Shown here piece after piece: positions 1-64,000 of a stretch of 64,000 bases of DNA. The stretch is from an uncultured Pseudomonadales bacterium. GTDB lineage: Bacteria; Pseudomonadota; Gammaproteobacteria; Pseudomonadales; Azotimanducaceae. The stretch spans positions 2,790,001 through 2,854,000 of the forward strand of contig OY282430.1 of the NCBI GenBank assembly GCA_958296025.1. Reading direction: 5' to 3'. Numbering within the stretch: the stretch's first letter is position 1; each line of letters starts with the position of its first letter. Under the pieces are notes generated by a model, which saw nothing but the letters and a program-made list of their open reading frames with translations, ran no database searches and was not told the DNA's origin. The position numbers and the translations under genes are program-made.

Positions 1-1
1 C

Positions 2-526
2 GCCACCAACCAGGATCCGCTGCAGGATGCGGTGGATGACTGCGACGTGTTCTGCGCCCTCACCAACGAAGACGACATCAACATCATCTCGTCGTTGATG
101 GCGAGGCGCTTCGGCGCCCGCCGGGTGATGGCCCTCATCAACAAGCCGGCCTACATGGACATGGTGCAGGGCGGCGACATCGACATCGCCATCTCCCCGC
201 AGCAATCCACCACCTCCAGCCTGCTGACCCATGTGCGGCGCGGCGACGTGGCCCGGGTGCATAGCCTGCGGCGCGGCGCCGCCGAGGCGATGGAGGCGGT
301 GGCCAGGGGGGATGAGAAAAGCTCCAAGATCGTCGGCCGCCAAGTCAAGGCGGTCAAGTTGCCCAAGGGCGTCACCATCGGCGCCATCGTGCGCGGCAAG
401 CGGGTGCTGGTGGCCTACGAGGGCGTGGTCGTGCAGCCGGAAGACCACCTGATTCTGTTCCTCACCGACAAGAAATACGTCGCCGACGTGGAGCGGCTGT
501 TCGCGGTCGGCTTCAGCTTCTTCTGA
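2..526 (+). CDS. trkA: Trk potassium uptake protein TrkA, C-terminal part
   Basis: Partial gene: the reading frame is already open at base 2 and ends at TGA 524-526, so only about 174 C-terminal residues are present. TrkA is the cytoplasmic NAD-binding regulatory subunit of the Trk K+ uptake system and sits under the TrkH/TrkG channel. The visible part includes the end of an RCK-N Rossmann domain (DDCDVFCALTNEDDINI) and a full RCK-C domain (from about KAVKLPKG to HLILFLTDKKYV), as in TrkA C-termini. The next gene, 112 bases downstream on the same strand, is trkH, which supports the call. The start and N-terminal half lie outside the window. Confidence 0.93.
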   Translation, partial: ATNQDPLQDAVDDCDVFCALTNEDDINIISSLMARRFGARRVMALINKPAYMDMVQGGDIDIAISPQQSTTSSLLTHVRRGDVARVHSLRRGAAEAMEAVARGDEKSSKIVGRQVKAVKLPKGVTIGAIVRGKRVLVAYEGVVVQPEDHLILFLTDKKYVADVERLFAVGFSFF

Positions 527-638
527 CCCGCCAGTGCCCAGCCCAGCCCATGCGCCTGCCCTTGCATCCGTCGCAACGAGTCGGGGCATGGTCTTGCGGA
601 CGCCACCAAACTAAAGGATCAGGGCACGGCGCCAGCAC

Positions 639-2084
639 ATGCATCTGCCCCTCATTCTCCGCACCACCGGGGCGCTGCTGATCCTGTTCAGTCCGGCGAT
701 GCTGGCGCCAGCCTTGGTGGCTTGGCTGTTTGCGGAGCCGACCATCGGCACCTTCGCCGCGGCCTTCGTCATCACCCTAACGGCGGGCCTGGCGCTATGG
801 CTGCCCGGCCGCGGCCGGCCCAAGCCCAAGGACGGTGACGGCTTCCTCATCACGGCGCTGGCCTATGTCGGCTTGGGGTTGTTCGGCGCCATTCCCCTGC
901 ATCTGGACGACAGCACCGCCCTCAGCTTCACCGAGGCGGCCTTCGAGTCCCTTTCCGGCCTAACCACCACCGGCGCCACGGTGCTGAGCGGCTTGGACGG
1001 CCTGCCGAAATCCATTCTGTTCTACCGCCAGCTCCTGCAATGGCTTGGCGGCATGGGCATCATCGTGCTGGCGGTGGCCATCCTGCCCATGCTGGGGGTG
1101 GGCGGAATGCAGCTCTACCGGGCCGAATCCCCCGGCCCGGTGAAGGACAACAAGCTGACGCCCCGCATCACGGAGACGGCCAAGGCCCTGTGGCTGCTGT
1201 ATCTTGGCCTGACCTTGGCCTGCGCCCTAGCCTATTGGCTGGCCGGCATGGGGTGGTTTGACGCCATCTGCCACAGTTTCTCGACGGTCGCCATCGGCGG
1301 CTTCTCCACCCATGACGCCAGCATCGGCCACTTCGACAGCCTAGCCATCGAATGGGTGGCGATTCTCTTCATGGCGTTTTCGGGCATCAACTTCGCCCTG
1401 CACTTCACGGCTTGGCGACGCCGAAGCATTGTCCAATACGTCGGCGACCAGGAAGTGCGCCTCTACTTCGGGGCCTTGGCGGTGGTGGCGTTCATCATCT
1501 GCGTGCTGTTGATTCGACATCCTGACGCCGTTGCCTCACCCATTCGCCACGGCATCTTCCAAACCGTCTCCATCGCCACCACGACGGGCTTCAGCACCAC
1601 GGACTTCAGCCTGTGGCCATCGGTGGCGCCCATCCTGCTGATGTTCGCCGCCTTTGCCGGTGGCTGCGCCGGCTCCACGGCCGGTGGCATGAAGATGATC
1701 CGGGTGTTGCTGATCTGCCGCCAATGCGCCCGCGAGATCAAGCGCCTGATCCACCCGATGGGGGTGTTCCCCCTGAAGTTGGGGGACGAACGGGTGCCGA
1801 ACCGGGTGGCCGATGCCATCTGGGCCTTCTGCATCGCCTACGTTCTGATCTTCGTGATCTTGGGCTGCTTGGTCATGGGCCTTTCGGGCTTGGACTTCAT
1901 CACCGCCTTCTCCGCCGTGGCCGCCTGCCTGAACAACCTAGGGCCGGGCCTTGGGGAGGTTGCCTCGACTTACCGCGGCCTTTCGGATTCCGTCACTTGG
2001 CTGCTGATGCTCGCCATGTTGCTGGGCCGCTTGGAGATCTTTACGCTGCTAGTGCTGTTCACTGCGTCTTATTGGCGGCGTTAG
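639..2084 (+). CDS. trkH: Trk system potassium uptake protein TrkH
   Basis: Membrane channel-like subunit that moves K+ across the inner membrane together with TrkA. The 481-residue length is normal for TrkH. The four pore-loop repeats can be seen: SLSGLTTTGATV, STVAIGGFSTHD, VSIATTTGFSTTD and AVAACLNNLGPG, each with the filter glycine. Hydrophobic helices run the whole length, starting with the first segment after MHLPLILRTTG. It follows trkA in the same direction, so the two probably form one transcription unit. The ATG at 639 is the first good start. Confidence 0.95.
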   Translation: MHLPLILRTTGALLILFSPAMLAPALVAWLFAEPTIGTFAAAFVITLTAGLALWLPGRGRPKPKDGDGFLITALAYVGLGLFGAIPLHLDDSTALSFTEAAFESLSGLTTTGATVLSGLDGLPKSILFYRQLLQWLGGMGIIVLAVAILPMLGVGGMQLYRAESPGPVKDNKLTPRITETAKALWLLYLGLTLACALAYWLAGMGWFDAICHSFSTVAIGGFSTHDASIGHFDSLAIEWVAILFMAFSGINFALHFTAWRRRSIVQYVGDQEVRLYFGALAVVAFIICVLLIRHPDAVASPIRHGIFQTVSIATTTGFSTTDFSLWPSVAPILLMFAAFAGGCAGSTAGGMKMIRVLLICRQCAREIKRLIHPMGVFPLKLGDERVPNRVADAIWAFCIAYVLIFVILGCLVMGLSGLDFITAFSAVAACLNNLGPGLGEVASTYRGLSDSVTWLLMLAMLLGRLEIFTLLVLFTASYWRR

Positions 2085-2226
2085 ACGCCAAGGCGAGGCC
2101 CGTGCCGGGCGGTGCCGGTCGCTAGCTCATACGCCCAATCAGTATCTTTTAAGGCATTGCACGGCCTAGGCCGGCGCCGGGCTCCTGTTGGCCACGGCGT
2201 CCCGTTGGCGACGTTGGGTGGCGAAA

Positions 2227-3264
2227 TTAGAACCTTTTGCGGCGCTTCGGGTAGGGATTCGGATGGCCCGGCGGCTGCCTCTTGAACCGTTTGTACTCCC
2301 ACAGATATTGCGCCGGATCCTTCTGCACCAATGCCTCTATGCCTCTGTTAAGCGCTTGGGCGAACCCCTGTGCGCTGTTTGGCCGGCCTGCCGCCGCCAA
2401 GGGCGCGTAATGCACCGCAAATCCCCCCGGCACCCGCTGCGCACTGGCCATGAGCACGGTGGCGTCGGTGCCTTGCAGCAGGCGGTAGGGTAGGGTCATG
2501 GTCAGCACCGGCTGGCCGAAGAACGGCGCGAAGACGCCGGCTTTGGCGGCAGGGGCTTGGTCGGGCAGGATGCAAACTAGGCCGCCGGCCTTGAGTTTCT
2601 TGGCGACGGCCCGCAGGCCGCCGGCGTTGGCTGGCAGCAAGCGCATCCCGAACCGCTGCCGGCTGGCGAGCAGCGATGCCTCCAAGGCCGGCAGGCGCGG
2701 CGGATCGTACAGGGAGACAGCCTGCAGATCACCCAAGACATAGCATAGGAACTCCCAATTGCCGTAGTGGGGCACCAGCAGCAGAACGGCCTGTTTGCGG
2801 CCCAAGGGCCCTTCAATCCATTCACGGCCCGTCTCCTTCACCAACAGGCGCCGCAGCCGGTCGGCGGGCCAGTGGCTCAAGGGACCGGCCTCCACCACCA
2901 GCCGCCAAGCGTGCCCAAGGCTTGCCCGGCTCAGCGCCTTCAGTTCGGCAGTTTGCAGGTTGGGGAAACATTTGGCCAAGTTGATCCTGGTGATGCGGGC
3001 GGCATCCGCGCCGACGGCGGCGGTCAGGGCGCCCAAGGCGTCCGCCAGACGCCAGGCCGCCGAAAACGGCAGCCAGGAAAACAGCCTTGTCGCACCGGCG
3101 AGCAACCAACGAACCCAGTCAGCCTTGCGCTGCGGAAAATCGGCGAGGGACTGCGCGGCGGTTGCAAGTGCTTGACCGACACGACTCCCAGCAAGGGTGA
3201 CTCGCAAGCGCGACGCAGCCAAACCAACTAGATCCTTGGCCCGGCCTAGATAGCCTTGGCGCAT
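2227..3264 (-). CDS. Lipid A biosynthesis (LpxL/HtrB-type) lysophospholipid acyltransferase
   Basis: Predicted inner-membrane acyltransferase that adds a secondary acyl chain to lipid A precursors. The 345-residue protein has the family signature: HYGNWE (the H-x4-D/E catalytic motif), a later DQAP segment in CILPDQAPAAKAGVFAPFFG, and a C-terminal WEYKRFKRQP typical of LpxL/LpxM-like proteins. The ATG at 3264 lies 4 bases after the tag stop codon, so the two genes are probably cotranscribed. Which late acyltransferase it is (LpxL, LpxM or a paralogue) cannot be told from sequence alone. Confidence 0.85.
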   Translation of the reverse strand: MRQGYLGRAKDLVGLAASRLRVTLAGSRVGQALATAAQSLADFPQRKADWVRWLLAGATRLFSWLPFSAAWRLADALGALTAAVGADAARITRINLAKCFPNLQTAELKALSRASLGHAWRLVVEAGPLSHWPADRLRRLLVKETGREWIEGPLGRKQAVLLLVPHYGNWEFLCYVLGDLQAVSLYDPPRLPALEASLLASRQRFGMRLLPANAGGLRAVAKKLKAGGLVCILPDQAPAAKAGVFAPFFGQPVLTMTLPYRLLQGTDATVLMASAQRVPGGFAVHYAPLAAAGRPNSAQGFAQALNRGIEALVQKDPAQYLWEYKRFKRQPPGHPNPYPKRRKRF

Positions 3265-3268
3265 GGAC

Positions 3269-3868
3269 TCAGTTGGCCTGGGTTTGGGAATGGGCTAACG
3301 CCGCGCACTTGCCGTAGGCAGGACAGTCCAATAGATGGTCGTTGACCAGTCCGGCGCTTTGCATGAAGGCGTAGCAGATGACCGGGCCGACAAAGCGGAA
3401 GCCGCGGCCCTTGAGGGCCTTGGACAAGGCTTGCGAGGCCGCCGTTTCCGCCGGGACGTCCTTCATGCGGCGCCAGCGGTTCTGCAGCGGCGTTCCATCC
3501 ACCACCGACCAGACGAAATCAGACAAGGATTCCGGCAGCGCAATGGTCGCCTTGGCATTGGTGATAACGGAATCGAGCTTGGCCCGGTTGCGGATGAGGC
3601 CGGGGTTCTGCATCCATTGCTCGACCAAGGCCGAATCCGCCTCAGCTAGGGCCCGGAAATCGAAGCCGAGAAAGGCCCCGCGCATGTGCTGTCGTTTTTT
3701 CAGCACGGTCAACCAAGACAGGCCGGCCTGCATGCCTTCCAGGATCAGCCGCTCGAACAGCGCCTGATCGTCCCGCTCCGGCACCCCCCATTCCTCATCG
3801 TGGTAGCGAATGTGCCACGGATTGTCCCCGCACCAGCCGCATCGCCTACCCTTTGACGCCTCGCCCAT
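3269..3868 (-). CDS. tag: DNA-3-methyladenine glycosylase I
   Basis: Base-excision repair enzyme that removes 3-methyladenine from alkylated DNA. The 199-residue protein starts with the Tag zinc-binding pattern RCGWCGDNPWHIRYHDEEWG, followed by the LILEGMQAGLSW core and the C-terminal zinc ligands in NDHLLDCPAY. Length is standard for Tag. It is the first gene of a two-gene minus-strand unit with the acyltransferase that follows, and is divergent from plsC at 3919. Confidence 0.93.
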   Translation of the reverse strand: MGEASKGRRCGWCGDNPWHIRYHDEEWGVPERDDQALFERLILEGMQAGLSWLTVLKKRQHMRGAFLGFDFRALAEADSALVEQWMQNPGLIRNRAKLDSVITNAKATIALPESLSDFVWSVVDGTPLQNRWRRMKDVPAETAASQALSKALKGRGFRFVGPVICYAFMQSAGLVNDHLLDCPAYGKCAALAHSQTQAN

Positions 3869-3918
3869 GATGTCTTATTTTCCGCGCCCGTTCGCCATGA
3901 CAATTCTAAGCTGGTTCA

Positions 3919-4695
3919 ATGCAAATGCCAGTCAATCAGCGCCCCCCGCCGATACGCCGCCCGTTGCGCGCCTGCCTGTTCTACGCCGGCTACGCGGCGA
4001 CGACCATCCTCTGGGCCAGCGTGTCCTTGGTGGTTGGCTGGGCGCTGCCGCCGAGGCCCCGTTTTCAGTTCGTCATCGGCGTTTGGACGCGGGCGGTGCT
4101 GCTGTGGCTGCGCCTCACCTGCGGCGTCACCGTGGAGGTGGCGGGCAAGGGGAACATCCCATCGCGGCCCTGCATCGTGTTGGCTCACCATGAGAGCACT
4201 TGGGAGACCCTGTTCCTGCAAACCCTGTTTCATCCTCAAGCGACCCTCATCAAGCGCGAATTGCTGTGGATTCCCTTTTTCGGCTGGGCCTTCGCCTTAG
4301 CCAAGCCCATCGCCATCGACCGCCGCAGCCCGCGCACGGCGCTAGGCAAGCTCGTCAAGACCGGCTGTTCGCGCTTGGCGGAAGGTTTTTGGGTGCTTCT
4401 ATTCCCCGAGGGAACACGCATGCCCCCCGGCCAGGTTGGCCCCTTTCAACCCGGCGGCGCCATCTTGGCGGCAGCAGCCGGGGCTGAAGTGGTCATTGTG
4501 GCGCACAACGCCGGTCAATGCTGGCCGGCCCACCGGCTGAGCAAGCGCCCCGGCGTTATCCAGGTGCGAATTAGCCCGCCCATAGCCACCGCTGGCCGCA
4601 CCTCCAGGCAAATCAACGACCAAGCCCGCACGACCATGGCGGAACTGATGGCGGACCTGAGTCGGCAGGAACCCTGGGGATGCGCACCCCGATAG
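3919..4695 (+). CDS. plsC: 1-acyl-sn-glycerol-3-phosphate acyltransferase (PlsC type)
   Basis: Membrane enzyme that converts lysophosphatidic acid to phosphatidic acid in phospholipid synthesis. The 258-residue protein has an N-terminal membrane segment (ACLFYAGYAATTILWASVSL), the catalytic motif HHESTWET (an H-x4 motif with E where D is common), the substrate-binding FPEGTR block and a hydrophobic segment around WIPFFGWAFALAK. Its stop codon lies 8 bases before the inverted-repeat element at 4703. Several PlsC paralogues usually exist, so the precise substrate is uncertain. Confidence 0.87.
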   Translation: MQMPVNQRPPPIRRPLRACLFYAGYAATTILWASVSLVVGWALPPRPRFQFVIGVWTRAVLLWLRLTCGVTVEVAGKGNIPSRPCIVLAHHESTWETLFLQTLFHPQATLIKRELLWIPFFGWAFALAKPIAIDRRSPRTALGKLVKTGCSRLAEGFWVLLFPEGTRMPPGQVGPFQPGGAILAAAAGAEVVIVAHNAGQCWPAHRLSKRPGVIQVRISPPIATAGRTSRQINDQARTTMAELMADLSRQEPWGCAPR

Positions 4696-4702
4696 CCGGT
4701 GC

Positions 4703-4721
4703 CTAGTGTCCTGTCCCGTAA
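4703..4721 (+). repeat. Left 19-bp inverted repeat of the 4703-6625 unit
   Basis: CTAGTGTCCTGTCCCGTAA. It matches the inverted copy at 6607-6625 at 18 of 19 positions and a third copy at 39223-39241 at 18 of 19 positions. It starts 8 bases downstream of the plsC stop codon. Confidence 0.8.
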
Positions 4722-4827
4722 GTAAGTGCGCTTTGGATGCGAGGGATTTTTGGCTCCTGGCAAGGCGTAGCGCAGGGGAGAGTCAGGCCGGTCCTGGGTG
4801 TGTCGATAAATGCTTGGCGGCTGGCCC

Positions 4828-4873
4828 GATGCTGCCCCCAAGCCCTACAACCTCCAGACCACCACCCCGCGCC
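4828..4873 (-). repeat. 3' end copy A of the ATPase gene (direct repeat)
   Basis: About 46 bases covering the last codons (GRGVVVWRL, stop) and about 20 bases of downstream sequence of the ATPase/nuclease gene. A diverged copy in the same orientation lies at 6528-6573, just upstream of that gene's start. The identity continues past the stop codon, so it is a DNA duplication and not only a protein motif. Confidence 0.7.
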
Positions 4874-6485
4874 CGTCCTGTCGGTGACCGCTTCCATCCG
4901 TCCCGCCCTCGTCGGCCCGGCGATCCTCCGCGCCCTCGCCACGCCTCCGCTCATCCGCGCCGGTGCGGCGGTCGATCACCACCAGATGCCCTTCCTCCGC
5001 CCCGCACTTCTTCATGTAGCCCAACGTCTGCTGCACGCCCCGCTCGACCGTCCACGCGAGGCTCTTGCGGTCCGAGTCCCGCAGCACCTTGCATTCAATC
5101 ACGAACCGCTCCCACAGGTCCGACGGCTGGCCCGCCTGGCGCGGCCACAGCACCAGCAGGTCCGTCCTGCCCCGCCCCAGCCCGTACTCCCGCTCGATGC
5201 GGCCGCCGCCGTTCACGATCCGCTGTAGGTACGCCTGCAGGATGAGCTGCGGGGCAGCTTCCCGGTAGTCGTCAAAGCGCCCCAGCCAGTGCTCCGCGTG
5301 CTCGCCGAAGAACGTGCCGAACGCCCTCAGCAGCTTGTCCATGTCCAGCCCACCGTCGCCGTCCAAGTACCACGACAGGTTCTGGTCCAGGCTGCTCTGC
5401 AGGATGTAGCCGAGTTCCCGCGGCACCACCTCCCGGTAGATCGGGTTGGCGATGCGCGGCGGCTGGCTTCCATCGATCAGGCCCAGGTCGCGGACGTACT
5501 CCAGATCCCGAATTTCGTGCCGCGCAGCGCCGCCGCTCAGAATCGGCTCGACGACCCGCCGCACCCGCGCCTCCTCCAGCTTGTGCGCCAACTGGTCCAG
5601 ATGCGTGCGCCGCGACAGGATCAGTTCCTCCCGCGCGGCGTGAATGTGGTCCGCTTCAATGGTCCGCGAGCGATCCCGCCCCGCCTTGTTGTCGAAGCAT
5701 GCCCCCGCGCACAGCGCATTCACCAGCCACGGCTGCCCCTGGGTCTGCGTCCACACCGCCTCCTGCGCCGCCGCCGTGAAGCGCTGCCCGGTCTCCTCCG
5801 TGTGCTGCGCCATCAGCGCGCGGGCCTCCGCCTCCGTGAAGTCCCCCATGCGCAGCGACTTCGCCGCCACGTTGAACGGGCTGCCGCCGGCGACGACCTC
5901 CCCGGCGCTCGACCGGATGCGGTAGTCCCGAATGTCGCGCACCCCGCACAGCACCACGCTCTGCGGGAAGCCCTCGGGGCGTTGCTCGTAACCGGCGCGG
6001 AGCTGGCGCAGCACCGAGAGCAGCGTGTCGCCGACCAGCGAGTCGATCTCGTCCACCAGCAGCACCAGCGGCGTCGGGTTCGCCACGCACCAGTTGGACA
6101 GCAGATCGCCCAGCGCATCGTCCGGCCCCGACGCCTCCAGCACGGCGCGCCACGACTCGTGCGGAAACTCGTCGTGCAGCAGCCGCGCCCGCATGGCCAG
6201 CCGGCTCAGGATGGCGCGCATGCCCCGCGCCGTGTCGTCGCGCGCCACCTGGCCCACCTCCACGTTGGTATGCACGCAACGGAAGTTGCCCGCTGCGCCG
6301 CTGTTCAGGAGGTCGCGCAGGGCGATGAGCGCGGAGGTCTTGCCGGTCTGCCGCGGCGCGTGCAGCACGAAGTAGCGCTTGGCCCGAATCAGGGTCAGAA
6401 GTTCATCGACGTCCATCCGCTCCAGCGGCGGGATGGCGTAGTGGTCGTCCGGGCGCACCGGCCCTTCGGTGTTGAAGAAGCGCAT
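4845..6485 (-). CDS. AAA-type ATPase with C-terminal PD-(D/E)XK nuclease-like domain
   Basis: Protein of 546 residues when started at ATG 6485 (MRFFNTEGPV, the usual beginning of this family; an upstream ATG at 6539 would add 18 unlikely residues). Residues about 25-330 form an ATPase: Walker A APRQTGKTS, Walker B LVLLVDEIDSL, then an arginine-rich region and GQPWLVNALC. The C-terminal part has GRTDLLVLWP followed by FVIECKV, the D...ExK core of a PD-(D/E)XK nuclease fold. The tail is a charged Arg/Gly/Glu/Asp-rich stretch ending GRGVVVWRL. The family is known mostly from genomes with several near-identical copies; its function is not established. It sits alone between inverted repeats. Confidence 0.8.
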   Translation of the reverse strand: MRFFNTEGPVRPDDHYAIPPLERMDVDELLTLIRAKRYFVLHAPRQTGKTSALIALRDLLNSGAAGNFRCVHTNVEVGQVARDDTARGMRAILSRLAMRARLLHDEFPHESWRAVLEASGPDDALGDLLSNWCVANPTPLVLLVDEIDSLVGDTLLSVLRQLRAGYEQRPEGFPQSVVLCGVRDIRDYRIRSSAGEVVAGGSPFNVAAKSLRMGDFTEAEARALMAQHTEETGQRFTAAAQEAVWTQTQGQPWLVNALCAGACFDNKAGRDRSRTIEADHIHAAREELILSRRTHLDQLAHKLEEARVRRVVEPILSGGAARHEIRDLEYVRDLGLIDGSQPPRIANPIYREVVPRELGYILQSSLDQNLSWYLDGDGGLDMDKLLRAFGTFFGEHAEHWLGRFDDYREAAPQLILQAYLQRIVNGGGRIEREYGLGRGRTDLLVLWPRQAGQPSDLWERFVIECKVLRDSDRKSLAWTVERGVQQTLGYMKKCGAEEGHLVVIDRRTGADERRRGEGAEDRRADEGGTDGSGHRQDGRGVVVWRL

Positions 6486-6527
6486 GGGCCGATTATGGCA
6501 CTTTCCCCGCGGCGATGCGCCCGCCCG

Positions 6528-6573
6528 ATGCCGCCGCAAGCCCTACAGCGTCCAGACCAGCACCCCGCGCCCG
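6528..6573 (-). repeat. 3' end copy B, remnant of a second ATPase gene copy
   Basis: A diverged copy of 4828-4873 in the same orientation, encoding GRGVLVWTL followed by a stop and the same downstream bases with one indel. It lies about 40 bases upstream of the start codon of the intact gene, as expected if a second copy once stood head-to-tail with it and was mostly deleted. Confidence 0.65.
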
Positions 6574-6606
6574 GTCCAGAATTTGCTGTTTCATCGCTCC
6601 GCCACT

Positions 6607-6625
6607 TTACGCGACAGGACACTAG
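6607..6625 (-). repeat. Right 19-bp inverted repeat, overlapping the permease stop codon
   Basis: Read on the minus strand it is CTAGTGTCCTGTCGCGTAA, differing from the left copy by one base. Its CTAG contains the TAG stop (6622-6624) of the neighbouring ABC permease, so the insertion or rearrangement defines the end of that gene. Confidence 0.8.
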
Positions 6626-7731
6626 CGCAAGTTGTGCCGCACCACCAAGGTGGCGCTGAACAGGGTGACGGCGGCGATGGGCAATAGGGGCCAGAGGTTG
6701 GGCCAGAGTTGGGGGAAGGTTTGGGCGCGGAAGAAGCTGCCTTGCACCGCCTGCAGGTAGTGCTTGAAGGGGTTGGCTTCGGCAACCAGTTGCAGCCAGT
6801 CGGGCATGTTGTCCACTGGGGTCATGAAGCCGCCCGTCAGCACGATGGGGGTGGCGCCGAAGAAGGTGCCCAGGACGGCTTGTTGTTGGGTTTGGCAGAG
6901 GGCGGAAATCACCAAGCCGATGCCGACCATGCACAGAAGAAACAAAAAGGTGCAGCACAGGTAGGCCGGCAGGCTGCCGGTGAAGGGGACGCCGAATCCG
7001 AACACCGCCAGCAGGCCGACCAAGGCGGAGGCCACGCCACCGGCCATCATGCCCGGCACGCTCTTGGCGATGATGACTTCAAAGGAGTTCAGCGGCGCCA
7101 CCAGCAGTTGGTCAAAGGTGCCCATCTCCCGCTCCCTAGCGATGGACAGCGCCGTCACCACCAGGGTGAGCATCAAGGTGATGGCGCCGCAGACGTTCAC
7201 CACCATGAACCAGCGGTAGTTGAGGTTGGGGTTGAACCAGTGGCGCAGGCGCAGCTGCGGCGCCTTGCCGCCTTCTTCGGCGGAGACCGCCAGTTCGACG
7301 TTCAGTTCCTCGGCGATCGCGCCGAAATAGTTAACCGCCACCTGGCCGGCGTTGGCTCGCCGCCCGTCCACCAGCAACTGCACCTGCGCCTGCTTGGCGG
7401 CGGCGAGCTTGCGCGAGAAGTCGGCGGCGATGTGGACGCCGATCAAGGCGCGGCGCTGGATGATCAGTTCATTCAACTCCCGCAGGCCTTGCGCCGGGAT
7501 GATCTCATCGGTGAAGTTGGCGCCATCGATGCGGGCGATCAGTTCATGGGACCAGCGCCCAGCGTCCTGATCGAATACGGCCACGTCAACGTTGCTGACG
7601 TCCAGACTCGCCGCCAAGGAGAACAGGGCTACCTGCAGCACCGGAGCGCCCAACACCAGGCCCCGGGTGGCCGGGTCCCGCCAGTAGGACCTGATCTCCT
7701 TCAGGACGATGGCCTGCAGGCGGCGCCACAC
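6622..7731 (-). CDS. ABC-2 type transporter permease
   Basis: Inner-membrane permease of the ABC-2 (YhhJ/YbhR-like) family, 369 residues. It has one N-terminal membrane helix (LGAPVLQVALFSLAASL), a long periplasmic segment of about 150 residues, then five helices with the conserved REREMGTFDQLLVAPL cytoplasmic loop. The nucleotide-binding subunit that normally accompanies it is not in the neighbourhood: downstream is the repeat-bounded unit, upstream an acyltransferase. The stop codon TAG lies inside the inverted repeat at 6607-6625, so the original C-terminus or a downstream partner may have been lost. Substrate unknown. Confidence 0.85.
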   Translation of the reverse strand: MWRRLQAIVLKEIRSYWRDPATRGLVLGAPVLQVALFSLAASLDVSNVDVAVFDQDAGRWSHELIARIDGANFTDEIIPAQGLRELNELIIQRRALIGVHIAADFSRKLAAAKQAQVQLLVDGRRANAGQVAVNYFGAIAEELNVELAVSAEEGGKAPQLRLRHWFNPNLNYRWFMVVNVCGAITLMLTLVVTALSIAREREMGTFDQLLVAPLNSFEVIIAKSVPGMMAGGVASALVGLLAVFGFGVPFTGSLPAYLCCTFLFLLCMVGIGLVISALCQTQQQAVLGTFFGATPIVLTGGFMTPVDNMPDWLQLVAEANPFKHYLQAVQGSFFRAQTFPQLWPNLWPLLPIAAVTLFSATLVVRHNLR

Positions 7732-7809
7732 CAGTCTAGGCTCTTGCGCGCCTTGCCGGGAAACGAAAGTCCCGCGCAGCTAAAACCCACTTGTTGGCGG
7801 GACGGCGCA

Positions 7810-8934
7810 CTAGGGAAAGCGTTGCTTGTTGCGGATTAGGTTGGCGTACTGCTGAAACAGGTAGGGCCGTTGCGCCTCGGGGCAGGCCGAGACGTGCGTA
7901 GCGAAGGCGGCCTCGACCTTGGCGTCCTCGGCGTCCTCGGCGGGCAACTCCGGCAGGCTCAGTAGCCGGGCCGCCGCCACATGGGTGGGAAAGACCCTGA
8001 GGCCGGCGACGATTTCCCGGTCGATGGCCTCGGCCAACGCTTCCGGTGCGTCAAAGGGGCCGGCTAGAGGTGCCCCAAAGTGCAAATGCACCCGGCCCTT
8101 GAAGCCCAACATGCCCTCGACGATGCTGATCAAATCCTCCCCTTCCGGCTTGTCGTACTTGCCTTCGGCCTCGCGGATGAACAGCTCCCGGGCTTTGCGC
8201 GGGGCGCAGGGGTCCAACTCGTAGGTGATGGCCACAGGCACGACCTTGATGCGGGCGCAGAGATCGCCCAAGTCCGTCATCTCATCGCGCCAAGCCAAGG
8301 CCAGCATCTTGATGAGCGCCGGGTCGGTACGATCCAGGCCGTCCTTGGCGCGGCCCTCCCGCTGCGCGATCCAAACCGATTCGGACGCCTCAAGAGAGGT
8401 GCGTATGAACGCGGATGTGCGTTGCAGGGACTGGTAGATTGCCTTGGCGCCAGTGACGCTGCGCTCGATCACGAAACTCTTGTTCAGCCGCATCAGGTCC
8501 GCCGCCCAGGCCTTGCCGAGCAAGTTGTCGCCGACGGCGATGCGCGAGGTGGCGTGCCCGGCACGGTGCATGGCGAAGTTGACCAAGCCGGTATCCATGA
8601 TGATGTCCCGGTGGGTGGAGATGAACAAATAGGGCTGGCCCAGGGCCAAGTGGTCCAAGCCGCTGGCGCGGAACTCGAGAATGGTCTTCTCGATCAGGTT
8701 CTCCATATAATCGGCAAGGTGGGTTTGCAGCTCCGCGACGGTTCGCAACCGGCGGGCTTGGCGGCGCACCAGCCGGGCGGTCAGCAAGCGACCAAGGGGC
8801 GGCAAGGCGCGGCTGGCCCGGGGAAAAAGAAAGGGGGCGACGACTCGCCGCAAATCCGCGTCCTGCGCCAACCGCGCCAGAACCGCCGGCACTTCATCGT
8901 CGCTGTAGGGGCGGATCGCTTCAAACTCCTCCAT
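7810..8934 (-). CDS. Glycerol-3-phosphate/1-acylglycerol-3-phosphate acyltransferase-like protein
   Basis: 374 residues from ATG 8934 (MEEFEAIRPY); an ATG at 8979 would add 15 residues. The acyltransferase signature is STHRDIIMDTGLVNF (H-x4-D motif), followed by WIAQREGRAKDGLDRT, which corresponds to the substrate-binding GxR/PEGxR block of PlsB-like enzymes. It probably acylates a glycerophosphate or related alcohol in membrane lipid synthesis; the exact substrate is not clear. The gene is followed by 78 non-coding bases and then the ABC permease on the same strand. Confidence 0.78.
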   Translation of the reverse strand: MEEFEAIRPYSDDEVPAVLARLAQDADLRRVVAPFLFPRASRALPPLGRLLTARLVRRQARRLRTVAELQTHLADYMENLIEKTILEFRASGLDHLALGQPYLFISTHRDIIMDTGLVNFAMHRAGHATSRIAVGDNLLGKAWAADLMRLNKSFVIERSVTGAKAIYQSLQRTSAFIRTSLEASESVWIAQREGRAKDGLDRTDPALIKMLALAWRDEMTDLGDLCARIKVVPVAITYELDPCAPRKARELFIREAEGKYDKPEGEDLISIVEGMLGFKGRVHLHFGAPLAGPFDAPEALAEAIDREIVAGLRVFPTHVAAARLLSLPELPAEDAEDAKVEAAFATHVSACPEAQRPYLFQQYANLIRNKQRFP

Positions 8935-9000
8935 GACCGGAATGTTACCGATAATCGGGCGCACGGACACGACCAACATCCTGCCCCTAGTCCCCTAATA

Positions 9001-9107
9001 AGGATTGAGTGGGTGGAGTTGAGGGTGTTTGTTGGCGGTTTGGTCTGGGAGATGGGTCTGGGGGAGTGTGGAGGCCGGGTTTTGGCGTTTGTTGGGGGGG
9101 TGTGCCG
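9001..9107 (-). terminator. Probable Rho-utilisation (rut) region after the DUF2333 gene
   Basis: The first 100 bases (9001-9100) contain only six C on the plus strand in otherwise GC-rich DNA; the transcript of the minus-strand DUF2333 gene would therefore be very C-rich and G-poor just after its stop codon at 9126. Such a C-over-G bubble is the hallmark of a Rho-dependent terminator. No hairpin with a U-run is visible. The plus strand has at least six GGG runs and could form a G-quadruplex. Confidence 0.5.
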
Positions 9108-9125
9108 CGGCGATAGCCTTCCCGC

Positions 9126-10214
9126 CTACCCCTGCACCAACAAAGCCCGCAGGTCAGTAATTGCGGCATTGGCCCGGGAGATGTGCGACGCCATCACCAG
9201 TGAGTGGTTGGCGACCAGTCCCAAGCCGCTGCCATTTAAGACCACCGGGCTCCATAGAGTGTCCTGCGTCGGTTCGAGTTCGCGGATGATTTGCTGCACG
9301 CTGACGCGGGCGTTCTTGTTGTCCAGCACGTCACCGAAGTCCTGCTCCACGGCGCGGAGCAGGTGCAGGAGCGCCCAGGTTTGGCCTCTGGCTTCGTAGA
9401 ACAGGTCGTCGATTTTCAGCCAAGGCGTCTTGAAGTCTTGGTTGCGGGGGGCGTCGGTGGACTGGACGGCGGCGGCGTCACCGGCTAAGTCCACGTTCAA
9501 CTGGCGCTTGCCAACACTGGCGGAGAGGCGCTGGGAGAGGCTGCCGAGGCGCGTTTCCACGCCTTGCAACCATTGCTGCAGGTTGTCGGCGCGGGCGTAG
9601 AACTGGGCGTCGGGGCGGGTGGCGTCGGCCAGCCGCATCAAGTAGGCGTTGAGGTGGCCGATGCCCTGCCGGTACTCCCCTTCGCTGTCCGGGAAGATCC
9701 AACTGGAGTTGTCGAAGAAGAACAGGCCTTCGGCGCTTTGCAGGTCCGGGTCTTCGGCGGATTGGCTTTGCGAGCGGGCGAAATCGATGCGGTAGGCGCG
9801 GGAGGCGTCGCGGATTTGCGTCAGCACCCCGAACTCCCAGTTGGGGATGTTGTCCATCCACAGAGCCGGCGGCATCAGGTCGTTGGAGAGATAGCCGCCG
9901 CGCTTGTCCAGCAGGCTTTCCGCCAAGCGAACCAAGGTGGCGGTGGTGACGTAACCGATCACCAGTTCGCGCTGCGCCTGCTGGGCATGGCTGGCGGCGT
10001 TGGCCCGCACATCGAAGACCTCCGGCTCCTTGTCCCACCACCAGCCCAGGAAGATGCAGCCGAGCAGATAGGCGGCAATCAGCCCGACCGCCAACCGGCC
10101 GATGGCGCCGCCCGTGCCGGGCAAGCCCAAGGCAGCACCGAGCCTGCGCATCCCGGCACCGAGCCGGGCTTTGACCGCCAAGTTCGGCAGTGCCCGCCAG
10201 AACTTCCACTGCAT
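9126..10214 (-). CDS. DUF2333 family membrane protein
   Basis: 362 residues from ATG 10214, preceded by GAGG nine bases upstream; the frame stays open to 10388 but the extra N-terminal residues look non-coding. One membrane helix (IGRLAVGLIAAYLLGCIFLG) is followed by a large probably periplasmic domain with WWWDKEPEVFDV, GGYLSNDLMPPALWMDN and YEARGQTWALLHLL blocks, matching the DUF2333 family of Gammaproteobacteria. Function unknown. The gene is downstream of a TPR lipoprotein gene on the same strand and is followed by a C-rich transcript region likely to terminate transcription. Confidence 0.83.
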   Translation of the reverse strand: MQWKFWRALPNLAVKARLGAGMRRLGAALGLPGTGGAIGRLAVGLIAAYLLGCIFLGWWWDKEPEVFDVRANAASHAQQAQRELVIGYVTTATLVRLAESLLDKRGGYLSNDLMPPALWMDNIPNWEFGVLTQIRDASRAYRIDFARSQSQSAEDPDLQSAEGLFFFDNSSWIFPDSEGEYRQGIGHLNAYLMRLADATRPDAQFYARADNLQQWLQGVETRLGSLSQRLSASVGKRQLNVDLAGDAAAVQSTDAPRNQDFKTPWLKIDDLFYEARGQTWALLHLLRAVEQDFGDVLDNKNARVSVQQIIRELEPTQDTLWSPVVLNGSGLGLVANHSLVMASHISRANAAITDLRALLVQG

Positions 10215-10391
10215 GCGATTAAACCTCGTTAGCGCAACCCACGCCAAACCCGTCGAACCTATCCACTTCGACCGATTTGGCGCCCACTTCGGTCCGAACA
10301 ACCCCCTTGCGCGACGGCAAAGCCTCAAGAGCGCAGGGCGAACCTGCATGGCGGAATAGCGCCCTGGGGCCTCCAACCGCATCCGCAACGG

Positions 10392-11120
10392 TCATCCGGT
10401 TGCGGAGAAACATATCAGCTCCACCGTTGGCGGCGAGGCAACCGTCAGGGCGGCCCGCACCCGAACGCCGCCGGCGCCGCGATTGAGTTGTTGATAGACC
10501 CAACGGCCCTCAGCATCGGAGCGGGCGTTGATGGCCACCCGACAGCCGGGCCGGCCGGCCCGGCTGCCCAATTGCAGCAGCCTCCGCTGCACCGCTTCCG
10601 TGCGCCGTTGCAATTGGCCGCCATCCAGCCGCACCTTTTCCCGCTGGGCGCTTTCCAGCAGCGCCACCTGCTGCGCGGTCGGCGCAATGGCCGGGTGCGC
10701 TGGATCGACTTGGCGCGCCCGCGCCAGCAGGGAGCGCGCCCGTGCATAGCTCTGCTGTTCAGCGGCGGTGAGGGCAAGCTTCACGTAGCGCTCCACGATC
10801 TTCTCGAACCCCCGTCTTGCGCCTTCGTGGTCCGGCGCCAAGGCCAGCACCCGTCGATAGAGGCTGTAGGCACTGCCCTCCTCAGGCGTCATCAGCCGAT
10901 TCTCGCTGATGGCTTGATCCGCCGCCGCCAACAGGTCGGCGATGGCCTCCGACGCCACCTGGGAGGGTTTTGCCGGTTCCGGCCGGGTTTCCACCGGCAG
11001 CACCTCCGGCACCGGGCCGATCGTTTGGCAACCATGGAGGAGCGCGGCCAGCACGAGCGCAGCGCCCATTCGCCACAAGCGCGCGTTCGGCGCACCGCCG
11101 AGGAGACCTAGTGAACGCAC
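10392..11120 (-). CDS. TPR-like lipoprotein
   Basis: 242 residues from GTG 11120, chosen because GGAAGG lies 7 bases upstream and because it keeps the basic residues before the signal peptide. The signal segment MGAALVLAALLHGC ends in a lipobox (LHGC), giving a lipid-anchored periplasmic or outer-membrane protein. Residues about 75-190 are alpha-helical and repeat-like (YSLYRRVLALAPDHEGARRG, YARARSLLARARQVDPAHPA), as in tetratricopeptide proteins. An ATG at 11069 is an alternative start but leaves a short signal. No more precise family is recognised. It lies upstream of the DUF2333 gene on the same strand. Confidence 0.7.
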   Translation of the reverse strand: MRSLGLLGGAPNARLWRMGAALVLAALLHGCQTIGPVPEVLPVETRPEPAKPSQVASEAIADLLAAADQAISENRLMTPEEGSAYSLYRRVLALAPDHEGARRGFEKIVERYVKLALTAAEQQSYARARSLLARARQVDPAHPAIAPTAQQVALLESAQREKVRLDGGQLQRRTEAVQRRLLQLGSRAGRPGCRVAINARSDAEGRWVYQQLNRGAGGVRVRAALTVASPPTVELICFSATG

Positions 11121-11486
11121 GGTCAAGCCTTCCAGAGAGGCGTCCGCCTCAGTCCGACGAGTGGGCGTGTTGCGGTTGCGAACTTGGCGCATTGGTTCAG
11201 CGTCCCAGCGGATGGCGACGGACGACCGGGGCACCATCGCCAAATGGGCTTGCTATCTTGCCAGAAACCAAGGCCACCTGCCCGTCCACTTCCGTGCCCG
11301 CCGATGCAAGCCCTTCCTTGGGTGCTTGCGCACCAAGGCGAAGAACCGGCAGGGCCGCAATTTGAGCCGCAAGGAAATCAGTGGAGACCGACGGGTTGAA
11401 ACGAGGCGCGATCGATGGACTTATGGACTTGATTCCAGAACCCATTCCGGCACACCATTCCAGCTCAACCTAGAGGTTCGCCGCCC
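11121..11486. other. Non-coding region between divergent genes
   Basis: 366 bases between the TPR lipoprotein (minus) and dsbD (plus). It should hold both promoters, but no clear -10/-35 pair, operator or hairpin stands out. Its right end borders the uncertain dsbD start. Confidence 0.5.
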
Positions 11487-13679
11487 ATGATCCTCACCGC
11501 CAGCAAATCGAACACGCCAAAAAGGGGGTGTCCCGAACCCCTATTGAAGAGAGGGGCGGGATGGAACCAGGCATTCGTCAGCCCGCCCAGGCGGTTGGCG
11601 AAGATCCGAGCTTGGCGGCAACCAAGCCGTCTTTTGCGCACTCGGCTGCGGCGGCTGGCCGGCGTCCTTGCCCTCGGCTTGGGGGCGTCGGCCAGCGCCT
11701 TTGCCTTGGGCGCCCTGGACGAGGCGCCTAAATTTCTGCCGGTGGACGAGGCATTTGCCTTGAGCACGGAGATGGGCGAAGACGGTGCCCTGCTGGCGTA
11801 TTGGGACATGCCGGAGGGCTACTACCTATACCGGCACCGCTTTGACTTCACTCTGCGGGAAGGCGACGTCGCCACCTTGGGGCCGCCGGAAATTCCCCCC
11901 GGCAAGCCCAAGGTCGATCAGTTCTTCGGTGCGGTGGAGGTCCATTACCGCCGGGTGGAGATCCGGGTGCCGATCATCCACGCCGAGGGATTGATCGAGA
12001 TCGGCATCTCCTATCAGGGTTGCGCCGAAGCCGGCCTGTGTTATCCACCGGAAACCCGTTGGGTGATCCTCAACGCCCCCACTTCCGCGCCCGATGCGAC
12101 CTCCGCCGAGGGCCCAGATTCCGCGGCGACCGCCGCCGGGGCTTCAGATCCGGCTTCGGCCTCCCCTGTGGCCGACGGTTCAGTCGGTCCCCCGGCCGCA
12201 TCCGCCACCGCCTCCGCGGCCTTCCCCGCCGCCGGCGCGGCGGCGGCGTCCTCGCCAACCACCACCCTACCGCCACCCAGCACGGAAGAGCGGCGGCTTG
12301 CCTCGGTGTTGGCGGAGCAGGGCTGGCTGTTGGCCGCCGCCCTGTTTTTTCTTGGCGGCATCGGCCTTGCCTTCACCCCCTGCGTGTTGCCGATGGTGCC
12401 CATCCTTTCCAGCATCATCGTTGGCGAGGGTGAGAACCTGACCCGCTGGCGGGCCTTCGGCCTTTCCCTTGCCTATGTGTTAGGGATGGCGTTCACCTAC
12501 GCCGCCATCGGCACTCTGATGGGGCTGTTCGGGGCCAGCCTCAATTTGCAGGCGGCCCTGCAGGCGCCGCCAGTGCTCATCGCCTTCGCCGTTGTCTTCG
12601 CCCTGCTGTCCCTGTCCATGTTCGGATTTTATGAATTGCGGCTGCCGCAGCGTTGGCAAAACGGGCTGGACGCCTTCGGGCGAGGCCTAGGCGGCGGCAA
12701 GCACCTCAGCGTGGCGGTGATGGGGGCGTTGTCCGCCCTGGTGGTGTCGCCCTGCGTCTCCGCGCCCCTGGCCGGCGCCTTGATCTACATCAGCACCACC
12801 AACGACGCAGTGCTCGGCGGCGGCGCCCTGTTGGCCTTGGGGCTGGGCATGGGCGTGCCGCTGCTCGTCATCGGCGCCAGCGGCGGGCATCTGCTGCCTC
12901 GGGCCGGGGCTTGGATGAATGCCGTAAAGGCCCTGTTCGGCGTCCTGCTGCTGGCCGTGGCCGTCTGGCTGCTGGAGCGGGTGCTGCCGCCGCCAGTCAC
13001 CTTGGCGCTCTGGGCGGCGTTGTTGATCGGCTGCGCCGCCTTTCTCGGTGGGCTGGACATGGCGCCCAAGGCGGGCTGGGGCCGGTTGTGGAAGGCCTTG
13101 GGTTTCGTCGCCGCGGTCTATGGCGTGCTGCTGTTGGTCGGGGCCGCCAGCGGGGCCGGCGACCCCTTGCGACCGCTACGCAATATCACCGGTGCCGGCG
13201 GTCAAGGCGGTGAGGCGGCCACTGCGTGGCGGGCGGTGCGCAACTTGGAGCAGGTTGCAGCGGAGGTGGGCGAGGCCAGCAGCGCCGGGCGCATGGCGGT
13301 GCTGGACCTCTACGCCGATTGGTGCATCTCCTGCAAGATCATGGAACGCTCCGTCTTTCCCGACCCGAAGGTGGCCGAACGCCTCAGCCAATTCCATCTG
13401 CTGCGGGCCGACGTCACCGCCAACAACGCCGAGGACAAGGCGCTGCTCAACGCCTTCAACCTGTTCGGGCCGCCCGGCTTGGTGTTCTTCGGCCGCGACG
13501 GGACGGAAATGACCGGACTGCGGGTGCAAGGGGAAATCGACGCCGATGCTTTGGCCGATCATCTTGATGCGGTGCTCCTTGGCCAACAGAATCCAGCGGT
13601 GGCGGGTTTCCTTAACCGCGAGCCGGAAACGAAGGCTCAAGCAGGCCCTGCCGCCAATGCCAAAAGACCTTCGGCTTGA
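11487..13679 (+). CDS. dsbD: Thiol:disulfide interchange protein DsbD
   Basis: Inner-membrane electron carrier that passes reducing power from cytoplasmic thioredoxin to periplasmic DsbC, DsbG and cytochrome c maturation proteins. All three domains are visible in 730 residues: periplasmic alpha domain with the cysteine pair in CAEAGLCYPP; a membrane domain of eight helices with FTPCVLPMVPI and SPCVSAPL; and a C-terminal thioredoxin domain with CISC in DWCISCKIME. Between alpha and membrane domains is a long Ala/Pro/Ser linker. The N-terminus before the signal region (RLAGVLALGLGASASAFA) is unusually long, so the real start may be downstream, but no better ATG exists. Confidence 0.93.
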   Translation: MILTASKSNTPKRGCPEPLLKRGAGWNQAFVSPPRRLAKIRAWRQPSRLLRTRLRRLAGVLALGLGASASAFALGALDEAPKFLPVDEAFALSTEMGEDGALLAYWDMPEGYYLYRHRFDFTLREGDVATLGPPEIPPGKPKVDQFFGAVEVHYRRVEIRVPIIHAEGLIEIGISYQGCAEAGLCYPPETRWVILNAPTSAPDATSAEGPDSAATAAGASDPASASPVADGSVGPPAASATASAAFPAAGAAAASSPTTTLPPPSTEERRLASVLAEQGWLLAAALFFLGGIGLAFTPCVLPMVPILSSIIVGEGENLTRWRAFGLSLAYVLGMAFTYAAIGTLMGLFGASLNLQAALQAPPVLIAFAVVFALLSLSMFGFYELRLPQRWQNGLDAFGRGLGGGKHLSVAVMGALSALVVSPCVSAPLAGALIYISTTNDAVLGGGALLALGLGMGVPLLVIGASGGHLLPRAGAWMNAVKALFGVLLLAVAVWLLERVLPPPVTLALWAALLIGCAAFLGGLDMAPKAGWGRLWKALGFVAAVYGVLLLVGAASGAGDPLRPLRNITGAGGQGGEAATAWRAVRNLEQVAAEVGEASSAGRMAVLDLYADWCISCKIMERSVFPDPKVAERLSQFHLLRADVTANNAEDKALLNAFNLFGPPGLVFFGRDGTEMTGLRVQGEIDADALADHLDAVLLGQQNPAVAGFLNREPETKAQAGPAANAKRPSA

Positions 13680-13798
13680 GGCGGCACTATTTCCAAAAAT
13701 CGGCTAACTTCTCCGAACGGGAAGTGATTTAGCCCATAACTGGACAAATTCAATTCATTTTTCCACAATGTTCATCCTATCTCAATCCGGTGTTTGTG

Positions 13799-14236
13799 AT
13801 GGCGAAGTTTTTGGTTCTGCACGGCCCTAACTTGAATCTGCTCGGCAGCCGGGAGCCGGAGATATACGGCCGTGACACCCTGGATGACATCAACGGCGCA
13901 CTCGCTGCCCTAGCCGCCTCCCGCGGGCACGAAGTCGAGTGCCGGCAATCCAACGCCGAGCATGAACTGATCGAGTGCATTCAGGCCGCAAGGGGTCGAG
14001 CGGCCGCAATCATCATCAATCCCGGCGCCTTCACCCACACCAGCATCGCCCTGCGCGACGCCTTGCTCAGTGTGGAAATCCCCTTCATCGAAGTGCATTT
14101 GTCCAACGTGCATGGACGAGAGGAGTTCCGCCGCTTCTCCTACCTTTCGGACATCGCCCGAGGCGTCGTCACCGGCCTCGGCACCCAAGGCTACCGCTTC
14201 GCCTTGACCGCGGCCATGGACAGCGCTGAGGGCTAG
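13799..14236 (+). CDS. aroQ: 3-dehydroquinate dehydratase, type II
   Basis: Shikimate pathway enzyme that dehydrates 3-dehydroquinate to 3-dehydroshikimate. The 145-residue protein carries the type II signatures [33 protein letters not shown] and [14 protein letters not shown] with the catalytic Tyr and His. ATG 13799 ([11 protein letters not shown]) matches family starts; an in-frame GTG at 13790 would add three residues. It is followed 25 bases later by accB, an arrangement common in Gammaproteobacteria. Confidence 0.95.
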
Positions 14237-14261
14237 GCCCTAACACGGACGGACGCGGGCG

Positions 14262-14702
14262 ATGGATTTACGCAAGGTCAAAAAGCTCATTGAGCTGGTC
14301 GAGGAGTCCGGCATCGCCGAGCTGGAGGTCAAGAGCGGCGACGAGGCCATCCGCATCGTTCGTTCCAACGGGCCGTTCAAGCCCGCCGCGGCAGCGCTGA
14401 CGGAGGCGTCGGCAAAGACGGCGCCGGCCGCTGAGTTGCAGCCCCGCCCGGCCCGCATCACCCTGAAGGCGCCCATGGCCGGCACGGTTTACGCCGCCCC
14501 CTCCCCCGGCACGGCGCCCTTCGTGCATCTCGGCTCGGAGGTGACCGCCGGCGCCATCCTCTGCATTATCGAGAGCATGAAGATGATGAACGAAATTCCC
14601 GCCCAAGCCGCCGGCCGGGTGGTGGAAATCCTGACCCGGGACGGCGAACCCGTCACTGACGGCCAGCCCCTGTTCCGCATCGAACCGACCGCAGCGGCCT
14701 GA
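14262..14702 (+). CDS. accB: Biotin carboxyl carrier protein of acetyl-CoA carboxylase
   Basis: Carries the biotin of acetyl-CoA carboxylase, the first step of fatty acid synthesis. It has the N-terminal MDLRKVKKLIELVEESGIAE helix, an Ala/Pro linker and the biotinyl domain with the modified lysine in ESMKMMNEI. The 146-residue length is normal. accC, which usually follows directly, is absent: instead there is a 54-bp duplicate of the biotinylation-site coding region and then purH. Confidence 0.95.
   Translation: MDLRKVKKLIELVEESGIAELEVKSGDEAIRIVRSNGPFKPAAAALTEASAKTAPAAELQPRPARITLKAPMAGTVYAAPSPGTAPFVHLGSEVTAGAILCIIESMKMMNEIPAQAAGRVVEILTRDGEPVTDGQPLFRIEPTAAA
14578..14631 (+). repeat. 54-bp direct repeat, copy 1 (inside accB)
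   Basis: Encodes the biotinylation-site region of AccB (MKMMNEIPAQAAGRVVEI). It is repeated 147 bases downstream at 14725-14778 with four mismatches. Confidence 0.85.
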
Positions 14703-14724
14703 AACGTGGGCCAAGTCAAGCGCC

Positions 14725-14778
14725 TGAAGGTGATGACCGAAATCCCCGCCCAAGCCGCCGACCGGGTGGTGGAAATCC
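14725..14778 (+). repeat. 54-bp direct repeat, copy 2 (downstream of accB)
   Basis: Four mismatches over 54 bases to 14578-14631. It encodes KVMTEIPAQAADRVVEIP in a short frame open from about 14706 to 14915. The biotin-accepting MKM context is altered to KVM, so the copy would not be a working biotin site. It looks like a leftover of a local duplication or rearrangement. Confidence 0.8.
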
Positions 14779-14887
14779 CAATGCCAATTAATGCGCCCTT
14801 TTCGCGTCAGGCCAACCGCAACCGCATGAAGAAGTGGGCCAAACGCAGTGACATGAAGAAGATCGGAGAGCGGGGCGCACGGCCTAG

Positions 14888-16546
14888 ATGCAACACAATG
14901 GCGACAGCCGCATGAGCAAGCCGGAACGTGCCCCATCAAGCGTTTCCGAGAAGGCTAGACCGGTCCAGCCGGAACAGGCCCCGCTGAGCGTTTCAGAGAA
15001 GGCCGCCCCGCTCAGACTGGAACGCGCCCTGCTGAGCGTTTCCGACAAGACCGGGCTGGCGGCGTTCGCCGCCGCCCTGCACGGGCTGGGTGTCGAGCTT
15101 CTCTCCACTGGCGGCACGGCCGCCGCCATCGCCGCCGCCGGCCTGCCCGTCAAGCAGGTGGCCGAACACACCGGCTTTGCAGAGATCATGGGCGGACGGG
15201 TCAAGACCCTACATCCGAAGATTCACGGCGGCATCCTAGGGCGCCGCGACGTCGATGGGGAGACGATGGCCGAACAGGGCATTGCGCCCATCGACCTCGT
15301 GGTGGTCAACCTCTATCCCTTTGCCGAAACCGTCGCCCGAACGGATGCCAGCGAGGCCCTCGCCGTCGAAAACATCGACATCGGCGGCCCGGCCATGATT
15401 CGTGCCGCCGCCAAGAACCATGCGCATGTGCTGGTCGTCGTTGACCCGGCGGATTACGAAGAGATTGCAAACGGACTGCAAGCCGGCGCCATCGACCAAG
15501 CCCAACGCCGCCGCTTTGCCGCCAAGGCCTTCCGTCACACGGCCGCCTACGACAGCGCCATCGCCGAATACTTCGGGGTTGGCGATCCCTTCCCGGAACG
15601 CCTGACCGTCGCCTACCGCAAGGTGCAGGCGTTGCGCTACGGGGAGAATCCCCATCAAGCCGCCGCCTTCTACGGCAAGGACAACCCCCCCTCCGGCACC
15701 ATCGCCGCCGCCGCGCAACTGCAGGGCAAGGCCCTGTCCTACAACAACATCGCCGATGCCGATGCGGCGCTGGCGTGCGCCAAGGCCTTCGCCGCCCCAG
15801 CCTGCGTGATCCTCAAGCACACCAACCCCTGCGGCGTCGCCTTGGGCGCGGATCTGCGGCAAGCCTATGATCGGGCCTTCGCCACGGATCCCTCCTCCGC
15901 CTTCGGCGGCGTCATCGCCTGTAACCGCGAACTGGACGAAACGACGTTGCAGGCGGTTTTGACGCGGCAGTTCGCCGAAGTCATCATCGCCCCTACGGTC
16001 ACCGCCTCCGCCTTGGCCGCCGCCAAAGCCAAGCCCAATCTGCGCCTGCTCGGCTGCGGTCCACTGGCCGGCCAGCAAAGAGGCATTGAACTGAAGACCG
16101 TAGGCGGCGGCCTGCTGGCGCAAAGCGCGGATGTGCAGGCGCTCGACGAGCGGGCATTGAGGATCGTGACCGCCCGCCAGCCCAGCGAAGTGGAGATGCG
16201 CGACCTGCTGTTCGCTTGGAAGGTGGTCTGGTTCGTCAAGTCCAACGCCATCGTTTACGCCAAGGGGGAGCGCACCCTGGGGGTCGGCGCCGGACAGATG
16301 AGCCGGGTGGCCAGCGCCCGCATCGCCGCGCTGAAAGCGGCCGACGAGGGCTTGGACCTAGCCGGCTCCGTCATGGCCTCAGACGCCTTTTTTCCGTTCC
16401 GGGACGGCATCGACGCCGCCGCCAAGGTCGGCGTCACCGCGGTGGTGCAGCCGGGTGGGTCGATGCACGACGACGAGGTCATCGCCGCCGCCGACGAACA
16501 GGGTATGGCCATGCTGTTCACCGGCATCCGCCACTTCCGCCACTAA
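14888..16546 (+). CDS. purH: Bifunctional AICAR transformylase/IMP cyclohydrolase
   Basis: Catalyses the last two steps of IMP synthesis. The C-terminal transformylase has the KHTNPCG and [13 protein letters not shown] motifs and the GAGQMSRV block; the N-terminal IMP cyclohydrolase has [12 protein letters not shown] and [19 protein letters not shown]. The protein begins with an odd extension: the 16-residue segment ending in SVSEK/SVSDK occurs three times because of a 48-bp tandem repeat, the third copy being the normal N-terminus. Start 14888 (ATG) or 14912 ([11 protein letters not shown]) are both possible. It is followed 12 bases later by purD. Confidence 0.94.
14922..15065 (+). repeat. 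48-bp tandem repeat, three copies, in frame at the purH start
   Basis: Copies at 14922-14969, 14970-15017 and 15018-15065, exactly 48 bases each. They encode [32 protein letters not shown] and [16 protein letters not shown]. The third is the conserved PurH N-terminus, so the first two look like upstream duplications that have diverged but kept the frame. Confidence 0.85.
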
Positions 16547-16558
16547 GGGTCCCCGAGG

Positions 16559-17848
16559 ATGAAGGTATTGGTGACCGGCGGCGGCGGACGGGAGCATGCC
16601 TTGGCATGGCGGCTGAGTTTAGGTTCTTCGGTCTCCGCAGTTTACGTGGCGCCAGGCAACGCCGGGACGGCCCTGGAGCGCAACATCCATAACGTCAGCA
16701 TAGCTGTCGATGATTTCCCCCGCCTGGCCGATTTCGCGCACAAGGAAGGCATCGACCTCACCATCGTCGGCCCCGAGGCGCCCTTGGTGGATGGTTTCGC
16801 CGACTATTTCAAGGAACGGGGGCTGCGCTGCTTCGGTCCCAGCCGGGCCGCCGCCCAGTTGGAAGGCTCCAAAGCCTTCGCCAAGGGTTTTCTGCAGCGC
16901 CACGGCATCCCCACCGCCGCCTCCGTCACCTTCACCGACTTGGTTGCAGCCAAGGCCCATGTTCACCGGCATGGCCTGCCCATCGTCATCAAGGCGGACG
17001 GCCTAGCCGCCGGCAAGGGCGTGGTGGCGGCGCACAGCCTTAAGGAAGCGGAGGCCGCCTTGACGGCCATGCTGTCCGGCGACGCCTTCGGCGACGCCGG
17101 GCGCAAGGTGGTGGTGGAGGAGTTCCTCGAAGGGGAGGAATCCAGCTTCATCGCCCTGTGCGATGGTCGCACGGCCCTGCCCTTGGCCAGTTCCCAAGAC
17201 CACAAGGCGGCGTTTGACGGCGACCAAGGCCCCAACACCGGCGGCATGGGAGCGTACTCGCCGGCACCGGTGATAAGCGCGGCCCTGCACGCACGGATCA
17301 TGGCGCGCATCGTGCGGCCCACCTTGGCCGGCATGGCCGCCGAAGGAGCGCCCTACACCGGCTTTCTCTATGTCGGGCTGATGGTCACGCCTGGCGGAGA
17401 GGCCAAGGTCATCGAGTTCAACTGCCGTTTGGGCGACCCGGAAGCGCAGCCCATCCTGATGCGCCTGCAATCCGACTTGGCGGCCGCTTGCTGCGCGGCC
17501 TTGGATGAGGGGTTGCAGGGCCAGTCCTTGGCTTGGGATGAGCGGACCGCCTTGGGCGTGGTGATGGCGGCCGGCGGCTACCCCGGCCAATACGCAAAGG
17601 GGCACCCCATCACCGGTCTGGACATCGTGCAGGGGCGGCACTGCAAGGTCTTTCACGCAGGCACCCAGCTGACCGGCGACGCAGTGGTCAGCAACGGCGG
17701 CCGGGTGCTTTGCGTCGTGGGCCTTGGGAAAACGGTCACCGCCGCCCAAGGAAAAGCCTATGCCGCCGTTGGCGACATTGACTGGCGCGATGTCCGTTAT
17801 CGCTCAGACATCGGTTACCGAGCTGTAGCGAGAGAGAAACGCCTTTAA
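16559..17848 (+). CDS. purD: Phosphoribosylamine--glycine ligase
   Basis: Purine synthesis enzyme (GAR synthetase) of the ATP-grasp superfamily, 429 residues as expected. It starts [17 protein letters not shown], has the ATP-grasp blocks [15 protein letters not shown] and [12 protein letters not shown], the [25 protein letters not shown] signature, and metal-binding [12 protein letters not shown]. It follows purH by 12 bases, so the two are cotranscribed. Confidence 0.96.
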
Positions 17849-17909
17849 CGCACAAAAGATCGCGTGATTTCCACTTCCCCTCTTTTCCGGCAAGGGCCAT
17901 GCTGGCCCT

Positions 17910-18806
17910 ATGCTCACCGAACTGCTGCAACGTTTTGAATCCTTTGAGGGCCTAAGCGCGGCGGAGCTGGCCAACGTCGCCCGCCACACCCAGGCCATCA
18001 ACGTGCCCCCCGGCCGCTGGCTCTGGCGGGAGGGCCGGCGGCTGGGCGGCAGCTACTATTTGGCGCATGGCCGCGTGCATGCCTTCGACCCGCCGCGCAA
18101 CATCGGCCATCGCTGCCTGGAGGCGCGGGCACCGCTATACCCTGGCCTCGCCGCTGCCCGCACCCTGAGCGCCGTGCGCCTGCTGCATGTGGACAGCGCC
18201 CGCATCGACGCCCTGTTGGGGCGAACCGACCCAGGTGCGCAGGAGGACGGCTTGGAGCCTTGGGAGCAGCGCTTTCTCGGCTCTCCACTGATGCGCCGCC
18301 TGGACGCCGCCGTATGGCAGAAGCTGTTCAGCGAACTGGAGGAGCAGCCCTTTGCGGTGGGGGATGAATTGGTCAGCGAAGGAGCGCCGGCCGAGGACTT
18401 CTTCGTCCTGAAGTCTGGCCGCGCCTTGGTTCGAACCGGCGGGCAAACCCTAACGCAGCTGAACGCTGGCGACTTTTTCGGCGAAGACGCCCTGATTCTG
18501 AAGGCGCAACGCAACGCCACCGTCGAAGCCATTGAAGCTGGCACGGTGCTGCGTCTGCCGAAGGACCGCTTCGTGGCCCTGTTGCTCGACCGGGTGGTCC
18601 GCTTCGTGCAGACCGTGGAAACCGCCTCGGTCATCGACTTGGACGAGGCCAACGCCGTCGCCCAACTGCGGCAACGCATCCAAGGCCTCGACCCCAAGGG
18701 GCGCTACCAAGTCATGGGCGGGCGGCCCGAGGAAAGGGCGCTGGCCGCCTTCATCCTGGCCCAAAAGGGCTTTGACGCCTGGGCAGTCGATGGAACCGCG
18801 CACTGA
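17910..18806 (+). CDS. Cyclic nucleotide-binding domain protein
   Basis: 298 residues with two beta-barrel modules. The first (about 15-105) is a degenerate cNMP-binding fold; the second (about 130-225) has the full pattern: FAVGDELVSEGAPAEDFFVLKSGRALV, GDFFGEDALI and RNATVEAIEAGTVLRLPKDRF, with the FGE of the phosphate-binding cassette. No helix-turn-helix follows, so it is not a CRP-type regulator; the C-terminal 60 residues are unassigned. It probably senses a nucleotide or acts as a regulatory scaffold. It is 61 bases after purD and 76 before a HIT gene on the same strand. Confidence 0.75.
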   Translation: MLTELLQRFESFEGLSAAELANVARHTQAINVPPGRWLWREGRRLGGSYYLAHGRVHAFDPPRNIGHRCLEARAPLYPGLAAARTLSAVRLLHVDSARIDALLGRTDPGAQEDGLEPWEQRFLGSPLMRRLDAAVWQKLFSELEEQPFAVGDELVSEGAPAEDFFVLKSGRALVRTGGQTLTQLNAGDFFGEDALILKAQRNATVEAIEAGTVLRLPKDRFVALLLDRVVRFVQTVETASVIDLDEANAVAQLRQRIQGLDPKGRYQVMGGRPEERALAAFILAQKGFDAWAVDGTAH

Positions 18807-18882
18807 CACTCCGTTACCCTCGTCGCGATTTTCCGCTACAGTGCGCTTCCGGGTGCAATCCGGTTTGCTAGGGGACGACGAC

Positions 18883-19227
18883 ATGGCCGACGACTGCATT
18901 TTCTGCAAGATCGCCCGCAAGGAAATTCCGACGGACATCCTGTTTGAGGACGACGACCTGATCGCCTTCAACGACATTCATCCGCAGGCGCCCAGCCATC
19001 TGCTGGTCGTGCCGAAGGCGCACATCCCCACGCTGAACGATCTCACCGAAGACCAAGCCTCCCTGATCGGTGCCTTGGTGCTGCGCGCCCAAGCCCTCGC
19101 CGTCGAGCGCGGCATCGACGAGGCCGGCTACCGCTTGGTGATGAACTGCAACCACGAAGGCGGGCAGACGGTTTTCCACATCCATCTACACCTGCTCGGC
19201 GGGCGGCAGATGCGCGGCTTTGGCTAG
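18883..19227 (+). CDS. HIT family protein (HINT-type)
   Basis: 114-residue histidine-triad nucleotide hydrolase of the HINT branch. It shows CIFCKIARKEIPTDI at the N-terminus, HPQAPSHLLVVPKAHI, and the catalytic HIHLHLLGGRQM with the H-x-H-x-H triad. Family members hydrolyse adenosine phosphoramidates and aminoacyl-adenylates. ATG 18883 starts MADDCIFC. Confidence 0.93.
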   Translation: MADDCIFCKIARKEIPTDILFEDDDLIAFNDIHPQAPSHLLVVPKAHIPTLNDLTEDQASLIGALVLRAQALAVERGIDEAGYRLVMNCNHEGGQTVFHIHLHLLGGRQMRGFG

Positions 19228-19275
19228 TGTCCCAGCCGGCAAACAGTGCCCAGTAACCGGAATGGAGGAGCAAGC

Positions 19276-19896
19276 GTGATCGATCAAGCCATCAACAGCT
19301 TCGACCGCGCCCTGCGCACCCTTACCGGGGGCTTGTCGGCACTGCGCCCCAGCCCCGCCGCAGAGCTGCCGGAAGCGGAGCTGGACACTGACGAGCGCAA
19401 GCACGTCGCCGGCCTGATGCGGGTGAACCATACGGGCGAGGCCTGCGCCCAAGCCCTGTACGAAGGCCAAGCGCTGACCGCCAAACGCAAGGACGTGCGG
19501 GAGCGCCTGCGGGCGGCGGCGGCGGAGGAATCGGACCACCTCAGCTGGTGCGCCGAGCGCCTGACCCAGCTGGACGCCAAGCCCAGCCTCTTGAACCCCC
19601 TGTTCTACGCCGCCTCCTACGCCATGGGCGCCGTGGCCGGCCTAGCCGGGGACAGGTTGAGCCTAGGCTTCATCGAAGCCACCGAAGACCAAGTCTGCCA
19701 GCACTTGGACCGTCACTTGCAGGCCCTGCCCGCCAAGGACGAACGCAGCCGCGCCATCGTCGCCCAAATGCGCCAGGACGAGGCTCGCCACGGGGAAGCG
19801 GCCTTGGCTGTCGGAGGGGTCGAGTTTCCCGAAGCGGCCAAGCAAGCGATGACGGCGCTGTCCCGGCTGATGACGGAGACGGCCTATCGGGTCTGA
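19276..19896 (+). CDS. coq7: Ubiquinone biosynthesis hydroxylase Coq7
   Basis: Di-iron carboxylate monooxygenase that makes the last ring hydroxylation in ubiquinone synthesis in bacteria lacking UbiF. The GTG at 19276 is chosen because GGAGGAG ends 5 bases upstream, giving 206 residues. The metal-binding residues sit in VNHTGEACAQALYEGQ, EESDHLSW, IEATEDQVCQHL and QDEARHGEAA, the four helices of the ferritin-like fold. The stop codon overlaps the next gene's ATG (TGATG at 19894). Confidence 0.92.
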   Translation: MIDQAINSFDRALRTLTGGLSALRPSPAAELPEAELDTDERKHVAGLMRVNHTGEACAQALYEGQALTAKRKDVRERLRAAAAEESDHLSWCAERLTQLDAKPSLLNPLFYAASYAMGAVAGLAGDRLSLGFIEATEDQVCQHLDRHLQALPAKDERSRAIVAQMRQDEARHGEAALAVGGVEFPEAAKQAMTALSRLMTETAYRV

Positions 19897-20312
19897 TGGC
19901 GAACCGCATGGCTCAACGAACGACGCTCATCTGCCTCGCCTTGCTGGCCGCCACCGGGCGGGGGGCGTCGTCTTGCGACGGACTCGAAGGCGCAAGCGCC
20001 GAAGACTGCCGGCGCCAACAGGTCAACCTCGTCGAGTCGGCGCAAGCACGGCAGTTGCTCACCACGCCGGAGGCAGTTCAATCCACCATCACCTCAATCA
20101 GCCGCCGCCAAGGAGGGGAGATGGTCTTCCGCTTGGCGAACGGCCAAGTGTGGATGCAGCAAGCGGTGGGTTACCTGCTGGTGGACCCAGGCGAGCGCGT
20201 CATCATCGCACCGGTGCGCTTCGGCGGCCACATCCTAACCACGGAGCGAAACGCCTCGACGCGGGTTCTGCGCATCAGGCAGCCCAACCAAGCGCCAAGC
20301 CCCACGCAGTAG
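19896..20312 (+). CDS. Hypothetical secreted protein
   Basis: 138 residues; ATG 19896 overlaps the coq7 stop, with a second ATG at 19908. The N-terminus MAQRTTLICLALLAATGRGASS is a signal peptide, so the product is periplasmic. The C-terminal half (MVFRLANGQVWMQQ, DPGERVIIAPVRFGGHIL, STRVLRIR) looks like a small beta-rich module seen in uncharacterised gammaproteobacterial proteins. I do not recognise a function. The overlap suggests translational coupling to coq7. Confidence 0.65.
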   Translation: MANRMAQRTTLICLALLAATGRGASSCDGLEGASAEDCRRQQVNLVESAQARQLLTTPEAVQSTITSISRRQGGEMVFRLANGQVWMQQAVGYLLVDPGERVIIAPVRFGGHILTTERNASTRVLRIRQPNQAPSPTQ

Positions 20313-20367
20313 GGGCGCTCATCTTTTTGCAGTAACATTGGCCGCCATGACGCTAGGCACAGATCCC

Positions 20368-21240
20368 ATGTTGAGCGGCAGCATTGTCGCTTTGGTGACG
20401 CCCATGACGCCTTCCGGGGCGCTGGACTGGGCGGCCTTGGAGCGGCTGGTGGAATGGCATCTGGAGAGTGGAACGAACGGTATCGTGCCCATGGGCACCA
20501 CCGGGGAGTCGGCCACGCTGACCACCGAGGAGCATCTGGGCGTCATCAAGCGGGTGATCGAAGTGGTCGCCGGGCGGGTGCCGGTGATCGCCGGCACCGG
20601 CAGCAACTCCACCGCCGAGGCCATGCACCAAACCCAGGAGGCGCAACGCTTGGGCGCAGATGCTTGCTTGATGGTCACCCCCTACTACAACAAACCCACT
20701 CAGGAGGGCTTGGTGGCGCACTACCAGGCCATCGCGGCCTCTTGCGAGATGCGGCTTGTGCTGTACAACGTGCCGCCCCGCACTGCCTGCGACCTGCTGC
20801 CGGAGACCGTGGCGCGACTGGCCGCCGTGCCCAGCATCATCGGCCTGAAGGAGGCCAGTGGCGACCCATCCCGCATTGAGGTCCTGCGCCGCCTGTGTGG
20901 GGATGATTTCATCCTGCTCTCCGGCGAGGATGCGCAGACCCTTGAGATGCTGCGCCTTGGTGCGATTGGGACCATCTCCGTAACCGCCAACGTGCTGCCG
21001 CGGCCCATGGCGGCCTTTTGCAGGGCTTGGCTGGATGGCGATGCGGACGAGGCGGCGGCCTTGGATGCGAAGTTGCAGCCCGTCCACCGGGCCTTGTTCC
21101 TGGAGACCAGCCCCACTCCCGTCAAGTGGGCGCTGCACGCCTTGGGCAGGATCGACGCCGGCGTCCGCCTGCCGTTGCTGCCCCTTTCCGAACCGTTGCG
21201 CACAAAGGTCATGGCCGCCGTCGCAGCGGCCCAAGGTTAG
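20368..21240 (+). CDS. dapA: 4-hydroxy-tetrahydrodipicolinate synthase
   Basis: Lysine and diaminopimelate pathway enzyme that condenses pyruvate with aspartate semialdehyde. From ATG 20368 (MLSGSIVALVTPM, aligned with known DapA starts) it has 290 residues; ATG 20347 is an alternative. Seen are the GTTGES motif, the YYNKPTQEG block, the catalytic Tyr in VLYNVPPRTACD, and the Schiff-base lysine in IIGLKEASGD. It lies 3 bases before bamC, as in many Gammaproteobacteria. Confidence 0.95.
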   Translation: MLSGSIVALVTPMTPSGALDWAALERLVEWHLESGTNGIVPMGTTGESATLTTEEHLGVIKRVIEVVAGRVPVIAGTGSNSTAEAMHQTQEAQRLGADACLMVTPYYNKPTQEGLVAHYQAIAASCEMRLVLYNVPPRTACDLLPETVARLAAVPSIIGLKEASGDPSRIEVLRRLCGDDFILLSGEDAQTLEMLRLGAIGTISVTANVLPRPMAAFCRAWLDGDADEAAALDAKLQPVHRALFLETSPTPVKWALHALGRIDAGVRLPLLPLSEPLRTKVMAAVAAAQG

Positions 21241-21243
21241 CCT

Positions 21244-22410
21244 ATGCGCACGTTCAACGGCGCAACCCATCCCGACCCCGCGCATCTGTTGCGCTCCACC
21301 GCGTTCAAGCGTACCGGGGCGGTCGCCTTGCTGTTGTCCTCGGCTTTGGCCGGCTGCGGCTGGTTTTCTGACGACAGGGGCTTCTTCGTCAACCGCAGCG
21401 ATGACTACATCGACGCCGAGGAAGGACCCAAGCTGGCCATCCCGGAAGATCTAGGCGGTTCCTTGGAGGACCCTTCCCCCATCCCGCCGGTCCCGCCCCA
21501 GGAGAACGCCCGCTTCTTTCCCGGCCGGCCGCCCTTGCCGGACGCCATCTACGCCAACGACAACCGGGATGCCGTCCGCATCCAACGGCTGGGCCAGCGC
21601 ATCTGGCTGGTGGTGCCGGAGCCGCCCACCACGGTTTGGCCGAAGATAAAGCAGTTCTTGGCGGAGAACGGCGTCGGCGTGACGGCGGAGCAGGCCGGCC
21701 AGGGCCTCATCACCACCGAGTGGCTGACCATAGAAGATACGCAATATCGGGACGTGGTGCGCACCCTGCTGCGGGACTTGAAGGCCGCCGCCGCTGTCGA
21801 GGGCGGGCGCGACCGGCTGGTGCTGCAAGTGGAGCAAGGGCTGCGCGAGCTGACCTCCGAGGTCCATGCCCGCCATCAGCGGGAAGCGGAAGCGGCGTCC
21901 GCAGAACCGCTGGCCTCCACACTGATCGACTTGCCGCCGCGCCTGCTCAACGAACTCGGCGCCTACATCGCCGCCCGGGTGGCCGAGCAAACCATTTCCA
22001 TGGTCGCCCAGGAAATTGCCGGGCGGGCCAAGTCCGAACTGGGTCGGAACGCCTCCGGGGCGCCGGTGCTGCGCCTGTTTCTGGATGAGGAGCGGGCCTG
22101 GGCCACCCTAAGCCAAGCCTTGACGAACGCCGGCGTGGAGGTTCTGGAGACCGACCGGCAAGCCGGCACCTACCATGTGCGCATCCCGGAGACCGCCTTC
22201 ATGGGCGGTGGCGGAGAGCCCAAGCGGGGCTTCTTTCGCCGTATGCTGTCCTTCGGCAGCAGGGGCGGCAAGGCGAGGGAGGTGCGGCTCCGCATCCGTC
22301 AGGAGGACGAACGCATCTTCGGGTTGAGCGTCCAGGATGCGGACGGCGGGCCGGCATCCTTTGAGTACGCGCAACGAGTGCTGGTGCTGGTGCGCGAGTA
22401 CGCGGTTTGA
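21244..22410 (+). CDS. bamC: Outer membrane protein assembly factor BamC
   Basis: Lipoprotein of the BAM complex that inserts beta-barrel proteins into the outer membrane. The signal peptide ends VALLLSSALAGC, a clear lipobox. The unstructured segment after the cysteine, with SDDYIDAEEGPKLAIPEDL, matches the BamC region that binds BamD, and two helix-grip domains follow (about 100-210 and 260-385). 388 residues is within the family range. dapA-bamC order is conserved. Confidence 0.9.
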   Translation: MRTFNGATHPDPAHLLRSTAFKRTGAVALLLSSALAGCGWFSDDRGFFVNRSDDYIDAEEGPKLAIPEDLGGSLEDPSPIPPVPPQENARFFPGRPPLPDAIYANDNRDAVRIQRLGQRIWLVVPEPPTTVWPKIKQFLAENGVGVTAEQAGQGLITTEWLTIEDTQYRDVVRTLLRDLKAAAAVEGGRDRLVLQVEQGLRELTSEVHARHQREAEAASAEPLASTLIDLPPRLLNELGAYIAARVAEQTISMVAQEIAGRAKSELGRNASGAPVLRLFLDEERAWATLSQALTNAGVEVLETDRQAGTYHVRIPETAFMGGGGEPKRGFFRRMLSFGSRGGKAREVRLRIRQEDERIFGLSVQDADGGPASFEYAQRVLVLVREYAV

Positions 22411-22440
22411 AAGCTGACTGAAGGACGGTTGAGCAGCATC

Positions 22441-23286
22441 ATGGAGCAGGTTTTCGAAGTTACCCCGAGATCCTTTCAGGCCGATGTGGTGGAGCGCTCC
22501 AGCAACACGCCGATCTTGCTGCTGTTCTGGGCGGAACAGGCGGCGCCCTCGGTGGAGGCCAAGCGGCAGTTGCAGAGCTTGGTCGGCCAATACGCCGGCA
22601 AGGTGGCTCTGGGTCTGGTCAACGTCGCCGCCGACCAGACCTTGGCCCAACACCTGCGGGTGCAGGCGCTGCCCAGCCTGCGGGTCATCGACAAGGGACA
22701 GGTTGCCCAACAGCTGGAGGGGCCGCAGCCAGAGCAAACCCTGCGGGCGCTGCTCGATCAGCTCACCATGTCGGCGGCGGACCTCATCAGGGCGCAGCTC
22801 GCCGATTTCTTGGACCGGGGCGACCTGCGCGGCGCCCGGCGCTTCCTGCGGCAGGCCGTGCAGCAAGAGCCGAACAACCCCAGCCTCCGCATCGAACTGG
22901 CGGACGTGCTGGCGCGGCAGGGGGAGCTGAAGGACGCCCGCAAGGTTCTGAGCAGTGTGCCGGAAGACGCTGCCGAGCGGGACCGACCGCAGACCCGGTT
23001 GGAGCTGGCCGACGAGGCCGCCGCCCTGCCCACCGCCAGCGAACTCAGCGCCAAGCTGGAGCGGCACCCGAATGACTTGGAGGCCCATTGTCAACTGGCG
23101 GTGGTGGAAGCCGCCCAGAGCAATTTCGAGGCGGCCCTGGAGCACGCCCTGCAGGTGTTGCAGGCAGACCGTTCCTTCGGTGACGACCTCGGCCGCCGCA
23201 CCATGCTGCGCATCTTCGCCGTGCTCGGCAAGGGCAATGAATTGGCTGGCCGCTACCGACGGCGCATGTTCAACTTCATGCACTGA
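22441..23286 (+). CDS. YbbN/CnoX-like thioredoxin-TPR protein
   Basis: 281 residues from ATG 22441; a TTG at 22429 is possible. An N-terminal thioredoxin fold (about 1-105: PILLLFWAEQAAPSVEAKRQL) is followed by YbbN-type helical repeats (FLDRGDLRGARRFLRQAVQQ, LSSVPEDAAERD) and ends RYRRRMFNF. In E. coli, CnoX protects proteins during oxidative stress. Here the active-site cysteines are absent: the expected WCxxC reads WAEQAAP, so it cannot act as a dithiol oxidoreductase; this loss is common in the family. Confidence 0.83.
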   Translation: MEQVFEVTPRSFQADVVERSSNTPILLLFWAEQAAPSVEAKRQLQSLVGQYAGKVALGLVNVAADQTLAQHLRVQALPSLRVIDKGQVAQQLEGPQPEQTLRALLDQLTMSAADLIRAQLADFLDRGDLRGARRFLRQAVQQEPNNPSLRIELADVLARQGELKDARKVLSSVPEDAAERDRPQTRLELADEAAALPTASELSAKLERHPNDLEAHCQLAVVEAAQSNFEAALEHALQVLQADRSFGDDLGRRTMLRIFAVLGKGNELAGRYRRRMFNFMH

Positions 23287-23415
23287 ACCCGTCTTTTCTT
23301 CCGCAACACTTGAAAAATGCGCCAAGATTGGCTACACCGAAGTGACGGCGCTAGGACCCCGGCGCTCCCATCGGTTTGCAGCGATGCCTAACGGATTGAG
23401 AGCCGGCAGGCAAAC

Positions 23416-23420
23416 AGGAG
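23416..23420 (+). promoter_or_regulatory. Shine-Dalgarno AGGAG spaced for an ATT codon
   Basis: AGGAG at 23416-23420 lies 7 bases before ATT at 23428, which is in frame with the glutamine-synthetase-like gene. No ATG or GTG occurs between the upstream in-frame stop (23389) and the family core. The next candidate, TTG 23443, is 22 bases from this site and has none of its own. Confidence 0.5.
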
Positions 23421-23442
23421 AACCCCCATTGACGATCAATCC

Positions 23443-24801
23443 TTGACCGAGAAACTGGCGGAGTACCGGCGCCGCGGCGTCGCCCGCGTCAAGCTGGGCC
23501 TCACCGACTTGGACGGCGTCATCCGCGGCAAGTACGTCAGCCTGGACAAGTTCGCGGACCTGATGGCCAAGGGCGGCGGCTTCTGCGACTGCGTGTTCGG
23601 TTGGGGCGTGGACGACGAACTCTATGACAACGGGCGATACACCGGCTGGCACAGCGGCTTTCCAGACGTTGGCTACCGGCTGCTGGCGGACAGCGAACGT
23701 TGGCTGGCCGACGAGGGTTGCCCTTACTTCATCGGCGAATTCGTAGGCGAAGGGGGCGCACCGCATCCCCTATGCCCGCGCACCCAATTGCGCAAGGCAC
23801 TGGCAAGGTTGGCGGAGCATGGCCTGTGGCTAGTGTCCGGTTTCGAGTACGAGTTCGCCGTGTTTGAGGAAACCCCGCACAGCGTCCGGGAAAAGCACTA
23901 CCACAACCTCAGGCCCCTAACCCCGGGCGACAACTTCGGCTACTCCATGCTGCGCACCTGTGCCCAATCGGATCTGTTCACCCACCTCATGGAGCACTGC
24001 CGCGCCTTGGACCTCGACTTGGAGGGCCTGCACTGCGAAACCGGCGCCTGCATCTGGGAAGCCGCCCTGCAAGCCCGCCCCGACGCCGAGGCGGCAGACC
24101 GGGCCAATCTGTTCAAGACCTTCGCTAAGGCGTATTTCCAGAAGCGTGGCCTGATGACGACTTTCATGGCCAAGTGGTCCATGGACTTTCCGGGGAGCAG
24201 CGGCCACTTCCACTTCAGCCTAGTGGACGCACAGGGCGTCAACCGCTTCCAAGACGCCGCGGACCCCGCCGGCATGTCCACCCTGCAAAAGCAGGCGGTG
24301 GCCGGCCTGGAACACCACCTAAACGACTACTTGGCCCTGCTGGCGCCCACCGTCAACAGCTACACCCGGCTGGTGAAGGGCTATTGGGCGCCCACCGCGG
24401 CGACCTGGGGGGTGGAGAACCGCACCGCCGCCATCCGCATCATCGGCGGCGGCGGGCCAAGCCAGCGGATCGAGTGCCGGGTCGGCGGGGCGGACGCCAA
24501 TCCCTACTTGGCGGCGGCGGCAGCGGTGGCGGCGGCACTGCATGGCATTGAAGAAGGGCTGACGCCAAGCCCTCCCGTGGCCGGCAATGCCTACGAAGCC
24601 GAGGACGGTCTGCCGGAAAGCCACCGCTTTCCCAGCAACCTGGGGGCGGCGACCGACCGCTTGGAACGCTGTGCCGCCGCCCGGGATCTTTTCGGGGACG
24701 CCTTCGTCGATCACTTCGTCATGTCCCGGCGCTGGGAATTCCAGGAATACGAACGCCACGTCAACGATTGGCAACTGGCGCGCTATTTCGAAATCATCTA
24801 A
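23443..24801 (+). CDS. Glutamine synthetase family protein (gamma-glutamylpolyamine synthetase-like)
   Basis: Glutamine synthetase fold enzyme that ligates glutamate to an amine using ATP; the pattern resembles gamma-glutamylputrescine synthetase (PuuA) more than GlnA. Seen: LGLTDLDGVIRGKYVS at the N-terminus, GFEYEFAVFE, GACIWEAAL, SGHFHFSL, NSYTRLVKGYWAP and ENRTAAIRI, containing the metal and ATP ligands. 452 residues from TTG 23443; initiation at ATT 23428 would add DDQSL after the first residue and has the only good ribosome site. Neighbours are a class I amidotransferase and Amt, so a role in amine or ammonium nitrogen use is likely. Confidence 0.85.
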   Translation: MTEKLAEYRRRGVARVKLGLTDLDGVIRGKYVSLDKFADLMAKGGGFCDCVFGWGVDDELYDNGRYTGWHSGFPDVGYRLLADSERWLADEGCPYFIGEFVGEGGAPHPLCPRTQLRKALARLAEHGLWLVSGFEYEFAVFEETPHSVREKHYHNLRPLTPGDNFGYSMLRTCAQSDLFTHLMEHCRALDLDLEGLHCETGACIWEAALQARPDAEAADRANLFKTFAKAYFQKRGLMTTFMAKWSMDFPGSSGHFHFSLVDAQGVNRFQDAADPAGMSTLQKQAVAGLEHHLNDYLALLAPTVNSYTRLVKGYWAPTAATWGVENRTAAIRIIGGGGPSQRIECRVGGADANPYLAAAAAVAAALHGIEEGLTPSPPVAGNAYEAEDGLPESHRFPSNLGAATDRLERCAAARDLFGDAFVDHFVMSRRWEFQEYERHVNDWQLARYFEII

Positions 24802-24959
24802 CCCGCCGCCATCCAGCCAATAAGAACATGGGCAATCCCCAGTGGCGCACCCATCTTGCGTTCGCCGAAAGGGGAACGCTCCCGTGCCGTCCACTGCGGC
24901 ATGGAAACGAATTTCAGCGGACAAGCGCAGGGCGCCTCGGACGAGGCTCTTAGACATCC

Positions 24960-25670
24960 ATGAGAATTGGCGTCCTGCAAGCCGATTCCGTGTTGGAGCA
25001 GTTTCAGCCCCGGCACGGCGACTACCCGCAGATGTTCGGCGACCTGTTCAGCCGAGCTGCGGACGGCGCGACGCTGCAGTTTGAGACCATCGACGCCATT
25101 GGCGGCGGCCCCTATCCCGACCCCTTGAGGTGCGACCCCTATGTCATCACCGGCAGCCGCTACAGCGTCTATGAGGATCTGCCTTGGCTTCCGGGTTTGG
25201 TGGATTTCGTGCATCGAGCGCTCGCCGCCGGCCGTTGCCTGGTGGGCATCTGCTTTGGCCATCAGCTCATCGCACACTGCTTTGGCGGGCGGGTGGAGCG
25301 GGCATCGGGCTGGGCGGTGGGGGTCCACGGCAGCCGCATTCTGCGCAGAGAAAACTGGATGGCGCCGCCGGCCGACGCCGTCAACCTGCTGTCCAGCCAT
25401 CAGGACCAAGTGACGCAACTGCCGCCCGGCGCCAAGCTGATCGCCAGCAATGAGTTCTGCCGCTTGGCGGGTTTCACGTTGGGCCGGAAGGTGCTCACCT
25501 TGCAAGGCCACCCGGAGTTCCGCAAGGCCTACTCCCGGGACCTCATGAACCTGCGCCGCGGGCAGATCGGCGAGGCCACCTATCGGGCCGGCATGGCGTC
25601 CCTAACAACTGAGACCCAGCAAACCCTAGTGGGGCGTTGGATACTGAATTTCTGCAGAGCTGCGCAGTAA
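24960..25670 (+). CDS. Class I glutamine amidotransferase domain protein
   Basis: 236-residue stand-alone GATase1 (GuaA-like). The nucleophile elbow is GICFGHQLIAH with catalytic Cys, and the His-Glu pair is in LQGHPEF. It would release ammonia from glutamine or hydrolyse a gamma-glutamyl compound. Being just after a gamma-glutamylpolyamine synthetase-like gene, it may act on gamma-glutamyl-amine products, but this is inference. It converges on amt, with 72 bases between the two stops. Confidence 0.82.
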   Translation: MRIGVLQADSVLEQFQPRHGDYPQMFGDLFSRAADGATLQFETIDAIGGGPYPDPLRCDPYVITGSRYSVYEDLPWLPGLVDFVHRALAAGRCLVGICFGHQLIAHCFGGRVERASGWAVGVHGSRILRRENWMAPPADAVNLLSSHQDQVTQLPPGAKLIASNEFCRLAGFTLGRKVLTLQGHPEFRKAYSRDLMNLRRGQIGEATYRAGMASLTTETQQTLVGRWILNFCRAAQ

Positions 25671-25742
25671 CGGCCAGCGGCCTTGACCGCCGGCAAGGTC
25701 GAAAACGCAATCCGCCGCCCATTGGCCCAAGGCGTCACTCCG

Positions 25743-27149
25743 CTACTTGCTCATTTCCTCGAATTCGTCCGCGTCCGGCACGACCACGAATTCAGGGTAG
25801 GCTTCGATGCCCAGCTCCGCTGCGTCCTGACCGAGCATCTCATGGTCGCGCTCAATCCGCGCCCCCATGGTCTTCTCAAGGCCAAACCAAACCAACAGCG
25901 ACAGCGAGAACGCCAAGACGCCGATGCTGAGAACGCCGACCAGTTGCACGACGAAGTCCCCCCCTCCGGCAATGCAAACGGCTAAGGTGCCCCAAACCCC
26001 GGCCACCAGATGCGCCGGCACCGCGCCCACCACGTCATCGACCTTGACCATTTCCAGCAGTTTTATGCCCCCAGTGCAGAGCACGCCGCCGATGACGCCA
26101 ATGATGATGGCCCAATAGTGGTCCACGATGTCCGGCCCGGCGGTGATGGAGACCAGCCCGGCGATGGCGCCGTTCAGCACGGCCAGCAAATCCACCCGGC
26201 CGAGGATGGGCCGGGAAACGCACATCACCGCCAAGACCCCGCCGGCGGCGCCAAGGTTGGTGTTCACCAAGACGTTGGCCATGGTCACCGCCTCAACAGT
26301 GCCCGACATGGCCAAAACGGAGCCGCCGTTGAAGCCGAACCACCCCAACCAGAGGATGAAAACGCCCAGAGTGACGGCGGGAACGTTGGAGGGCGGGGTG
26401 GGCTTGACCCTGCCGTCCTTCTTGAACTTGCCGAGCCTCGGCCCCACCACCAAAGCGCCGGCCAAGGCCGCCCAGCCGCCGGTGGAGTGGACGATGGTGG
26501 AGCCGGCGAAATCCTGGAAACCCCATTGGGCAAGCCAGCCGCCGCCCCAAGTCCAGGCGCCGACGATGGGATATATGACGGCGGTCAGAACCACCGTGAA
26601 GGCGAAGAAGGTCCAGAGTCTCACCCGCTCCGCCAAGGCGCCGGAGACAATGGAGGCGGTGGTGGCCACGAACACCATCTGAAAGAACCAGTCCGACATC
26701 ACCGCGTAGCCGTTGGCGCCGACCGCGCTCTTGGCCGCCTCCACGGCCGCTTCGCTAGCGCCTTCGCCGAGGGCCAGCAGGCTGAGCTCCTCCGCTGAAG
26801 GACCGTACAGCCCCTTGAAAGAGCCGATCAGGTCACCCACGTCCACATACATCAGGTTGTAGCCGATAACGTAGTAGGTCACTCCAGCGATGGAGTACAG
26901 GCCGATGTTCTTGAGGCAGATCACCGAGGCGTTCTTGGTGCGCACGGAGCCGGCCTCCAGCATGGTGAAGCCGGCGCACATCCACATCACCAACACACCC
27001 CAAATGAGAAAGGAGAAGGTGTTCAGGATGAACTGCGTCTCCTCCCCGACCTGGGCGTAGGCCACCCCCGCAAAAAGGACCGCCGCCAAAGCCACCAGCC
27101 CAGCCAGCCAACGCCCGCCACCACACAGAAAACCGCCGAATCCGTTCAT
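25743..27149 (-). CDS. amt: Ammonium transporter Amt
   Basis: Trimeric inner-membrane channel for ammonium. 468 residues with an N-terminal signal-like helix (LAGLVALAAVLFAGVAYA) and eleven membrane helices. Signature segments are GSTIVHSTGGWAALAGALVVG, LGWFGFNGGSVLAM and the pore histidine in GAVPAHLVAGVWG. The region between helices three and four has a longer acidic/alanine insertion (ELSLLALGEGASEAAVEAAK) than E. coli AmtB. No glnK gene is adjacent. A sigma-54-type promoter lies 46 bases upstream. Confidence 0.94.
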   Translation of the reverse strand: MNGFGGFLCGGGRWLAGLVALAAVLFAGVAYAQVGEETQFILNTFSFLIWGVLVMWMCAGFTMLEAGSVRTKNASVICLKNIGLYSIAGVTYYVIGYNLMYVDVGDLIGSFKGLYGPSAEELSLLALGEGASEAAVEAAKSAVGANGYAVMSDWFFQMVFVATTASIVSGALAERVRLWTFFAFTVVLTAVIYPIVGAWTWGGGWLAQWGFQDFAGSTIVHSTGGWAALAGALVVGPRLGKFKKDGRVKPTPPSNVPAVTLGVFILWLGWFGFNGGSVLAMSGTVEAVTMANVLVNTNLGAAGGVLAVMCVSRPILGRVDLLAVLNGAIAGLVSITAGPDIVDHYWAIIIGVIGGVLCTGGIKLLEMVKVDDVVGAVPAHLVAGVWGTLAVCIAGGGDFVVQLVGVLSIGVLAFSLSLLVWFGLEKTMGARIERDHEMLGQDAAELGIEAYPEFVVVPDADEFEEMSK

Positions 27150-27194
27150 GTTTGCCTCCCTTCCAAGCCGTCAATGGAGCTTAAAGCCAACCCT

Positions 27195-27210
27195 TGCATG
27201 TTTTCGGCCA
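27195..27210 (-). promoter_or_regulatory. Sigma-54 (-24/-12) promoter of amt
   Basis: On the minus strand the sequence is TGGCCGAAAACATGCA. It keeps the invariant GG and GC at the required spacing of the TGGCAC-N5-TTGCA consensus, 12 of 16 positions allowing any base in the spacer. It ends 46 bases before the amt ATG. NtrC-controlled amt genes normally use such a promoter; no clear NtrC site was found upstream. Confidence 0.55.
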
Positions 27211-27445
27211 AGTATCAACAAGAAATTCCGGCAAGCGGCGTCTCCCAAAAGTCCAGGCAGAGCCAGCCAGTGACTTTGACGACGGCAACGCCCGACGGAG
27301 CGCCGGCGGTGATCGGGGCGCACAATGGACCAAATCGAGGGAATCGAAATGAAAGTGGCCGTCGAGGGGGCGTTCGCGCCGGTGGTCTTTCCCAACCTTG
27401 GGGTACACTAGGATGCGTTGATCTGGTGGAAGGAGAAAGCCGCCG

Positions 27446-29098
27446 ATGGCCATGCAGCGCACACCCTTGCTGATGTCCAACATCGTCGAACGGGGGGCCA
27501 AGGTGTCCCCCAACGAGGAGATCGTCACAGCCACCGAAGCCGGAGTGCGGCGGCAGACTTATCAGGACACACGGGACCGGGCGCATCAGCTGGCCCATGC
27601 GCTCAAGGCCGTCGGCATCGGCATTGGCGACCGGGTTGGCACCTTCATGTGGAACGGCGCCCGCCACTTGGAGGCTTATCACGCCTGCGCCGGCATGGGC
27701 GCGGTGCTGCACACCCTGAACATTCGCCTAGGCGCCAAGAATCTGGAGTACATCATCAACCATGCCGCGGATAAGCTCATCATCGTCGATGCGGACCTAT
27801 TGCCGCTGCTGGAGCCGTTGCGCGACCGCGTTCCGTGCGTGCGGCATGTGGTGGTGGCCACGGAGGAGGGCTTTGCCGGCTGGTCCACCGAGCTGCCCAA
27901 CGCAGTGGACTATGAGGCCTTCATTGACGGCCAGCCCAGCCAGTACGACTGGCCGCAGATCGATGAGTGCTCGCCCCTCGGCCTGTGCTACACCAGCGGC
28001 ACCACCGGCCATCCCAAGGGGGTGGAGTACGAGCACCGCTCTCAGTACCTGCACACCCTCACCCAATGCCTGACGGACTCCATGGCCCTTTCCGCGGTGG
28101 ACACCATTCTCGGCGTGGTGCCCATGTTCCACGCCATGGGCTGGGGCATCCCCTGGTCCGCACTCATGCTCGGCAGCAAGCAGGTGATGCCGCATCGCTT
28201 CATGTCCCCCCAACGGCTGCTGGACCTCATCGTCTCCGAGGGTGTCAGCATTTCCGCCGGGGTGCCGACCATCTGGCAGGGCATCAAGGGCCTCGTCGAG
28301 GCCAACCCCGACGCCTACGACCTTTCCTGCCTGTCCAGAGTCACCTGCGGCGGTTCGGCGCCCCCAGCTTCGTTGATCCGCTGGTATTGGGACGCCTTGG
28401 GCGTGGAAATGGTGCAGGGCTGGGGCATGACCGAGACCTCGCCCCTGGCCGCCCTGTCCCGGCGGGTGATGAAGCGCAGCCAACTGCAGCTCAGCCCTGA
28501 GGAACAGTTCGCCAACATGGCCAAGGCCGGGCAGATCATGCCGGGGATGGAGATCGATATCTTCGACGAGAACTTCAACCCCCTGCCCCATGACGGCAAG
28601 ACCATCGGCGAAATCCTGGTGCGCGGTCCTTGGATCTGCTCCGAGTACTTCAACAACCCGCAGCCGGAACGCTTCCATGACGGCTGGCTGCTGACCGGCG
28701 ACGTCGGCATGATCGACCCCGAGGAGTACCTCATCATCTCGGACCGGTCGAAAGACTTGGTGAAAAGCGGCGGCGAATGGATCTCCAGCGTGGACTTGGA
28801 GAACCACATCGTCGCCTTGGACGGCATCGCCCAAGCCTGCGTGGTGGCGCAGCCGCACCCCAAATGGGACGAACGGCCGGTGGCCTTGGTGGTGCTGGCG
28901 CCGGGCAAATCCGTCAACGCCCAGCGGATACGCGATCACTGCGCCACCGCCTTCGCTGGCTGGCAGTTGCCGAATGACGTGCTCTTTGTGGAAAGCATCC
29001 CGCTGACCTCCACCGGCAAGATGGACAAGAAAGTGGTTCGGGCCAACTTGGCGGAGCAGGGCTACCAACTGCCGGAATTGCGGGCTAGGGCTGGGTGA
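27446..29098 (+). CDS. Fatty acid--CoA ligase (AMP-binding, medium/long chain)
   Basis: 550-residue acyl-adenylate forming enzyme that activates a carboxylic acid with ATP and CoA. P-loop motif YTSGTTGHPKG, the GWGMTETSP motif, the LTGDVGMI segment with the ribose-binding Asp, SGGEWISS, and the C-terminal catalytic lysine in TSTGKMDKK are all present. The HAMGWG motif in VVPMFHAMGWGIPW resembles the AlkK/FadK-like medium-chain group. Start ATG 27446 follows AAGGAG; ATG 27452 is also possible. Confidence 0.9.
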   Translation: MAMQRTPLLMSNIVERGAKVSPNEEIVTATEAGVRRQTYQDTRDRAHQLAHALKAVGIGIGDRVGTFMWNGARHLEAYHACAGMGAVLHTLNIRLGAKNLEYIINHAADKLIIVDADLLPLLEPLRDRVPCVRHVVVATEEGFAGWSTELPNAVDYEAFIDGQPSQYDWPQIDECSPLGLCYTSGTTGHPKGVEYEHRSQYLHTLTQCLTDSMALSAVDTILGVVPMFHAMGWGIPWSALMLGSKQVMPHRFMSPQRLLDLIVSEGVSISAGVPTIWQGIKGLVEANPDAYDLSCLSRVTCGGSAPPASLIRWYWDALGVEMVQGWGMTETSPLAALSRRVMKRSQLQLSPEEQFANMAKAGQIMPGMEIDIFDENFNPLPHDGKTIGEILVRGPWICSEYFNNPQPERFHDGWLLTGDVGMIDPEEYLIISDRSKDLVKSGGEWISSVDLENHIVALDGIAQACVVAQPHPKWDERPVALVVLAPGKSVNAQRIRDHCATAFAGWQLPNDVLFVESIPLTSTGKMDKKVVRANLAEQGYQLPELRARAG

Positions 29099-29131
29099 CC
29101 GCCGGCAAGGCGGCAACTCGAACGGCAAAGC

Positions 29132-30748
29132 ATGAAGACGAGACCAACAAGACACCGGCTAAGAGCAACCAAGAGGTCCCGTGCGGCCGTGAAACCGGCT
29201 CGCTGGTTCGGTCTGCCCGCGTTAAGGATCGGATCAGTCGGTTGGCTGCTGTGCATGGCCGCCGTCGCCGGCTTCGGAGCTGGAGTGGAGGATCCCAGCG
29301 GCGACGCACAGCGGCAAGCTATCGGTGTCGCCGATCAAGCCGGCGGCGTCGCGAATGGAAAGGCGGCGAACGCCGGCGAAGATGCACCGCGCCAGGACGT
29401 TGGGTCAGTGGATCAGGATGTCGGGTCAGCGGCTCGGGGCGCTGCGGCGGCGAACCGGACTCGCGGCGCCGTCTGGATCGTGGATTTGGACGGCCCGGTC
29501 GGCCCGGCCAGCACGGACTTGGTGATGCGCGCCATCGAAGACGCCGCCGATGCCCGCGCCGAAGCCTTAGTGATCCGCATGGACACGCCCGGTGGGCTGG
29601 ATAAGTCCATGCGCGGTCTGGTCAAGGCCATCCTGGCGGCGGATGTGCCGGTGGTCACCTATGTCTCCCCGGACGGGGCGCGGGCGGCCAGCGCCGGCAC
29701 CTACATTGCCTACGCCAGCCATGTGGCGGCCATGGCCCCGGCCACCAACATCGGCTCCTCGACGCCAGTGAACTTGGTGCCCAGCGCACCGGAGCCGGCC
29801 ATCCCCAAGCCGCCGGCGCCGGAAGGAGAAGAGCGGGAAGAGGCGGAGAAACCCGCCGCCACTGGCGACGCCATGACCAAGAAGATGGTGAACGACGCCG
29901 TGGCTTACCTGCAAAGCCTCGCCGAACTGCGCGGGCGCAACATCGAGTGGGCGGAGGAGACGGTGCGCGAGGGCGCCAACCTACGGGCCTCCGCGGCCTT
30001 GGATCGCAACGTGATCGATCTGCTGGCGACCAACCTGGCGAATTTGCTCGCACAGTTGGAAGGCCGTCAAGTCAGCATCCAAGAACAGGTGCGCACCTTG
30101 GCGACGGCCGACGCCCAGCTCGTCTTCGTGGAGCAGGACTGGCGCCACGAACTGCTGACCATCATTACGGATCCGACCATTGCCTACGGCCTGCTGATCA
30201 TCGGCGTTTATGGCCTGATTCTGGAGTTTTACAATCCCGGCATGTTCTTCCCCGCCGCCACCGGCATCATCTGCCTGCTAATGGGCGCCTACGGCCTGCA
30301 GATGCTGCCCATCAACACCGCCGGCCTCGCCCTGATTCTGGTGGGCCTCGGCATGTTGATCGCCGAAGCGGTCACCCCCACTTACGGCGTGTTGGGCGTG
30401 GGCGGCGTGGTCGCCTTCGTCATCGGCTCGGTCATGCTGATGGACACGGACCTACCCGGCTATCAGTTGCCCCTGCCGATCATCGGCGGCTTCGCCGCAG
30501 CCGCCGCCGGCGTCGCCCTGATCGTGGTGGGCGGCGCCGTGCGGGCGCGGCGGCGATCCGTGGTGACCGGGCACGAGGGCATGATCGGCACCGAGGCCGT
30601 GGTGCTGCAGGATTTTCAAGGCCAAGGCCAGGTGCGGGTCTTTGGGGAGGCCTGGCGGGCGCAATCAAGCAAGCCCTTGGCCAAGGATGCCCAGGTGCGG
30701 GTCACCGCAGTGAATGGGCTGGTTCTCACCGTTGAGCAGGAGGAATGA
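29132..30748 (+). CDS. NfeD family membrane-bound serine protease
   Basis: 538 residues. A signal/anchor (VGWLLCMAAVAGFGAG) precedes a ClpP-like protease domain: RMDTPGGLDKSMRGLV, then the catalytic Ser in ARAASAGTYIAYASHVAAMAP and Lys in AMTKKMVNDAVAYL. Four to five helices follow, then a C-terminal OB-fold NfeD domain (GMIGTEAVVLQDFQGQGQVRVFG). Such proteases cleave stomatin-like partners; the slipin gene starts 3 bases downstream, forming the classic NfeD-stomatin operon. A Ser/Pro/Glu-rich insert lies inside the protease domain. Confidence 0.92.
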   Translation: MKTRPTRHRLRATKRSRAAVKPARWFGLPALRIGSVGWLLCMAAVAGFGAGVEDPSGDAQRQAIGVADQAGGVANGKAANAGEDAPRQDVGSVDQDVGSAARGAAAANRTRGAVWIVDLDGPVGPASTDLVMRAIEDAADARAEALVIRMDTPGGLDKSMRGLVKAILAADVPVVTYVSPDGARAASAGTYIAYASHVAAMAPATNIGSSTPVNLVPSAPEPAIPKPPAPEGEEREEAEKPAATGDAMTKKMVNDAVAYLQSLAELRGRNIEWAEETVREGANLRASAALDRNVIDLLATNLANLLAQLEGRQVSIQEQVRTLATADAQLVFVEQDWRHELLTIITDPTIAYGLLIIGVYGLILEFYNPGMFFPAATGIICLLMGAYGLQMLPINTAGLALILVGLGMLIAEAVTPTYGVLGVGGVVAFVIGSVMLMDTDLPGYQLPLPIIGGFAAAAAGVALIVVGGAVRARRRSVVTGHEGMIGTEAVVLQDFQGQGQVRVFGEAWRAQSSKPLAKDAQVRVTAVNGLVLTVEQEE

Positions 30749-30751
30749 TCC

Positions 30752-31519
30752 ATGGAGATTTTCACCGCCGTCATCGCAACTGTATTCTTGGCCTTGCTGG
30801 CCAGCGCCTTCCGCATCCTGCGCGAGTACGAACGCGCCGTGGTGTTCATGCTGGGCCGCTTCTACAAGGTCAAGGGGCCGGGCTTGATCATCATCATCCC
30901 GGTCATCCAGCAAATGGTGCGGGTGGATTTGCGCACCGTCGTGCTGGACATCCCCACCCAAGACCTGATCACTAGGGACAACGTATCGGTTCAGGTGAAC
31001 GCCGTGCTCTACTTCCGGGTGGTGGACCCGCAGCCGGCCATCATCAACGTGGAGAACTTCATGGAAGCCACCGGCCAATTGGCGCAGACCACTCTGCGCT
31101 CGGTCCTCGGTCAGCACGAGCTGGACGAGCTGCTAGCTGAGCGGGAACGGCTCAACCAGGACATTCAGACCATTCTGGATCAACAGACAGACCAATGGGG
31201 CATCAAGGTGTCCAATGTCGAGATCAAGCACGTTGACATTGACGAGAGCATGATCCGAGCTATCGCCCGCCAGGCCGAAGCGGAGCGCGAGCGACGCGCC
31301 AAGATCATCCACGCAGACGGAGAGCAGCAAGCGGCGCAGAAGCTGGTGGAGGCGGCCCGGGAACTCTCCGCCGAGGGCGGCGCCATGCAGCTGCGCTATT
31401 TGCAGACGCTGACGGAAATCGCCGGAGAGAAGAGCTCCACCATCGTGTTCCCGCTGCCGGTGTCCATGCTGGGGGGCCTGCAAAAGCTGGCGGAGGCGGC
31501 CTCCCCCAACAACCGCTGA
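30752..31519 (+). CDS. Slipin (stomatin/prohibitin-like, SPFH/Band 7 family)
   Basis: 255-residue membrane-anchored SPFH protein that forms oligomeric scaffolds in membrane microdomains. One N-terminal helix is followed by the Band 7 domain ([64 protein letters not shown]) and a coiled-coil AE-rich helix ([20 protein letters not shown]). AGGAGG precedes the ATG and lies inside the nfeD end, so translation is coupled to nfeD, its presumed protease partner. Confidence 0.93.
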
Positions 31520-31562
31520 TTGCCGATCCGGAATATGGGTTTGTTTAGCTCGAATGCGGGGG

Positions 31563-31579
31563 AACTCGCCTCGCGAGTT
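31563..31579. repeat. Short inverted repeat upstream of the MFS gene
   Basis: AACTCGC-CTC-GCGAGTT: 7-bp perfect arms around 3 bases. It lies about 85 bases upstream of the preferred MFS start and 44 bases after the slipin stop. It could be an operator or a small hairpin; no T-run follows. Confidence 0.35.
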
Positions 31580-31661
31580 AGGCGTTAAGCCAAACGGCAT
31601 CCCTGGCGTTGGTTTTTGGAGCGTCGCGGAGCGGGCGCAACACCATGCCGGGCGTTCTTTT

Positions 31662-32927
31662 GTGCGCAAATTAGCTGCTAGCCTCAATGACCTCCTGCGT
31701 CCTGCGGGGCGGGTGTTTTACGGCTGGTGGATCGTCGCCGCCAGCAGCGGCCTGCATTGGCTGACCGCCACCCTGTTCATGCAGTCCTACGGCCCCTATC
31801 TGGTGATGCTGCAAGGGGATTTCGGCTGGAGCAAGACCGTGCTGGCCGGCGCCTTCGCCCTGACCCGGATCGAGAGCGGCATCCTCGGCCCCCTGCAGGG
31901 CTGGCTGGTGGATCGTTTCGGGCCGCGCATCATCCTCTGCATAGGCATCCTGGTGTTCGGCATCGGCTTCATGCTGTTCAGCCAAGTGGATTCGCTGCTG
32001 GGCTTTTACCTCACCTTCGCGCTGATCGCGGTAGGCTCCAGCCTGGGCGGCTTCGCCACCCTCATGGTGCCCTTGGTGCATTGGTTCGATCAGCACCGCG
32101 CCAAGGCCGTGTCACTCTCCCAAATGGGCTACTCCCTTGGCGGCCTTTCGGTGCCCTTGATCATTCTCTGTCTGGAGGCGTTTGGCTGGCGGGCCACGGC
32201 GTTTTTCTCCGGCATTGCGGTCATCGTCCTCGGCTTGCCCTTGGCGCGTTTGGTGCGCCACCGGCCGCAGGACCACGGCGAGGTGCCGGACGGCCAGCGC
32301 CGCAGCGGGGACGACGGCAAATCCGCAATGCCGTCCGAGCGGGACTTCACCGCCCGGGAAGCCATGCGCACCTGGACCTTTTGGCTGATCTCCTTCGGTC
32401 ATGCCTTCGCGCTGTTGACCGTGTCCTCCCTGATAGTGCATCTGGTCCCGCACCTGACCGAAGGCTTGGGCTACTCCCTAGCGGCGGCGGGCCTCATCGT
32501 GGCGCTGATGACCGCCTGCCAAATGGCCGGCCAAGTGGCCGGCGGCTATTTGGGGGACCGCTTCAACAAGCGCCTCATCTGCGCGTTCTGCATGGTCGCC
32601 CACTGCCTGGGCCTGCTCCTGGTGGCCTACGCCGCCAACCCATGGATGGTGGTGCTGTTCAGTTTGCTGCACGGCGTCGCCTGGGGGGTGCGCGGGCCGC
32701 AGATGGTGGCTTTGCGGGCAGACTACTTCGGTCCCTCGTCGTTCGGCACCATCTTGGGCTTCTCGTCGCTGATCGTGATGCTGGGCATGTCCGGCGGCCC
32801 CATCGTGGCCGGCTACATGGCCGACATCGCCGGGAACTACCGCGGCGGCTTCACCCTGCTCGCCCTGCTGGCGCTCTTAGGCTCCGGCTGCTTCCTGATT
32901 GCCCGCCCGCCGCGCCACCGCCGTTGA
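31662..32927 (+). CDS. MFS transporter (OFA/monocarboxylate-like)
   Basis: 421 residues from GTG 31662; the frame is open to ATG 31554, but those 36 extra residues are not typical of the family. Twelve helices begin with VFYGWWIVAASSGLHWLTATLF, the usual first helix of oxalate:formate antiporter-like carriers. The loop-2 motif is present as GWLVDRFGPRIIL and again as GGYLGDRFNKRLIC. A hydrophilic loop (PQDHGEVPDGQRRSGDDGKS) separates the halves. It probably transports a carboxylate; the substrate is unknown. Confidence 0.83.
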   Translation: MRKLAASLNDLLRPAGRVFYGWWIVAASSGLHWLTATLFMQSYGPYLVMLQGDFGWSKTVLAGAFALTRIESGILGPLQGWLVDRFGPRIILCIGILVFGIGFMLFSQVDSLLGFYLTFALIAVGSSLGGFATLMVPLVHWFDQHRAKAVSLSQMGYSLGGLSVPLIILCLEAFGWRATAFFSGIAVIVLGLPLARLVRHRPQDHGEVPDGQRRSGDDGKSAMPSERDFTAREAMRTWTFWLISFGHAFALLTVSSLIVHLVPHLTEGLGYSLAAAGLIVALMTACQMAGQVAGGYLGDRFNKRLICAFCMVAHCLGLLLVAYAANPWMVVLFSLLHGVAWGVRGPQMVALRADYFGPSSFGTILGFSSLIVMLGMSGGPIVAGYMADIAGNYRGGFTLLALLALLGSGCFLIARPPRHRR

Positions 32928-33084
32928 CAGGCACCGCGATGCCCTCCAAGCTTGGGCGCTGGCCGAACGGGAGGACATCGGGCTATAGTCCGCCCATGCG
33001 CATTCCCGCTCAGGACGCCGCCGGCCGCAAGCTGCCCATTGACGGAACCGTTGGCTGCTCAGTTGGAGTAAAGTAGGCAAGGAA

Positions 33085-33627
33085 ATGCGTGGTGCGTTCA
33101 GGAATCCGTTTTTGGCGTTCATCTTGCTGGCGGCCCTAGGGGCTGCCCCGGCGGGCGCCGAAGCGGCGGCGGAGGCCGAAGCGCAACATGGGGCCGCCGC
33201 GGACGCGGCTGCCGGCGCTTCGACATCCACCGGAGAGGAAGAGCCGGCGGGCTTGCCGGCGGAGGTGGAGGCCATACTTTCCGCGCCGGCGGCGTCGGAC
33301 TACCCCGGCGAGCAGCAATGCGTGTCCCGGCACCGCATCCGGGAGGTCAAAGTTCTCGATGAACGCCATGTCATCTTCCGGCTGGACCGAAAACAACACT
33401 ACTTGGTTCAATTCAAGCACCGTTGCCCCGGCCTGCGCCGCAACGATCCGATCATTTACGAATCCTTGAATAGCATGTCCGTTTGCCGGCACGACGTCAT
33501 TCGCGCCCTGACGCCCTTCGGCTTTGGGGATAGCCACGAAGGCCCACCTTGCTTCATCCCCGGTTTTCAGCAGATCACCGTAGAGCAACTCGCGGCACTG
33601 CGGGAAGCGCTGAAGCAGCGGCGCTGA
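33085..33627 (+). CDS. DUF6491-like secreted protein
   Basis: 180 residues with signal peptide (PFLAFILLAALGAAPAGA), an Ala/Glu-rich linker, then a conserved domain with four cysteines: EQQCVSRHRIREVKVLDERHV, HRCPGLRRNDP, SVCRHDVIR and PPCFIPGFQQI. This pattern fits the DUF6491 family of periplasmic proteins, whose function is unknown. The gene ends 3 bases before a MerR-type gene, so both are probably in one unit. Confidence 0.65.
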   Translation: MRGAFRNPFLAFILLAALGAAPAGAEAAAEAEAQHGAAADAAAGASTSTGEEEPAGLPAEVEAILSAPAASDYPGEQQCVSRHRIREVKVLDERHVIFRLDRKQHYLVQFKHRCPGLRRNDPIIYESLNSMSVCRHDVIRALTPFGFGDSHEGPPCFIPGFQQITVEQLAALREALKQRR

Positions 33628-33630
33628 ACC

Positions 33631-34506
33631 ATGAACCTCTACGGGGCCCAACCAGATGACAAGCCAGCCGAAAAAGGCTACAGCACCCAAAAGGTCGCCC
33701 ATTTGGTGGGGATGGCGCCGAACCAGGTGCGCCACTATGTTCGCCGCAACCTTCTAGCGCCGCACAAGGGGCCGAAAGGGGAATACCGCTTCGGCTTCCA
33801 AGACGTCGTTCTGCTGCGCACCGCCAAGAGCCTGCTGGACTCCGGCATCAGCCCCCGGGACCTGTTTCGGGCGCTGGCCAGCCTGAAGGCCGGAGTCGAT
33901 CCGGCGGCAGTGCTTTCCTCGGTGCGCATCTCCGCCCAAAGCGGCGCGGTGGTGGTGTGCAGCGAAGATCGGGTTTGGGATGCAAAAACAGGCCAAGAGT
34001 GCCTGCAGTTTGCAGCACATTCCGCGACCGCTGCCGACACCGTGCAGCCCCTGTGGACCTACCTGAATGAAGACTCCGGTGACGGTGACGATCTCAGCAG
34101 CGACGAGTGGCGGCAATTGGGCGTGGATTTGGAGGAGCTGGACGTCGCCAAGGCCTTCGAGGCCTACAGCCGCGCCTTGGAGGTGGACCTCGGCAATGCG
34201 GACGCACACGTCAACATCGGCCGCCTCTACCAGCTCAAGGGCAACCTAAAGAACGCCAAGAGCCACTACGAAATGGCCGTGCAAGCGGCCCCCGAGCACC
34301 AACTGGCCTACTACAACCTAGGCACCCTGTTTGACGAACTCAACGAACCCGAACTGGCGGCGGGCTTCTACCAAAAGGCCCCGAAAGTGCCCGACGCCCA
34401 CTACAACCTAGCCCGCATCGCCCGCCAAAGCGGCGACGACCTAGCCTACCGCCGCCACCATGAGCGATATCAGCGCCTACTGCGGAAGGAGGGCAAGGAG
34501 CGTTGA
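33631..34506 (+). CDS. MerR-type regulator fused to TPR repeats
   Basis: 291 residues. Residues about 17-85 are a MerR-like winged helix (YSTQKVAHLVGMAPNQVRHYVR, then YRFGFQDVVLLRTAKSLLDSG). A middle linker is followed by tetratricopeptide repeats from about 165 (AFEAYSRALEVDLGNADAHVNIGRL, NAKSHYEMAVQAAPEHQLAYYNLG). No metal- or drug-binding cysteines typical of classical MerR are present, so the TPR part is probably the sensor or partner-binding region. Such MerR-TPR fusions are known but uncharacterised. Confidence 0.8.
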   Translation: MNLYGAQPDDKPAEKGYSTQKVAHLVGMAPNQVRHYVRRNLLAPHKGPKGEYRFGFQDVVLLRTAKSLLDSGISPRDLFRALASLKAGVDPAAVLSSVRISAQSGAVVVCSEDRVWDAKTGQECLQFAAHSATAADTVQPLWTYLNEDSGDGDDLSSDEWRQLGVDLEELDVAKAFEAYSRALEVDLGNADAHVNIGRLYQLKGNLKNAKSHYEMAVQAAPEHQLAYYNLGTLFDELNEPELAAGFYQKAPKVPDAHYNLARIARQSGDDLAYRRHHERYQRLLRKEGKER

Positions 34507-34544
34507 TGGGCTCTAGTGCCCTGCTGCCACTGTCTGGGTTGGCC

Positions 34545-36098
34545 CTAACCTAGGTGAGCGCTTTGGTCCTTCCAAAACGGTGCGCGTAGTTCGCGCTTGA
34601 GAATTTTGCCCGAGCCGGTCTTGGGGATTTCATCGACGAAGGCCAGGGTTCTAGGAATCTTGTAGCCGGCCAAGTGCTCCCGAGCGAAGTTCTGCACGGC
34701 GGCGGCTTCCAGCCCCGACGCCGGACGGGCCACCAACACGGCGTGGACGCTTTCCCCCCACTCCTCGCTGGGAATGCCGAACACGGCGGCCTCCAGCACA
34801 TCCGGATGGTTCTCCAAGGCGTGCTCCACCTCGGCGGGATAGATGTTCACGCCGCCAGAGATGATCATGTCCTTCTTACGGTCACAAATGTAGTAGAAGC
34901 CGTCTTCGTCGAAATAGGCGATGTCCCCCACCGTCTGCCAACCATCGCGCCGGTCCTCCAAGAACTTGTCGTGGGCCTTGTGGTAGGAGCGGAACATGCC
35001 GGCGGAGCGGACGAACAGTTCTCCCGGTTGGTGCGGTTGGTCCACCACGCCACCGTTCTCCGCATAGAGGCGGATTTCCACGCCAGGCGCCGGTCGGCCG
35101 CAGGAGCCCGGTTTGCCGCGCTGGAACTCCGGCGTCATGATGGTATTGACGCCCAGTTCGGTGGAGCCATAGACCTCGAAAAGGGAGCGCTCAGGAAAGC
35201 GCTCCAAGTATTCCAATTTCAGTGCATAGGACCAGGGCGCCGCGTTGGCGACCAAGAGACGCAGGCTGTCCCGCTTATAGCGGCCGAGCACCGCATCCGG
35301 CAGTTGACAGATGCGGCGGATGGGGGTGGGGGCGGAGAAGGTGGCGGTGACCCGATACTTGTCCACGAGGCGCAGCCAATCCTCGGCGTCGAAGGTCCGC
35401 TGCAGGATGGAGGTGTTGCCCATCAGCTGCGCGAAGCTCAGGAAACCCCCAGGGCCGGAGTGGTACAGCGGGCCGGTGGTCAGATAGGTATCGTCCGGCC
35501 GCCAGCCAAAGATCTCCAGCATCTTGGCCAATTGGGTTGGGTCGCCGGCGCTGGTGCGCACCGCGCCCTTCGGTTTGCCGGTGGTGCCCGAGGTGTAGAT
35601 CATCGTGCCGGCCGTCGCCAAGTCGGCTTCGACCTGCACGGGACCGTCCTCGACACCGGCCATCAGTTCCGCCGCGTTCAGCTGGCCCTCATCCGCAGCA
35701 CCGTCGAAGACGATCACATGGGCCAGCTGCGGCGCCTCGCCGCGAATCCGCCTGAACAACGCGGCGTACTCGGCGTCGATGAAGGCGATCTTGGCGTCCG
35801 AGTTGTGGGTGACGTATGCCGCCTCCTCATCGGTGAGCCGATAGTTCAACGGCACCGACACCGCCGCCGCCTTGCGCGCCGCATGGCCGCAGGCCACAGG
35901 CCATAGGGCGTTTTTCCCGCACCACAGAACTTTGTCCCCCGGCCGGACGCCTTGCGTCAGGAAGACGCGGGCCAAGCGGTTGGCGTTGGCCTCCAACTCC
36001 GCGTAGCTCCAACGCAGCGAATCGCCGTCGGGCCGATCATCGATCAGCGCGGGCTTATCGCCCAACTGCTCGGCAAGCGCGGTCAACATATCCGGCAT
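34545..36098 (-). CDS. Acyl-CoA synthetase (AMP-binding)
   Basis: 517 residues from ATG 36098 (MPDMLTALAEQLGDKPALI); the frame is open further upstream but that part overlaps feoB. Adenylation motifs: IYTSGTTGKPKGAV, YGSTELG, GDIAYFDEDGFYYICDRKKDMIISGG and the C-terminal PKTGSGKILKREL with the catalytic lysine. It activates a carboxylic acid to its CoA ester; the substrate cannot be told. It begins 17 bases after the feoB stop on the same strand, so it may be cotranscribed with the iron genes, although no functional link is obvious. Confidence 0.88.
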   Translation of the reverse strand: MPDMLTALAEQLGDKPALIDDRPDGDSLRWSYAELEANANRLARVFLTQGVRPGDKVLWCGKNALWPVACGHAARKAAAVSVPLNYRLTDEEAAYVTHNSDAKIAFIDAEYAALFRRIRGEAPQLAHVIVFDGAADEGQLNAAELMAGVEDGPVQVEADLATAGTMIYTSGTTGKPKGAVRTSAGDPTQLAKMLEIFGWRPDDTYLTTGPLYHSGPGGFLSFAQLMGNTSILQRTFDAEDWLRLVDKYRVTATFSAPTPIRRICQLPDAVLGRYKRDSLRLLVANAAPWSYALKLEYLERFPERSLFEVYGSTELGVNTIMTPEFQRGKPGSCGRPAPGVEIRLYAENGGVVDQPHQPGELFVRSAGMFRSYHKAHDKFLEDRRDGWQTVGDIAYFDEDGFYYICDRKKDMIISGGVNIYPAEVEHALENHPDVLEAAVFGIPSEEWGESVHAVLVARPASGLEAAAVQNFAREHLAGYKIPRTLAFVDEIPKTGSGKILKRELRAPFWKDQSAHLG

Positions 36099-36115
36099 TG
36101 AGCGTGCCCCCAACT

Positions 36116-38233
36116 TCAATGCACCTCCAGCAGAGGGATCAAGTGACTCGCACGGCGCCTTTGGCCCCAATGCAGCAGGGTGCCGAATGCCGCGGCGGCC
36201 AGAGCGACGGCGAAGGCCAGCCAGCCCAAAGCGGCCGCCGGGTCGGCGCCGAAGGTGCCGATTTGGTAGCACACCACTGCGGCGCTGTAGGCCATGACCA
36301 AGGACCAGCCAGTGGAGAAGACCGCCCAAAAAGCGCCGATTTCCTTGTAAATGACCCCCACGGTGGCCACGCAGGGCATGTAGAGCAGGATGAACAGCAG
36401 GTAGCTGAAGGCGCCGATTTCACCGTGAAACAGAGCCCGCATGGCGGCGATGGTGCCCAAGGCCACCTCCTGCTCCGCCGCTGCCTGCTCCGCACTTTCG
36501 ACGCTGCCGATGTCCAAGCCCAAGGGATCCGCCAGCGCGCCGCCCAATTCGCCTAGGTTGCGCGGTATGCTGGCGAGGGCTTGCGCCAAAGTGTCCATCA
36601 GGTCTCCACTGGCGGCGGCTTGGGCCGGGGCGTAGAGGGCATCCAAGGTGCCCACCACCACCTCCTTGGCAAAGATGCCGGTGAAGATGCCCACCGTGGC
36701 CGGCCAGTTGTCCTGGTCGATGCCCATGGGATGGAAGACCGGGGTGATGCTCTTGCCGACTACGGACAGCAAGGAGTTTTCGGTGTTTTCGTTGCCGATG
36801 GAGCCGTCCACGCCGATGGAGTTGACCGCGTTCAGCACCACCACCACCAACACGATGGCCTTTCCGGCGCGCAGCACGAACCCCTTGAGCCGTTGCCAAG
36901 TCTGGATGGCGATGCCCCGCAGAGTGGGCAGATGATAGCTGGGCAGCTCCATCACATAGGTGCTTGGCGGCGCCTTGATGAGGCGCTTCTTGACGATCAG
37001 GGCGGACAGCACGGCCAGGATGATGCCGATCAGGTACAGGCCGAAGACGATGTTCTGACCGTTGTTGGGAAAAAAGGCGGCGGCGAACAAGGCATAGACG
37101 GTCAGCCGGGCACCGCAGGACATGTAGGGGGCCATGATGGCGGTCAGGATGCGGTCCGGCTCGTTTTCCAAGGTCCGGGTGGCCATCACCGCCGGCACGT
37201 TGCAGCCGAAGCCGACGATCAAGGGCACGAAGGACTTCCCCGGTAGCCCCAAGCCGCGCATGAGCCGATCGACGATGAAGGCCACCCGAGCCATGTAGCC
37301 GGAGTCCTCGATCAGGGAAAGGGCTAGGAACAGGCAGCCGATGACCGGAATGAAGGTGGCCACCAAGGCCGCGCCACCGCCAACCCCGTCGGCCAGCAGG
37401 ACGGTCAGCCAAGCCGGCAGCCCCCAGCTCATGAACAGGCGGCGCGGCCCCTCCACCAACAGCGCCGATCCGGTCAGGTCGAAGAAGTCGATGAACGCCG
37501 AGCCGACATTGATGGAGAACATGAACATGAGGTACATGACGCCAAGAAAGATCGGAAAGGCGAGGTAGCGGTTGAGCGCCACCGCATCGATGCGGTCCGT
37601 GGCGGACCTTGGCTGCCCCGACGCCCCGAACGTCCGCTGCTTGGCCGGCGCTTGCGAGACGCATTCGCCGAGCAGCCGGTCGATGTGGCGGAAGCGGGTC
37701 TGCGCATCGAGGGGCGTTCTCCGCGCACCGCCGCCGTTCTTGCCGGCAACCGCTTCGACGGCCTTCTTCAGCGCCGCCAAGCCGCGCCCACGGCTGGCGA
37801 CGATGGGCATGACCGGGCACCCCAAACGGCGCGACAGCGCCTCCACGTCAATATGCAGGCCGCTCCGCTTGGCCACATCCATCATGTTCAACGCCACCAC
37901 CATGGGATGGCCGCGCTCCAGAAACTCCAAGGTCAGGTAAAGGCCGCGTCCGAGGGAGGAGACATCCACCACGTTGACCACCACATCCGCTTGGCCTTTC
38001 GTCAAGTATCGCCGGGCGATGCGCTCGTCAATGGCGTCGCCGGCATCGTCCAAGGCGTAGAGGCCCGGCAGATCCAGCACCGCCACTTCGCCATCGGCAC
38101 CGCGATATCCGCCGGTCTTGCGCTCCACGGTGACGCCGGGCCAGTTGCCCACCCGTTGCCGGGCGCCGGTGAGGGCATTGAACAACGTCGTCTTGCCGCA
38201 ATTGGGGTTTCCGGCTAGGGCGACGGTGGTCAT
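36116..38233 (-). CDS. feoB: Ferrous iron transporter FeoB
   Basis: Inner-membrane Fe(II) permease with an N-terminal G domain, 705 residues. G1 GNPNCGKTTLFN, the switch region around VGNWPGVTVE, G3 LDLPGLY and G4 NMMD are present. The membrane part has the two Gate motifs: SGYMARVAFIVDRLMRGLGLPGKS, GFGCNVPAVMATRTL and FAKEVVVGTLDALY, followed by the final helices. Its ATG overlaps the feoA stop (ATGA), so the two are translated together. Confidence 0.96.
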   Translation of the reverse strand: MTTVALAGNPNCGKTTLFNALTGARQRVGNWPGVTVERKTGGYRGADGEVAVLDLPGLYALDDAGDAIDERIARRYLTKGQADVVVNVVDVSSLGRGLYLTLEFLERGHPMVVALNMMDVAKRSGLHIDVEALSRRLGCPVMPIVASRGRGLAALKKAVEAVAGKNGGGARRTPLDAQTRFRHIDRLLGECVSQAPAKQRTFGASGQPRSATDRIDAVALNRYLAFPIFLGVMYLMFMFSINVGSAFIDFFDLTGSALLVEGPRRLFMSWGLPAWLTVLLADGVGGGAALVATFIPVIGCLFLALSLIEDSGYMARVAFIVDRLMRGLGLPGKSFVPLIVGFGCNVPAVMATRTLENEPDRILTAIMAPYMSCGARLTVYALFAAAFFPNNGQNIVFGLYLIGIILAVLSALIVKKRLIKAPPSTYVMELPSYHLPTLRGIAIQTWQRLKGFVLRAGKAIVLVVVVLNAVNSIGVDGSIGNENTENSLLSVVGKSITPVFHPMGIDQDNWPATVGIFTGIFAKEVVVGTLDALYAPAQAAASGDLMDTLAQALASIPRNLGELGGALADPLGLDIGSVESAEQAAAEQEVALGTIAAMRALFHGEIGAFSYLLFILLYMPCVATVGVIYKEIGAFWAVFSTGWSLVMAYSAAVVCYQIGTFGADPAAALGWLAFAVALAAAAFGTLLHWGQRRRASHLIPLLEVH

Positions 38234-38466
38234 GTTCTCTCCAAGAGCAGGCAGTCCGCTTCCGACGGCCGCAAGGCCAGGGAATAACCGCGAAAGCGAA
38301 TTTCCACCGGGTCGCCAAGAGGCGCCCGACGTCGCATCTCAAGCTCGGTGCCGGCCGTCAGGCCCAAGCTGACCAACCGCTGGCTGTAGAGCGACTGATC
38401 GGCGTAGCCGACAACACGAGCCCGTTCGCCAGGCCGCAGGTCACGAGGGCGCAGAGGGGTGGGCAT
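38230..38466 (-). CDS. feoA: Ferrous iron transport protein FeoA
   Basis: 78-residue SH3-like cytoplasmic protein that helps FeoB. Seen: LRPGERARVVGY, RLVSLGLTAGTELEMRRRAPLGDPVEIRFRGYSLALRPSEA, which is the complete FeoA domain. ATG 38466 (MPTPLRP) is preferred; a TTG at 38499 would add 11 residues. A possible Fur site lies 25 bases upstream, and fur itself is the next gene. Confidence 0.92.
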   Translation of the reverse strand: MPTPLRPRDLRPGERARVVGYADQSLYSQRLVSLGLTAGTELEMRRRAPLGDPVEIRFRGYSLALRPSEADCLLLERT

Positions 38467-38490
38467 GGCTACGGATTGTGGGGGTGCATT

Positions 38491-38514
38491 GGAATACAAT
38501 CCATTCTCATTTGC
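38491..38514 (-). promoter_or_regulatory. Possible Fur box upstream of feoA
   Basis: On the minus strand GCAAATGAGAATGGATTGTA fits the left half of the Fur consensus well (AATGAGAAT) and the right half poorly (GGATTGTATTC). Its place just before feoA and the neighbouring fur gene support it; the match alone is weak. Confidence 0.4.
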
Positions 38515-38666
38515 AAGCTGTGAACACGCCTTTTCGCGATGGACGCACCAAGGTTGACCGCGCCGCCCCGGTCAATCGCCGAGCGGACGGCCAGCTGTAC
38601 AGGGCCTGCATTCGGGTTGGTCGCGCGGCCTCTAGATGGTGCCGAGTGCGCGGTTGGCTGAGCCGG

Positions 38667-39077
38667 TCACTCCGCGGAGGGCTTCTTGCGGACGTAGAGG
38701 ACCAGATCATGGTCCATCAGTTCAAAGCCGTGGGCGGTGGCGATTTCCTTCTGCAGGGTCTCAATGCGCTCATTGACGAATTCCGTGACTTGGCCAGTAT
38801 CGACATCGACCATGTGGTCGTGGTGCTCCGCCGTCGCCAACTCATAGACCGCATGGCCGTCATCAAAGTTGTGGCGCTCCACGATGCCGGCCGCCTCAAG
38901 CTGCGTGAGCACCCGATACACCGTGGCCAGCCCCACCGATTCATCCTGCTCGATCAAGCGCCGATAGACGTCTTCCGCGCTGACGTGATGCGGCTCCGCA
39001 CTCTCCAACACTTCAAGCACCTTGAGGCGCGGCAGGGTCACCTTGAGACCAAATTTTTTTAGATAGGTTCCTGACAT
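38667..39077 (-). CDS. fur: Ferric uptake regulator Fur
   Basis: Iron-responsive repressor, 136 residues from ATG 39077 (MSGTYLKKFGLKVTLPR). It has the winged helix (YRRLIEQDESVGLATVYRVLTQL) and the metal-binding ERHNFDDGHAVYELATAEHHDHM. In E. coli Fur a CxxC follows this HHDH; here it reads MVDVDTGQV with no cysteine, and no cysteine is present anywhere in the protein, so the structural zinc site of the E. coli type is missing. It is upstream of feoAB on the same strand. Confidence 0.93.
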   Translation of the reverse strand: MSGTYLKKFGLKVTLPRLKVLEVLESAEPHHVSAEDVYRRLIEQDESVGLATVYRVLTQLEAAGIVERHNFDDGHAVYELATAEHHDHMVDVDTGQVTEFVNERIETLQKEIATAHGFELMDHDLVLYVRKKPSAE

Positions 39078-39469
39078 GGAGCACCCGCTGGACCGCTGCG
39101 CGACGGAACGCTTGCGCACCTTTCCCGACCAAGCGTCTTACCAAGGTAGCCGATGTTGCGCTTCCCGTCCAATAAAATCTCCATTCGCCATCAATTCCCG
39201 CCAGCCAATAGGTCTTGCCGCCCTAGTGTCCTGTCCCGCAATTAGGCGTGATGACCCGCCGCCCCAGGCCATGGGACCGAACATCATGGCCCGCTCTGGC
39301 GGCAAGTTCAGGGTGTCGGAAGTGGCCGAAACCTACGGCTTCAGGGGCCAGGACAGGCAAGCCCCCTAAACACCGGCGGCCGCGCCGCATTTCGGCCGGC
39401 TTTCATTTCCGCACCAAGCATGGCAGATTGACGCCCACTGACAGCGGATGACCGGCAAGGGAGGCAGCT
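39078..39469. other. Non-coding region between fur and the CBS gene with a repeat remnant
   Basis: 392 bases between divergent genes. It should contain the fur and CBS promoters. Its middle holds a solo copy of the 19-bp inverted repeat (39223-39241). A short open frame at 39271-39369 (MGPNIMARSGGKFRV...) follows the repeat and may be a leftover of an element; it matches nothing I recognise. Confidence 0.5.
39223..39241 (+). repeat. Solo copy of the 19-bp repeat
   Basis: CTAGTGTCCTGTCCCGCAA, 18 of 19 matches to the left end of the 4703-6625 unit, again beginning with CTAG. No inverted partner was found in the following 300 bases, so it is probably the remaining end of a lost element. Confidence 0.7.
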
Positions 39470-39907
39470 GTGCAACTGGTGAACAACATCCTCAAGCACA
39501 AGGGCGGTCACATCTTCAGCGTGACCCCCAACGAAACGGTTTACAACGCCATCGCGCAAATGGCGGAAAAGGAAGTGGGCGCACTGCTGGTGATGGAGGA
39601 AGGCCGGCCCGTCGGGATCATTTCCGAACGGGACTACACCCGCAAGGTGATCCTCAAGGACAAGTCCTCAAAGGCCGCCGTAGTTGCGGAAATCATGACC
39701 ACCCGGTTGATCTCGGTCACTTCCGCCATGCACATTGACGATTGCGTGGCCTTGATGAAGCGCCACCACATCCGCCACCTGCCGGTTATCGACGATGGCG
39801 AGGTCACCGGTATGCTGAGCCTGCGCGACCTGTTCTCCGCCATCATCGACGAGCAGGCGGACACCATCGAGCAACTGCAGCACTATGTGCGCGGCGAGGT
39901 GCCCTAG
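39470..39907 (+). CDS. CBS domain-containing protein
   Basis: 145 residues from GTG 39470, preceded by GGGAGG. Two CBS motifs form a Bateman module: IFSVTPNETVYNAIAQMAEKEVGALLV ... GIISERDYTRKVIL, and LISVTSAMHIDDCVALMKRHHIRHLPVID ... GMLSLRDLFSAII. Such stand-alone pairs bind adenine nucleotides and regulate partner proteins; the partner here is unknown. The stop codon shares the palindrome CTAG with the stop of the convergent cysteine synthase gene. Confidence 0.9.
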   Translation: MQLVNNILKHKGGHIFSVTPNETVYNAIAQMAEKEVGALLVMEEGRPVGIISERDYTRKVILKDKSSKAAVVAEIMTTRLISVTSAMHIDDCVALMKRHHIRHLPVIDDGEVTGMLSLRDLFSAIIDEQADTIEQLQHYVRGEVP

Positions 39908-40890
39908 GGCTGGTTAACAGACCCTAGGTTCCGCTGGGCTAGAAACTCCTGGTTGAACAGGCTGGATTGGTACTTGTGGCCAGTGTCCGTGAGCACGGTG
40001 ACAACGGTGTGGCCCGCCCCCATCTCCTTGGCCACGCGCACTGCGGCGCACAGGTTGATGCCGGTGCTTGAGCCGAAGAACCAGCCCTGCCGGCGCAGCA
40101 GGGCGTAAACCATCTCCACCATGTCCTGATCGTTGACCTGCACGGCGTCATCGATTTCGGTGCCGGCCAAGTTGTCCGTCACCCGGCTGTTGCCGATGCC
40201 CTCGGTGATGGAGGGCCCCGGCGTCATCACCGCCTCGCCGGTCTTCACCCAATTGTAGAGGGCGCTGCCGTGGGGGTCCGCCAGCACTATCTTGATGTTG
40301 GGATTGCGCTCCTTGAGGTAGCGGGACACCCCAGCTAGGGTGCCGCCGGTGCCGACGGAGCAGGTGAAGGCATCCAGAGCGCCGCCAGTCTGCGCCCAGA
40401 TCTCCGGGCCGGTGGACGCATAGTGCGCCAAGCGGTTGGCGGTGTTGTCGAATTGGTTGGCCCAAACTGCGTTCGGCAGTTCGGCAGCGTAGCGGCCGGC
40501 TTGTTTTTGGTAGTTCATCTCGTCCCGATAGGGCACGGTGGGCACCACCCGCACATCCGCGCCCAAGGTCTTCAGGATATCCACCTTCTCTTGGGATTGG
40601 TTGTCCGGCATGTAGATGATGCACGGGTAGCCCCGTTCATTGCACACATGGGCCAGACCGATGCCGGTGTTGCCAGCGGTGCCCTCCACCACGGCGCCGC
40701 CAGGCCCTAGGGCACCGCTTTTCTCATGTTCGCGCACCATCCAAAGGGCGGCCCTGTCCTTCACGGAACCGCCGGGGTTGAGGAACTCCGCCTTGCCCAA
40801 AATCTCGCAGCCAGTGGCCTCGCACAGCATGGGGATGCGGATCAGCGGCGTGTTGCCGACGCTGCCGGCGAATCCGTTTCTGGTCTCCAT
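39904..40890 (-). CDS. cysK: Cysteine synthase A (PLP-dependent)
   Basis: Makes cysteine from O-acetylserine and sulfide. 328 residues from ATG 40890 (METRNGFAGSVGNTPLIRI); a GTG at 40905 adds five. The PLP lysine is in NPGGSVKDRAA, the substrate loop in EGTAGNTGIGLA, the phosphate-binding glycines in SVGTGGTLAGV and the pyrimidine-binding serine in FGSSTGINL. The sequence departs from standard CysK at the C-terminus (TDTGHKYQSSLFNQEFL), resembling a proteobacterial CysK subgroup. It overlaps the CBS gene tail by 4 bases in convergent orientation. Confidence 0.88.
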   Translation of the reverse strand: METRNGFAGSVGNTPLIRIPMLCEATGCEILGKAEFLNPGGSVKDRAALWMVREHEKSGALGPGGAVVEGTAGNTGIGLAHVCNERGYPCIIYMPDNQSQEKVDILKTLGADVRVVPTVPYRDEMNYQKQAGRYAAELPNAVWANQFDNTANRLAHYASTGPEIWAQTGGALDAFTCSVGTGGTLAGVSRYLKERNPNIKIVLADPHGSALYNWVKTGEAVMTPGPSITEGIGNSRVTDNLAGTEIDDAVQVNDQDMVEMVYALLRRQGWFFGSSTGINLCAAVRVAKEMGAGHTVVTVLTDTGHKYQSSLFNQEFLAQRNLGSVNQP

Positions 40891-40958
40891 AAAGCCGCGC
40901 CCCACGAAAAGCGCCGAGGCCCCCGGGAGGAGGCGGGGCGGCCTAACGATGATTCAAG

Positions 40959-41255
40959 TCAGGCGCGGGTGCCGGTAAGGGCGGCGTTGCCAAAGGCACC
41001 GAGCTTGACGTTGCCGCTGATCTCATCGCCATCGACTGTGGCGGTGAACTCCAAGGTCATCGCCATGGGGGTGGTGATGTCCCCCTTCCAGGACAGGGAG
41101 TTGCCGTCAACCGTGCCGTCCCTGATTTCGATCTGTCCTTGGGCGCCGCTCAGTTTGCCGGTCAGCGTGTTGCCGTCCGTTTGCAGCTCCAAGGTGCCCT
41201 GCTGCGGGCCCATGGGCGTCTGCATGGTGGTCTTCCAAGTGCCGTCTGCGCTCAT
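40959..41255 (-). CDS. Small beta-rich hypothetical protein
   Basis: 98 residues from ATG 41255, which is preceded by AAAGGAG at good spacing; the longer frame to 41300 lacks one. The sequence is a run of short beta strands with Gly turns (GTWKTTMQTPMGPQQ, LELQTDGNTLTGKLSGAQGQ, EFTATVDGDEISGNVKLGAFG), similar to a small barrel module found alone or attached to hydrolases in proteobacteria. No signal peptide. Function unknown. Confidence 0.65.
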   Translation of the reverse strand: MSADGTWKTTMQTPMGPQQGTLELQTDGNTLTGKLSGAQGQIEIRDGTVDGNSLSWKGDITTPMAMTLEFTATVDGDEISGNVKLGAFGNAALTGTRA

Positions 41256-41414
41256 TGAATTTCTCCTTTGCTGATGAGAGTGTGAGGGGGAGTATGTCAC
41301 AGGACGCGGGTGAGTTCACCTTGGTCAGCGTCTAATAGCACACCGGGGTTCATGATGTCCTTGGGGGTCCAACGCCCGCTCGTGCTATCTTAGCCGGCAA
41401 ATCCCAACCAACCG

Positions 41415-41642
41415 ATGATTGAGGACATGGCCACACCACCGACGCAACTTCCCGTTGACTATGGGGGCCGGCGTTATTCCGGCGTCTATTCCATCTCCGG
41501 CGACCTGATGATCGCGCGTGTGCCAGGCATCAGTTCCAAGACCGGCGCAGCGGGCACGGATGAGACGACGGCTGCGAAGAGCCTGCTCACCGCCATTTTG
41601 CAGGAGGCGGACCAGGCCGGCCTGCTCCGAACACGGCACTAG
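41415..41642 (+). CDS. Small hypothetical protein
   Basis: 75 residues (or 71 from ATG 41427, MATPPTQLPVDYGG). There is a GGRRYSGVYSISGDLMIARVPG segment with beta-hairpin character and a C-terminal helix (KSLLTAILQEADQAGLL). No family recognised. Between its stop and the aceE stop are 157 bases without a gene. Confidence 0.5.
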   Translation: MIEDMATPPTQLPVDYGGRRYSGVYSISGDLMIARVPGISSKTGAAGTDETTAAKSLLTAILQEADQAGLLRTRH

Positions 41643-41799
41643 GCGGGCCGAAGCGCTCAGCTGGGCCGGCCCTCCTGGGGCAAAGGCACTAGAGCCTGCT
41701 ACCAGCATCTGAGGCGGCTGACACCGGGCCGGCTCATAGGCGCTGGCTAGAAAAGCCATCCCTAGTCTGTCGTTGGAAGGCCATTGGGGTTGGCGGACC

Positions 41800-44463
<2,664 letters not shown>

Positions 44464-44475
44464 GGCTCCCTCCCT

Positions 44476-45291
44476 TCAACGCGGGCTCAAGGATACGGCG
44501 ATGGGGCGATGGTCGGACAGATCGCAGTCCAGCACTTCATGGTCGTCCACGCGGATGCCGGGGGTGACCAGCACATGGTCCAAGGCGAAGGCTGGACGCC
44601 AAGCCGGCCAAGTGGGTTGCGACGGGGCCGCCGGGCGCAGGGACGTATCCCACAGTGGCGACCGGGACAGCAATCGGGACAAATGGCTGTTCATGTCCCC
44701 CATCACCACCACATGGCTTTCGCCATGGATCAATTCCCGCACATAGGCCAATTGCCGCTGGCGGGAACGTCCGCCCAAGGACAGGTGCAGCAGCACCACC
44801 AGAATTTCCTGGCCTCCGCAGGGCATCCGCGCCACGATGGCGCCGCGCCCCGGAATGGCCCCTGGCAGCTTATGGTCCTCCAAACCCAAGGGCGCCACCC
44901 TGGTGAGCAAGCCATTGCCGTGCTGGGCCAACAGGCCGAGGTCCCGGTTGAGCTGGGCGTACCAATAGGGGAAGCCAGCCTCGGCGGCGAGGTACTCCAC
45001 TTGGTTGACGAAGCCGCTACGCAGGCTGCCGCCATCGACCTCCTGCAGGGCCACCAAATCGTATCCAGCCACTACTTTGGCGATGCGCTCCAAATTGCGC
45101 CATTGGTGGAAATGGGGCAGAACGTGCTTCCAGCCGTTGGTGAAGTATTGCCGGTAGCGGTTGGTGCGGATGCCCACTTGGATGTTGAAGCTGAGCAACT
45201 TGAGAGAACCCGCCGCCGAACGCCGGGAAACCGGCATGGCGCCCGACGCAGCCTGGCCCCGTGGCGTACCGACCGCGGCAGCAAAAGGCAT
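44476..45291 (-). CDS. Endonuclease/exonuclease/phosphatase family protein
   Basis: 271 residues (or 253 from ATG 45237, MPVSRRSAAG). DNase I-like fold: LLSFNIQVG, VALQEVDGG with metal-binding Glu, GDMNSHL, and the C-terminal LDHVLVTPG and SDHRPI with catalytic Asp-His. Members cleave phosphodiesters or phosphomonoesters; the substrate here is unknown. The start is 286 bases from dsbA, and the stop is 12 bases from the aceE start on the same strand. The neighbourhood EEP - dsbA - cytochrome c4 - engB is conserved in some Gammaproteobacteria. Confidence 0.86.
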   Translation of the reverse strand: MPFAAAVGTPRGQAASGAMPVSRRSAAGSLKLLSFNIQVGIRTNRYRQYFTNGWKHVLPHFHQWRNLERIAKVVAGYDLVALQEVDGGSLRSGFVNQVEYLAAEAGFPYWYAQLNRDLGLLAQHGNGLLTRVAPLGLEDHKLPGAIPGRGAIVARMPCGGQEILVVLLHLSLGGRSRQRQLAYVRELIHGESHVVVMGDMNSHLSRLLSRSPLWDTSLRPAAPSQPTWPAWRPAFALDHVLVTPGIRVDDHEVLDCDLSDHRPIAVSLSPR

Positions 45292-45577
45292 GGCGTTAGC
45301 CCCCGTGCCTCAACGGACGCCCCCAAGCGCCAAGGCAGCGGCCCTGCCGAAGGCAACCAGCGGCGCAGCGACGGCCAAGCCGCAACGGGCGTTTCCGCAA
45401 GGGGCTTGCGACTGGTTGACGGCAAAGGCATTGCATTGCGCTGTACCCGCCTCGGGGAAGATGGCCGGGCTTCTCGCCGGCTTTGCAAGCACCCCGTTGG
45501 CGACCTTCAAAGGTTTGCGGCTTGTTGAAATTGCCGACACTTCATTCCGCCGCGAGCGGCTTAGCAACGTCTGCGGG

Positions 45578-46285
45578 CTACTCGCCAGCTTTGGCGGCCG
45601 CTGCCGTGCCCGTCCGGCGTTCCGCTTCTATCAGGAAGTCTGCAATTTCGAGCATCTTCTGGTAATTGCCGGCCATTTTGCTGTCGATGCGGAACTTGCC
45701 GTTGACGATCAACGTGGGCACGCCAGTGATGCGGTAGGCTTTGCTCAAGGCAACCGCCTGCTGCAACTTGGTCTCCACGCTAAAGGAGGTGAAGGCGTCG
45801 TCGAAGCTGTCCCGGTCCACGCCGGCCACTTCGCGCAACAAGGAAGCGGACACCGCCGGGTCGGTCAGGTTCAGGCCGCGTTGGTGAATGGCCTGAAACA
45901 CCGGAACATGCACGGCGTCCAATACGCCGAGCACCTGCGCGGCGTAGAACAGCCGAGCCACCTGCGCCCAACCCCTGCCGAACACCGCCGGCACCCGCCG
46001 AAAGAACACGTCACCGGCAAGCCCGGCACGCCATTCCTCCAGCAGCGGGTCAAGCGTGTAGCAATGAACGCAGACGTAGCTGAACACTTCGACCACCTCA
46101 ACGCCGCCCTCAGCCGCCGTCTCCACCGGCACCGGCAGCCGCTCGTAGTGGGTGCCTTCCATGTAGCTTGGCGGCTGGGCCTGGGCCAAGCAGGCCGCGA
46201 ACCAAGCGACAGCGGGCAGCCATAGGGCCACCCGGCGCCTCGGACCGGTGGCAGGGCGCGGCGCGACTAATGAAAATGGGATCAT
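45578..46285 (-). CDS. dsbA: Thiol:disulfide interchange protein DsbA
   Basis: Periplasmic oxidase that introduces disulfide bonds. 235 residues from ATG 46285 with a signal peptide (VALWLPAVAWFAACLAQA). The active site is CVHC in EVFSYVCVHCYTLDPLLEEW, and the cis-proline loop is GVPTLIVNGKFRI. The CPHC of E. coli DsbA is CVHC here, which may change the redox potential. It ends in an alanine-rich tail. Confidence 0.93.
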   Translation of the reverse strand: MIPFSLVAPRPATGPRRRVALWLPAVAWFAACLAQAQPPSYMEGTHYERLPVPVETAAEGGVEVVEVFSYVCVHCYTLDPLLEEWRAGLAGDVFFRRVPAVFGRGWAQVARLFYAAQVLGVLDAVHVPVFQAIHQRGLNLTDPAVSASLLREVAGVDRDSFDDAFTSFSVETKLQQAVALSKAYRITGVPTLIVNGKFRIDSKMAGNYQKMLEIADFLIEAERRTGTAAAAKAGE

Positions 46286-46472
46286 GGATTCGATTTCCTC
46301 TGCGGTTAAGAACGCACTACCAAGCCGTGTCGTGGCGCTTCCCTTGAGCCGCCACCGAAAGACCCGCTCCGTTAGACCGCAAAGGCATCGCACTCATCAT
46401 TCGGCTATTGACCTGTGCTCGGTTTGGGGGGATGTGGCTGGCCTGATTGGCGCCGCTCGTCCCTATCTCCCC

Positions 46473-47180
46473 TCAATCGGCGGCCCCTGCCTGCACATCC
46501 TCGGCACCGGCGGACGCAGAAAACTGAAAGCGTCCCGGCCATGCAAAAGACCCGGGCTGGGGCACCGGCAGGCCTTGCAGGTAGAGCGCCAAGGCGTCGA
46601 TTTCCCCGTCCGTGAGGCTGCGGGCCGTATCGCGCATCATGCCGCCGTAGCCCTCGTCCGTGGTGCGCTGCCCTGCACGGAACGCCTTGAGCTGGGCCAC
46701 GGTGTAGGGGGCGGGTTGGCCGCTCAGCCTAGGGAAGCCGGCCGGCGCGTTGCCTTCGCCAGCCGGGGAATGGCAGGCGGCGCAAGCCGGAATGCCGCGC
46801 TCAAGCACCCCACCCCGGTAAATGGCCTGGGCCTTGGCGAGGGCTTCGGCATCCCCATCCGCGGCCAAAACCTTGCCGGGCAGGGAAGCGTAGTAGGCGG
46901 CGATGTTCTCCAAATCCTGGGGCGACTTGCCGAACAACTGGCCCGTCATCTCCAAAATTTGCCGCTCATTGGACTGGATGCTCTGGAGCTGCTGCAGCAG
47001 GTACTTCTCACTCTGCCCAGCCAGATGGGGATAGGTGGGCAGCAGGCTGGTGGCCCCGTCCATGCCATGGCAGGCGGCACAGATCAAGGATAGGATCTTG
47101 CCGGCCGCCGGGTCCCCCGCGCCTTGGGCGGCGCTGGCCAGCAACAAGCTAAGGGCGACCAGCCAATTGCGAACCTGCAT
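46473..47180 (-). CDS. Cytochrome c4 (di-heme)
   Basis: 235 residues from ATG 47180, with AAGGAG upstream. A signal peptide (WLVALSLLLASAAQGAG) precedes two class I c-type domains, each with a CAACH heme motif (LICAACHGMDG and IPACAACHSPAG). Axial methionines are probably in LEMTGQ/LFG and GGMMRDTARSL. It carries electrons to a terminal oxidase in the periplasm. Its position beside dsbA and engB is typical of Gammaproteobacteria. Confidence 0.92.
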   Translation of the reverse strand: MQVRNWLVALSLLLASAAQGAGDPAAGKILSLICAACHGMDGATSLLPTYPHLAGQSEKYLLQQLQSIQSNERQILEMTGQLFGKSPQDLENIAAYYASLPGKVLAADGDAEALAKAQAIYRGGVLERGIPACAACHSPAGEGNAPAGFPRLSGQPAPYTVAQLKAFRAGQRTTDEGYGGMMRDTARSLTDGEIDALALYLQGLPVPQPGSFAWPGRFQFSASAGAEDVQAGAAD

Positions 47181-47297
47181 GGAGCGCATTCTCCTTAAAC
47201 CAAGGCCCCAAGGGGGCGATGCCGCCCGGGAAACCCGTGCGCGAACGCTTAGAATCCCCAAACGGAAGCGCGGATTATACCAGCGGAGCGAATCAAG

Positions 47298-47909
47298 ATG
47301 GCCGAAGGCAAGCGCCTTGCAGCGGAGTTCCTGACCAGCGCCCCAGACCTAACCCACTGCCCCCCGGAAAACCAGCCGGAGGTGGCGCTGACGGGCCGCT
47401 CCAACGCCGGCAAGTCCAGTGTGCTCAACCGCCTGACCGGCAGCCGCGCCACCGCCCGCACCAGCAAAACTCCGGGCCGCACTCGGATGCTCAACTTCTT
47501 CGCCCTGCCGGGCGGCGCCCGCCTAGTCGATCTGCCCGGCTACGGCTACGCCAAAGCTGCGGCCAGCGCCCAAGCGCAATGGCAGCAGGCGGTACACGAG
47601 TACCTAAACCGCCGCGAGCAATTGGCCGGCGTCATTCTGGTCACCGACATCCGGCACCCCGGCATGGCCTATGACGAAGCTCTGATTCGCTGGGCAACCG
47701 CTGCGGAAATGCCCCTGCACATTCTGCTGAACAAGGCGGACAAGCTGAAGCGCGGCCGGCAAATGCAGGCGTTGGCCCGCTATCGGGAACGGCTGGCCGA
47801 CGGGGCGAAGGCGCAACTGTTCTCCGCCGTGAGCGGCCTTGGCGTGGATGAGTTGCTTGGCGCTATTGACGGCTGGATTGGCGACCGCGACGAGATTTCG
47901 CCTTCCTGA
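47298..47909 (+). CDS. engB: Ribosome biogenesis GTP-binding protein EngB/YihA
   Basis: 203-residue TRAFAC GTPase required for ribosome large subunit assembly. G1 GRSNAGKSSVLN, G2 TPGRTRMLNFF, G3 DLPGYGYAK, G4 NKADKLKRG and G5 SAVSGLG are present. It is divergent from cytochrome c4. In E. coli engB lies next to polA; here polA is about 16 kb away, with the defence island in between. Confidence 0.95.
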   Translation: MAEGKRLAAEFLTSAPDLTHCPPENQPEVALTGRSNAGKSSVLNRLTGSRATARTSKTPGRTRMLNFFALPGGARLVDLPGYGYAKAAASAQAQWQQAVHEYLNRREQLAGVILVTDIRHPGMAYDEALIRWATAAEMPLHILLNKADKLKRGRQMQALARYRERLADGAKAQLFSAVSGLGVDELLGAIDGWIGDRDEISPS

Positions 47910-47932
47910 GACAAGCCGCCGCTTCGTTGACT

Positions 47933-50605
47933 TTATAGCCAACCTTGCGCCAAGGTGCGCCGTTTGGCGTCGTTGTCCAGCACCCGGGCGCAGGATTCCC
48001 AATCGATGGGCTTGACCTCGTGATACCGGAGTTCGAACGGATGCTGCTGCGGCACCCGGTCGATGGTCCGCTTGGCTTCCTCCGCTTGGCCTAGGGCCAC
48101 CTTCACCCAAACGTCCTCCAAGGTGTCCGGCAACTGGCCGAACAGCCGGGAGATGTCCTCCAAGCGTTCGGAGAGCAGATCATGGACCCGGTCCTCAACC
48201 GAGCCGGCGTAGCGCATGTTGTAGATATCGACTTCAGGGCGGATCTGGCCGATGCGTTGGATCCTGCCCTTGCGCTGCTCCAAGCGGGACGGGTTCCAAG
48301 GCAGGTCCAAGTTGATGAGGGCGCCCAAGCGCTGCAGGTTCAGCCCCTCAGATGCGGCGTCCGTGCCGATCAGCAGCCGCAGTTCGCCTTTGCGTACGGC
48401 GTCCTTCAGGGCATCCCTGGGCTTGGGCTGGAAATCGCCCCGGCGCATCAGGCCGGAACGGCTGGCGGCGGCGTAAAGGCCGATGGTCTCGTTCGGCATT
48501 TGCCGGGCAAGTGCATTCGCCAGCCACCACGCCGAGTCGTAATACTGGCTGAAGACGATGCACCCATGCCTTAGCCAATTGTCCTCCGCAAGCAGGCGCA
48601 TGACGGCGGCGCACTTCGGGTCCTGATCCCGATTCGTTTCCATCGCATCCGCCAGCCGCGACAGCACTTGGCGTTCGTCCTTTGTCAGGGCGCGGAACGG
48701 CTCGGCCATGTCCTCGTCGTCCTCATCCTCCAGGTCCGCCCAGCCTTCCAGAATCTTGATGACGGTCAGGCGGCCGGCCTCCATCGTGCTGCCCATGCGC
48801 CGCAGCAACAGGGTGCGAAAGAAGCCAGCGTTCGCCCGTTGGGCGAGCAGGCCGCAGAAATGCTCGGCTTGCCGATAGGCATCCTCTAGGAATGGCGGCA
48901 ACCGGATGGCGTCCGCCTCGGACTCGCCGTGCAGCCGAACGCGCACTGGGGCGAGCAGTGGTTCCCCTGTTTCCGGGTCTTGGGTGTTTTCGAGATGTTC
49001 GCGGGTGCGCCGGACGATGGCGCGGATGTAGGGGTTGTGGCGCTCGATAAAGCGAGTGAAGCCTCGGTCGATGCGCTGCCGGTCCGGCAGCCGCAGGGAT
49101 TCAAGGGCACTGCCGTTGGCGTAGGCGGCTTGGTCCGGCAGGGAAAGCGACCGCCGCAGAACCTCAAAATCCCGCCCCTCCGAGCTGGGCGGGAGGGGGT
49201 TGCGCAGCCAATCCCAACGCTCGTGCAAGTCCTCTGGCAATGGGGCCTTGCCGAGCAGCAAATCCAAGGATGGCTGAGGGGCGCTGCGCCATTTGCTGCC
49301 GGGGCCGCCTAGCACGGCGGACGAACCTTGGGCCAAGGCGTCTAGCAGATCGTAAGCCTCGATGGGGTGCAGCTGCACCGGCGTCGCCGTGGCCAACAGC
49401 AGGCTCTTGGTGCGGGGCGAAATCTCGCGCAGGAATCTCAGGAGGTTGTTGGGCTCAAACGCAAGCACCCGGCTGCCGGATAGATTCCGCCGCCGCGCCC
49501 GATGCGCCTCGTCCAGGATGACGCACTCGAAGTGCATGCCCAACAGGAACGCAACAGCCTGGGAGTTGCTGGTGATCAGGCTGGTGGAGACGATGCCGAC
49601 CCGCCGCGGGCAGCGCCGAATGGCGTCTTCCCCTGTATTGGGATGCTCAATGCCCCGTTCGTCCACCCAACCGCGCCCGCTCCAGATGGCGGACGGCAGC
49701 CCCAACAACAGGTCAAGCTCGTCCTGCCATTGGCGAAGCAAGGGCTTGGGCACCAACACGAGCACCGGGCCATCGCCCACCAACGCCATGAGTTGGGCGG
49801 CCATGGCCAGTTGCAGGGTCTTGCCCAAACCGACCTGATCGGCCAGCACCAAGCGAGCGCCGTGCGTTCCGCGATGGGCGTCAAAGGCGAGTTTGACGAA
49901 ATGCTTTTGATGCTCCCAAAGCCCAACTTCCCGGCGATAGACCGGCGCCTCCACCAGCGCCGATGCGGGGTCCGGTTCATCCCGCCACTCTTCCACATCA
50001 CGCACCAACTCGCGCCGGGACAGTCGGTCCAAGTCCTGCACGACGAAATCCGCAAGCGGCGCCGCGAAGGAGGACGACCAAAGGGCGTCGAACTCCTCTT
50101 GAACCCAAGCCACCGCGTTAGGCGAATCGTCTTCCCATACGAGTTCGTAGTTGAGCCGGAAGGCCGCCTTGGATTCATTGGCGCTGCCCAGAAAGGAAGT
50201 GCGGCTGCCGTCCGCCAAGGTGATGACGCCGGCCTTCCCATGAATGAGGCCAAACGCCTCATCGGGCAGCACGCGAATCTCCATCTTGCCGGAATTCAGA
50301 AAGTTGTAGAGGCGCTTGAAGCGCGGTTTAGCTGCCTCGCCAAATTCCTCCGGGCGGAAGCCGCACCATTCGCGGCGTATGGCGGCTTGAGCGGCCTTGG
50401 CCACTTCCACATCTGCCGGCAAAAGGCCCGAGTTGCAGACCACGCGGATCTTGCCCGCGACGGTTTCCAGCGCCTCGCCGGCAATTTCTAGGATGGAGGA
50501 TGAGAAGTAGCCGGCGATGCGGTCGTAGGTTTGGGCACCGGCGAGTCGCCTAGAAAGAAAGCTGGCGTCTAGGGGTTGGCGGCGGGATGAGTAACGTTTG
50601 ATCAA
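47933..50605 (-). CDS. PLD-domain SNF2 helicase (anti-phage associated)
   Basis: 890 residues from TTG 50605. The first 180 residues are a phospholipase D-like module (ASFLSRRLAGAQTYDRIAGYFSSS, GLIHGKAGVI with the HxK half motif, FLGSANESKAAF). The rest is a SNF2-type helicase: Walker A LADQVGLGKTLQLA, Walker B VILDEAHRARR, motif III LLATATPVQ, and the C-terminal half with VFSQYYDSAWWLAN, LIGTDAASEGLNLQ and LEQRKGRIQRIGQ. Proteins of this layout accompany DUF1156 methylases and DUF499 ATPases in phage-defence loci. It is the last gene of the minus-strand block and converges on engB 24 bases away. Confidence 0.88.
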   Translation of the reverse strand: MIKRYSSRRQPLDASFLSRRLAGAQTYDRIAGYFSSSILEIAGEALETVAGKIRVVCNSGLLPADVEVAKAAQAAIRREWCGFRPEEFGEAAKPRFKRLYNFLNSGKMEIRVLPDEAFGLIHGKAGVITLADGSRTSFLGSANESKAAFRLNYELVWEDDSPNAVAWVQEEFDALWSSSFAAPLADFVVQDLDRLSRRELVRDVEEWRDEPDPASALVEAPVYRREVGLWEHQKHFVKLAFDAHRGTHGARLVLADQVGLGKTLQLAMAAQLMALVGDGPVLVLVPKPLLRQWQDELDLLLGLPSAIWSGRGWVDERGIEHPNTGEDAIRRCPRRVGIVSTSLITSNSQAVAFLLGMHFECVILDEAHRARRRNLSGSRVLAFEPNNLLRFLREISPRTKSLLLATATPVQLHPIEAYDLLDALAQGSSAVLGGPGSKWRSAPQPSLDLLLGKAPLPEDLHERWDWLRNPLPPSSEGRDFEVLRRSLSLPDQAAYANGSALESLRLPDRQRIDRGFTRFIERHNPYIRAIVRRTREHLENTQDPETGEPLLAPVRVRLHGESEADAIRLPPFLEDAYRQAEHFCGLLAQRANAGFFRTLLLRRMGSTMEAGRLTVIKILEGWADLEDEDDEDMAEPFRALTKDERQVLSRLADAMETNRDQDPKCAAVMRLLAEDNWLRHGCIVFSQYYDSAWWLANALARQMPNETIGLYAAASRSGLMRRGDFQPKPRDALKDAVRKGELRLLIGTDAASEGLNLQRLGALINLDLPWNPSRLEQRKGRIQRIGQIRPEVDIYNMRYAGSVEDRVHDLLSERLEDISRLFGQLPDTLEDVWVKVALGQAEEAKRTIDRVPQQHPFELRYHEVKPIDWESCARVLDNDAKRRTLAQGWL

Positions 50606-50638
50606 TGCCGATTCGCCTACGCTGGACCCTGCAACATC

Positions 50639-51958
50639 TTAGGCCGGCCGCTCCTTCCACAACCGCACTGTGAACCGCTCTCCTTCTTCAACCAAGTCGG
50701 GCTCCGTATCGTTGTGCTCCTTCATGCCGCGCACGATTTTGCGCGGCACACCCATCCCCATGTGCTCCAAATAACCGTAGTCCCGCATCACGTCCTTCAG
50801 CAGTTCGTTGCGGGCGCTTCGGCAACCAACGCGCATCCGCTCCGGCGTGATGCCGTTTGGCAGACGGCCGGGGCTGATGACTTCCAAGCGGTCCGCATAG
50901 ATGCTGATTTCGATGTCAGTGCCGGAAAGCGAGTAGTCGCGGTGGACGATGGCGTTGACGATGGTCTCGCGCAGCGCATCCGGCGGATAGTCCCACCGCT
51001 CCCGGCGGCGAACTCCGTCTTCAAGCCGAACCGTGTCGATGTTCCGCCTGATGAACGCCATCGCCTGCTCCACGAGACCGGGTTCGAGCAGCGAGCCGTC
51101 TGCGGCGAGCAAAGGCGCAATTGGCCCGCGCATGGTGCAACGCTCCTGTGCATCGTAATCCTTCTCAGTGCCGAAGTATGCGGCTGCATCCACCTTCGCA
51201 TGCGGCAGGAACCGGTTGGGGTTTCTGCCGAACAGCATCAGACCAGCGACGGTTGTTGGATGAGGCGCATCCTCGCTCAGTAGCTCCGTATTCACCAGGA
51301 GTGGTTGCCAAGCAAGCACTTCGGTGTCGTGCCACTCCTGCTCTCGATCTTCGGGCAACGCTGTTGAGGACCTGTCTGCCGGCAAGTCTTGGCCGCGGAT
51401 GCGCACGAAGTAGTCCACCAGCCGGCACCAGTCCAAGTGAACCACGGATGTGCCGGACACCGGCTGAAGCTCCAGACGGTAGGCCCCGCGCTGCTGAAAC
51501 AGGCGCGCCAGTTCCTCTGGGCTCGCTTCCCGGTTGATGCTGCCGACGCGAATGTAGTAGGTGCGATGTTGGTTGTGCCATAGGTGATGCACGGTCCAAC
51601 CGCGCTCCACCCGCACAACGGCCACGTCCCGACCAGGCTCCACATCGGGAATGACCTCGAAGTGGGGAATGAGCTCGGGGCGTATCTTGTCCCGGCACGC
51701 TTGAACAATCCATTCCTCCAGCTTCCGGTAGGTGCGCCTACCGCTGCCCTTGGTGCCCTCGGCCTCAAGCGCATCCCGCCTCGCGAGCCCGCTAACGCCG
51801 CTGTCATTTTCCACGCCAAGCAACAGCCGCCCACCCCGGAGGTTAGCGAGCGCGACGACCTCCTTCGCCAGCTCTCGATTGTCGATCCTGTCACTCTTGA
51901 ACTCGATGCTGGAGTTCTCGCCCTGAGCTATTAGCTCCCGCAGTTCCGTCTTCGTCAT
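50639..51958 (-). CDS. AlbA_2/Schlafen-type ATP-binding protein
   Basis: 439 residues from ATG 51958. The N-terminal AlbA_2 (Schlafen AAA_4) module is seen as SSIEFKSDRIDNRELAKEVVALANLRGGRLLLGVEN. The C-terminal half has a GHKL-like ATPase region (PPDALRETIVNAIVHRDYSLSGTDIEISIY, then RLEVISPGRLPNGIT) and ends with the wing YGYLEHMGMGVPRKIV. Such proteins are frequent in defence islands and are sometimes annotated as transcriptional regulators or RecG-like; the function is not established. It sits between the nuclease-like gene and the helicase on the same strand. Confidence 0.85.
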   Translation of the reverse strand: MTKTELRELIAQGENSSIEFKSDRIDNRELAKEVVALANLRGGRLLLGVENDSGVSGLARRDALEAEGTKGSGRRTYRKLEEWIVQACRDKIRPELIPHFEVIPDVEPGRDVAVVRVERGWTVHHLWHNQHRTYYIRVGSINREASPEELARLFQQRGAYRLELQPVSGTSVVHLDWCRLVDYFVRIRGQDLPADRSSTALPEDREQEWHDTEVLAWQPLLVNTELLSEDAPHPTTVAGLMLFGRNPNRFLPHAKVDAAAYFGTEKDYDAQERCTMRGPIAPLLAADGSLLEPGLVEQAMAFIRRNIDTVRLEDGVRRRERWDYPPDALRETIVNAIVHRDYSLSGTDIEISIYADRLEVISPGRLPNGITPERMRVGCRSARNELLKDVMRDYGYLEHMGMGVPRKIVRGMKEHNDTEPDLVEEGERFTVRLWKERPA

Positions 51959-52140
51959 CCGCTGTCACCTACCCGCAGTTGGTTCCAGAATAACCGCCGC
52001 TATGGACTCCAAGGCAAACTGCATGGCGTTCCATGCCTAAGCCCCAACGCCTTGGCGACAAAGCCCATCGCCGACTGGACCATGAAATACTGCATGTTAT
52101 TGTTAAGGAGCTCGCCGTGAGTTTAGACATCCTCGTCCTC

Positions 52141-53454
52141 CTACGCCTCCCAAGTTAGGGGTTTTCCCTCTTGAAAGTGAGCCATTCTCACCGATGCAAT
52201 AGAATTACGGATGAGGTTGGCAGCGATAACGTCGCGACGCCATCGCTCGATTTGGGTAAAAGGACAATACATCGATGCTAGATTCAGGAGGATTACCCAA
52301 ATCGTGTCCTTATGATTTTGGTAGTCGGGAACATTGTTCTTTAGCCACTCACGGCCTTTCCAGACGTCCTCGGTTTCAGCGACCTTCCATACGGCGTAAA
52401 GAGTGCGCCCTACAAGCCCACGCCCGAACGAGGAAACTTGCCACTCGCCATCCCGAAACTCCGAAGGGGTCCTCATGCGCACTTGGCCTCTCAAACCCGG
52501 CTGTAGAAGGACGCCGTAATCGGTCACGCCAAGTTCACTTGCTAACTCTTGAAACCTCTGAAAATAGTCCGAACCAATCGTATCAGAGGTTGCAGATTCT
52601 TTGCTATCTTCCCTTTTCTTTCCAGTGTAAGGGTTCTTAAAACCAACATGTATCTCGTAATTTAGCTCCAATTCCAGCCCCTTAATATACAACTTTTCCT
52701 CTGGAACAAGCTGTTGCCACCACGGCCGATCCTCTTCGAGAAACTGCACGTCATGAAATTTCTCGCCTGTCATTTTATTGAACAACAGCAAGTGATTCCC
52801 TAGGAGGACGAAGACAGCGTCAAACATCGTACCCTCACCCCAGTACTTACTTAATCGGCCACTTGTCAATTCAAGAGCCCTTTTAATATCTTTATCGGAA
52901 ATTCCCGCCGGAGCCAGCCCACGGAATTTGACCAACAACCAATTTCTATCGAACTTATCATAGTTTCCAGACAACTTCCTTTGCTTACGACATACAGCCC
53001 TGTCTATCAAGGCAGCAAACTCCTTCTCAGCCATATCGCCAACATAGAATTCTCTCGGGGAAACCAAGACACCGAGTTCATTTACTTCCGGGGACGCCAT
53101 CACTTTCGCATAGTCCTGAACTACGGCCTCAGTAACCTCTATTCCGATAGTCAAGGAGCCGTGTCCTCCGCCCTGTTGTGATCCGAGATTGCCTGAGGCA
53201 AATTCGATGTTTTCATTTGTCATAGTTTCTAGCAGGAAGTCGGGCGATTCGCGTTTGCAGAGGCGAAGTGGTGCCTCCACGCAGCCCCTCTCCTGCAGCG
53301 CTTGAAGCAATTTATGCACTAGCCATTGTTCTCTTCCCTCCTTATTACTGTCCGTTCTTTGGGGTGCAATCGAATCCAAATCTTGGATGGAGGCATCCAG
53401 CTCTGATTTGGTATTGGCATCGATCAGAATTTTGTTTTTCACGGGACTAGACAT
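52141..53454 (-). CDS. Nuclease-like protein sharing the DUF1156 C-terminal domain
   Basis: 437 residues; I do not recognise a named family. N-terminal part: SPDFLLE at about 70-76 and LTIGIEVTEAV at 101-111 have the D...E-x-T arrangement often seen in PD-(D/E)XK-like restriction nucleases. C-terminal part (about 244-425) is plainly related to the last 140 residues of the neighbouring DUF1156 methylase: VPEEKLYIKGLELE against APEEKLYLKGLDIE, and GRTLYAVWKVAET against RHALYAVWWAAET. The ATG overlaps the methylase stop by 8 bases, so they are translationally coupled. Base composition is clearly more AT-rich than its neighbours, pointing to separate acquisition. Confidence 0.72.
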   Translation of the reverse strand: MSSPVKNKILIDANTKSELDASIQDLDSIAPQRTDSNKEGREQWLVHKLLQALQERGCVEAPLRLCKRESPDFLLETMTNENIEFASGNLGSQQGGGHGSLTIGIEVTEAVVQDYAKVMASPEVNELGVLVSPREFYVGDMAEKEFAALIDRAVCRKQRKLSGNYDKFDRNWLLVKFRGLAPAGISDKDIKRALELTSGRLSKYWGEGTMFDAVFVLLGNHLLLFNKMTGEKFHDVQFLEEDRPWWQQLVPEEKLYIKGLELELNYEIHVGFKNPYTGKKREDSKESATSDTIGSDYFQRFQELASELGVTDYGVLLQPGLRGQVRMRTPSEFRDGEWQVSSFGRGLVGRTLYAVWKVAETEDVWKGREWLKNNVPDYQNHKDTIWVILLNLASMYCPFTQIERWRRDVIAANLIRNSIASVRMAHFQEGKPLTWEA

Positions 53455-56416
53455 GGTCGTTCTCCACGGTGCCGGCGACGAGGCGGGCGGCGGCGGCGTC
53501 TTGTTGCCAATGGTCCATTTCCAAGGCTGCGAGGTAGCGTAGCACAGCGGCGAGGGCTTCGCGTTGCGGCCAGTAGTTGGGGAGTTCGGTGCGCAGCCAG
53601 GTGAGGCTTTCCGCCGTGTCGCCCGTCTCGGCGGCCCACCAGACGGCGTAGAGGGCGTGGCGGACTAGGCTGCCGCCGCGCTTGAATTCGGAGGCGGTCT
53701 TCAGGCGGGTTTGGTTGGCCTTGCCAGTGTGCAGCAGGTGGCGGTAGTCCTGGACGCCGAACCCCCGGGCGAACTCCTGATAGACGCCGGAGCGAAAGTC
53801 GCCGTGGCGTTCGATGTCCAAGCCCTTGAGGTAGAGCTTTTCCTCCGGGGCGAGGGACCGCCAGACGTGGTCGGGCAGGCTGTCCGGGATGAGGAAGTTG
53901 CTGTCGGTGCGCACGGCGTCGGCGATGATCTTCTCGATGGGGTTGAGTTCGCCGCGCCTGCGTTCCCGGGAGAGTTGGTAGGCAATGTCCACGTCCTCGA
54001 TGGCGCCGTATTGAGTGAGCACCCGCAGCGCCGCGGCGTAGGCGGCGAGCTGGTAGTCGGCGTCGGAGAAGTTGGGGTCGTCACGGTCGTCGAGTTCGAG
54101 CATGGATTGGAGCTGACCTTCCACTTCAACTTCCACTTCGGGGACGATTTCGTCCAAGAACGCCGTTTCACTGGAGGTTTGCTTGCGCAACACCATGAGT
54201 ACAGTGCCTTGAACGTAGTTGCCTTCCTTTACGCCAAAAGGCGTTTCCGTAGCGACGGTCCAGGCCGCGGTGACGCGGAGTCCCGCGGCCCATAGAATCA
54301 GGGTCAGGTCCGCCCAGATTGCCGCGTCCTGGTGGGTGAACATCACCACTTGCACACCGTTTTCCGGCATGTGCGCGGCTAGGTTTCGGTAGCTCTCCAC
54401 CATTGAGCGATGGAAAGCCGCACCTGTGCCTTGAACGGCCAAGGCACGTTTGCTATCTGTGTAGCCGCGTGGGAACAACTCCAGCAGTCTCTTTCCACAC
54501 CATGCCAGGAAGAATTCGGAAAGCTCGTGGTAGTTGATCGCGTCGGCGTAGGGGGGGTCCGTAATCCAGATGTCGGCCTTGTTGGCGACGTTGCGAGCGT
54601 CCATTGGTAACACTTGTCCGCTGCCCCCTACTTGGGTGTCGTGCTGTCTGATGTACCATGAGTCGACCAACGTGAGGACGCCACGACTGCCGAACGTCAC
54701 AAGAGTGTTCAAAGCCTGATTGCTGAAAGTCTGTATCACTTTTTCGCCAGCTCGGTCAGGCCACCACCGCGACAGCTTGCTGTTCCAGTCCGCTACCCGC
54801 CCTAGCCCGAGCAAACATGCGGCCTTCGCTTCGATAGGCAGGTTGGACGCTGCCGATGTCTCTGCCAACGCGCCATGCACCAATAGCTGCCGCGGCCTGA
54901 ACAGATGATGCCAATACGTCCATCCTCGCGTTCGGACCGGCTCATCGGTCTTGTGGCCCGGCGTGATCGACCGGCTTGGGATGCAGCCCTTCGCCTGCCA
55001 CCCAGCAAAACGTTCCTGCAGCAAGGCAAGCGCCCGGGCTTCCCGCTGCAAGTCGGCGTCGCCAACGCTGCGGTACTCGGCTGGCGCTTTCTCTCCCGGC
55101 GAACGCCAGCGCACGCAGTAGAGCCTTTCCTGAAACACGTCCTGCGGGCGCGGCACCAAGTCGTCATTCCGCCACTGCCGCAGCCCGTAGCCGCGTCCGC
55201 CGCCGCCGCGCTGATCGCCGCGAATGGCGGCCATCGGCGTCGAAGCCTGACAATTCGGGCACTCCAGCCGCGAGTTCCGCACGGTGCCGGCGTTGCGGGC
55301 TGTCGTCAGCGCCTCCCGGCTTTGACCGGAGTGAATGCCGATGGCAAAGCGCTTCTTGCCCTGTTCCGGCGTTAGCTTTGCGAGGGTGTGCGTCTTTTCA
55401 CCGATCACCCAGCTTGGCGCCAAGGGAACTTGCCAGCCGCATTCCGGGCAGATGGTTTCCGTGCAATATAGAAAGGCGTCCGCTCGCCAGCCGTCTTCGT
55501 CATGTTCGATGCCCCACTCCGTCACCTGCCGGTCCACGGCCTCGAACACGGCGGTTTGCGCCTCGCGCACTTGCTGCGCCACCGCCTTGCCGCCGCCAAC
55601 GATGTTCAACGCGCCCCAAGTGAGCAGCGCAGCCACCGGGTTCAGGTCCGAACCGTACGCCTCGCAGCCGATGCGGGCCGCCTCAAAGGGAACGCTGCCG
55701 CCGCCGCAGAAGGCGTCCCCCACCCGCGGGATGCGCCCGAAACGCCGCTTGCCCAACTCCCGCACCAACTCCGGCAGGCTGGCGGCGCTTGTGCCTAGAT
55801 GCGCATTGATGGCCTTCCAGGCTTCCGGCGAAGGCCCATCCAGATGCTCCGGCCGGCTGCACCAACGGAGCTTCTCGTCATAACTCATGCGGTCAAAGAC
55901 AAGCTGCTGCAACCGTTGCCGCCCTTCGGCCTTCGTGCCTTGCTTGAGCTTAGGCCGGTCAGGCGCCGAACTTGAAGCAAACCACTCGTTTCGTTCCTCC
56001 GGCGACAGCCGCCCGCGTACTTCCTTGAGCGGAATGTTGCCTTTCTTGCGCCGCCGCAAGCCATCCTCGTCCATCGTGAGCAGCGCCAGAAACACCTCCC
56101 GGTCCCTGCGCGGATCGTTCGAGGCCGGCATCAGCAGACCCAAGATCGCGGCCCGCACCAAAACCAGCGGCTTGCGCCCCCACCACTTGCCAAGCCCTGT
56201 CAACGTCTGGCTGTAGTTGGCCTTGCGCTCCTTGTAGCTCTCCTTGGAAAGGCGCGAGACGGGGAACTGCGTCTCAATGAAGGTTGGGGCATCGGTCGGT
56301 GCGTTGCCTGACACACGGCCACGCAAAGCGGCTGCATCGGCAACTTGCAACGCCACGGCTAAGTCCCCGCCCAAGGCGGTGCGTCGGCTGCTCCATGTCG
56401 GTTTCTCAACCGCCAT
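53447..56416 (-). CDS. DUF1156 DNA methylase (anti-phage associated)
   Basis: 989 residues. It begins with the DUF1156 block (IETQFPVSRLSKESYKERKANYS, GLGKWWGRKPLVLVRA), then an AdoMet-binding region (AFCGGGSVPFEAARIGCEAYGSDLNPVAA), two CxxC-type zinc clusters (ICPECGW, LECPNCQ) and the catalytic DPPY in DPPYADAINYHELSEFFLAW, as in N6-adenine or N4-cytosine methylases. The C-terminal 140 residues form a separate domain repeated in the next gene. ATG 56416 has AGGAGG upstream but overlaps DUF5131 by 58 bases; GTG 56356 would avoid the overlap. Probably the modification component of a phage-defence system. Confidence 0.88.
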   Translation of the reverse strand: MAVEKPTWSSRRTALGGDLAVALQVADAAALRGRVSGNAPTDAPTFIETQFPVSRLSKESYKERKANYSQTLTGLGKWWGRKPLVLVRAAILGLLMPASNDPRRDREVFLALLTMDEDGLRRRKKGNIPLKEVRGRLSPEERNEWFASSSAPDRPKLKQGTKAEGRQRLQQLVFDRMSYDEKLRWCSRPEHLDGPSPEAWKAINAHLGTSAASLPELVRELGKRRFGRIPRVGDAFCGGGSVPFEAARIGCEAYGSDLNPVAALLTWGALNIVGGGKAVAQQVREAQTAVFEAVDRQVTEWGIEHDEDGWRADAFLYCTETICPECGWQVPLAPSWVIGEKTHTLAKLTPEQGKKRFAIGIHSGQSREALTTARNAGTVRNSRLECPNCQASTPMAAIRGDQRGGGGRGYGLRQWRNDDLVPRPQDVFQERLYCVRWRSPGEKAPAEYRSVGDADLQREARALALLQERFAGWQAKGCIPSRSITPGHKTDEPVRTRGWTYWHHLFRPRQLLVHGALAETSAASNLPIEAKAACLLGLGRVADWNSKLSRWWPDRAGEKVIQTFSNQALNTLVTFGSRGVLTLVDSWYIRQHDTQVGGSGQVLPMDARNVANKADIWITDPPYADAINYHELSEFFLAWCGKRLLELFPRGYTDSKRALAVQGTGAAFHRSMVESYRNLAAHMPENGVQVVMFTHQDAAIWADLTLILWAAGLRVTAAWTVATETPFGVKEGNYVQGTVLMVLRKQTSSETAFLDEIVPEVEVEVEGQLQSMLELDDRDDPNFSDADYQLAAYAAALRVLTQYGAIEDVDIAYQLSRERRRGELNPIEKIIADAVRTDSNFLIPDSLPDHVWRSLAPEEKLYLKGLDIERHGDFRSGVYQEFARGFGVQDYRHLLHTGKANQTRLKTASEFKRGGSLVRHALYAVWWAAETGDTAESLTWLRTELPNYWPQREALAAVLRYLAALEMDHWQQDAAAARLVAGTVENDHV

Positions 56417-57153
56417 TGGCTGTCACGCCCTCCTGCAGGGGGATATCCCAACCATTTCCACCCATCCAATATGCTCCTACTGGACTTCGGCGTCTTTCCG
56501 CCCCACTGCCTGAACGAGAATGCCGCGCTTTGAGCTTGGCATTGGTCACGGACATCACTCAGCCACTTCACGTCCACCGTCCGGACACCAGGGCCGCTTT
56601 CGCTGTCGGCGATCACCCAATGGATGCCGCTCAGATCAACTGCGCCGACAGGACCGAGCAGCGGCTCGAGGGACGCAAAGCGCACTGCCGCATTCGTCTG
56701 CTTCAGGTGCCGCAGGCGGCTTAGCGTGGAGACGTCCTCAATGGAGACGCCAAGCCAGATGTGGGGTGGCGCGGACCCATTCGCGTAGCGTTGGCTTACG
56801 AAGCTCCGCATCAGGGAGCTGCGCTTGGTGGGCACTTGGTTGGTGCGCCAGTCCGCCTGTTCCATCGCGCTGAACACGCGGCCTATGTACTCCGTGGGGA
56901 TGTCCTTGTGGAACAGGTCGCTCATGGAGTTCACGAAGATGAGCCGCGGCCGCCGCCAGCGCTCGGGCTGGCCTAGGCGCTCCGGGCGCAAGGTGAGGTC
57001 GAAGCCCTGCTCAAAGGGGTGGCCCGGCACACCGCGGAAGCGCTCCGAGAAGCGTTCGGTGTAGCAGTGGTCGCATCCGGCGCTTAGCTTGGAACACCCG
57101 GTGACCGGGTTCCAGGAGGCGTTGGTCCACTCAATGGCGCTGTGGTCGGACAT
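56359..57153 (-). CDS. DUF5131 (phage Gp37/Gp68-like) radical SAM-type protein
   Basis: 264 residues. The N-terminus (IEWTNASWNPVTGC) and CSKLSAGCDHCYTERF carry three spaced cysteines (C-x6-C-x2-C in this copy), as in the radical-SAM-like DUF5131 family; LIFVNSMSDLFHKDIP and IADSESGPGVRTVDVKW are also conserved. The length is normal. The function is unknown; family members occur in phages and in defence loci. It is the first gene after the toxin-antitoxin insertion and overlaps the methylase gene by 58 bases. Confidence 0.83.
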   Translation of the reverse strand: MSDHSAIEWTNASWNPVTGCSKLSAGCDHCYTERFSERFRGVPGHPFEQGFDLTLRPERLGQPERWRRPRLIFVNSMSDLFHKDIPTEYIGRVFSAMEQADWRTNQVPTKRSSLMRSFVSQRYANGSAPPHIWLGVSIEDVSTLSRLRHLKQTNAAVRFASLEPLLGPVGAVDLSGIHWVIADSESGPGVRTVDVKWLSDVRDQCQAQSAAFSFRQWGGKTPKSSRSILDGWKWLGYPPAGGRDSQWRLRNRHGAADAPPWAGT

Positions 57154-57822
57154 GTCTTGTCACTAGCATAAGGTGGAAGGATTGTACATAAATACAGTTT
57201 GTTGGGCGAAAGCGCAATACCAGCTCAATGGGGCGATCTTAAAGCAGTTTTTGGCGTTGGCTCTCTTCCCCTAAATTCTCGCCGTCTAGGGCAAAAGCCG
57301 AATCAGAATTTACTCCAATTAAATCAATAGGTTGAAAAAATTGTGGAGTGTTCCCGGCAGTGCCTTGACGGACAAGGGCAATCCATTCACAATTCCTTCT
57401 GTCGCCAGACAGAAACCTTGGGGATTTCATGGGAATCAGGGACACAATCAAGTACGATCTTGTCGTAGATGCGGTCGTCTATCGGGGCGTTACCAGCGCT
57501 TTGCAGCGCCGGGAGGCTGAGCACCACGTCCTCTGTTCGAATGGCCATGTAGGGCAGATGGGGCGGCGGTCCACCCGTGCCCACGCGGTGACATGGGCGG
57601 CAAAATACGGGCGGCAAAGCCCCGGTTCCGCAAGCTACGGTGAACGCCTTGGTTGAATGGATAGATTCTTCTGCGAAACGGGGTCGTGAGCCAATCCCTC
57701 TTGCCGACGGCCGGACTCCTGTTGGGCGCTGGATTTACCCGCGCATTCGTTCCAGACCCGCTGCCGCGTTGACCTCATCGCTTATAGTGGGGTCAAGCTA
57801 GCTGCTTAAGGAGGCTGAGAGT
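57154..57822. other. AT-richer non-coding stretch with decayed reading frames
   Basis: About 670 bases between divergent genes. It is less GC-rich than the flanks. Two overlapping minus-strand frames (57239-57451 and 57387-57617) might be pieces of one broken gene, but neither resembles a family I know. The last 30 bases hold the AAGGAGG ribosome site (57808-57814) of the next gene. Confidence 0.4.
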
Positions 57823-58209
57823 TTGGTTTCCGCAACAGACAAACTGAAACTAGCCAAGCGACATCTTGAGCGCATCCAAGCCGCTTGTTGGAAGGATCCG
57901 GTCGATTGGGCCGATTTTTCGATCTATGGATTCTATGCTTTGGAAGCCGCCGTCGACGCCGCTTGCCTGCACTACGGCACCATCATCGAGAAAAGGCATC
58001 CCGCTAGGGCTGCTGCCGCAGAAAAACTGGCGGTTGAGCACCAGCTTGAGGATGTTGCAGGCTTGCTTTTTGACCTCAATGAACTCCGCAAAAGTGTCAG
58101 CTACGGGGATGTTGAAGGCCCTGAACTAGCAGCAGAGGAAACGGCCGGCAGAATTGAATCATATATCAACGCGGTCGCAAACCTCATCGAAAGCGGCAAT
58201 TCATCGTGA
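57823..58209 (+). CDS. HEPN-like partner of a minimal nucleotidyltransferase
   Basis: 128 residues from TTG 57823, supported by AAGGAGG eight bases upstream. All-helical small protein (LKLAKRHLERIQAACW, FSIYGFYALEAAVDAACLHYG, VAGLLFDLNELRKSVSYGD). The size, helical pattern and overlap with a nucleotidyltransferase gene fit a HEPN/MNT toxin-antitoxin pair, but the canonical R-x4-6-H ribonuclease motif is not visible, so it could be a substrate-binding rather than a toxic HEPN. The stop overlaps the next start (GTGA). Confidence 0.6.
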   Translation: MVSATDKLKLAKRHLERIQAACWKDPVDWADFSIYGFYALEAAVDAACLHYGTIIEKRHPARAAAAEKLAVEHQLEDVAGLLFDLNELRKSVSYGDVEGPELAAEETAGRIESYINAVANLIESGNSS

Positions 58210-58868
58210 CCATGAAGTCTCTGGGAACTGCAATACTCAGGTGGCCCACGGCCCGTTCCAGGGTATGGCTCACTGCATTCCTAGAGCGGGTGCGGAGAGA
58301 TCCAAATGTGGTCTCGGTCGTAGCCATCGGATCTTCCGTGCGGCCCGGGGTCGCTTCGGAAGATCTTGACGTGATCGTTATTTGCCGCGATGCAAATGCA
58401 TTAGTGGAAAAAGCACCAATGGAGATCGATCTCCGCAAAGTAAATTTTGATTGCGTTGAAGAGAAAGTGGAGAACGGACACGACTTAGTGTCTTGGGCGG
58501 TGCGTTTCGGCCAACCGTTGCTGGACAACGGACGTGCGTGGGAGGATATCGTTCATCGTTGGAGAAGTCGTCTGCCTCTCCCTGACCCCAAGGTCTCCAT
58601 GGACCGCGCCAAGGCCATGCGTAAGCGGATGGAGGAAATGCGCGACATTGGCGATGAGGATGCGTTCGCCGACCTGCAAGTCTCCTATCTGACACACCGA
58701 GCTAGAGCTTGCTTGGCGAAAGCCGGGGTGTATCCTCAATCTCGCCCTGAACTTCCTTGTCAGCTTAGAAAGCTGGGAGAACTCCAGCTTGCCGGGGAGC
58801 TAGAGGCTATTTTATCGGAGAGGGAAAATGGCGCCGCAATCGGATTGGGTGTCGAAGGAAACGCATGA
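58206..58868 (+). CDS. Minimal nucleotidyltransferase (MNT) domain protein
   Basis: 220 residues from GTG 58206 or ATG 58212. The polymerase-beta motif is AIGSSVRPGVASEDLDVIVI (GS followed by D-x-D at about 53-55), with a further acidic residue in MEIDLRKV. A helical C-terminal half (about 120-210) looks like a fused HEPN-type bundle (LQVSYLTHRARACLAKAGVYP). In HEPN/MNT modules the MNT often inactivates the HEPN toxin by AMPylation. It is opposite in orientation to the defence genes around it. Confidence 0.7.
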   Translation: MTMKSLGTAILRWPTARSRVWLTAFLERVRRDPNVVSVVAIGSSVRPGVASEDLDVIVICRDANALVEKAPMEIDLRKVNFDCVEEKVENGHDLVSWAVRFGQPLLDNGRAWEDIVHRWRSRLPLPDPKVSMDRAKAMRKRMEEMRDIGDEDAFADLQVSYLTHRARACLAKAGVYPQSRPELPCQLRKLGELQLAGELEAILSERENGAAIGLGVEGNA

Positions 58869-59205
58869 CCGTTATTGTTTGAAAAAAAGTACCCGAAGCG
58901 CATTGTCGGTCCATTTCGCCTGATGCCTGAAAAGCAAATCGTTCAGCGGCGGCGGGATCTGCGGTTGCTTCATGCTCTCTGACCCCTTAGTGGGTTTATC
59001 AATTTACAGATTATTGATGAACAATGATACAAGTTCATCAGTTTTTATCAAGATACAGTATTTTGATAGATCGACTTCGGTCGGCGTGTCGGAATGCATC
59101 CGGTGCGAAGCGTCCGACTGCGGTCAGCATTGCGCCCTCAAAATGATGGCAACCCCTATTTCCAGAGGCGTCCGTCGATTGCAAGGGCTTCGGGCGCAAG
59201 AATAC
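58869..59205. other. AT-rich junction region
   Basis: 337 bases with no convincing gene. Bases 58990-59070 are clearly AT-rich. It joins the MNT gene to the truncated RES toxin and is probably the breakpoint where the toxin's 3' part was lost. Confidence 0.45.
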
Positions 59206-59382
59206 TCATGGGCCAAGGTCATGCACCAAAATTTCGAGCAAGGCCAAGGCAGTGGAACTGGAGGCGTACACGGCTGGATGGCCCGGAGGAGTCCAGCGTC
59301 CACCAACCCGCAACGCACCTTCGCCAGAAAAGGCGCCGTCGGTAAACTTCGGCAGGGTAAGGCGGTAGATGCGCAACGGCAT
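59206..59382 (-). pseudogene. Truncated RES-domain toxin
   Basis: Starts ATG 59382, 9 bases after the antitoxin stop, with AAGG upstream. It encodes 58 residues beginning MPLRIYRLTLPKFTDGAFSG, then GGRWTPPGHPAVYA and TALALLEILVH, which is the N-terminal third of a RES toxin (normally about 150 residues), and stops at TGA 59206-59208. Neither the following bases nor other frames continue the family, so the rest is deleted or replaced. RES toxins degrade NAD+; this remnant should be inactive. Confidence 0.75.
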
Positions 59383-59391
59383 CAATTGGCC

Positions 59392-59799
59392 TTAGCTGTA
59401 AACGCCGAATTCGAGACGGGTGAGAATGTTGTCCACTTCGTGAACGTCGGCGTCCGTGTCCAGCATGGACAGTGGCGCCTCGCCGAAGAGGGCGGGGTTC
59501 GGCGCTGCAAACCAAGCCGCCCCGCCTTTGGCGTGCTCAAACACCGCCTTGGCGTGCTCAAAGACCCGCCAGGCCCGTACCAATCGATCGGATTCCACTG
59601 GGGAAAGGACAGCCTCAGGCGCCTCAGTGCGCACCCGGCTCCACTTACGCGGAGAAACGCCGATGACTTGGGCAAACTTCGCCACAGGGATGGACCAAGT
59701 TTGCATCACTTCAACGGCGTCGGCCACGGATACGCCCTGCCGAGCGCGGGCAACAAGGGTTAAGGTGTCGGTCCCGGATTGAATGGCGGAGGCTGACAT
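59392..59799 (-). CDS. Xre/MbcA/ParS-type antitoxin
   Basis: 135 residues. The central part (IPVAKFAQVIGVSPRKWSRVR, VLSPVESDRLVRAWRVFEHAK) is the Xre-like helix-turn-helix of the ParS/Xre antitoxins, and the C-terminal WFAAPNPALFGEAPLSMLDTDADVHEVDNILTRLE region is their toxin-binding DUF2384 domain, ending GVYS. A 10-residue internal duplication (AWRVFEHAKAVFEHAK) is present. It normally neutralises a downstream RES toxin; that gene is truncated here. Confidence 0.85.
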   Translation of the reverse strand: MSASAIQSGTDTLTLVARARQGVSVADAVEVMQTWSIPVAKFAQVIGVSPRKWSRVRTEAPEAVLSPVESDRLVRAWRVFEHAKAVFEHAKGGAAWFAAPNPALFGEAPLSMLDTDADVHEVDNILTRLEFGVYS

Positions 59800-59954
59800 G
59801 GCTTCTCCACGAAATCAGTCTTGTGTCGCATAGTATAAGACATTTGTCCTGTTTTCTGATCTCGCCGCCAGACAATTGCCGCAACGCCCTTTTTGCCGCG
59901 GCGCTTGACATCGTCGCCCTAGCTCTCTAGTTGGTCACCAAGGCCACGCCGGCG

Positions 59955-60623
59955 TCATTCGGCCATTCGCCGGTCGAGCGCTTGCTCGGTGTGGGGCGCA
60001 GCCGTTGACCGGCTAGGACGGCCGTTCTGCACCCGTCCATCCGCCGCCACCAGCCGGAATATCTCCCTTTGCCGCTCCTGGCGGTCGCCGCTGACCGGGT
60101 TCTCGGTCAGCGCGAAGCGCACCGCCTTGCGCCAGCCTTTGTTTTTGCCGTGCAGGGCGTGGCCGGTGGCGGCGTTGGTCATGGTGAACAGCCACCAGCG
60201 CTCTTCCGGGGCCAACCCTAGCCAATTCTTCACCGCCGCGGGAATGAGTGCGGGGTCGGCGTCCTCCACGGCCCAAGCGAGCAGGGTCAGTTCCTTGCCA
60301 AGCAGACGGGCGACGGGATTGGCCCCTCGCTTCCAACGGCCTGACGGCAACCCTTGCTTTCTGAGGCGGCGGTTGAATTCAACGCGCACCTCTTCGGCAA
60401 TCGCCGTCCACTTGGGGCGCGGCAGCACCACCCGCGACTTGGCGTCTTGTTGGCCCACGCCCAAGGCGGGCGAGGCGTCGTCCGCGTTCGGGCCGAAGGC
60501 GAGGTGCTCCGCAATCAGCACACTCCCGCGGTTCCCGCCCGGCACCGTCACTACGAAATGGTGTTCGGATTCCTGCGGTTGAAACCCGAACCCCAGCGGC
60601 TTGGCGCGGCGCACTGCGGTCAC
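59955..60623 (-). CDS. DUF3780 protein (anti-phage associated)
   Basis: 222 residues from GTG 60623, overlapping the DUF499 stop (GTGA), so translationally coupled to it. Conserved blocks: GFGFQPQESEHHFVVTVPGG, PKWTAIAEEVRVEFNRRLR, PSGRWKRGANPVARLLGKEL and LAPEERWWLFTMTNAATG. This matches DUF3780, a family found with DUF499 and DUF1156 genes in phage-defence loci; its function is unknown. The C-terminal 30 residues are low complexity. Confidence 0.83.
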   Translation of the reverse strand: MTAVRRAKPLGFGFQPQESEHHFVVTVPGGNRGSVLIAEHLAFGPNADDASPALGVGQQDAKSRVVLPRPKWTAIAEEVRVEFNRRLRKQGLPSGRWKRGANPVARLLGKELTLLAWAVEDADPALIPAAVKNWLGLAPEERWWLFTMTNAATGHALHGKNKGWRKAVRFALTENPVSGDRQERQREIFRLVAADGRVQNGRPSRSTAAPHTEQALDRRMAE

Positions 60624-62128
60624 GGCGTCACGTCCTCGCGCCGGTAGTCGGCTTTGATTTCCGCCACATGATCGAGGAAGCGCTGCCCGGTCTCGTAGAG
60701 AACGCGCCGCGCCTCAATGGAGACTTCGCCATCGGCGACGAATTCCCGCAGCTTTTCCACCGCTTGCTCGATGAGTTCGCCGTCCAGCGCGATGTCGTCG
60801 GAGAAATTGAGTTCGCCCCAAGTTGCAAGCCCCGCTCCCCCAGCGGCCTGCACGTTGAGGCGCAAGCCGCTGGCGGTGCCGCCATGCTTCTTAAGGCGGG
60901 CGATGAAGCCGTAGGCGGTGCGGGTGGTGGTGAACTCAAAACCGCCGGATGGAGACCAGACCGCGGGGCTGGCCTTGTCAATGGGCTTGGCAACGGGTTC
61001 TTCGGCAAGCTCGCGGCGGTGCTGGTCCGAGGCGACGCCGTCCCTCTCGGCCAGCGCAAGAATCAGCCTGGCACCTTCGGGAACCGCGAACGGCCCTTCG
61101 TAGGCGCCGCCGGCCACCTTGGGGTCGGAGCCGTCGGTGGTGTAGCGGATGGCCGCCGTCGGTGCGGCGCGGAGCTCGACCATGCGCCGTTCGCCTTCCA
61201 TATACTCGCGGGATTGCAGGGTGATGCGGTTCAGCCATGCAACGGGTTCGCCGGTTTCGTGTACACCTGTGGAGTCCACAGCAAGAAAGGAAACTCTAAG
61301 CTCCCCAGTCTCAAAGTTGCGCCCGTCCAGCTGGCCGGACGCCGGCGTTGCCGGAGCGCCCACCTCCCAATGGAGCCGGTCGGCATGCACCGGCGACAAG
61401 CGCAGCTTCGCTAGGCCGGTGCCGTCGTCGCGGCTGAGTTCCTGAATGCGTACGCTGGTCGCCGGCTTGGGAAACGGCCCTTTGTTGACGTAGTTGCCCT
61501 CCTCACGCCAGAGGTCCTTGTGCAGGCAATCCGCCTTGATCCTCTCCAAGGCGTTGGGCGGGTGCCATTGCCACACGGGGGCGGTGGCGGCGCGGCGCTT
61601 GATCTCTGTCCACAGCATGGACTGCTGGGTGAAAAGCCTCGCCTCAACCTTGCGGCGGAAGGTTTCGCCGGCTATGTCCTCGGTGTACTTCTGCTTATCC
61701 GCTAGGGCGGCCATCACCTGTTCCTCGCCGTTGTAGCGGTTGTCCTTGAACTCCATCAGGAAATCGACCTTCGCCAGCCGGTCCCGGGTGGGATAGTGCA
61801 GGGTGGTGAAGGTCTCCCGCACGGCACTGTGGAACTGGGTGAGGAAACGTGGCAGGAGTTGGTCCCGGGCCTGCTGCATTTGCGGGTCACTGTCGGATAC
61901 GCCCTCTTGGTGCATCTCCTCAATGATCTGGTTGATGGCCTTCAACTCCCGCGCCCGCTCCAGCAGCGAGTCGAAGGCGCGTTGCCCAGTCAGGAAGCAG
62001 AGGCGGTTGCGGTAGGTGTGCTGTTCGTACAGTTCCGTCAGGGCCGGATGCAGGCCCGCCGGATGGGGTTCGGCCACCACCAGCGTCACCTGTTCCGGGT
62101 TGACGTTGATTTCATCCACCGCCGGCAA
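60620..62128 (-). CDS. DUF499 ATPase, C-terminal part (separated by a frameshift)
   Basis: Open frame of 502 residues that continues the DUF499 protein begun at 63686. Its listed start (GTG 62128) is only the first possible codon; the true coding continuity in this frame runs from the frameshift at about 62226 (YLRDQATKELKERL...). It contains the DUF499 middle region (FLTGQRAFDSLLERARELKAIN, DKQKYTEDIAGETFRRKVEARL) and, at about 318-365, a chitobiase-C-terminal-like segment (IRYTTDGSDP, YEGPFAVPEG). Whether it is translated by itself is doubtful. Confidence 0.8.
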   Translation of the reverse strand: MPAVDEINVNPEQVTLVVAEPHPAGLHPALTELYEQHTYRNRLCFLTGQRAFDSLLERARELKAINQIIEEMHQEGVSDSDPQMQQARDQLLPRFLTQFHSAVRETFTTLHYPTRDRLAKVDFLMEFKDNRYNGEEQVMAALADKQKYTEDIAGETFRRKVEARLFTQQSMLWTEIKRRAATAPVWQWHPPNALERIKADCLHKDLWREEGNYVNKGPFPKPATSVRIQELSRDDGTGLAKLRLSPVHADRLHWEVGAPATPASGQLDGRNFETGELRVSFLAVDSTGVHETGEPVAWLNRITLQSREYMEGERRMVELRAAPTAAIRYTTDGSDPKVAGGAYEGPFAVPEGARLILALAERDGVASDQHRRELAEEPVAKPIDKASPAVWSPSGGFEFTTTRTAYGFIARLKKHGGTASGLRLNVQAAGGAGLATWGELNFSDDIALDGELIEQAVEKLREFVADGEVSIEARRVLYETGQRFLDHVAEIKADYRREDVTP

Positions 62129-63686
62129 CGGCTGCAGGCGTTGATAGCAGGAACCTTCGGCCGGCTCGAATATCTCGGTCAGCCGCTCCTTGAGTTCCTT
62201 GGTGGCTTGGTCGCGCAGGTAGGCGGGTCACCCGGGCGATCAGGTTCTGCACGTTGCGCAGGTGCAGGCGGCCGTCGCTGGTGGTGTGCAAGTACCAAGC
62301 GGCGGTGGCCAAGCGGGCGATCACCTCCGTTTGCAGGCGAGAGACATCGCGGTTCGGGGTACACAGGTTGGCCACCAGTTCCGGGATGTGCAGGCCCTTG
62401 ATGGCATTGGGCACGTTGGCTAGGGAGGCGATGAGCAGCAATCGCATGACGTCTTGAGCGTCTTCGCCGCCGAGATTTGCATCAATGGTCTGCGCCACCG
62501 CATTGCCGCCCGAGGCGATGTCGTGGGCGATGGCGTTGCCTAGGGTGGGGTTGATCTGGTTGATTTCGGTCAGCGTCTCCCGGCTTTCCAAGTCCAGATC
62601 ATGGGGGGCGATGAGATAGGGGTCAGGGCCGCTTTCCCAAATCCGCGCAACGATGATCCGCATCAGGCGGATCAGCCCGCGGGTTTGCTGAAAGCCTTGG
62701 TTCTCCCGGAACCGGCCATACAGGTCGCGGATGGCGGGGTGAAAGGGGTAGGACTCCACGATTTGGTTGGCGAACTGCTCCGGCGAGGCGTTGGTCACGT
62801 CCATCTGCTTCGCCTCCCGAACCGCCTTGGCGTAGCCTTGCGCGACCTGCTCAACTTCGTCTTCGCTAGGCAGCGTTTGGAAAATGCGCTTGCGCAGGAT
62901 GTGGTAGAACTCATCCGAATTCATGCGGACGGGCTCCAGGTTCATTGCGGTGCGGCCCGTCTCCGCCTCCAAGTTGTCCAGCGCTGCGACGATCTGCGCC
63001 GCCCCCTCCCCATAGGACGCCTTCAGGTCGGAGATGACCAAGCAGACGTTGCGCAACTCATCCCGACCCACCGCCACCAGCAGGTTCGACAGCGCCGTGG
63101 TGGTGACCGCCGACAGGTCCGAATTGCCGATGCTCTTGGACGCGGCATTGACGAAGTCAGGCGGCAGCTCGTCCAGCATGATGACCAGCGGCGCCCCTTG
63201 CAGCAAGTGTACCCAAGCCGTTTGGCCGGGGGCGGCCAAGGGCGCGTAGTAGTCCTTGAACTGCTCCTTCTTGCCAAGCTGCTCCGCAATGGCGCCCCAA
63301 ATGCCCAGCGGCGCATCGCTTTCACGCCCGGAAAAGGCCACCACTCGGACAGGGCCAAGGGCAGCGCCGGGGCTGTAAAAGCCGCCCATGACTTCGGCCC
63401 GGCACTGCGGGTGCTTGGCCAGCAAGCCAAGCGCCAAGAGGTTGTGGGTTTTGCCGCCGCCCATAGCTTGGGTGAGCTTGAACACTCCTTGGGTGGATTT
63501 GCCTTCCAATCGGGTGAATGCTTCGGTCAGCAACGTCTTCATGCCCTCGGTGACGTAGTTCTCGGCGAAGAACTCGGCCGGGGCAATCCGGTTGTCGATC
63601 AGGTCGGAGAGATCGAGAACGGTGTCCCTCCGCGTGGGGTCAAACGCGCCCGGCCGGGGCTCGCAAGCCTGCTTTACGGTTTGCAA
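62112..63686 (-). CDS. DUF499 ATPase, N-terminal part (frameshifted)
   Basis: 524 residues from TTG 63686, of which about the first 486 are genuine. ATPase motifs: Walker A TQAMGGGKTHNL and Walker B LVIMLDELPP. Typical DUF499 segments: FAENYVTEGMKTLLTEAFTRLEG, DEFYHILRKRIFQTLP, FHPAIRDLYGRFRENQGFQQTRGLIRLM. After NLIARV the frame changes: one extra G in GGG 62225-62227 (plus strand) turns the rest into unrelated residues ending PAAVAGGG. Restored, the gene would span 60620-63686 and encode about 1021 residues, the usual size. DUF499 ATPases accompany DUF1156 methylases in defence loci. Confidence 0.85.
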   Translation of the reverse strand: MQTVKQACEPRPGAFDPTRRDTVLDLSDLIDNRIAPAEFFAENYVTEGMKTLLTEAFTRLEGKSTQGVFKLTQAMGGGKTHNLLALGLLAKHPQCRAEVMGGFYSPGAALGPVRVVAFSGRESDAPLGIWGAIAEQLGKKEQFKDYYAPLAAPGQTAWVHLLQGAPLVIMLDELPPDFVNAASKSIGNSDLSAVTTTALSNLLVAVGRDELRNVCLVISDLKASYGEGAAQIVAALDNLEAETGRTAMNLEPVRMNSDEFYHILRKRIFQTLPSEDEVEQVAQGYAKAVREAKQMDVTNASPEQFANQIVESYPFHPAIRDLYGRFRENQGFQQTRGLIRLMRIIVARIWESGPDPYLIAPHDLDLESRETLTEINQINPTLGNAIAHDIASGGNAVAQTIDANLGGEDAQDVMRLLLIASLANVPNAIKGLHIPELVANLCTPNRDVSRLQTEVIARLATAAWYLHTTSDGRLHLRNVQNLIARVTRLPARPSHQGTQGAADRDIRAGRRFLLSTPAAVAGGG

Positions 63687-63832
63687 GATGGCATGTCCCG
63701 TTCGGTCATAAAAGTGCCGTTCGCCCCTTTGTTTTGTGCGTCATCGCCCTTTTCGGCTTGGGGGCAAAGCCGCACAGACGCACTGGTCGCTGAACGGGGA
63801 GTGTATCCCGGCGCAAAGCGAAGTTCACCCTC

Positions 63833-64000
63833 CTAGTGCGCCTCGTCCCAATTCGCCCCCACCCCGCAGTCCACCAGCAGGGGGACGGACAGGTTGGCGG
63901 CGGCGGACATGCGTTGGCGCACGCCGGCGATCAGTGCATCGACCGCATCCTCGGCCACCTCGAAGACCAGTTCGTCGTGGACCTGCATGATCATCAGGGC
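63833..64000 (-). CDS. polA: DNA polymerase I, C-terminal end
   Basis: Partial: the last 55 codons and the stop (TAG 63835-63833). They read [18 protein letters not shown] ... [17 protein letters not shown], the conserved end of bacterial PolA with the QVHDELVFE motif C. The rest lies beyond the window. It marks the right border of the defence island. Confidence 0.94.

Follow-up and report, generated by a model that had tools for sequence, protein, structure and literature searches.

A nuclease-like protein with a DUF1156 methylase C-terminus in a Type-2 BREX-related operon

A 437-aa protein encoded directly behind a DUF1156 methylase gene ends in the C-terminal part of that methylase type, joined to an N-terminal domain that resembles a PD-(D/E)XK nuclease in predicted structure and residue pattern. 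The gene lies in the window, i.e., the whole 64,000-nucleotide stretch of DNA that was analysed. The explanation that we favour, with a little less than even confidence, is that the protein is an auxiliary nuclease of a Type-2 BREX-related (BR) system, tethered to it by a methylase-derived adaptor. This explanation builds on what was observed: homology of the tail, the order of the domains, a composition that is foreign throughout the gene, its place in the operon and its conserved residues.

According to Rakesh and Krishnan (2026; PMC12839542), the Type-2 BR gene set consists of a DUF499 ATPase, DUF3780, a DUF1156 N6-methylase and an HKD/PLD-helicase. All four components are found in the window, where the minus strand reads DUF499, DUF3780, DUF5131, DUF1156 methylase, 437-aa gene, Schlafen/AlbA_2-HATPase and PLD-helicase, with toxin-antitoxin-like genes between DUF3780 and DUF5131; judged by its gene content, the host operon is a Type-2 BR system. 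Its features are:

62112-63686, minus strand: N-terminal part of the DUF499 ATPase (NF042962)
60620-62128, minus strand: C-terminal part of the DUF499 ATPase, in its own reading frame (NF042962)
59955-60623, minus strand: standalone DUF3780 protein (PF12635, 1.7e-53)
56359-57153, minus strand: DUF5131 gene, overlapping the methylase start
53447-56416, minus strand: DUF1156 N6-adenine methylase, 989 aa (NF042963, 1335.6 bits, cut-off 1000)
53462-53866, minus strand: methylase C-terminal part common to the 437-aa protein, about residues 851-985
53447-53454, minus strand: 8-base overlap ATGTCTAG, the 437-aa start inside the methylase end; three related loci have ATGTCT in frame at this position
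52141-53454, minus strand: chimeric 437-aa gene, N-terminal PD-(D/E)XK-like domain followed by a DUF1156-methylase tail
52771-53454, minus strand: N-terminal domain of the 437-aa protein, residues 1-228; conserved positions E42, D72, E106, T108, E109 and K157
52180-52725, minus strand: methylase-type tail of the 437-aa protein, residues 244-425, including about 28 inserted residues near 271-298
50639-51958, minus strand: Schlafen/AlbA_2 plus HATPase_c_4 protein, 439 aa, the second gene in the slot between methylase and helicase
47933-50605, minus strand: PLD (HKD) nuclease-helicase, 890 aa (NF042964, 1256.1 bits, cut-off 1100), with a PF13091 match at residues 20-176

The DUF499 ATPase is split over two overlapping frames, which cover positions 1-485 and 493-1023 of the NF042962 model and meet near 62200-62250; in the NCBIfam scan, the match of the second ORF covers 520-1023, and both parts stay below the curated cut-off of 1200 bits. 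The break could be a frameshift or an assembly error, and with DUF499 in two frames the system of the window may be inactive. Breaks occur in both single-contig genomes of the genus, in DUF499 in the window and in the methylase in the other genome (G005), and assembly errors could account for these too. According to PMC12839542, BREX and BR systems recurrently have PD-(D/E)XK, Schlafen(-HATPase) and other nucleases as auxiliary effectors, and the additional nucleases of Type-2 BR systems are regarded as backups; since such effectors are known, a nuclease extra to an operon of this kind is expected.

The toxin-antitoxin-like genes form a separate observation. At 57823-58868, where G+C is low, a HEPN-like gene (PF05168, 20.6 bits, cut-off 22) is followed by a 220-aa gene without a Pfam match but with a nucleotidyltransferase-like motif; this is probably a HEPN/MNT pair in a second operon slot. 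At 59206-59799, an Xre/MbcA/ParS antitoxin is followed by a RES domain of 59 aa only. When G005 (locus L049, 14297-15151) is compared with window 59211-64000, its Xre/RES-matching block lies 6 bases from a block matching the last 177 bases of the window, on the polA side, and DUF499 and DUF3780 are absent from that junction.

An earlier note on this DNA had claimed, from the letters alone, that the 437-aa and DUF1156 proteins match in their C-terminal parts, and the match holds up well. BLASTP aligns residues 246-419 of the 437-aa protein with methylase residues 852-984 (53/174 identities, 30%, E 2e-21); the 437-aa protein on its own matches NCBIfam DUF1156_antiphage (NF042963) over residues 244-419, at model positions 811-958 of 960 (4e-18); and in an hhalign comparison, its tail matches an alignment of nine methylase C-termini with a probability of 99.2 and an E of 7.7e-20. 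Upstream of methylase residue 850, no match to the 437-aa protein was reported. The similarity is far beyond chance, and at the sequence level the two tails are homologous. The 437-aa tail is diverged, not random: 37% identical to the methylase tail over shared columns, it keeps the consensus residue at 11 of the 19 shared columns that are conserved in at least 80% of 24 methylase tails, compared with 16/27 in the most divergent of three methylases (L017) when each was left out in turn and scored over a longer tail; the other two keep 23/27 and 22/26. AlphaFold predicts in both tails, in the same order, a short helix, two helices, a stretch of short strands or single bridges and four helices, with two more short helices in the 437-aa model. 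The two models thus agree in how their main elements follow one another, but they are not independent, because methylase tails are rows of the 437-aa protein's alignment.

As for the role of the tail, PMC12839542 assigns three HTH-like domains to the C-terminal end of DUF1156-type methylases and considers it likely that the homologous part in Type-3 BREX binds DNA. Both statements lend support to a rival explanation, in which the tail would bind DNA as a winged HTH module and take the nuclease to the DNA of the methylase, where the two enzymes would compete or act one after the other, as the earlier note had suggested. The same paper locates the target-recognition domain of these methylases elsewhere, as an insertion into their catalytic core; this tells against the DNA-binding tail and makes the target-reading role that had been offered for it less likely. 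The HTH assignment was not confirmed here: a Foldseek search with the methylase C-terminus model returned no match at E <= 0.001 and no recognisable HTH protein among the best 50 of 92 matches, all of them with E > 0.5, and the tail profile found only two chance-level matches (E 0.22 and 0.83) among the sequences of solved structures. Nor are the tails basic as a group, with a median net charge of -1 over 24 methylases (range -7 to +5) and -2 in the 437-aa protein; near-neutral charge leans weakly towards protein contact. On balance, we consider a DNA-binding tail unlikely.

The N-terminal domain carries the PDFLLE and GIEVTE motifs that had first hinted at a nuclease, and it has standalone relatives of 213-269 aa at 14 loci from one genome-contig scan and in three annotated plasmid genes (L005, L011, L012). 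Two of the scan loci (L058 and L059) encode an identical protein and two (L055 and L056) near-identical ones; the family alignment has 16 rows, i.e., 12 of the 14 scan loci, the three plasmid genes and the window, with a fourth plasmid record (L013, partial N-domain) left out. Invariant in 16/16 rows are E42, P71, D72, G104, E106, E109, A110 and K157 (window numbering), and at position 108, 15 rows have Thr and the remaining row Val. Most relatives have about 25-30 residues that are missing from the window copy, which in turn contains an insertion of about 20. Searches with the 16 members gave best E values of 0.064 in Pfam, 0.024 in PHROGs and 0.091 in NCBIfam and no match in PADLOC, and the N-domain profile matched none of the sequences of solved structures. 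We regard the group as an unclassified, unnamed candidate nuclease family of defence islands.

The core of PD-(D/E)XK enzymes follows the order alpha-beta-beta-beta-alpha-beta, with a Glu in the first helix, Pro-Asp before the second strand and a Glu in the third strand, followed by a Lys. The AlphaFold model of the whole 437-aa protein (22-row alignment, mean pLDDT 78.5; about 85-94 in the core by ten-residue blocks, except 75 at residues 31-40) contains a helix at 35-55, strands at 63-67, 73-77 and 101-110, a helix at 142-161 and a strand at 170-177, and thus has the order of the superfamily, as judged by element order only and not by coordinate distances. As in the superfamily, E42 lies in the predicted first helix, D72, preceded by P71, immediately before strand two and E106 within strand three, and these three acidic residues are present in 16/16 rows. 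Unlike the superfamily, the family has Thr (in 15/16 rows; Val in 1/16) where a Lys is expected two residues after the third acidic residue, and the invariant K157, located in the next helix, might stand in for it. Foldseek returned no match at E <= 0.001 among the best 50 of 355 PDB matches and the best 50 of 258 viral-model matches, and hence does not confirm the nuclease fold; the sole hint among the listed viral matches is a YqaJ-like viral recombinase (rank 22, E 1.3, probability 0.06), from a PD-(D/E)XK family. The suggestion of a PD-(D/E)XK N-terminus is thus borne out in the element order and the acidic positions and gains no support from the third-motif position or from the listed Foldseek matches; from the predicted structure and the residue pattern, a variant PD-(D/E)XK domain is probable.

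The same features raise the question of catalysis. The fold could be catalytically dead and, anchored by the tail, sense or hold DNA or divert phage inhibitors as a decoy: the third-motif Lys is missing in 16/16 aligned members, and inactive REase domains occur in BR helicases, for which sensing or decoy roles have been proposed (PMC12839542). This we hold to be quite improbable, as E42, D72, E106, E109 and K157 are invariant in 16/16 rows, a pattern that would fit catalysis better than a dead fold.

Genes of the standalone family appear to keep the company of defence genes. Ten neighbour proteins at eight standalone loci, picked by eye as informative-looking, were scanned with PADLOC and Pfam. 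PADLOC recognised Gabija at L055, L056 and L062, PDC-S06 at L058, SIR2 at L060 and HEC-05 (Pfam GmrSD_N) at L053, and gave no match for the neighbours at L057 and L005. A defence gene of one of four kinds therefore adjoins the N-domain gene at 6/8 chosen loci, which points to defence islands, with a frequency that the choice by eye may inflate. At the Gabija loci, the standalone gene adjoins GajA and GajB in two different orientations.

The smaller gene was said to be more AT-rich than its neighbour, and it is (G+C 0.483 vs 0.636 in the methylase). Its GC3 (0.517 for residues 1-240, 0.53 for the remainder) is below that of the methylase tail (0.876), the Schlafen gene (0.757) and the helicase (0.787). 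Because both halves share a low GC3 that sets them apart from the methylase tail, the chimera appears to have been imported as one unit; it is probably foreign and probably arrived already fused. We rejected the possibility that the tail was captured locally from the neighbour: a recent copy would match the neighbour in composition and be nearly identical to it, whereas the GC3 values are 0.53 and 0.876 and the identity over shared columns is that given above. A tree of the tails places the 437-aa tail beside methylases of the same bacterial family with a bootstrap of 63 only and on a long branch, a placement too weak to point to a donor lineage.

The slot that the apparently imported gene fills lies between the methylase and helicase genes. 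Both of these are present as long ORFs in 29 of 34 loci whose gap size was checked (some split or cut by a contig end); in 20/29 they adjoin, at most 38 bases apart and sometimes overlapping, and in 9/29 the slot is filled (gap > 1200 bases). The five loci outside the 29 are degraded or interrupted (L096, L101, L102, L108, L109), and the set of 34 omits six further Acinetobacter plasmid records, three distant records and weaker DUF1156-type matches. Among the 34, the N-domain gene is found in the window only (1/34), and so is a tail outside a methylase or a short presumed remnant. The DUF1156 family cut-off is passed in 2/398 genomes of a phylum sample, own genome included.

The contents of the slot differ between close relatives. 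G005, from the window's genus, has a helicase 95.3% and a methylase end 96.0% identical to those of the window in DNA, and its slot (L049) instead encodes a roughly 1000-aa Eco57I-like N6-methylase together with a partner of 225 aa. Such a methylase and a small partner also fill the slot at L097, identified by Pfam as at L049, and in G626 (L100), as judged by layout and not by Pfam. The slot of G627 (L099) contains an AAA protein with a PHP match just below the cut-off, plus Schlafen. The 8-base overlap between the 437-aa and methylase genes, reported in the earlier note, was found at 53447-53454, and at four loci the methylase end contains ATGTCT 8 bases before the end of the stop codon and in frame with the first slot gene (window 53447-53454; L049 9082-9089; L100 7568-7575; L099 9125-9132). 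Three unrelated families are represented among the first slot genes at this junction. The listed ORFs of the window and G626 start with the junction ATG; in G005 and G627, where the mechanical ORF extends further up, a start at this ATG is presumed. Taken across these four loci, the ATGTCT overlap reads as a fixed cassette junction, and the slot as exchangeable. G632 has an Eco57I-type cassette without the 8-base overlap, behind a 108-aa gene. Between the 437-aa and Schlafen genes of the window (51959-52140), there is a second ATGTCT without a long frame, perhaps the remnant of an earlier cassette.

The search for further proteins with this fusion recovered that of the own genome and found no second one in the genomes, plasmids, phages and viral contigs searched. 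Among relatives, 3/97 genomes matched, with the fusion in the own genome only; the N-domain was found in 1/299 and 1/398 genomes of phylum samples, both times the own genome (for some genomes, part of the first-look candidates was scored). A genome-contig scan with an N-domain pattern matched 132 stretches, of which 14 were confirmed, and none of these 14 loci has an ORF of at least 80 aa that matches the tail model at E up to 1; as the scan used a single pattern, a relative without it would be missed. A tail profile matched 7/206 genomes of the bacterial family and a mixed profile 4/293 genomes of the order, and in these small samples the matches besides the own 437-aa gene were methylases or short presumed methylase remnants. 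The protein search of plasmids gave three records, all DUF1156 tails and no fusion. In phages, neither the 437-aa protein nor the methylase had a match; viral contigs gave no match to the 437-aa protein, and only methylases when the query was the methylase (5 loci) or an alignment that had the 437-aa protein at its head (3 loci); N-domain queries found none in viral sequences.

Short tail ORFs turned up at L096 (7794-8600), L101 (6566-6775) and L108 (8126-8452), adjoining cassette genes at the first two loci and a truncated helicase at the third. As candidates for new fusions they were rejected and read as methylase 3' remnants, that at L101 (69 aa) presumptively.

Presumed remnants of this kind, with a tail beside cassette genes or a truncated helicase, make it conceivable that the 437-aa gene is a non-functional accident, i.e., a standalone gene that landed before a methylase 3' remnant, the fusion now drifting; that only one fused copy was found in the searches made would agree with this. 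Several observations weigh against an accident, which we judge very unlikely: the 437-aa ORF is intact, its start overlaps the methylase end as first slot genes do in three relatives, its two halves are alike in their foreign composition, its tail retains conserved residues about as often as the most divergent of the methylases tested, and all invariant N-domain residues are present.

According to the favoured explanation, that of a tethered auxiliary nuclease, the N-terminal domain would be a PD-(D/E)XK-like nuclease drawn from the standalone defence-island family, and the C-terminus would be the terminal helical part of a DUF1156-type methylase. That part would hold the methylase in the complex, most likely via the DUF499 ATPase or another core subunit; the same tail would bring the putative nuclease to the same complex, as a second cutter beside the PLD-helicase. 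What we infer here is the fold of a nuclease, based on the structure prediction and the pattern of residues, together with its activity, its docking via the tail and its partner. That the slot in relatives houses other restriction-type genes counts in favour of an accessory effector; the single fusion found, the Thr in place of Lys, the lack of a Foldseek match, the gaps and insertion in the N-domain and the split DUF499 count against it. The idea can be carried further, to a methylase tail that serves as a portable docking tag of Type-2 BR systems, whose carriers would be loaded on the ATPase-helicase complex. This generalisation is doubtful, at about one chance in four; if it were true, the slot behind the methylase could take up different effectors, each connected to the system through its fusion to the tag.

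How much of this is new depends on the part considered. The host system and the idea of additional nucleases are already known, whereas the chimera, the N-domain family and the slot with its fixed junction appear new within the searches made. The remark in the earlier note that no described system with this pair was known to it calls for correction: the host operon is a described Type-2 BR system, and PD-(D/E)XK auxiliary effectors have been described, while no description of the methylase-tail chimera was found in literature on DUF1156/DUF499/DUF3780 or in the accessible text of PMC12839542. A literature search on shared domains found nothing.

Compared with the Type-2 BR systems in the accessible text of PMC12839542, the window operon is alike in its DUF499, DUF3780, DUF1156 N6-methylase, HKD/PLD-helicase and Schlafen-HATPase, and differs in having a nuclease-like protein with a methylase C-terminus and a slot with a fixed 8-base junction. 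The chimera bears on nuclease recruitment by BREX and BR systems: it points to the methylase C-terminus as an interface and offers a direct test of it. The window resembles Type II restriction-modification pairs and Type I HsdS in that a nuclease and a methylase could share one localising element; by contrast, the shared element in the window is the C-terminal helical part of the methylase rather than a target-recognition domain, and each of the two proteins carries its own copy.
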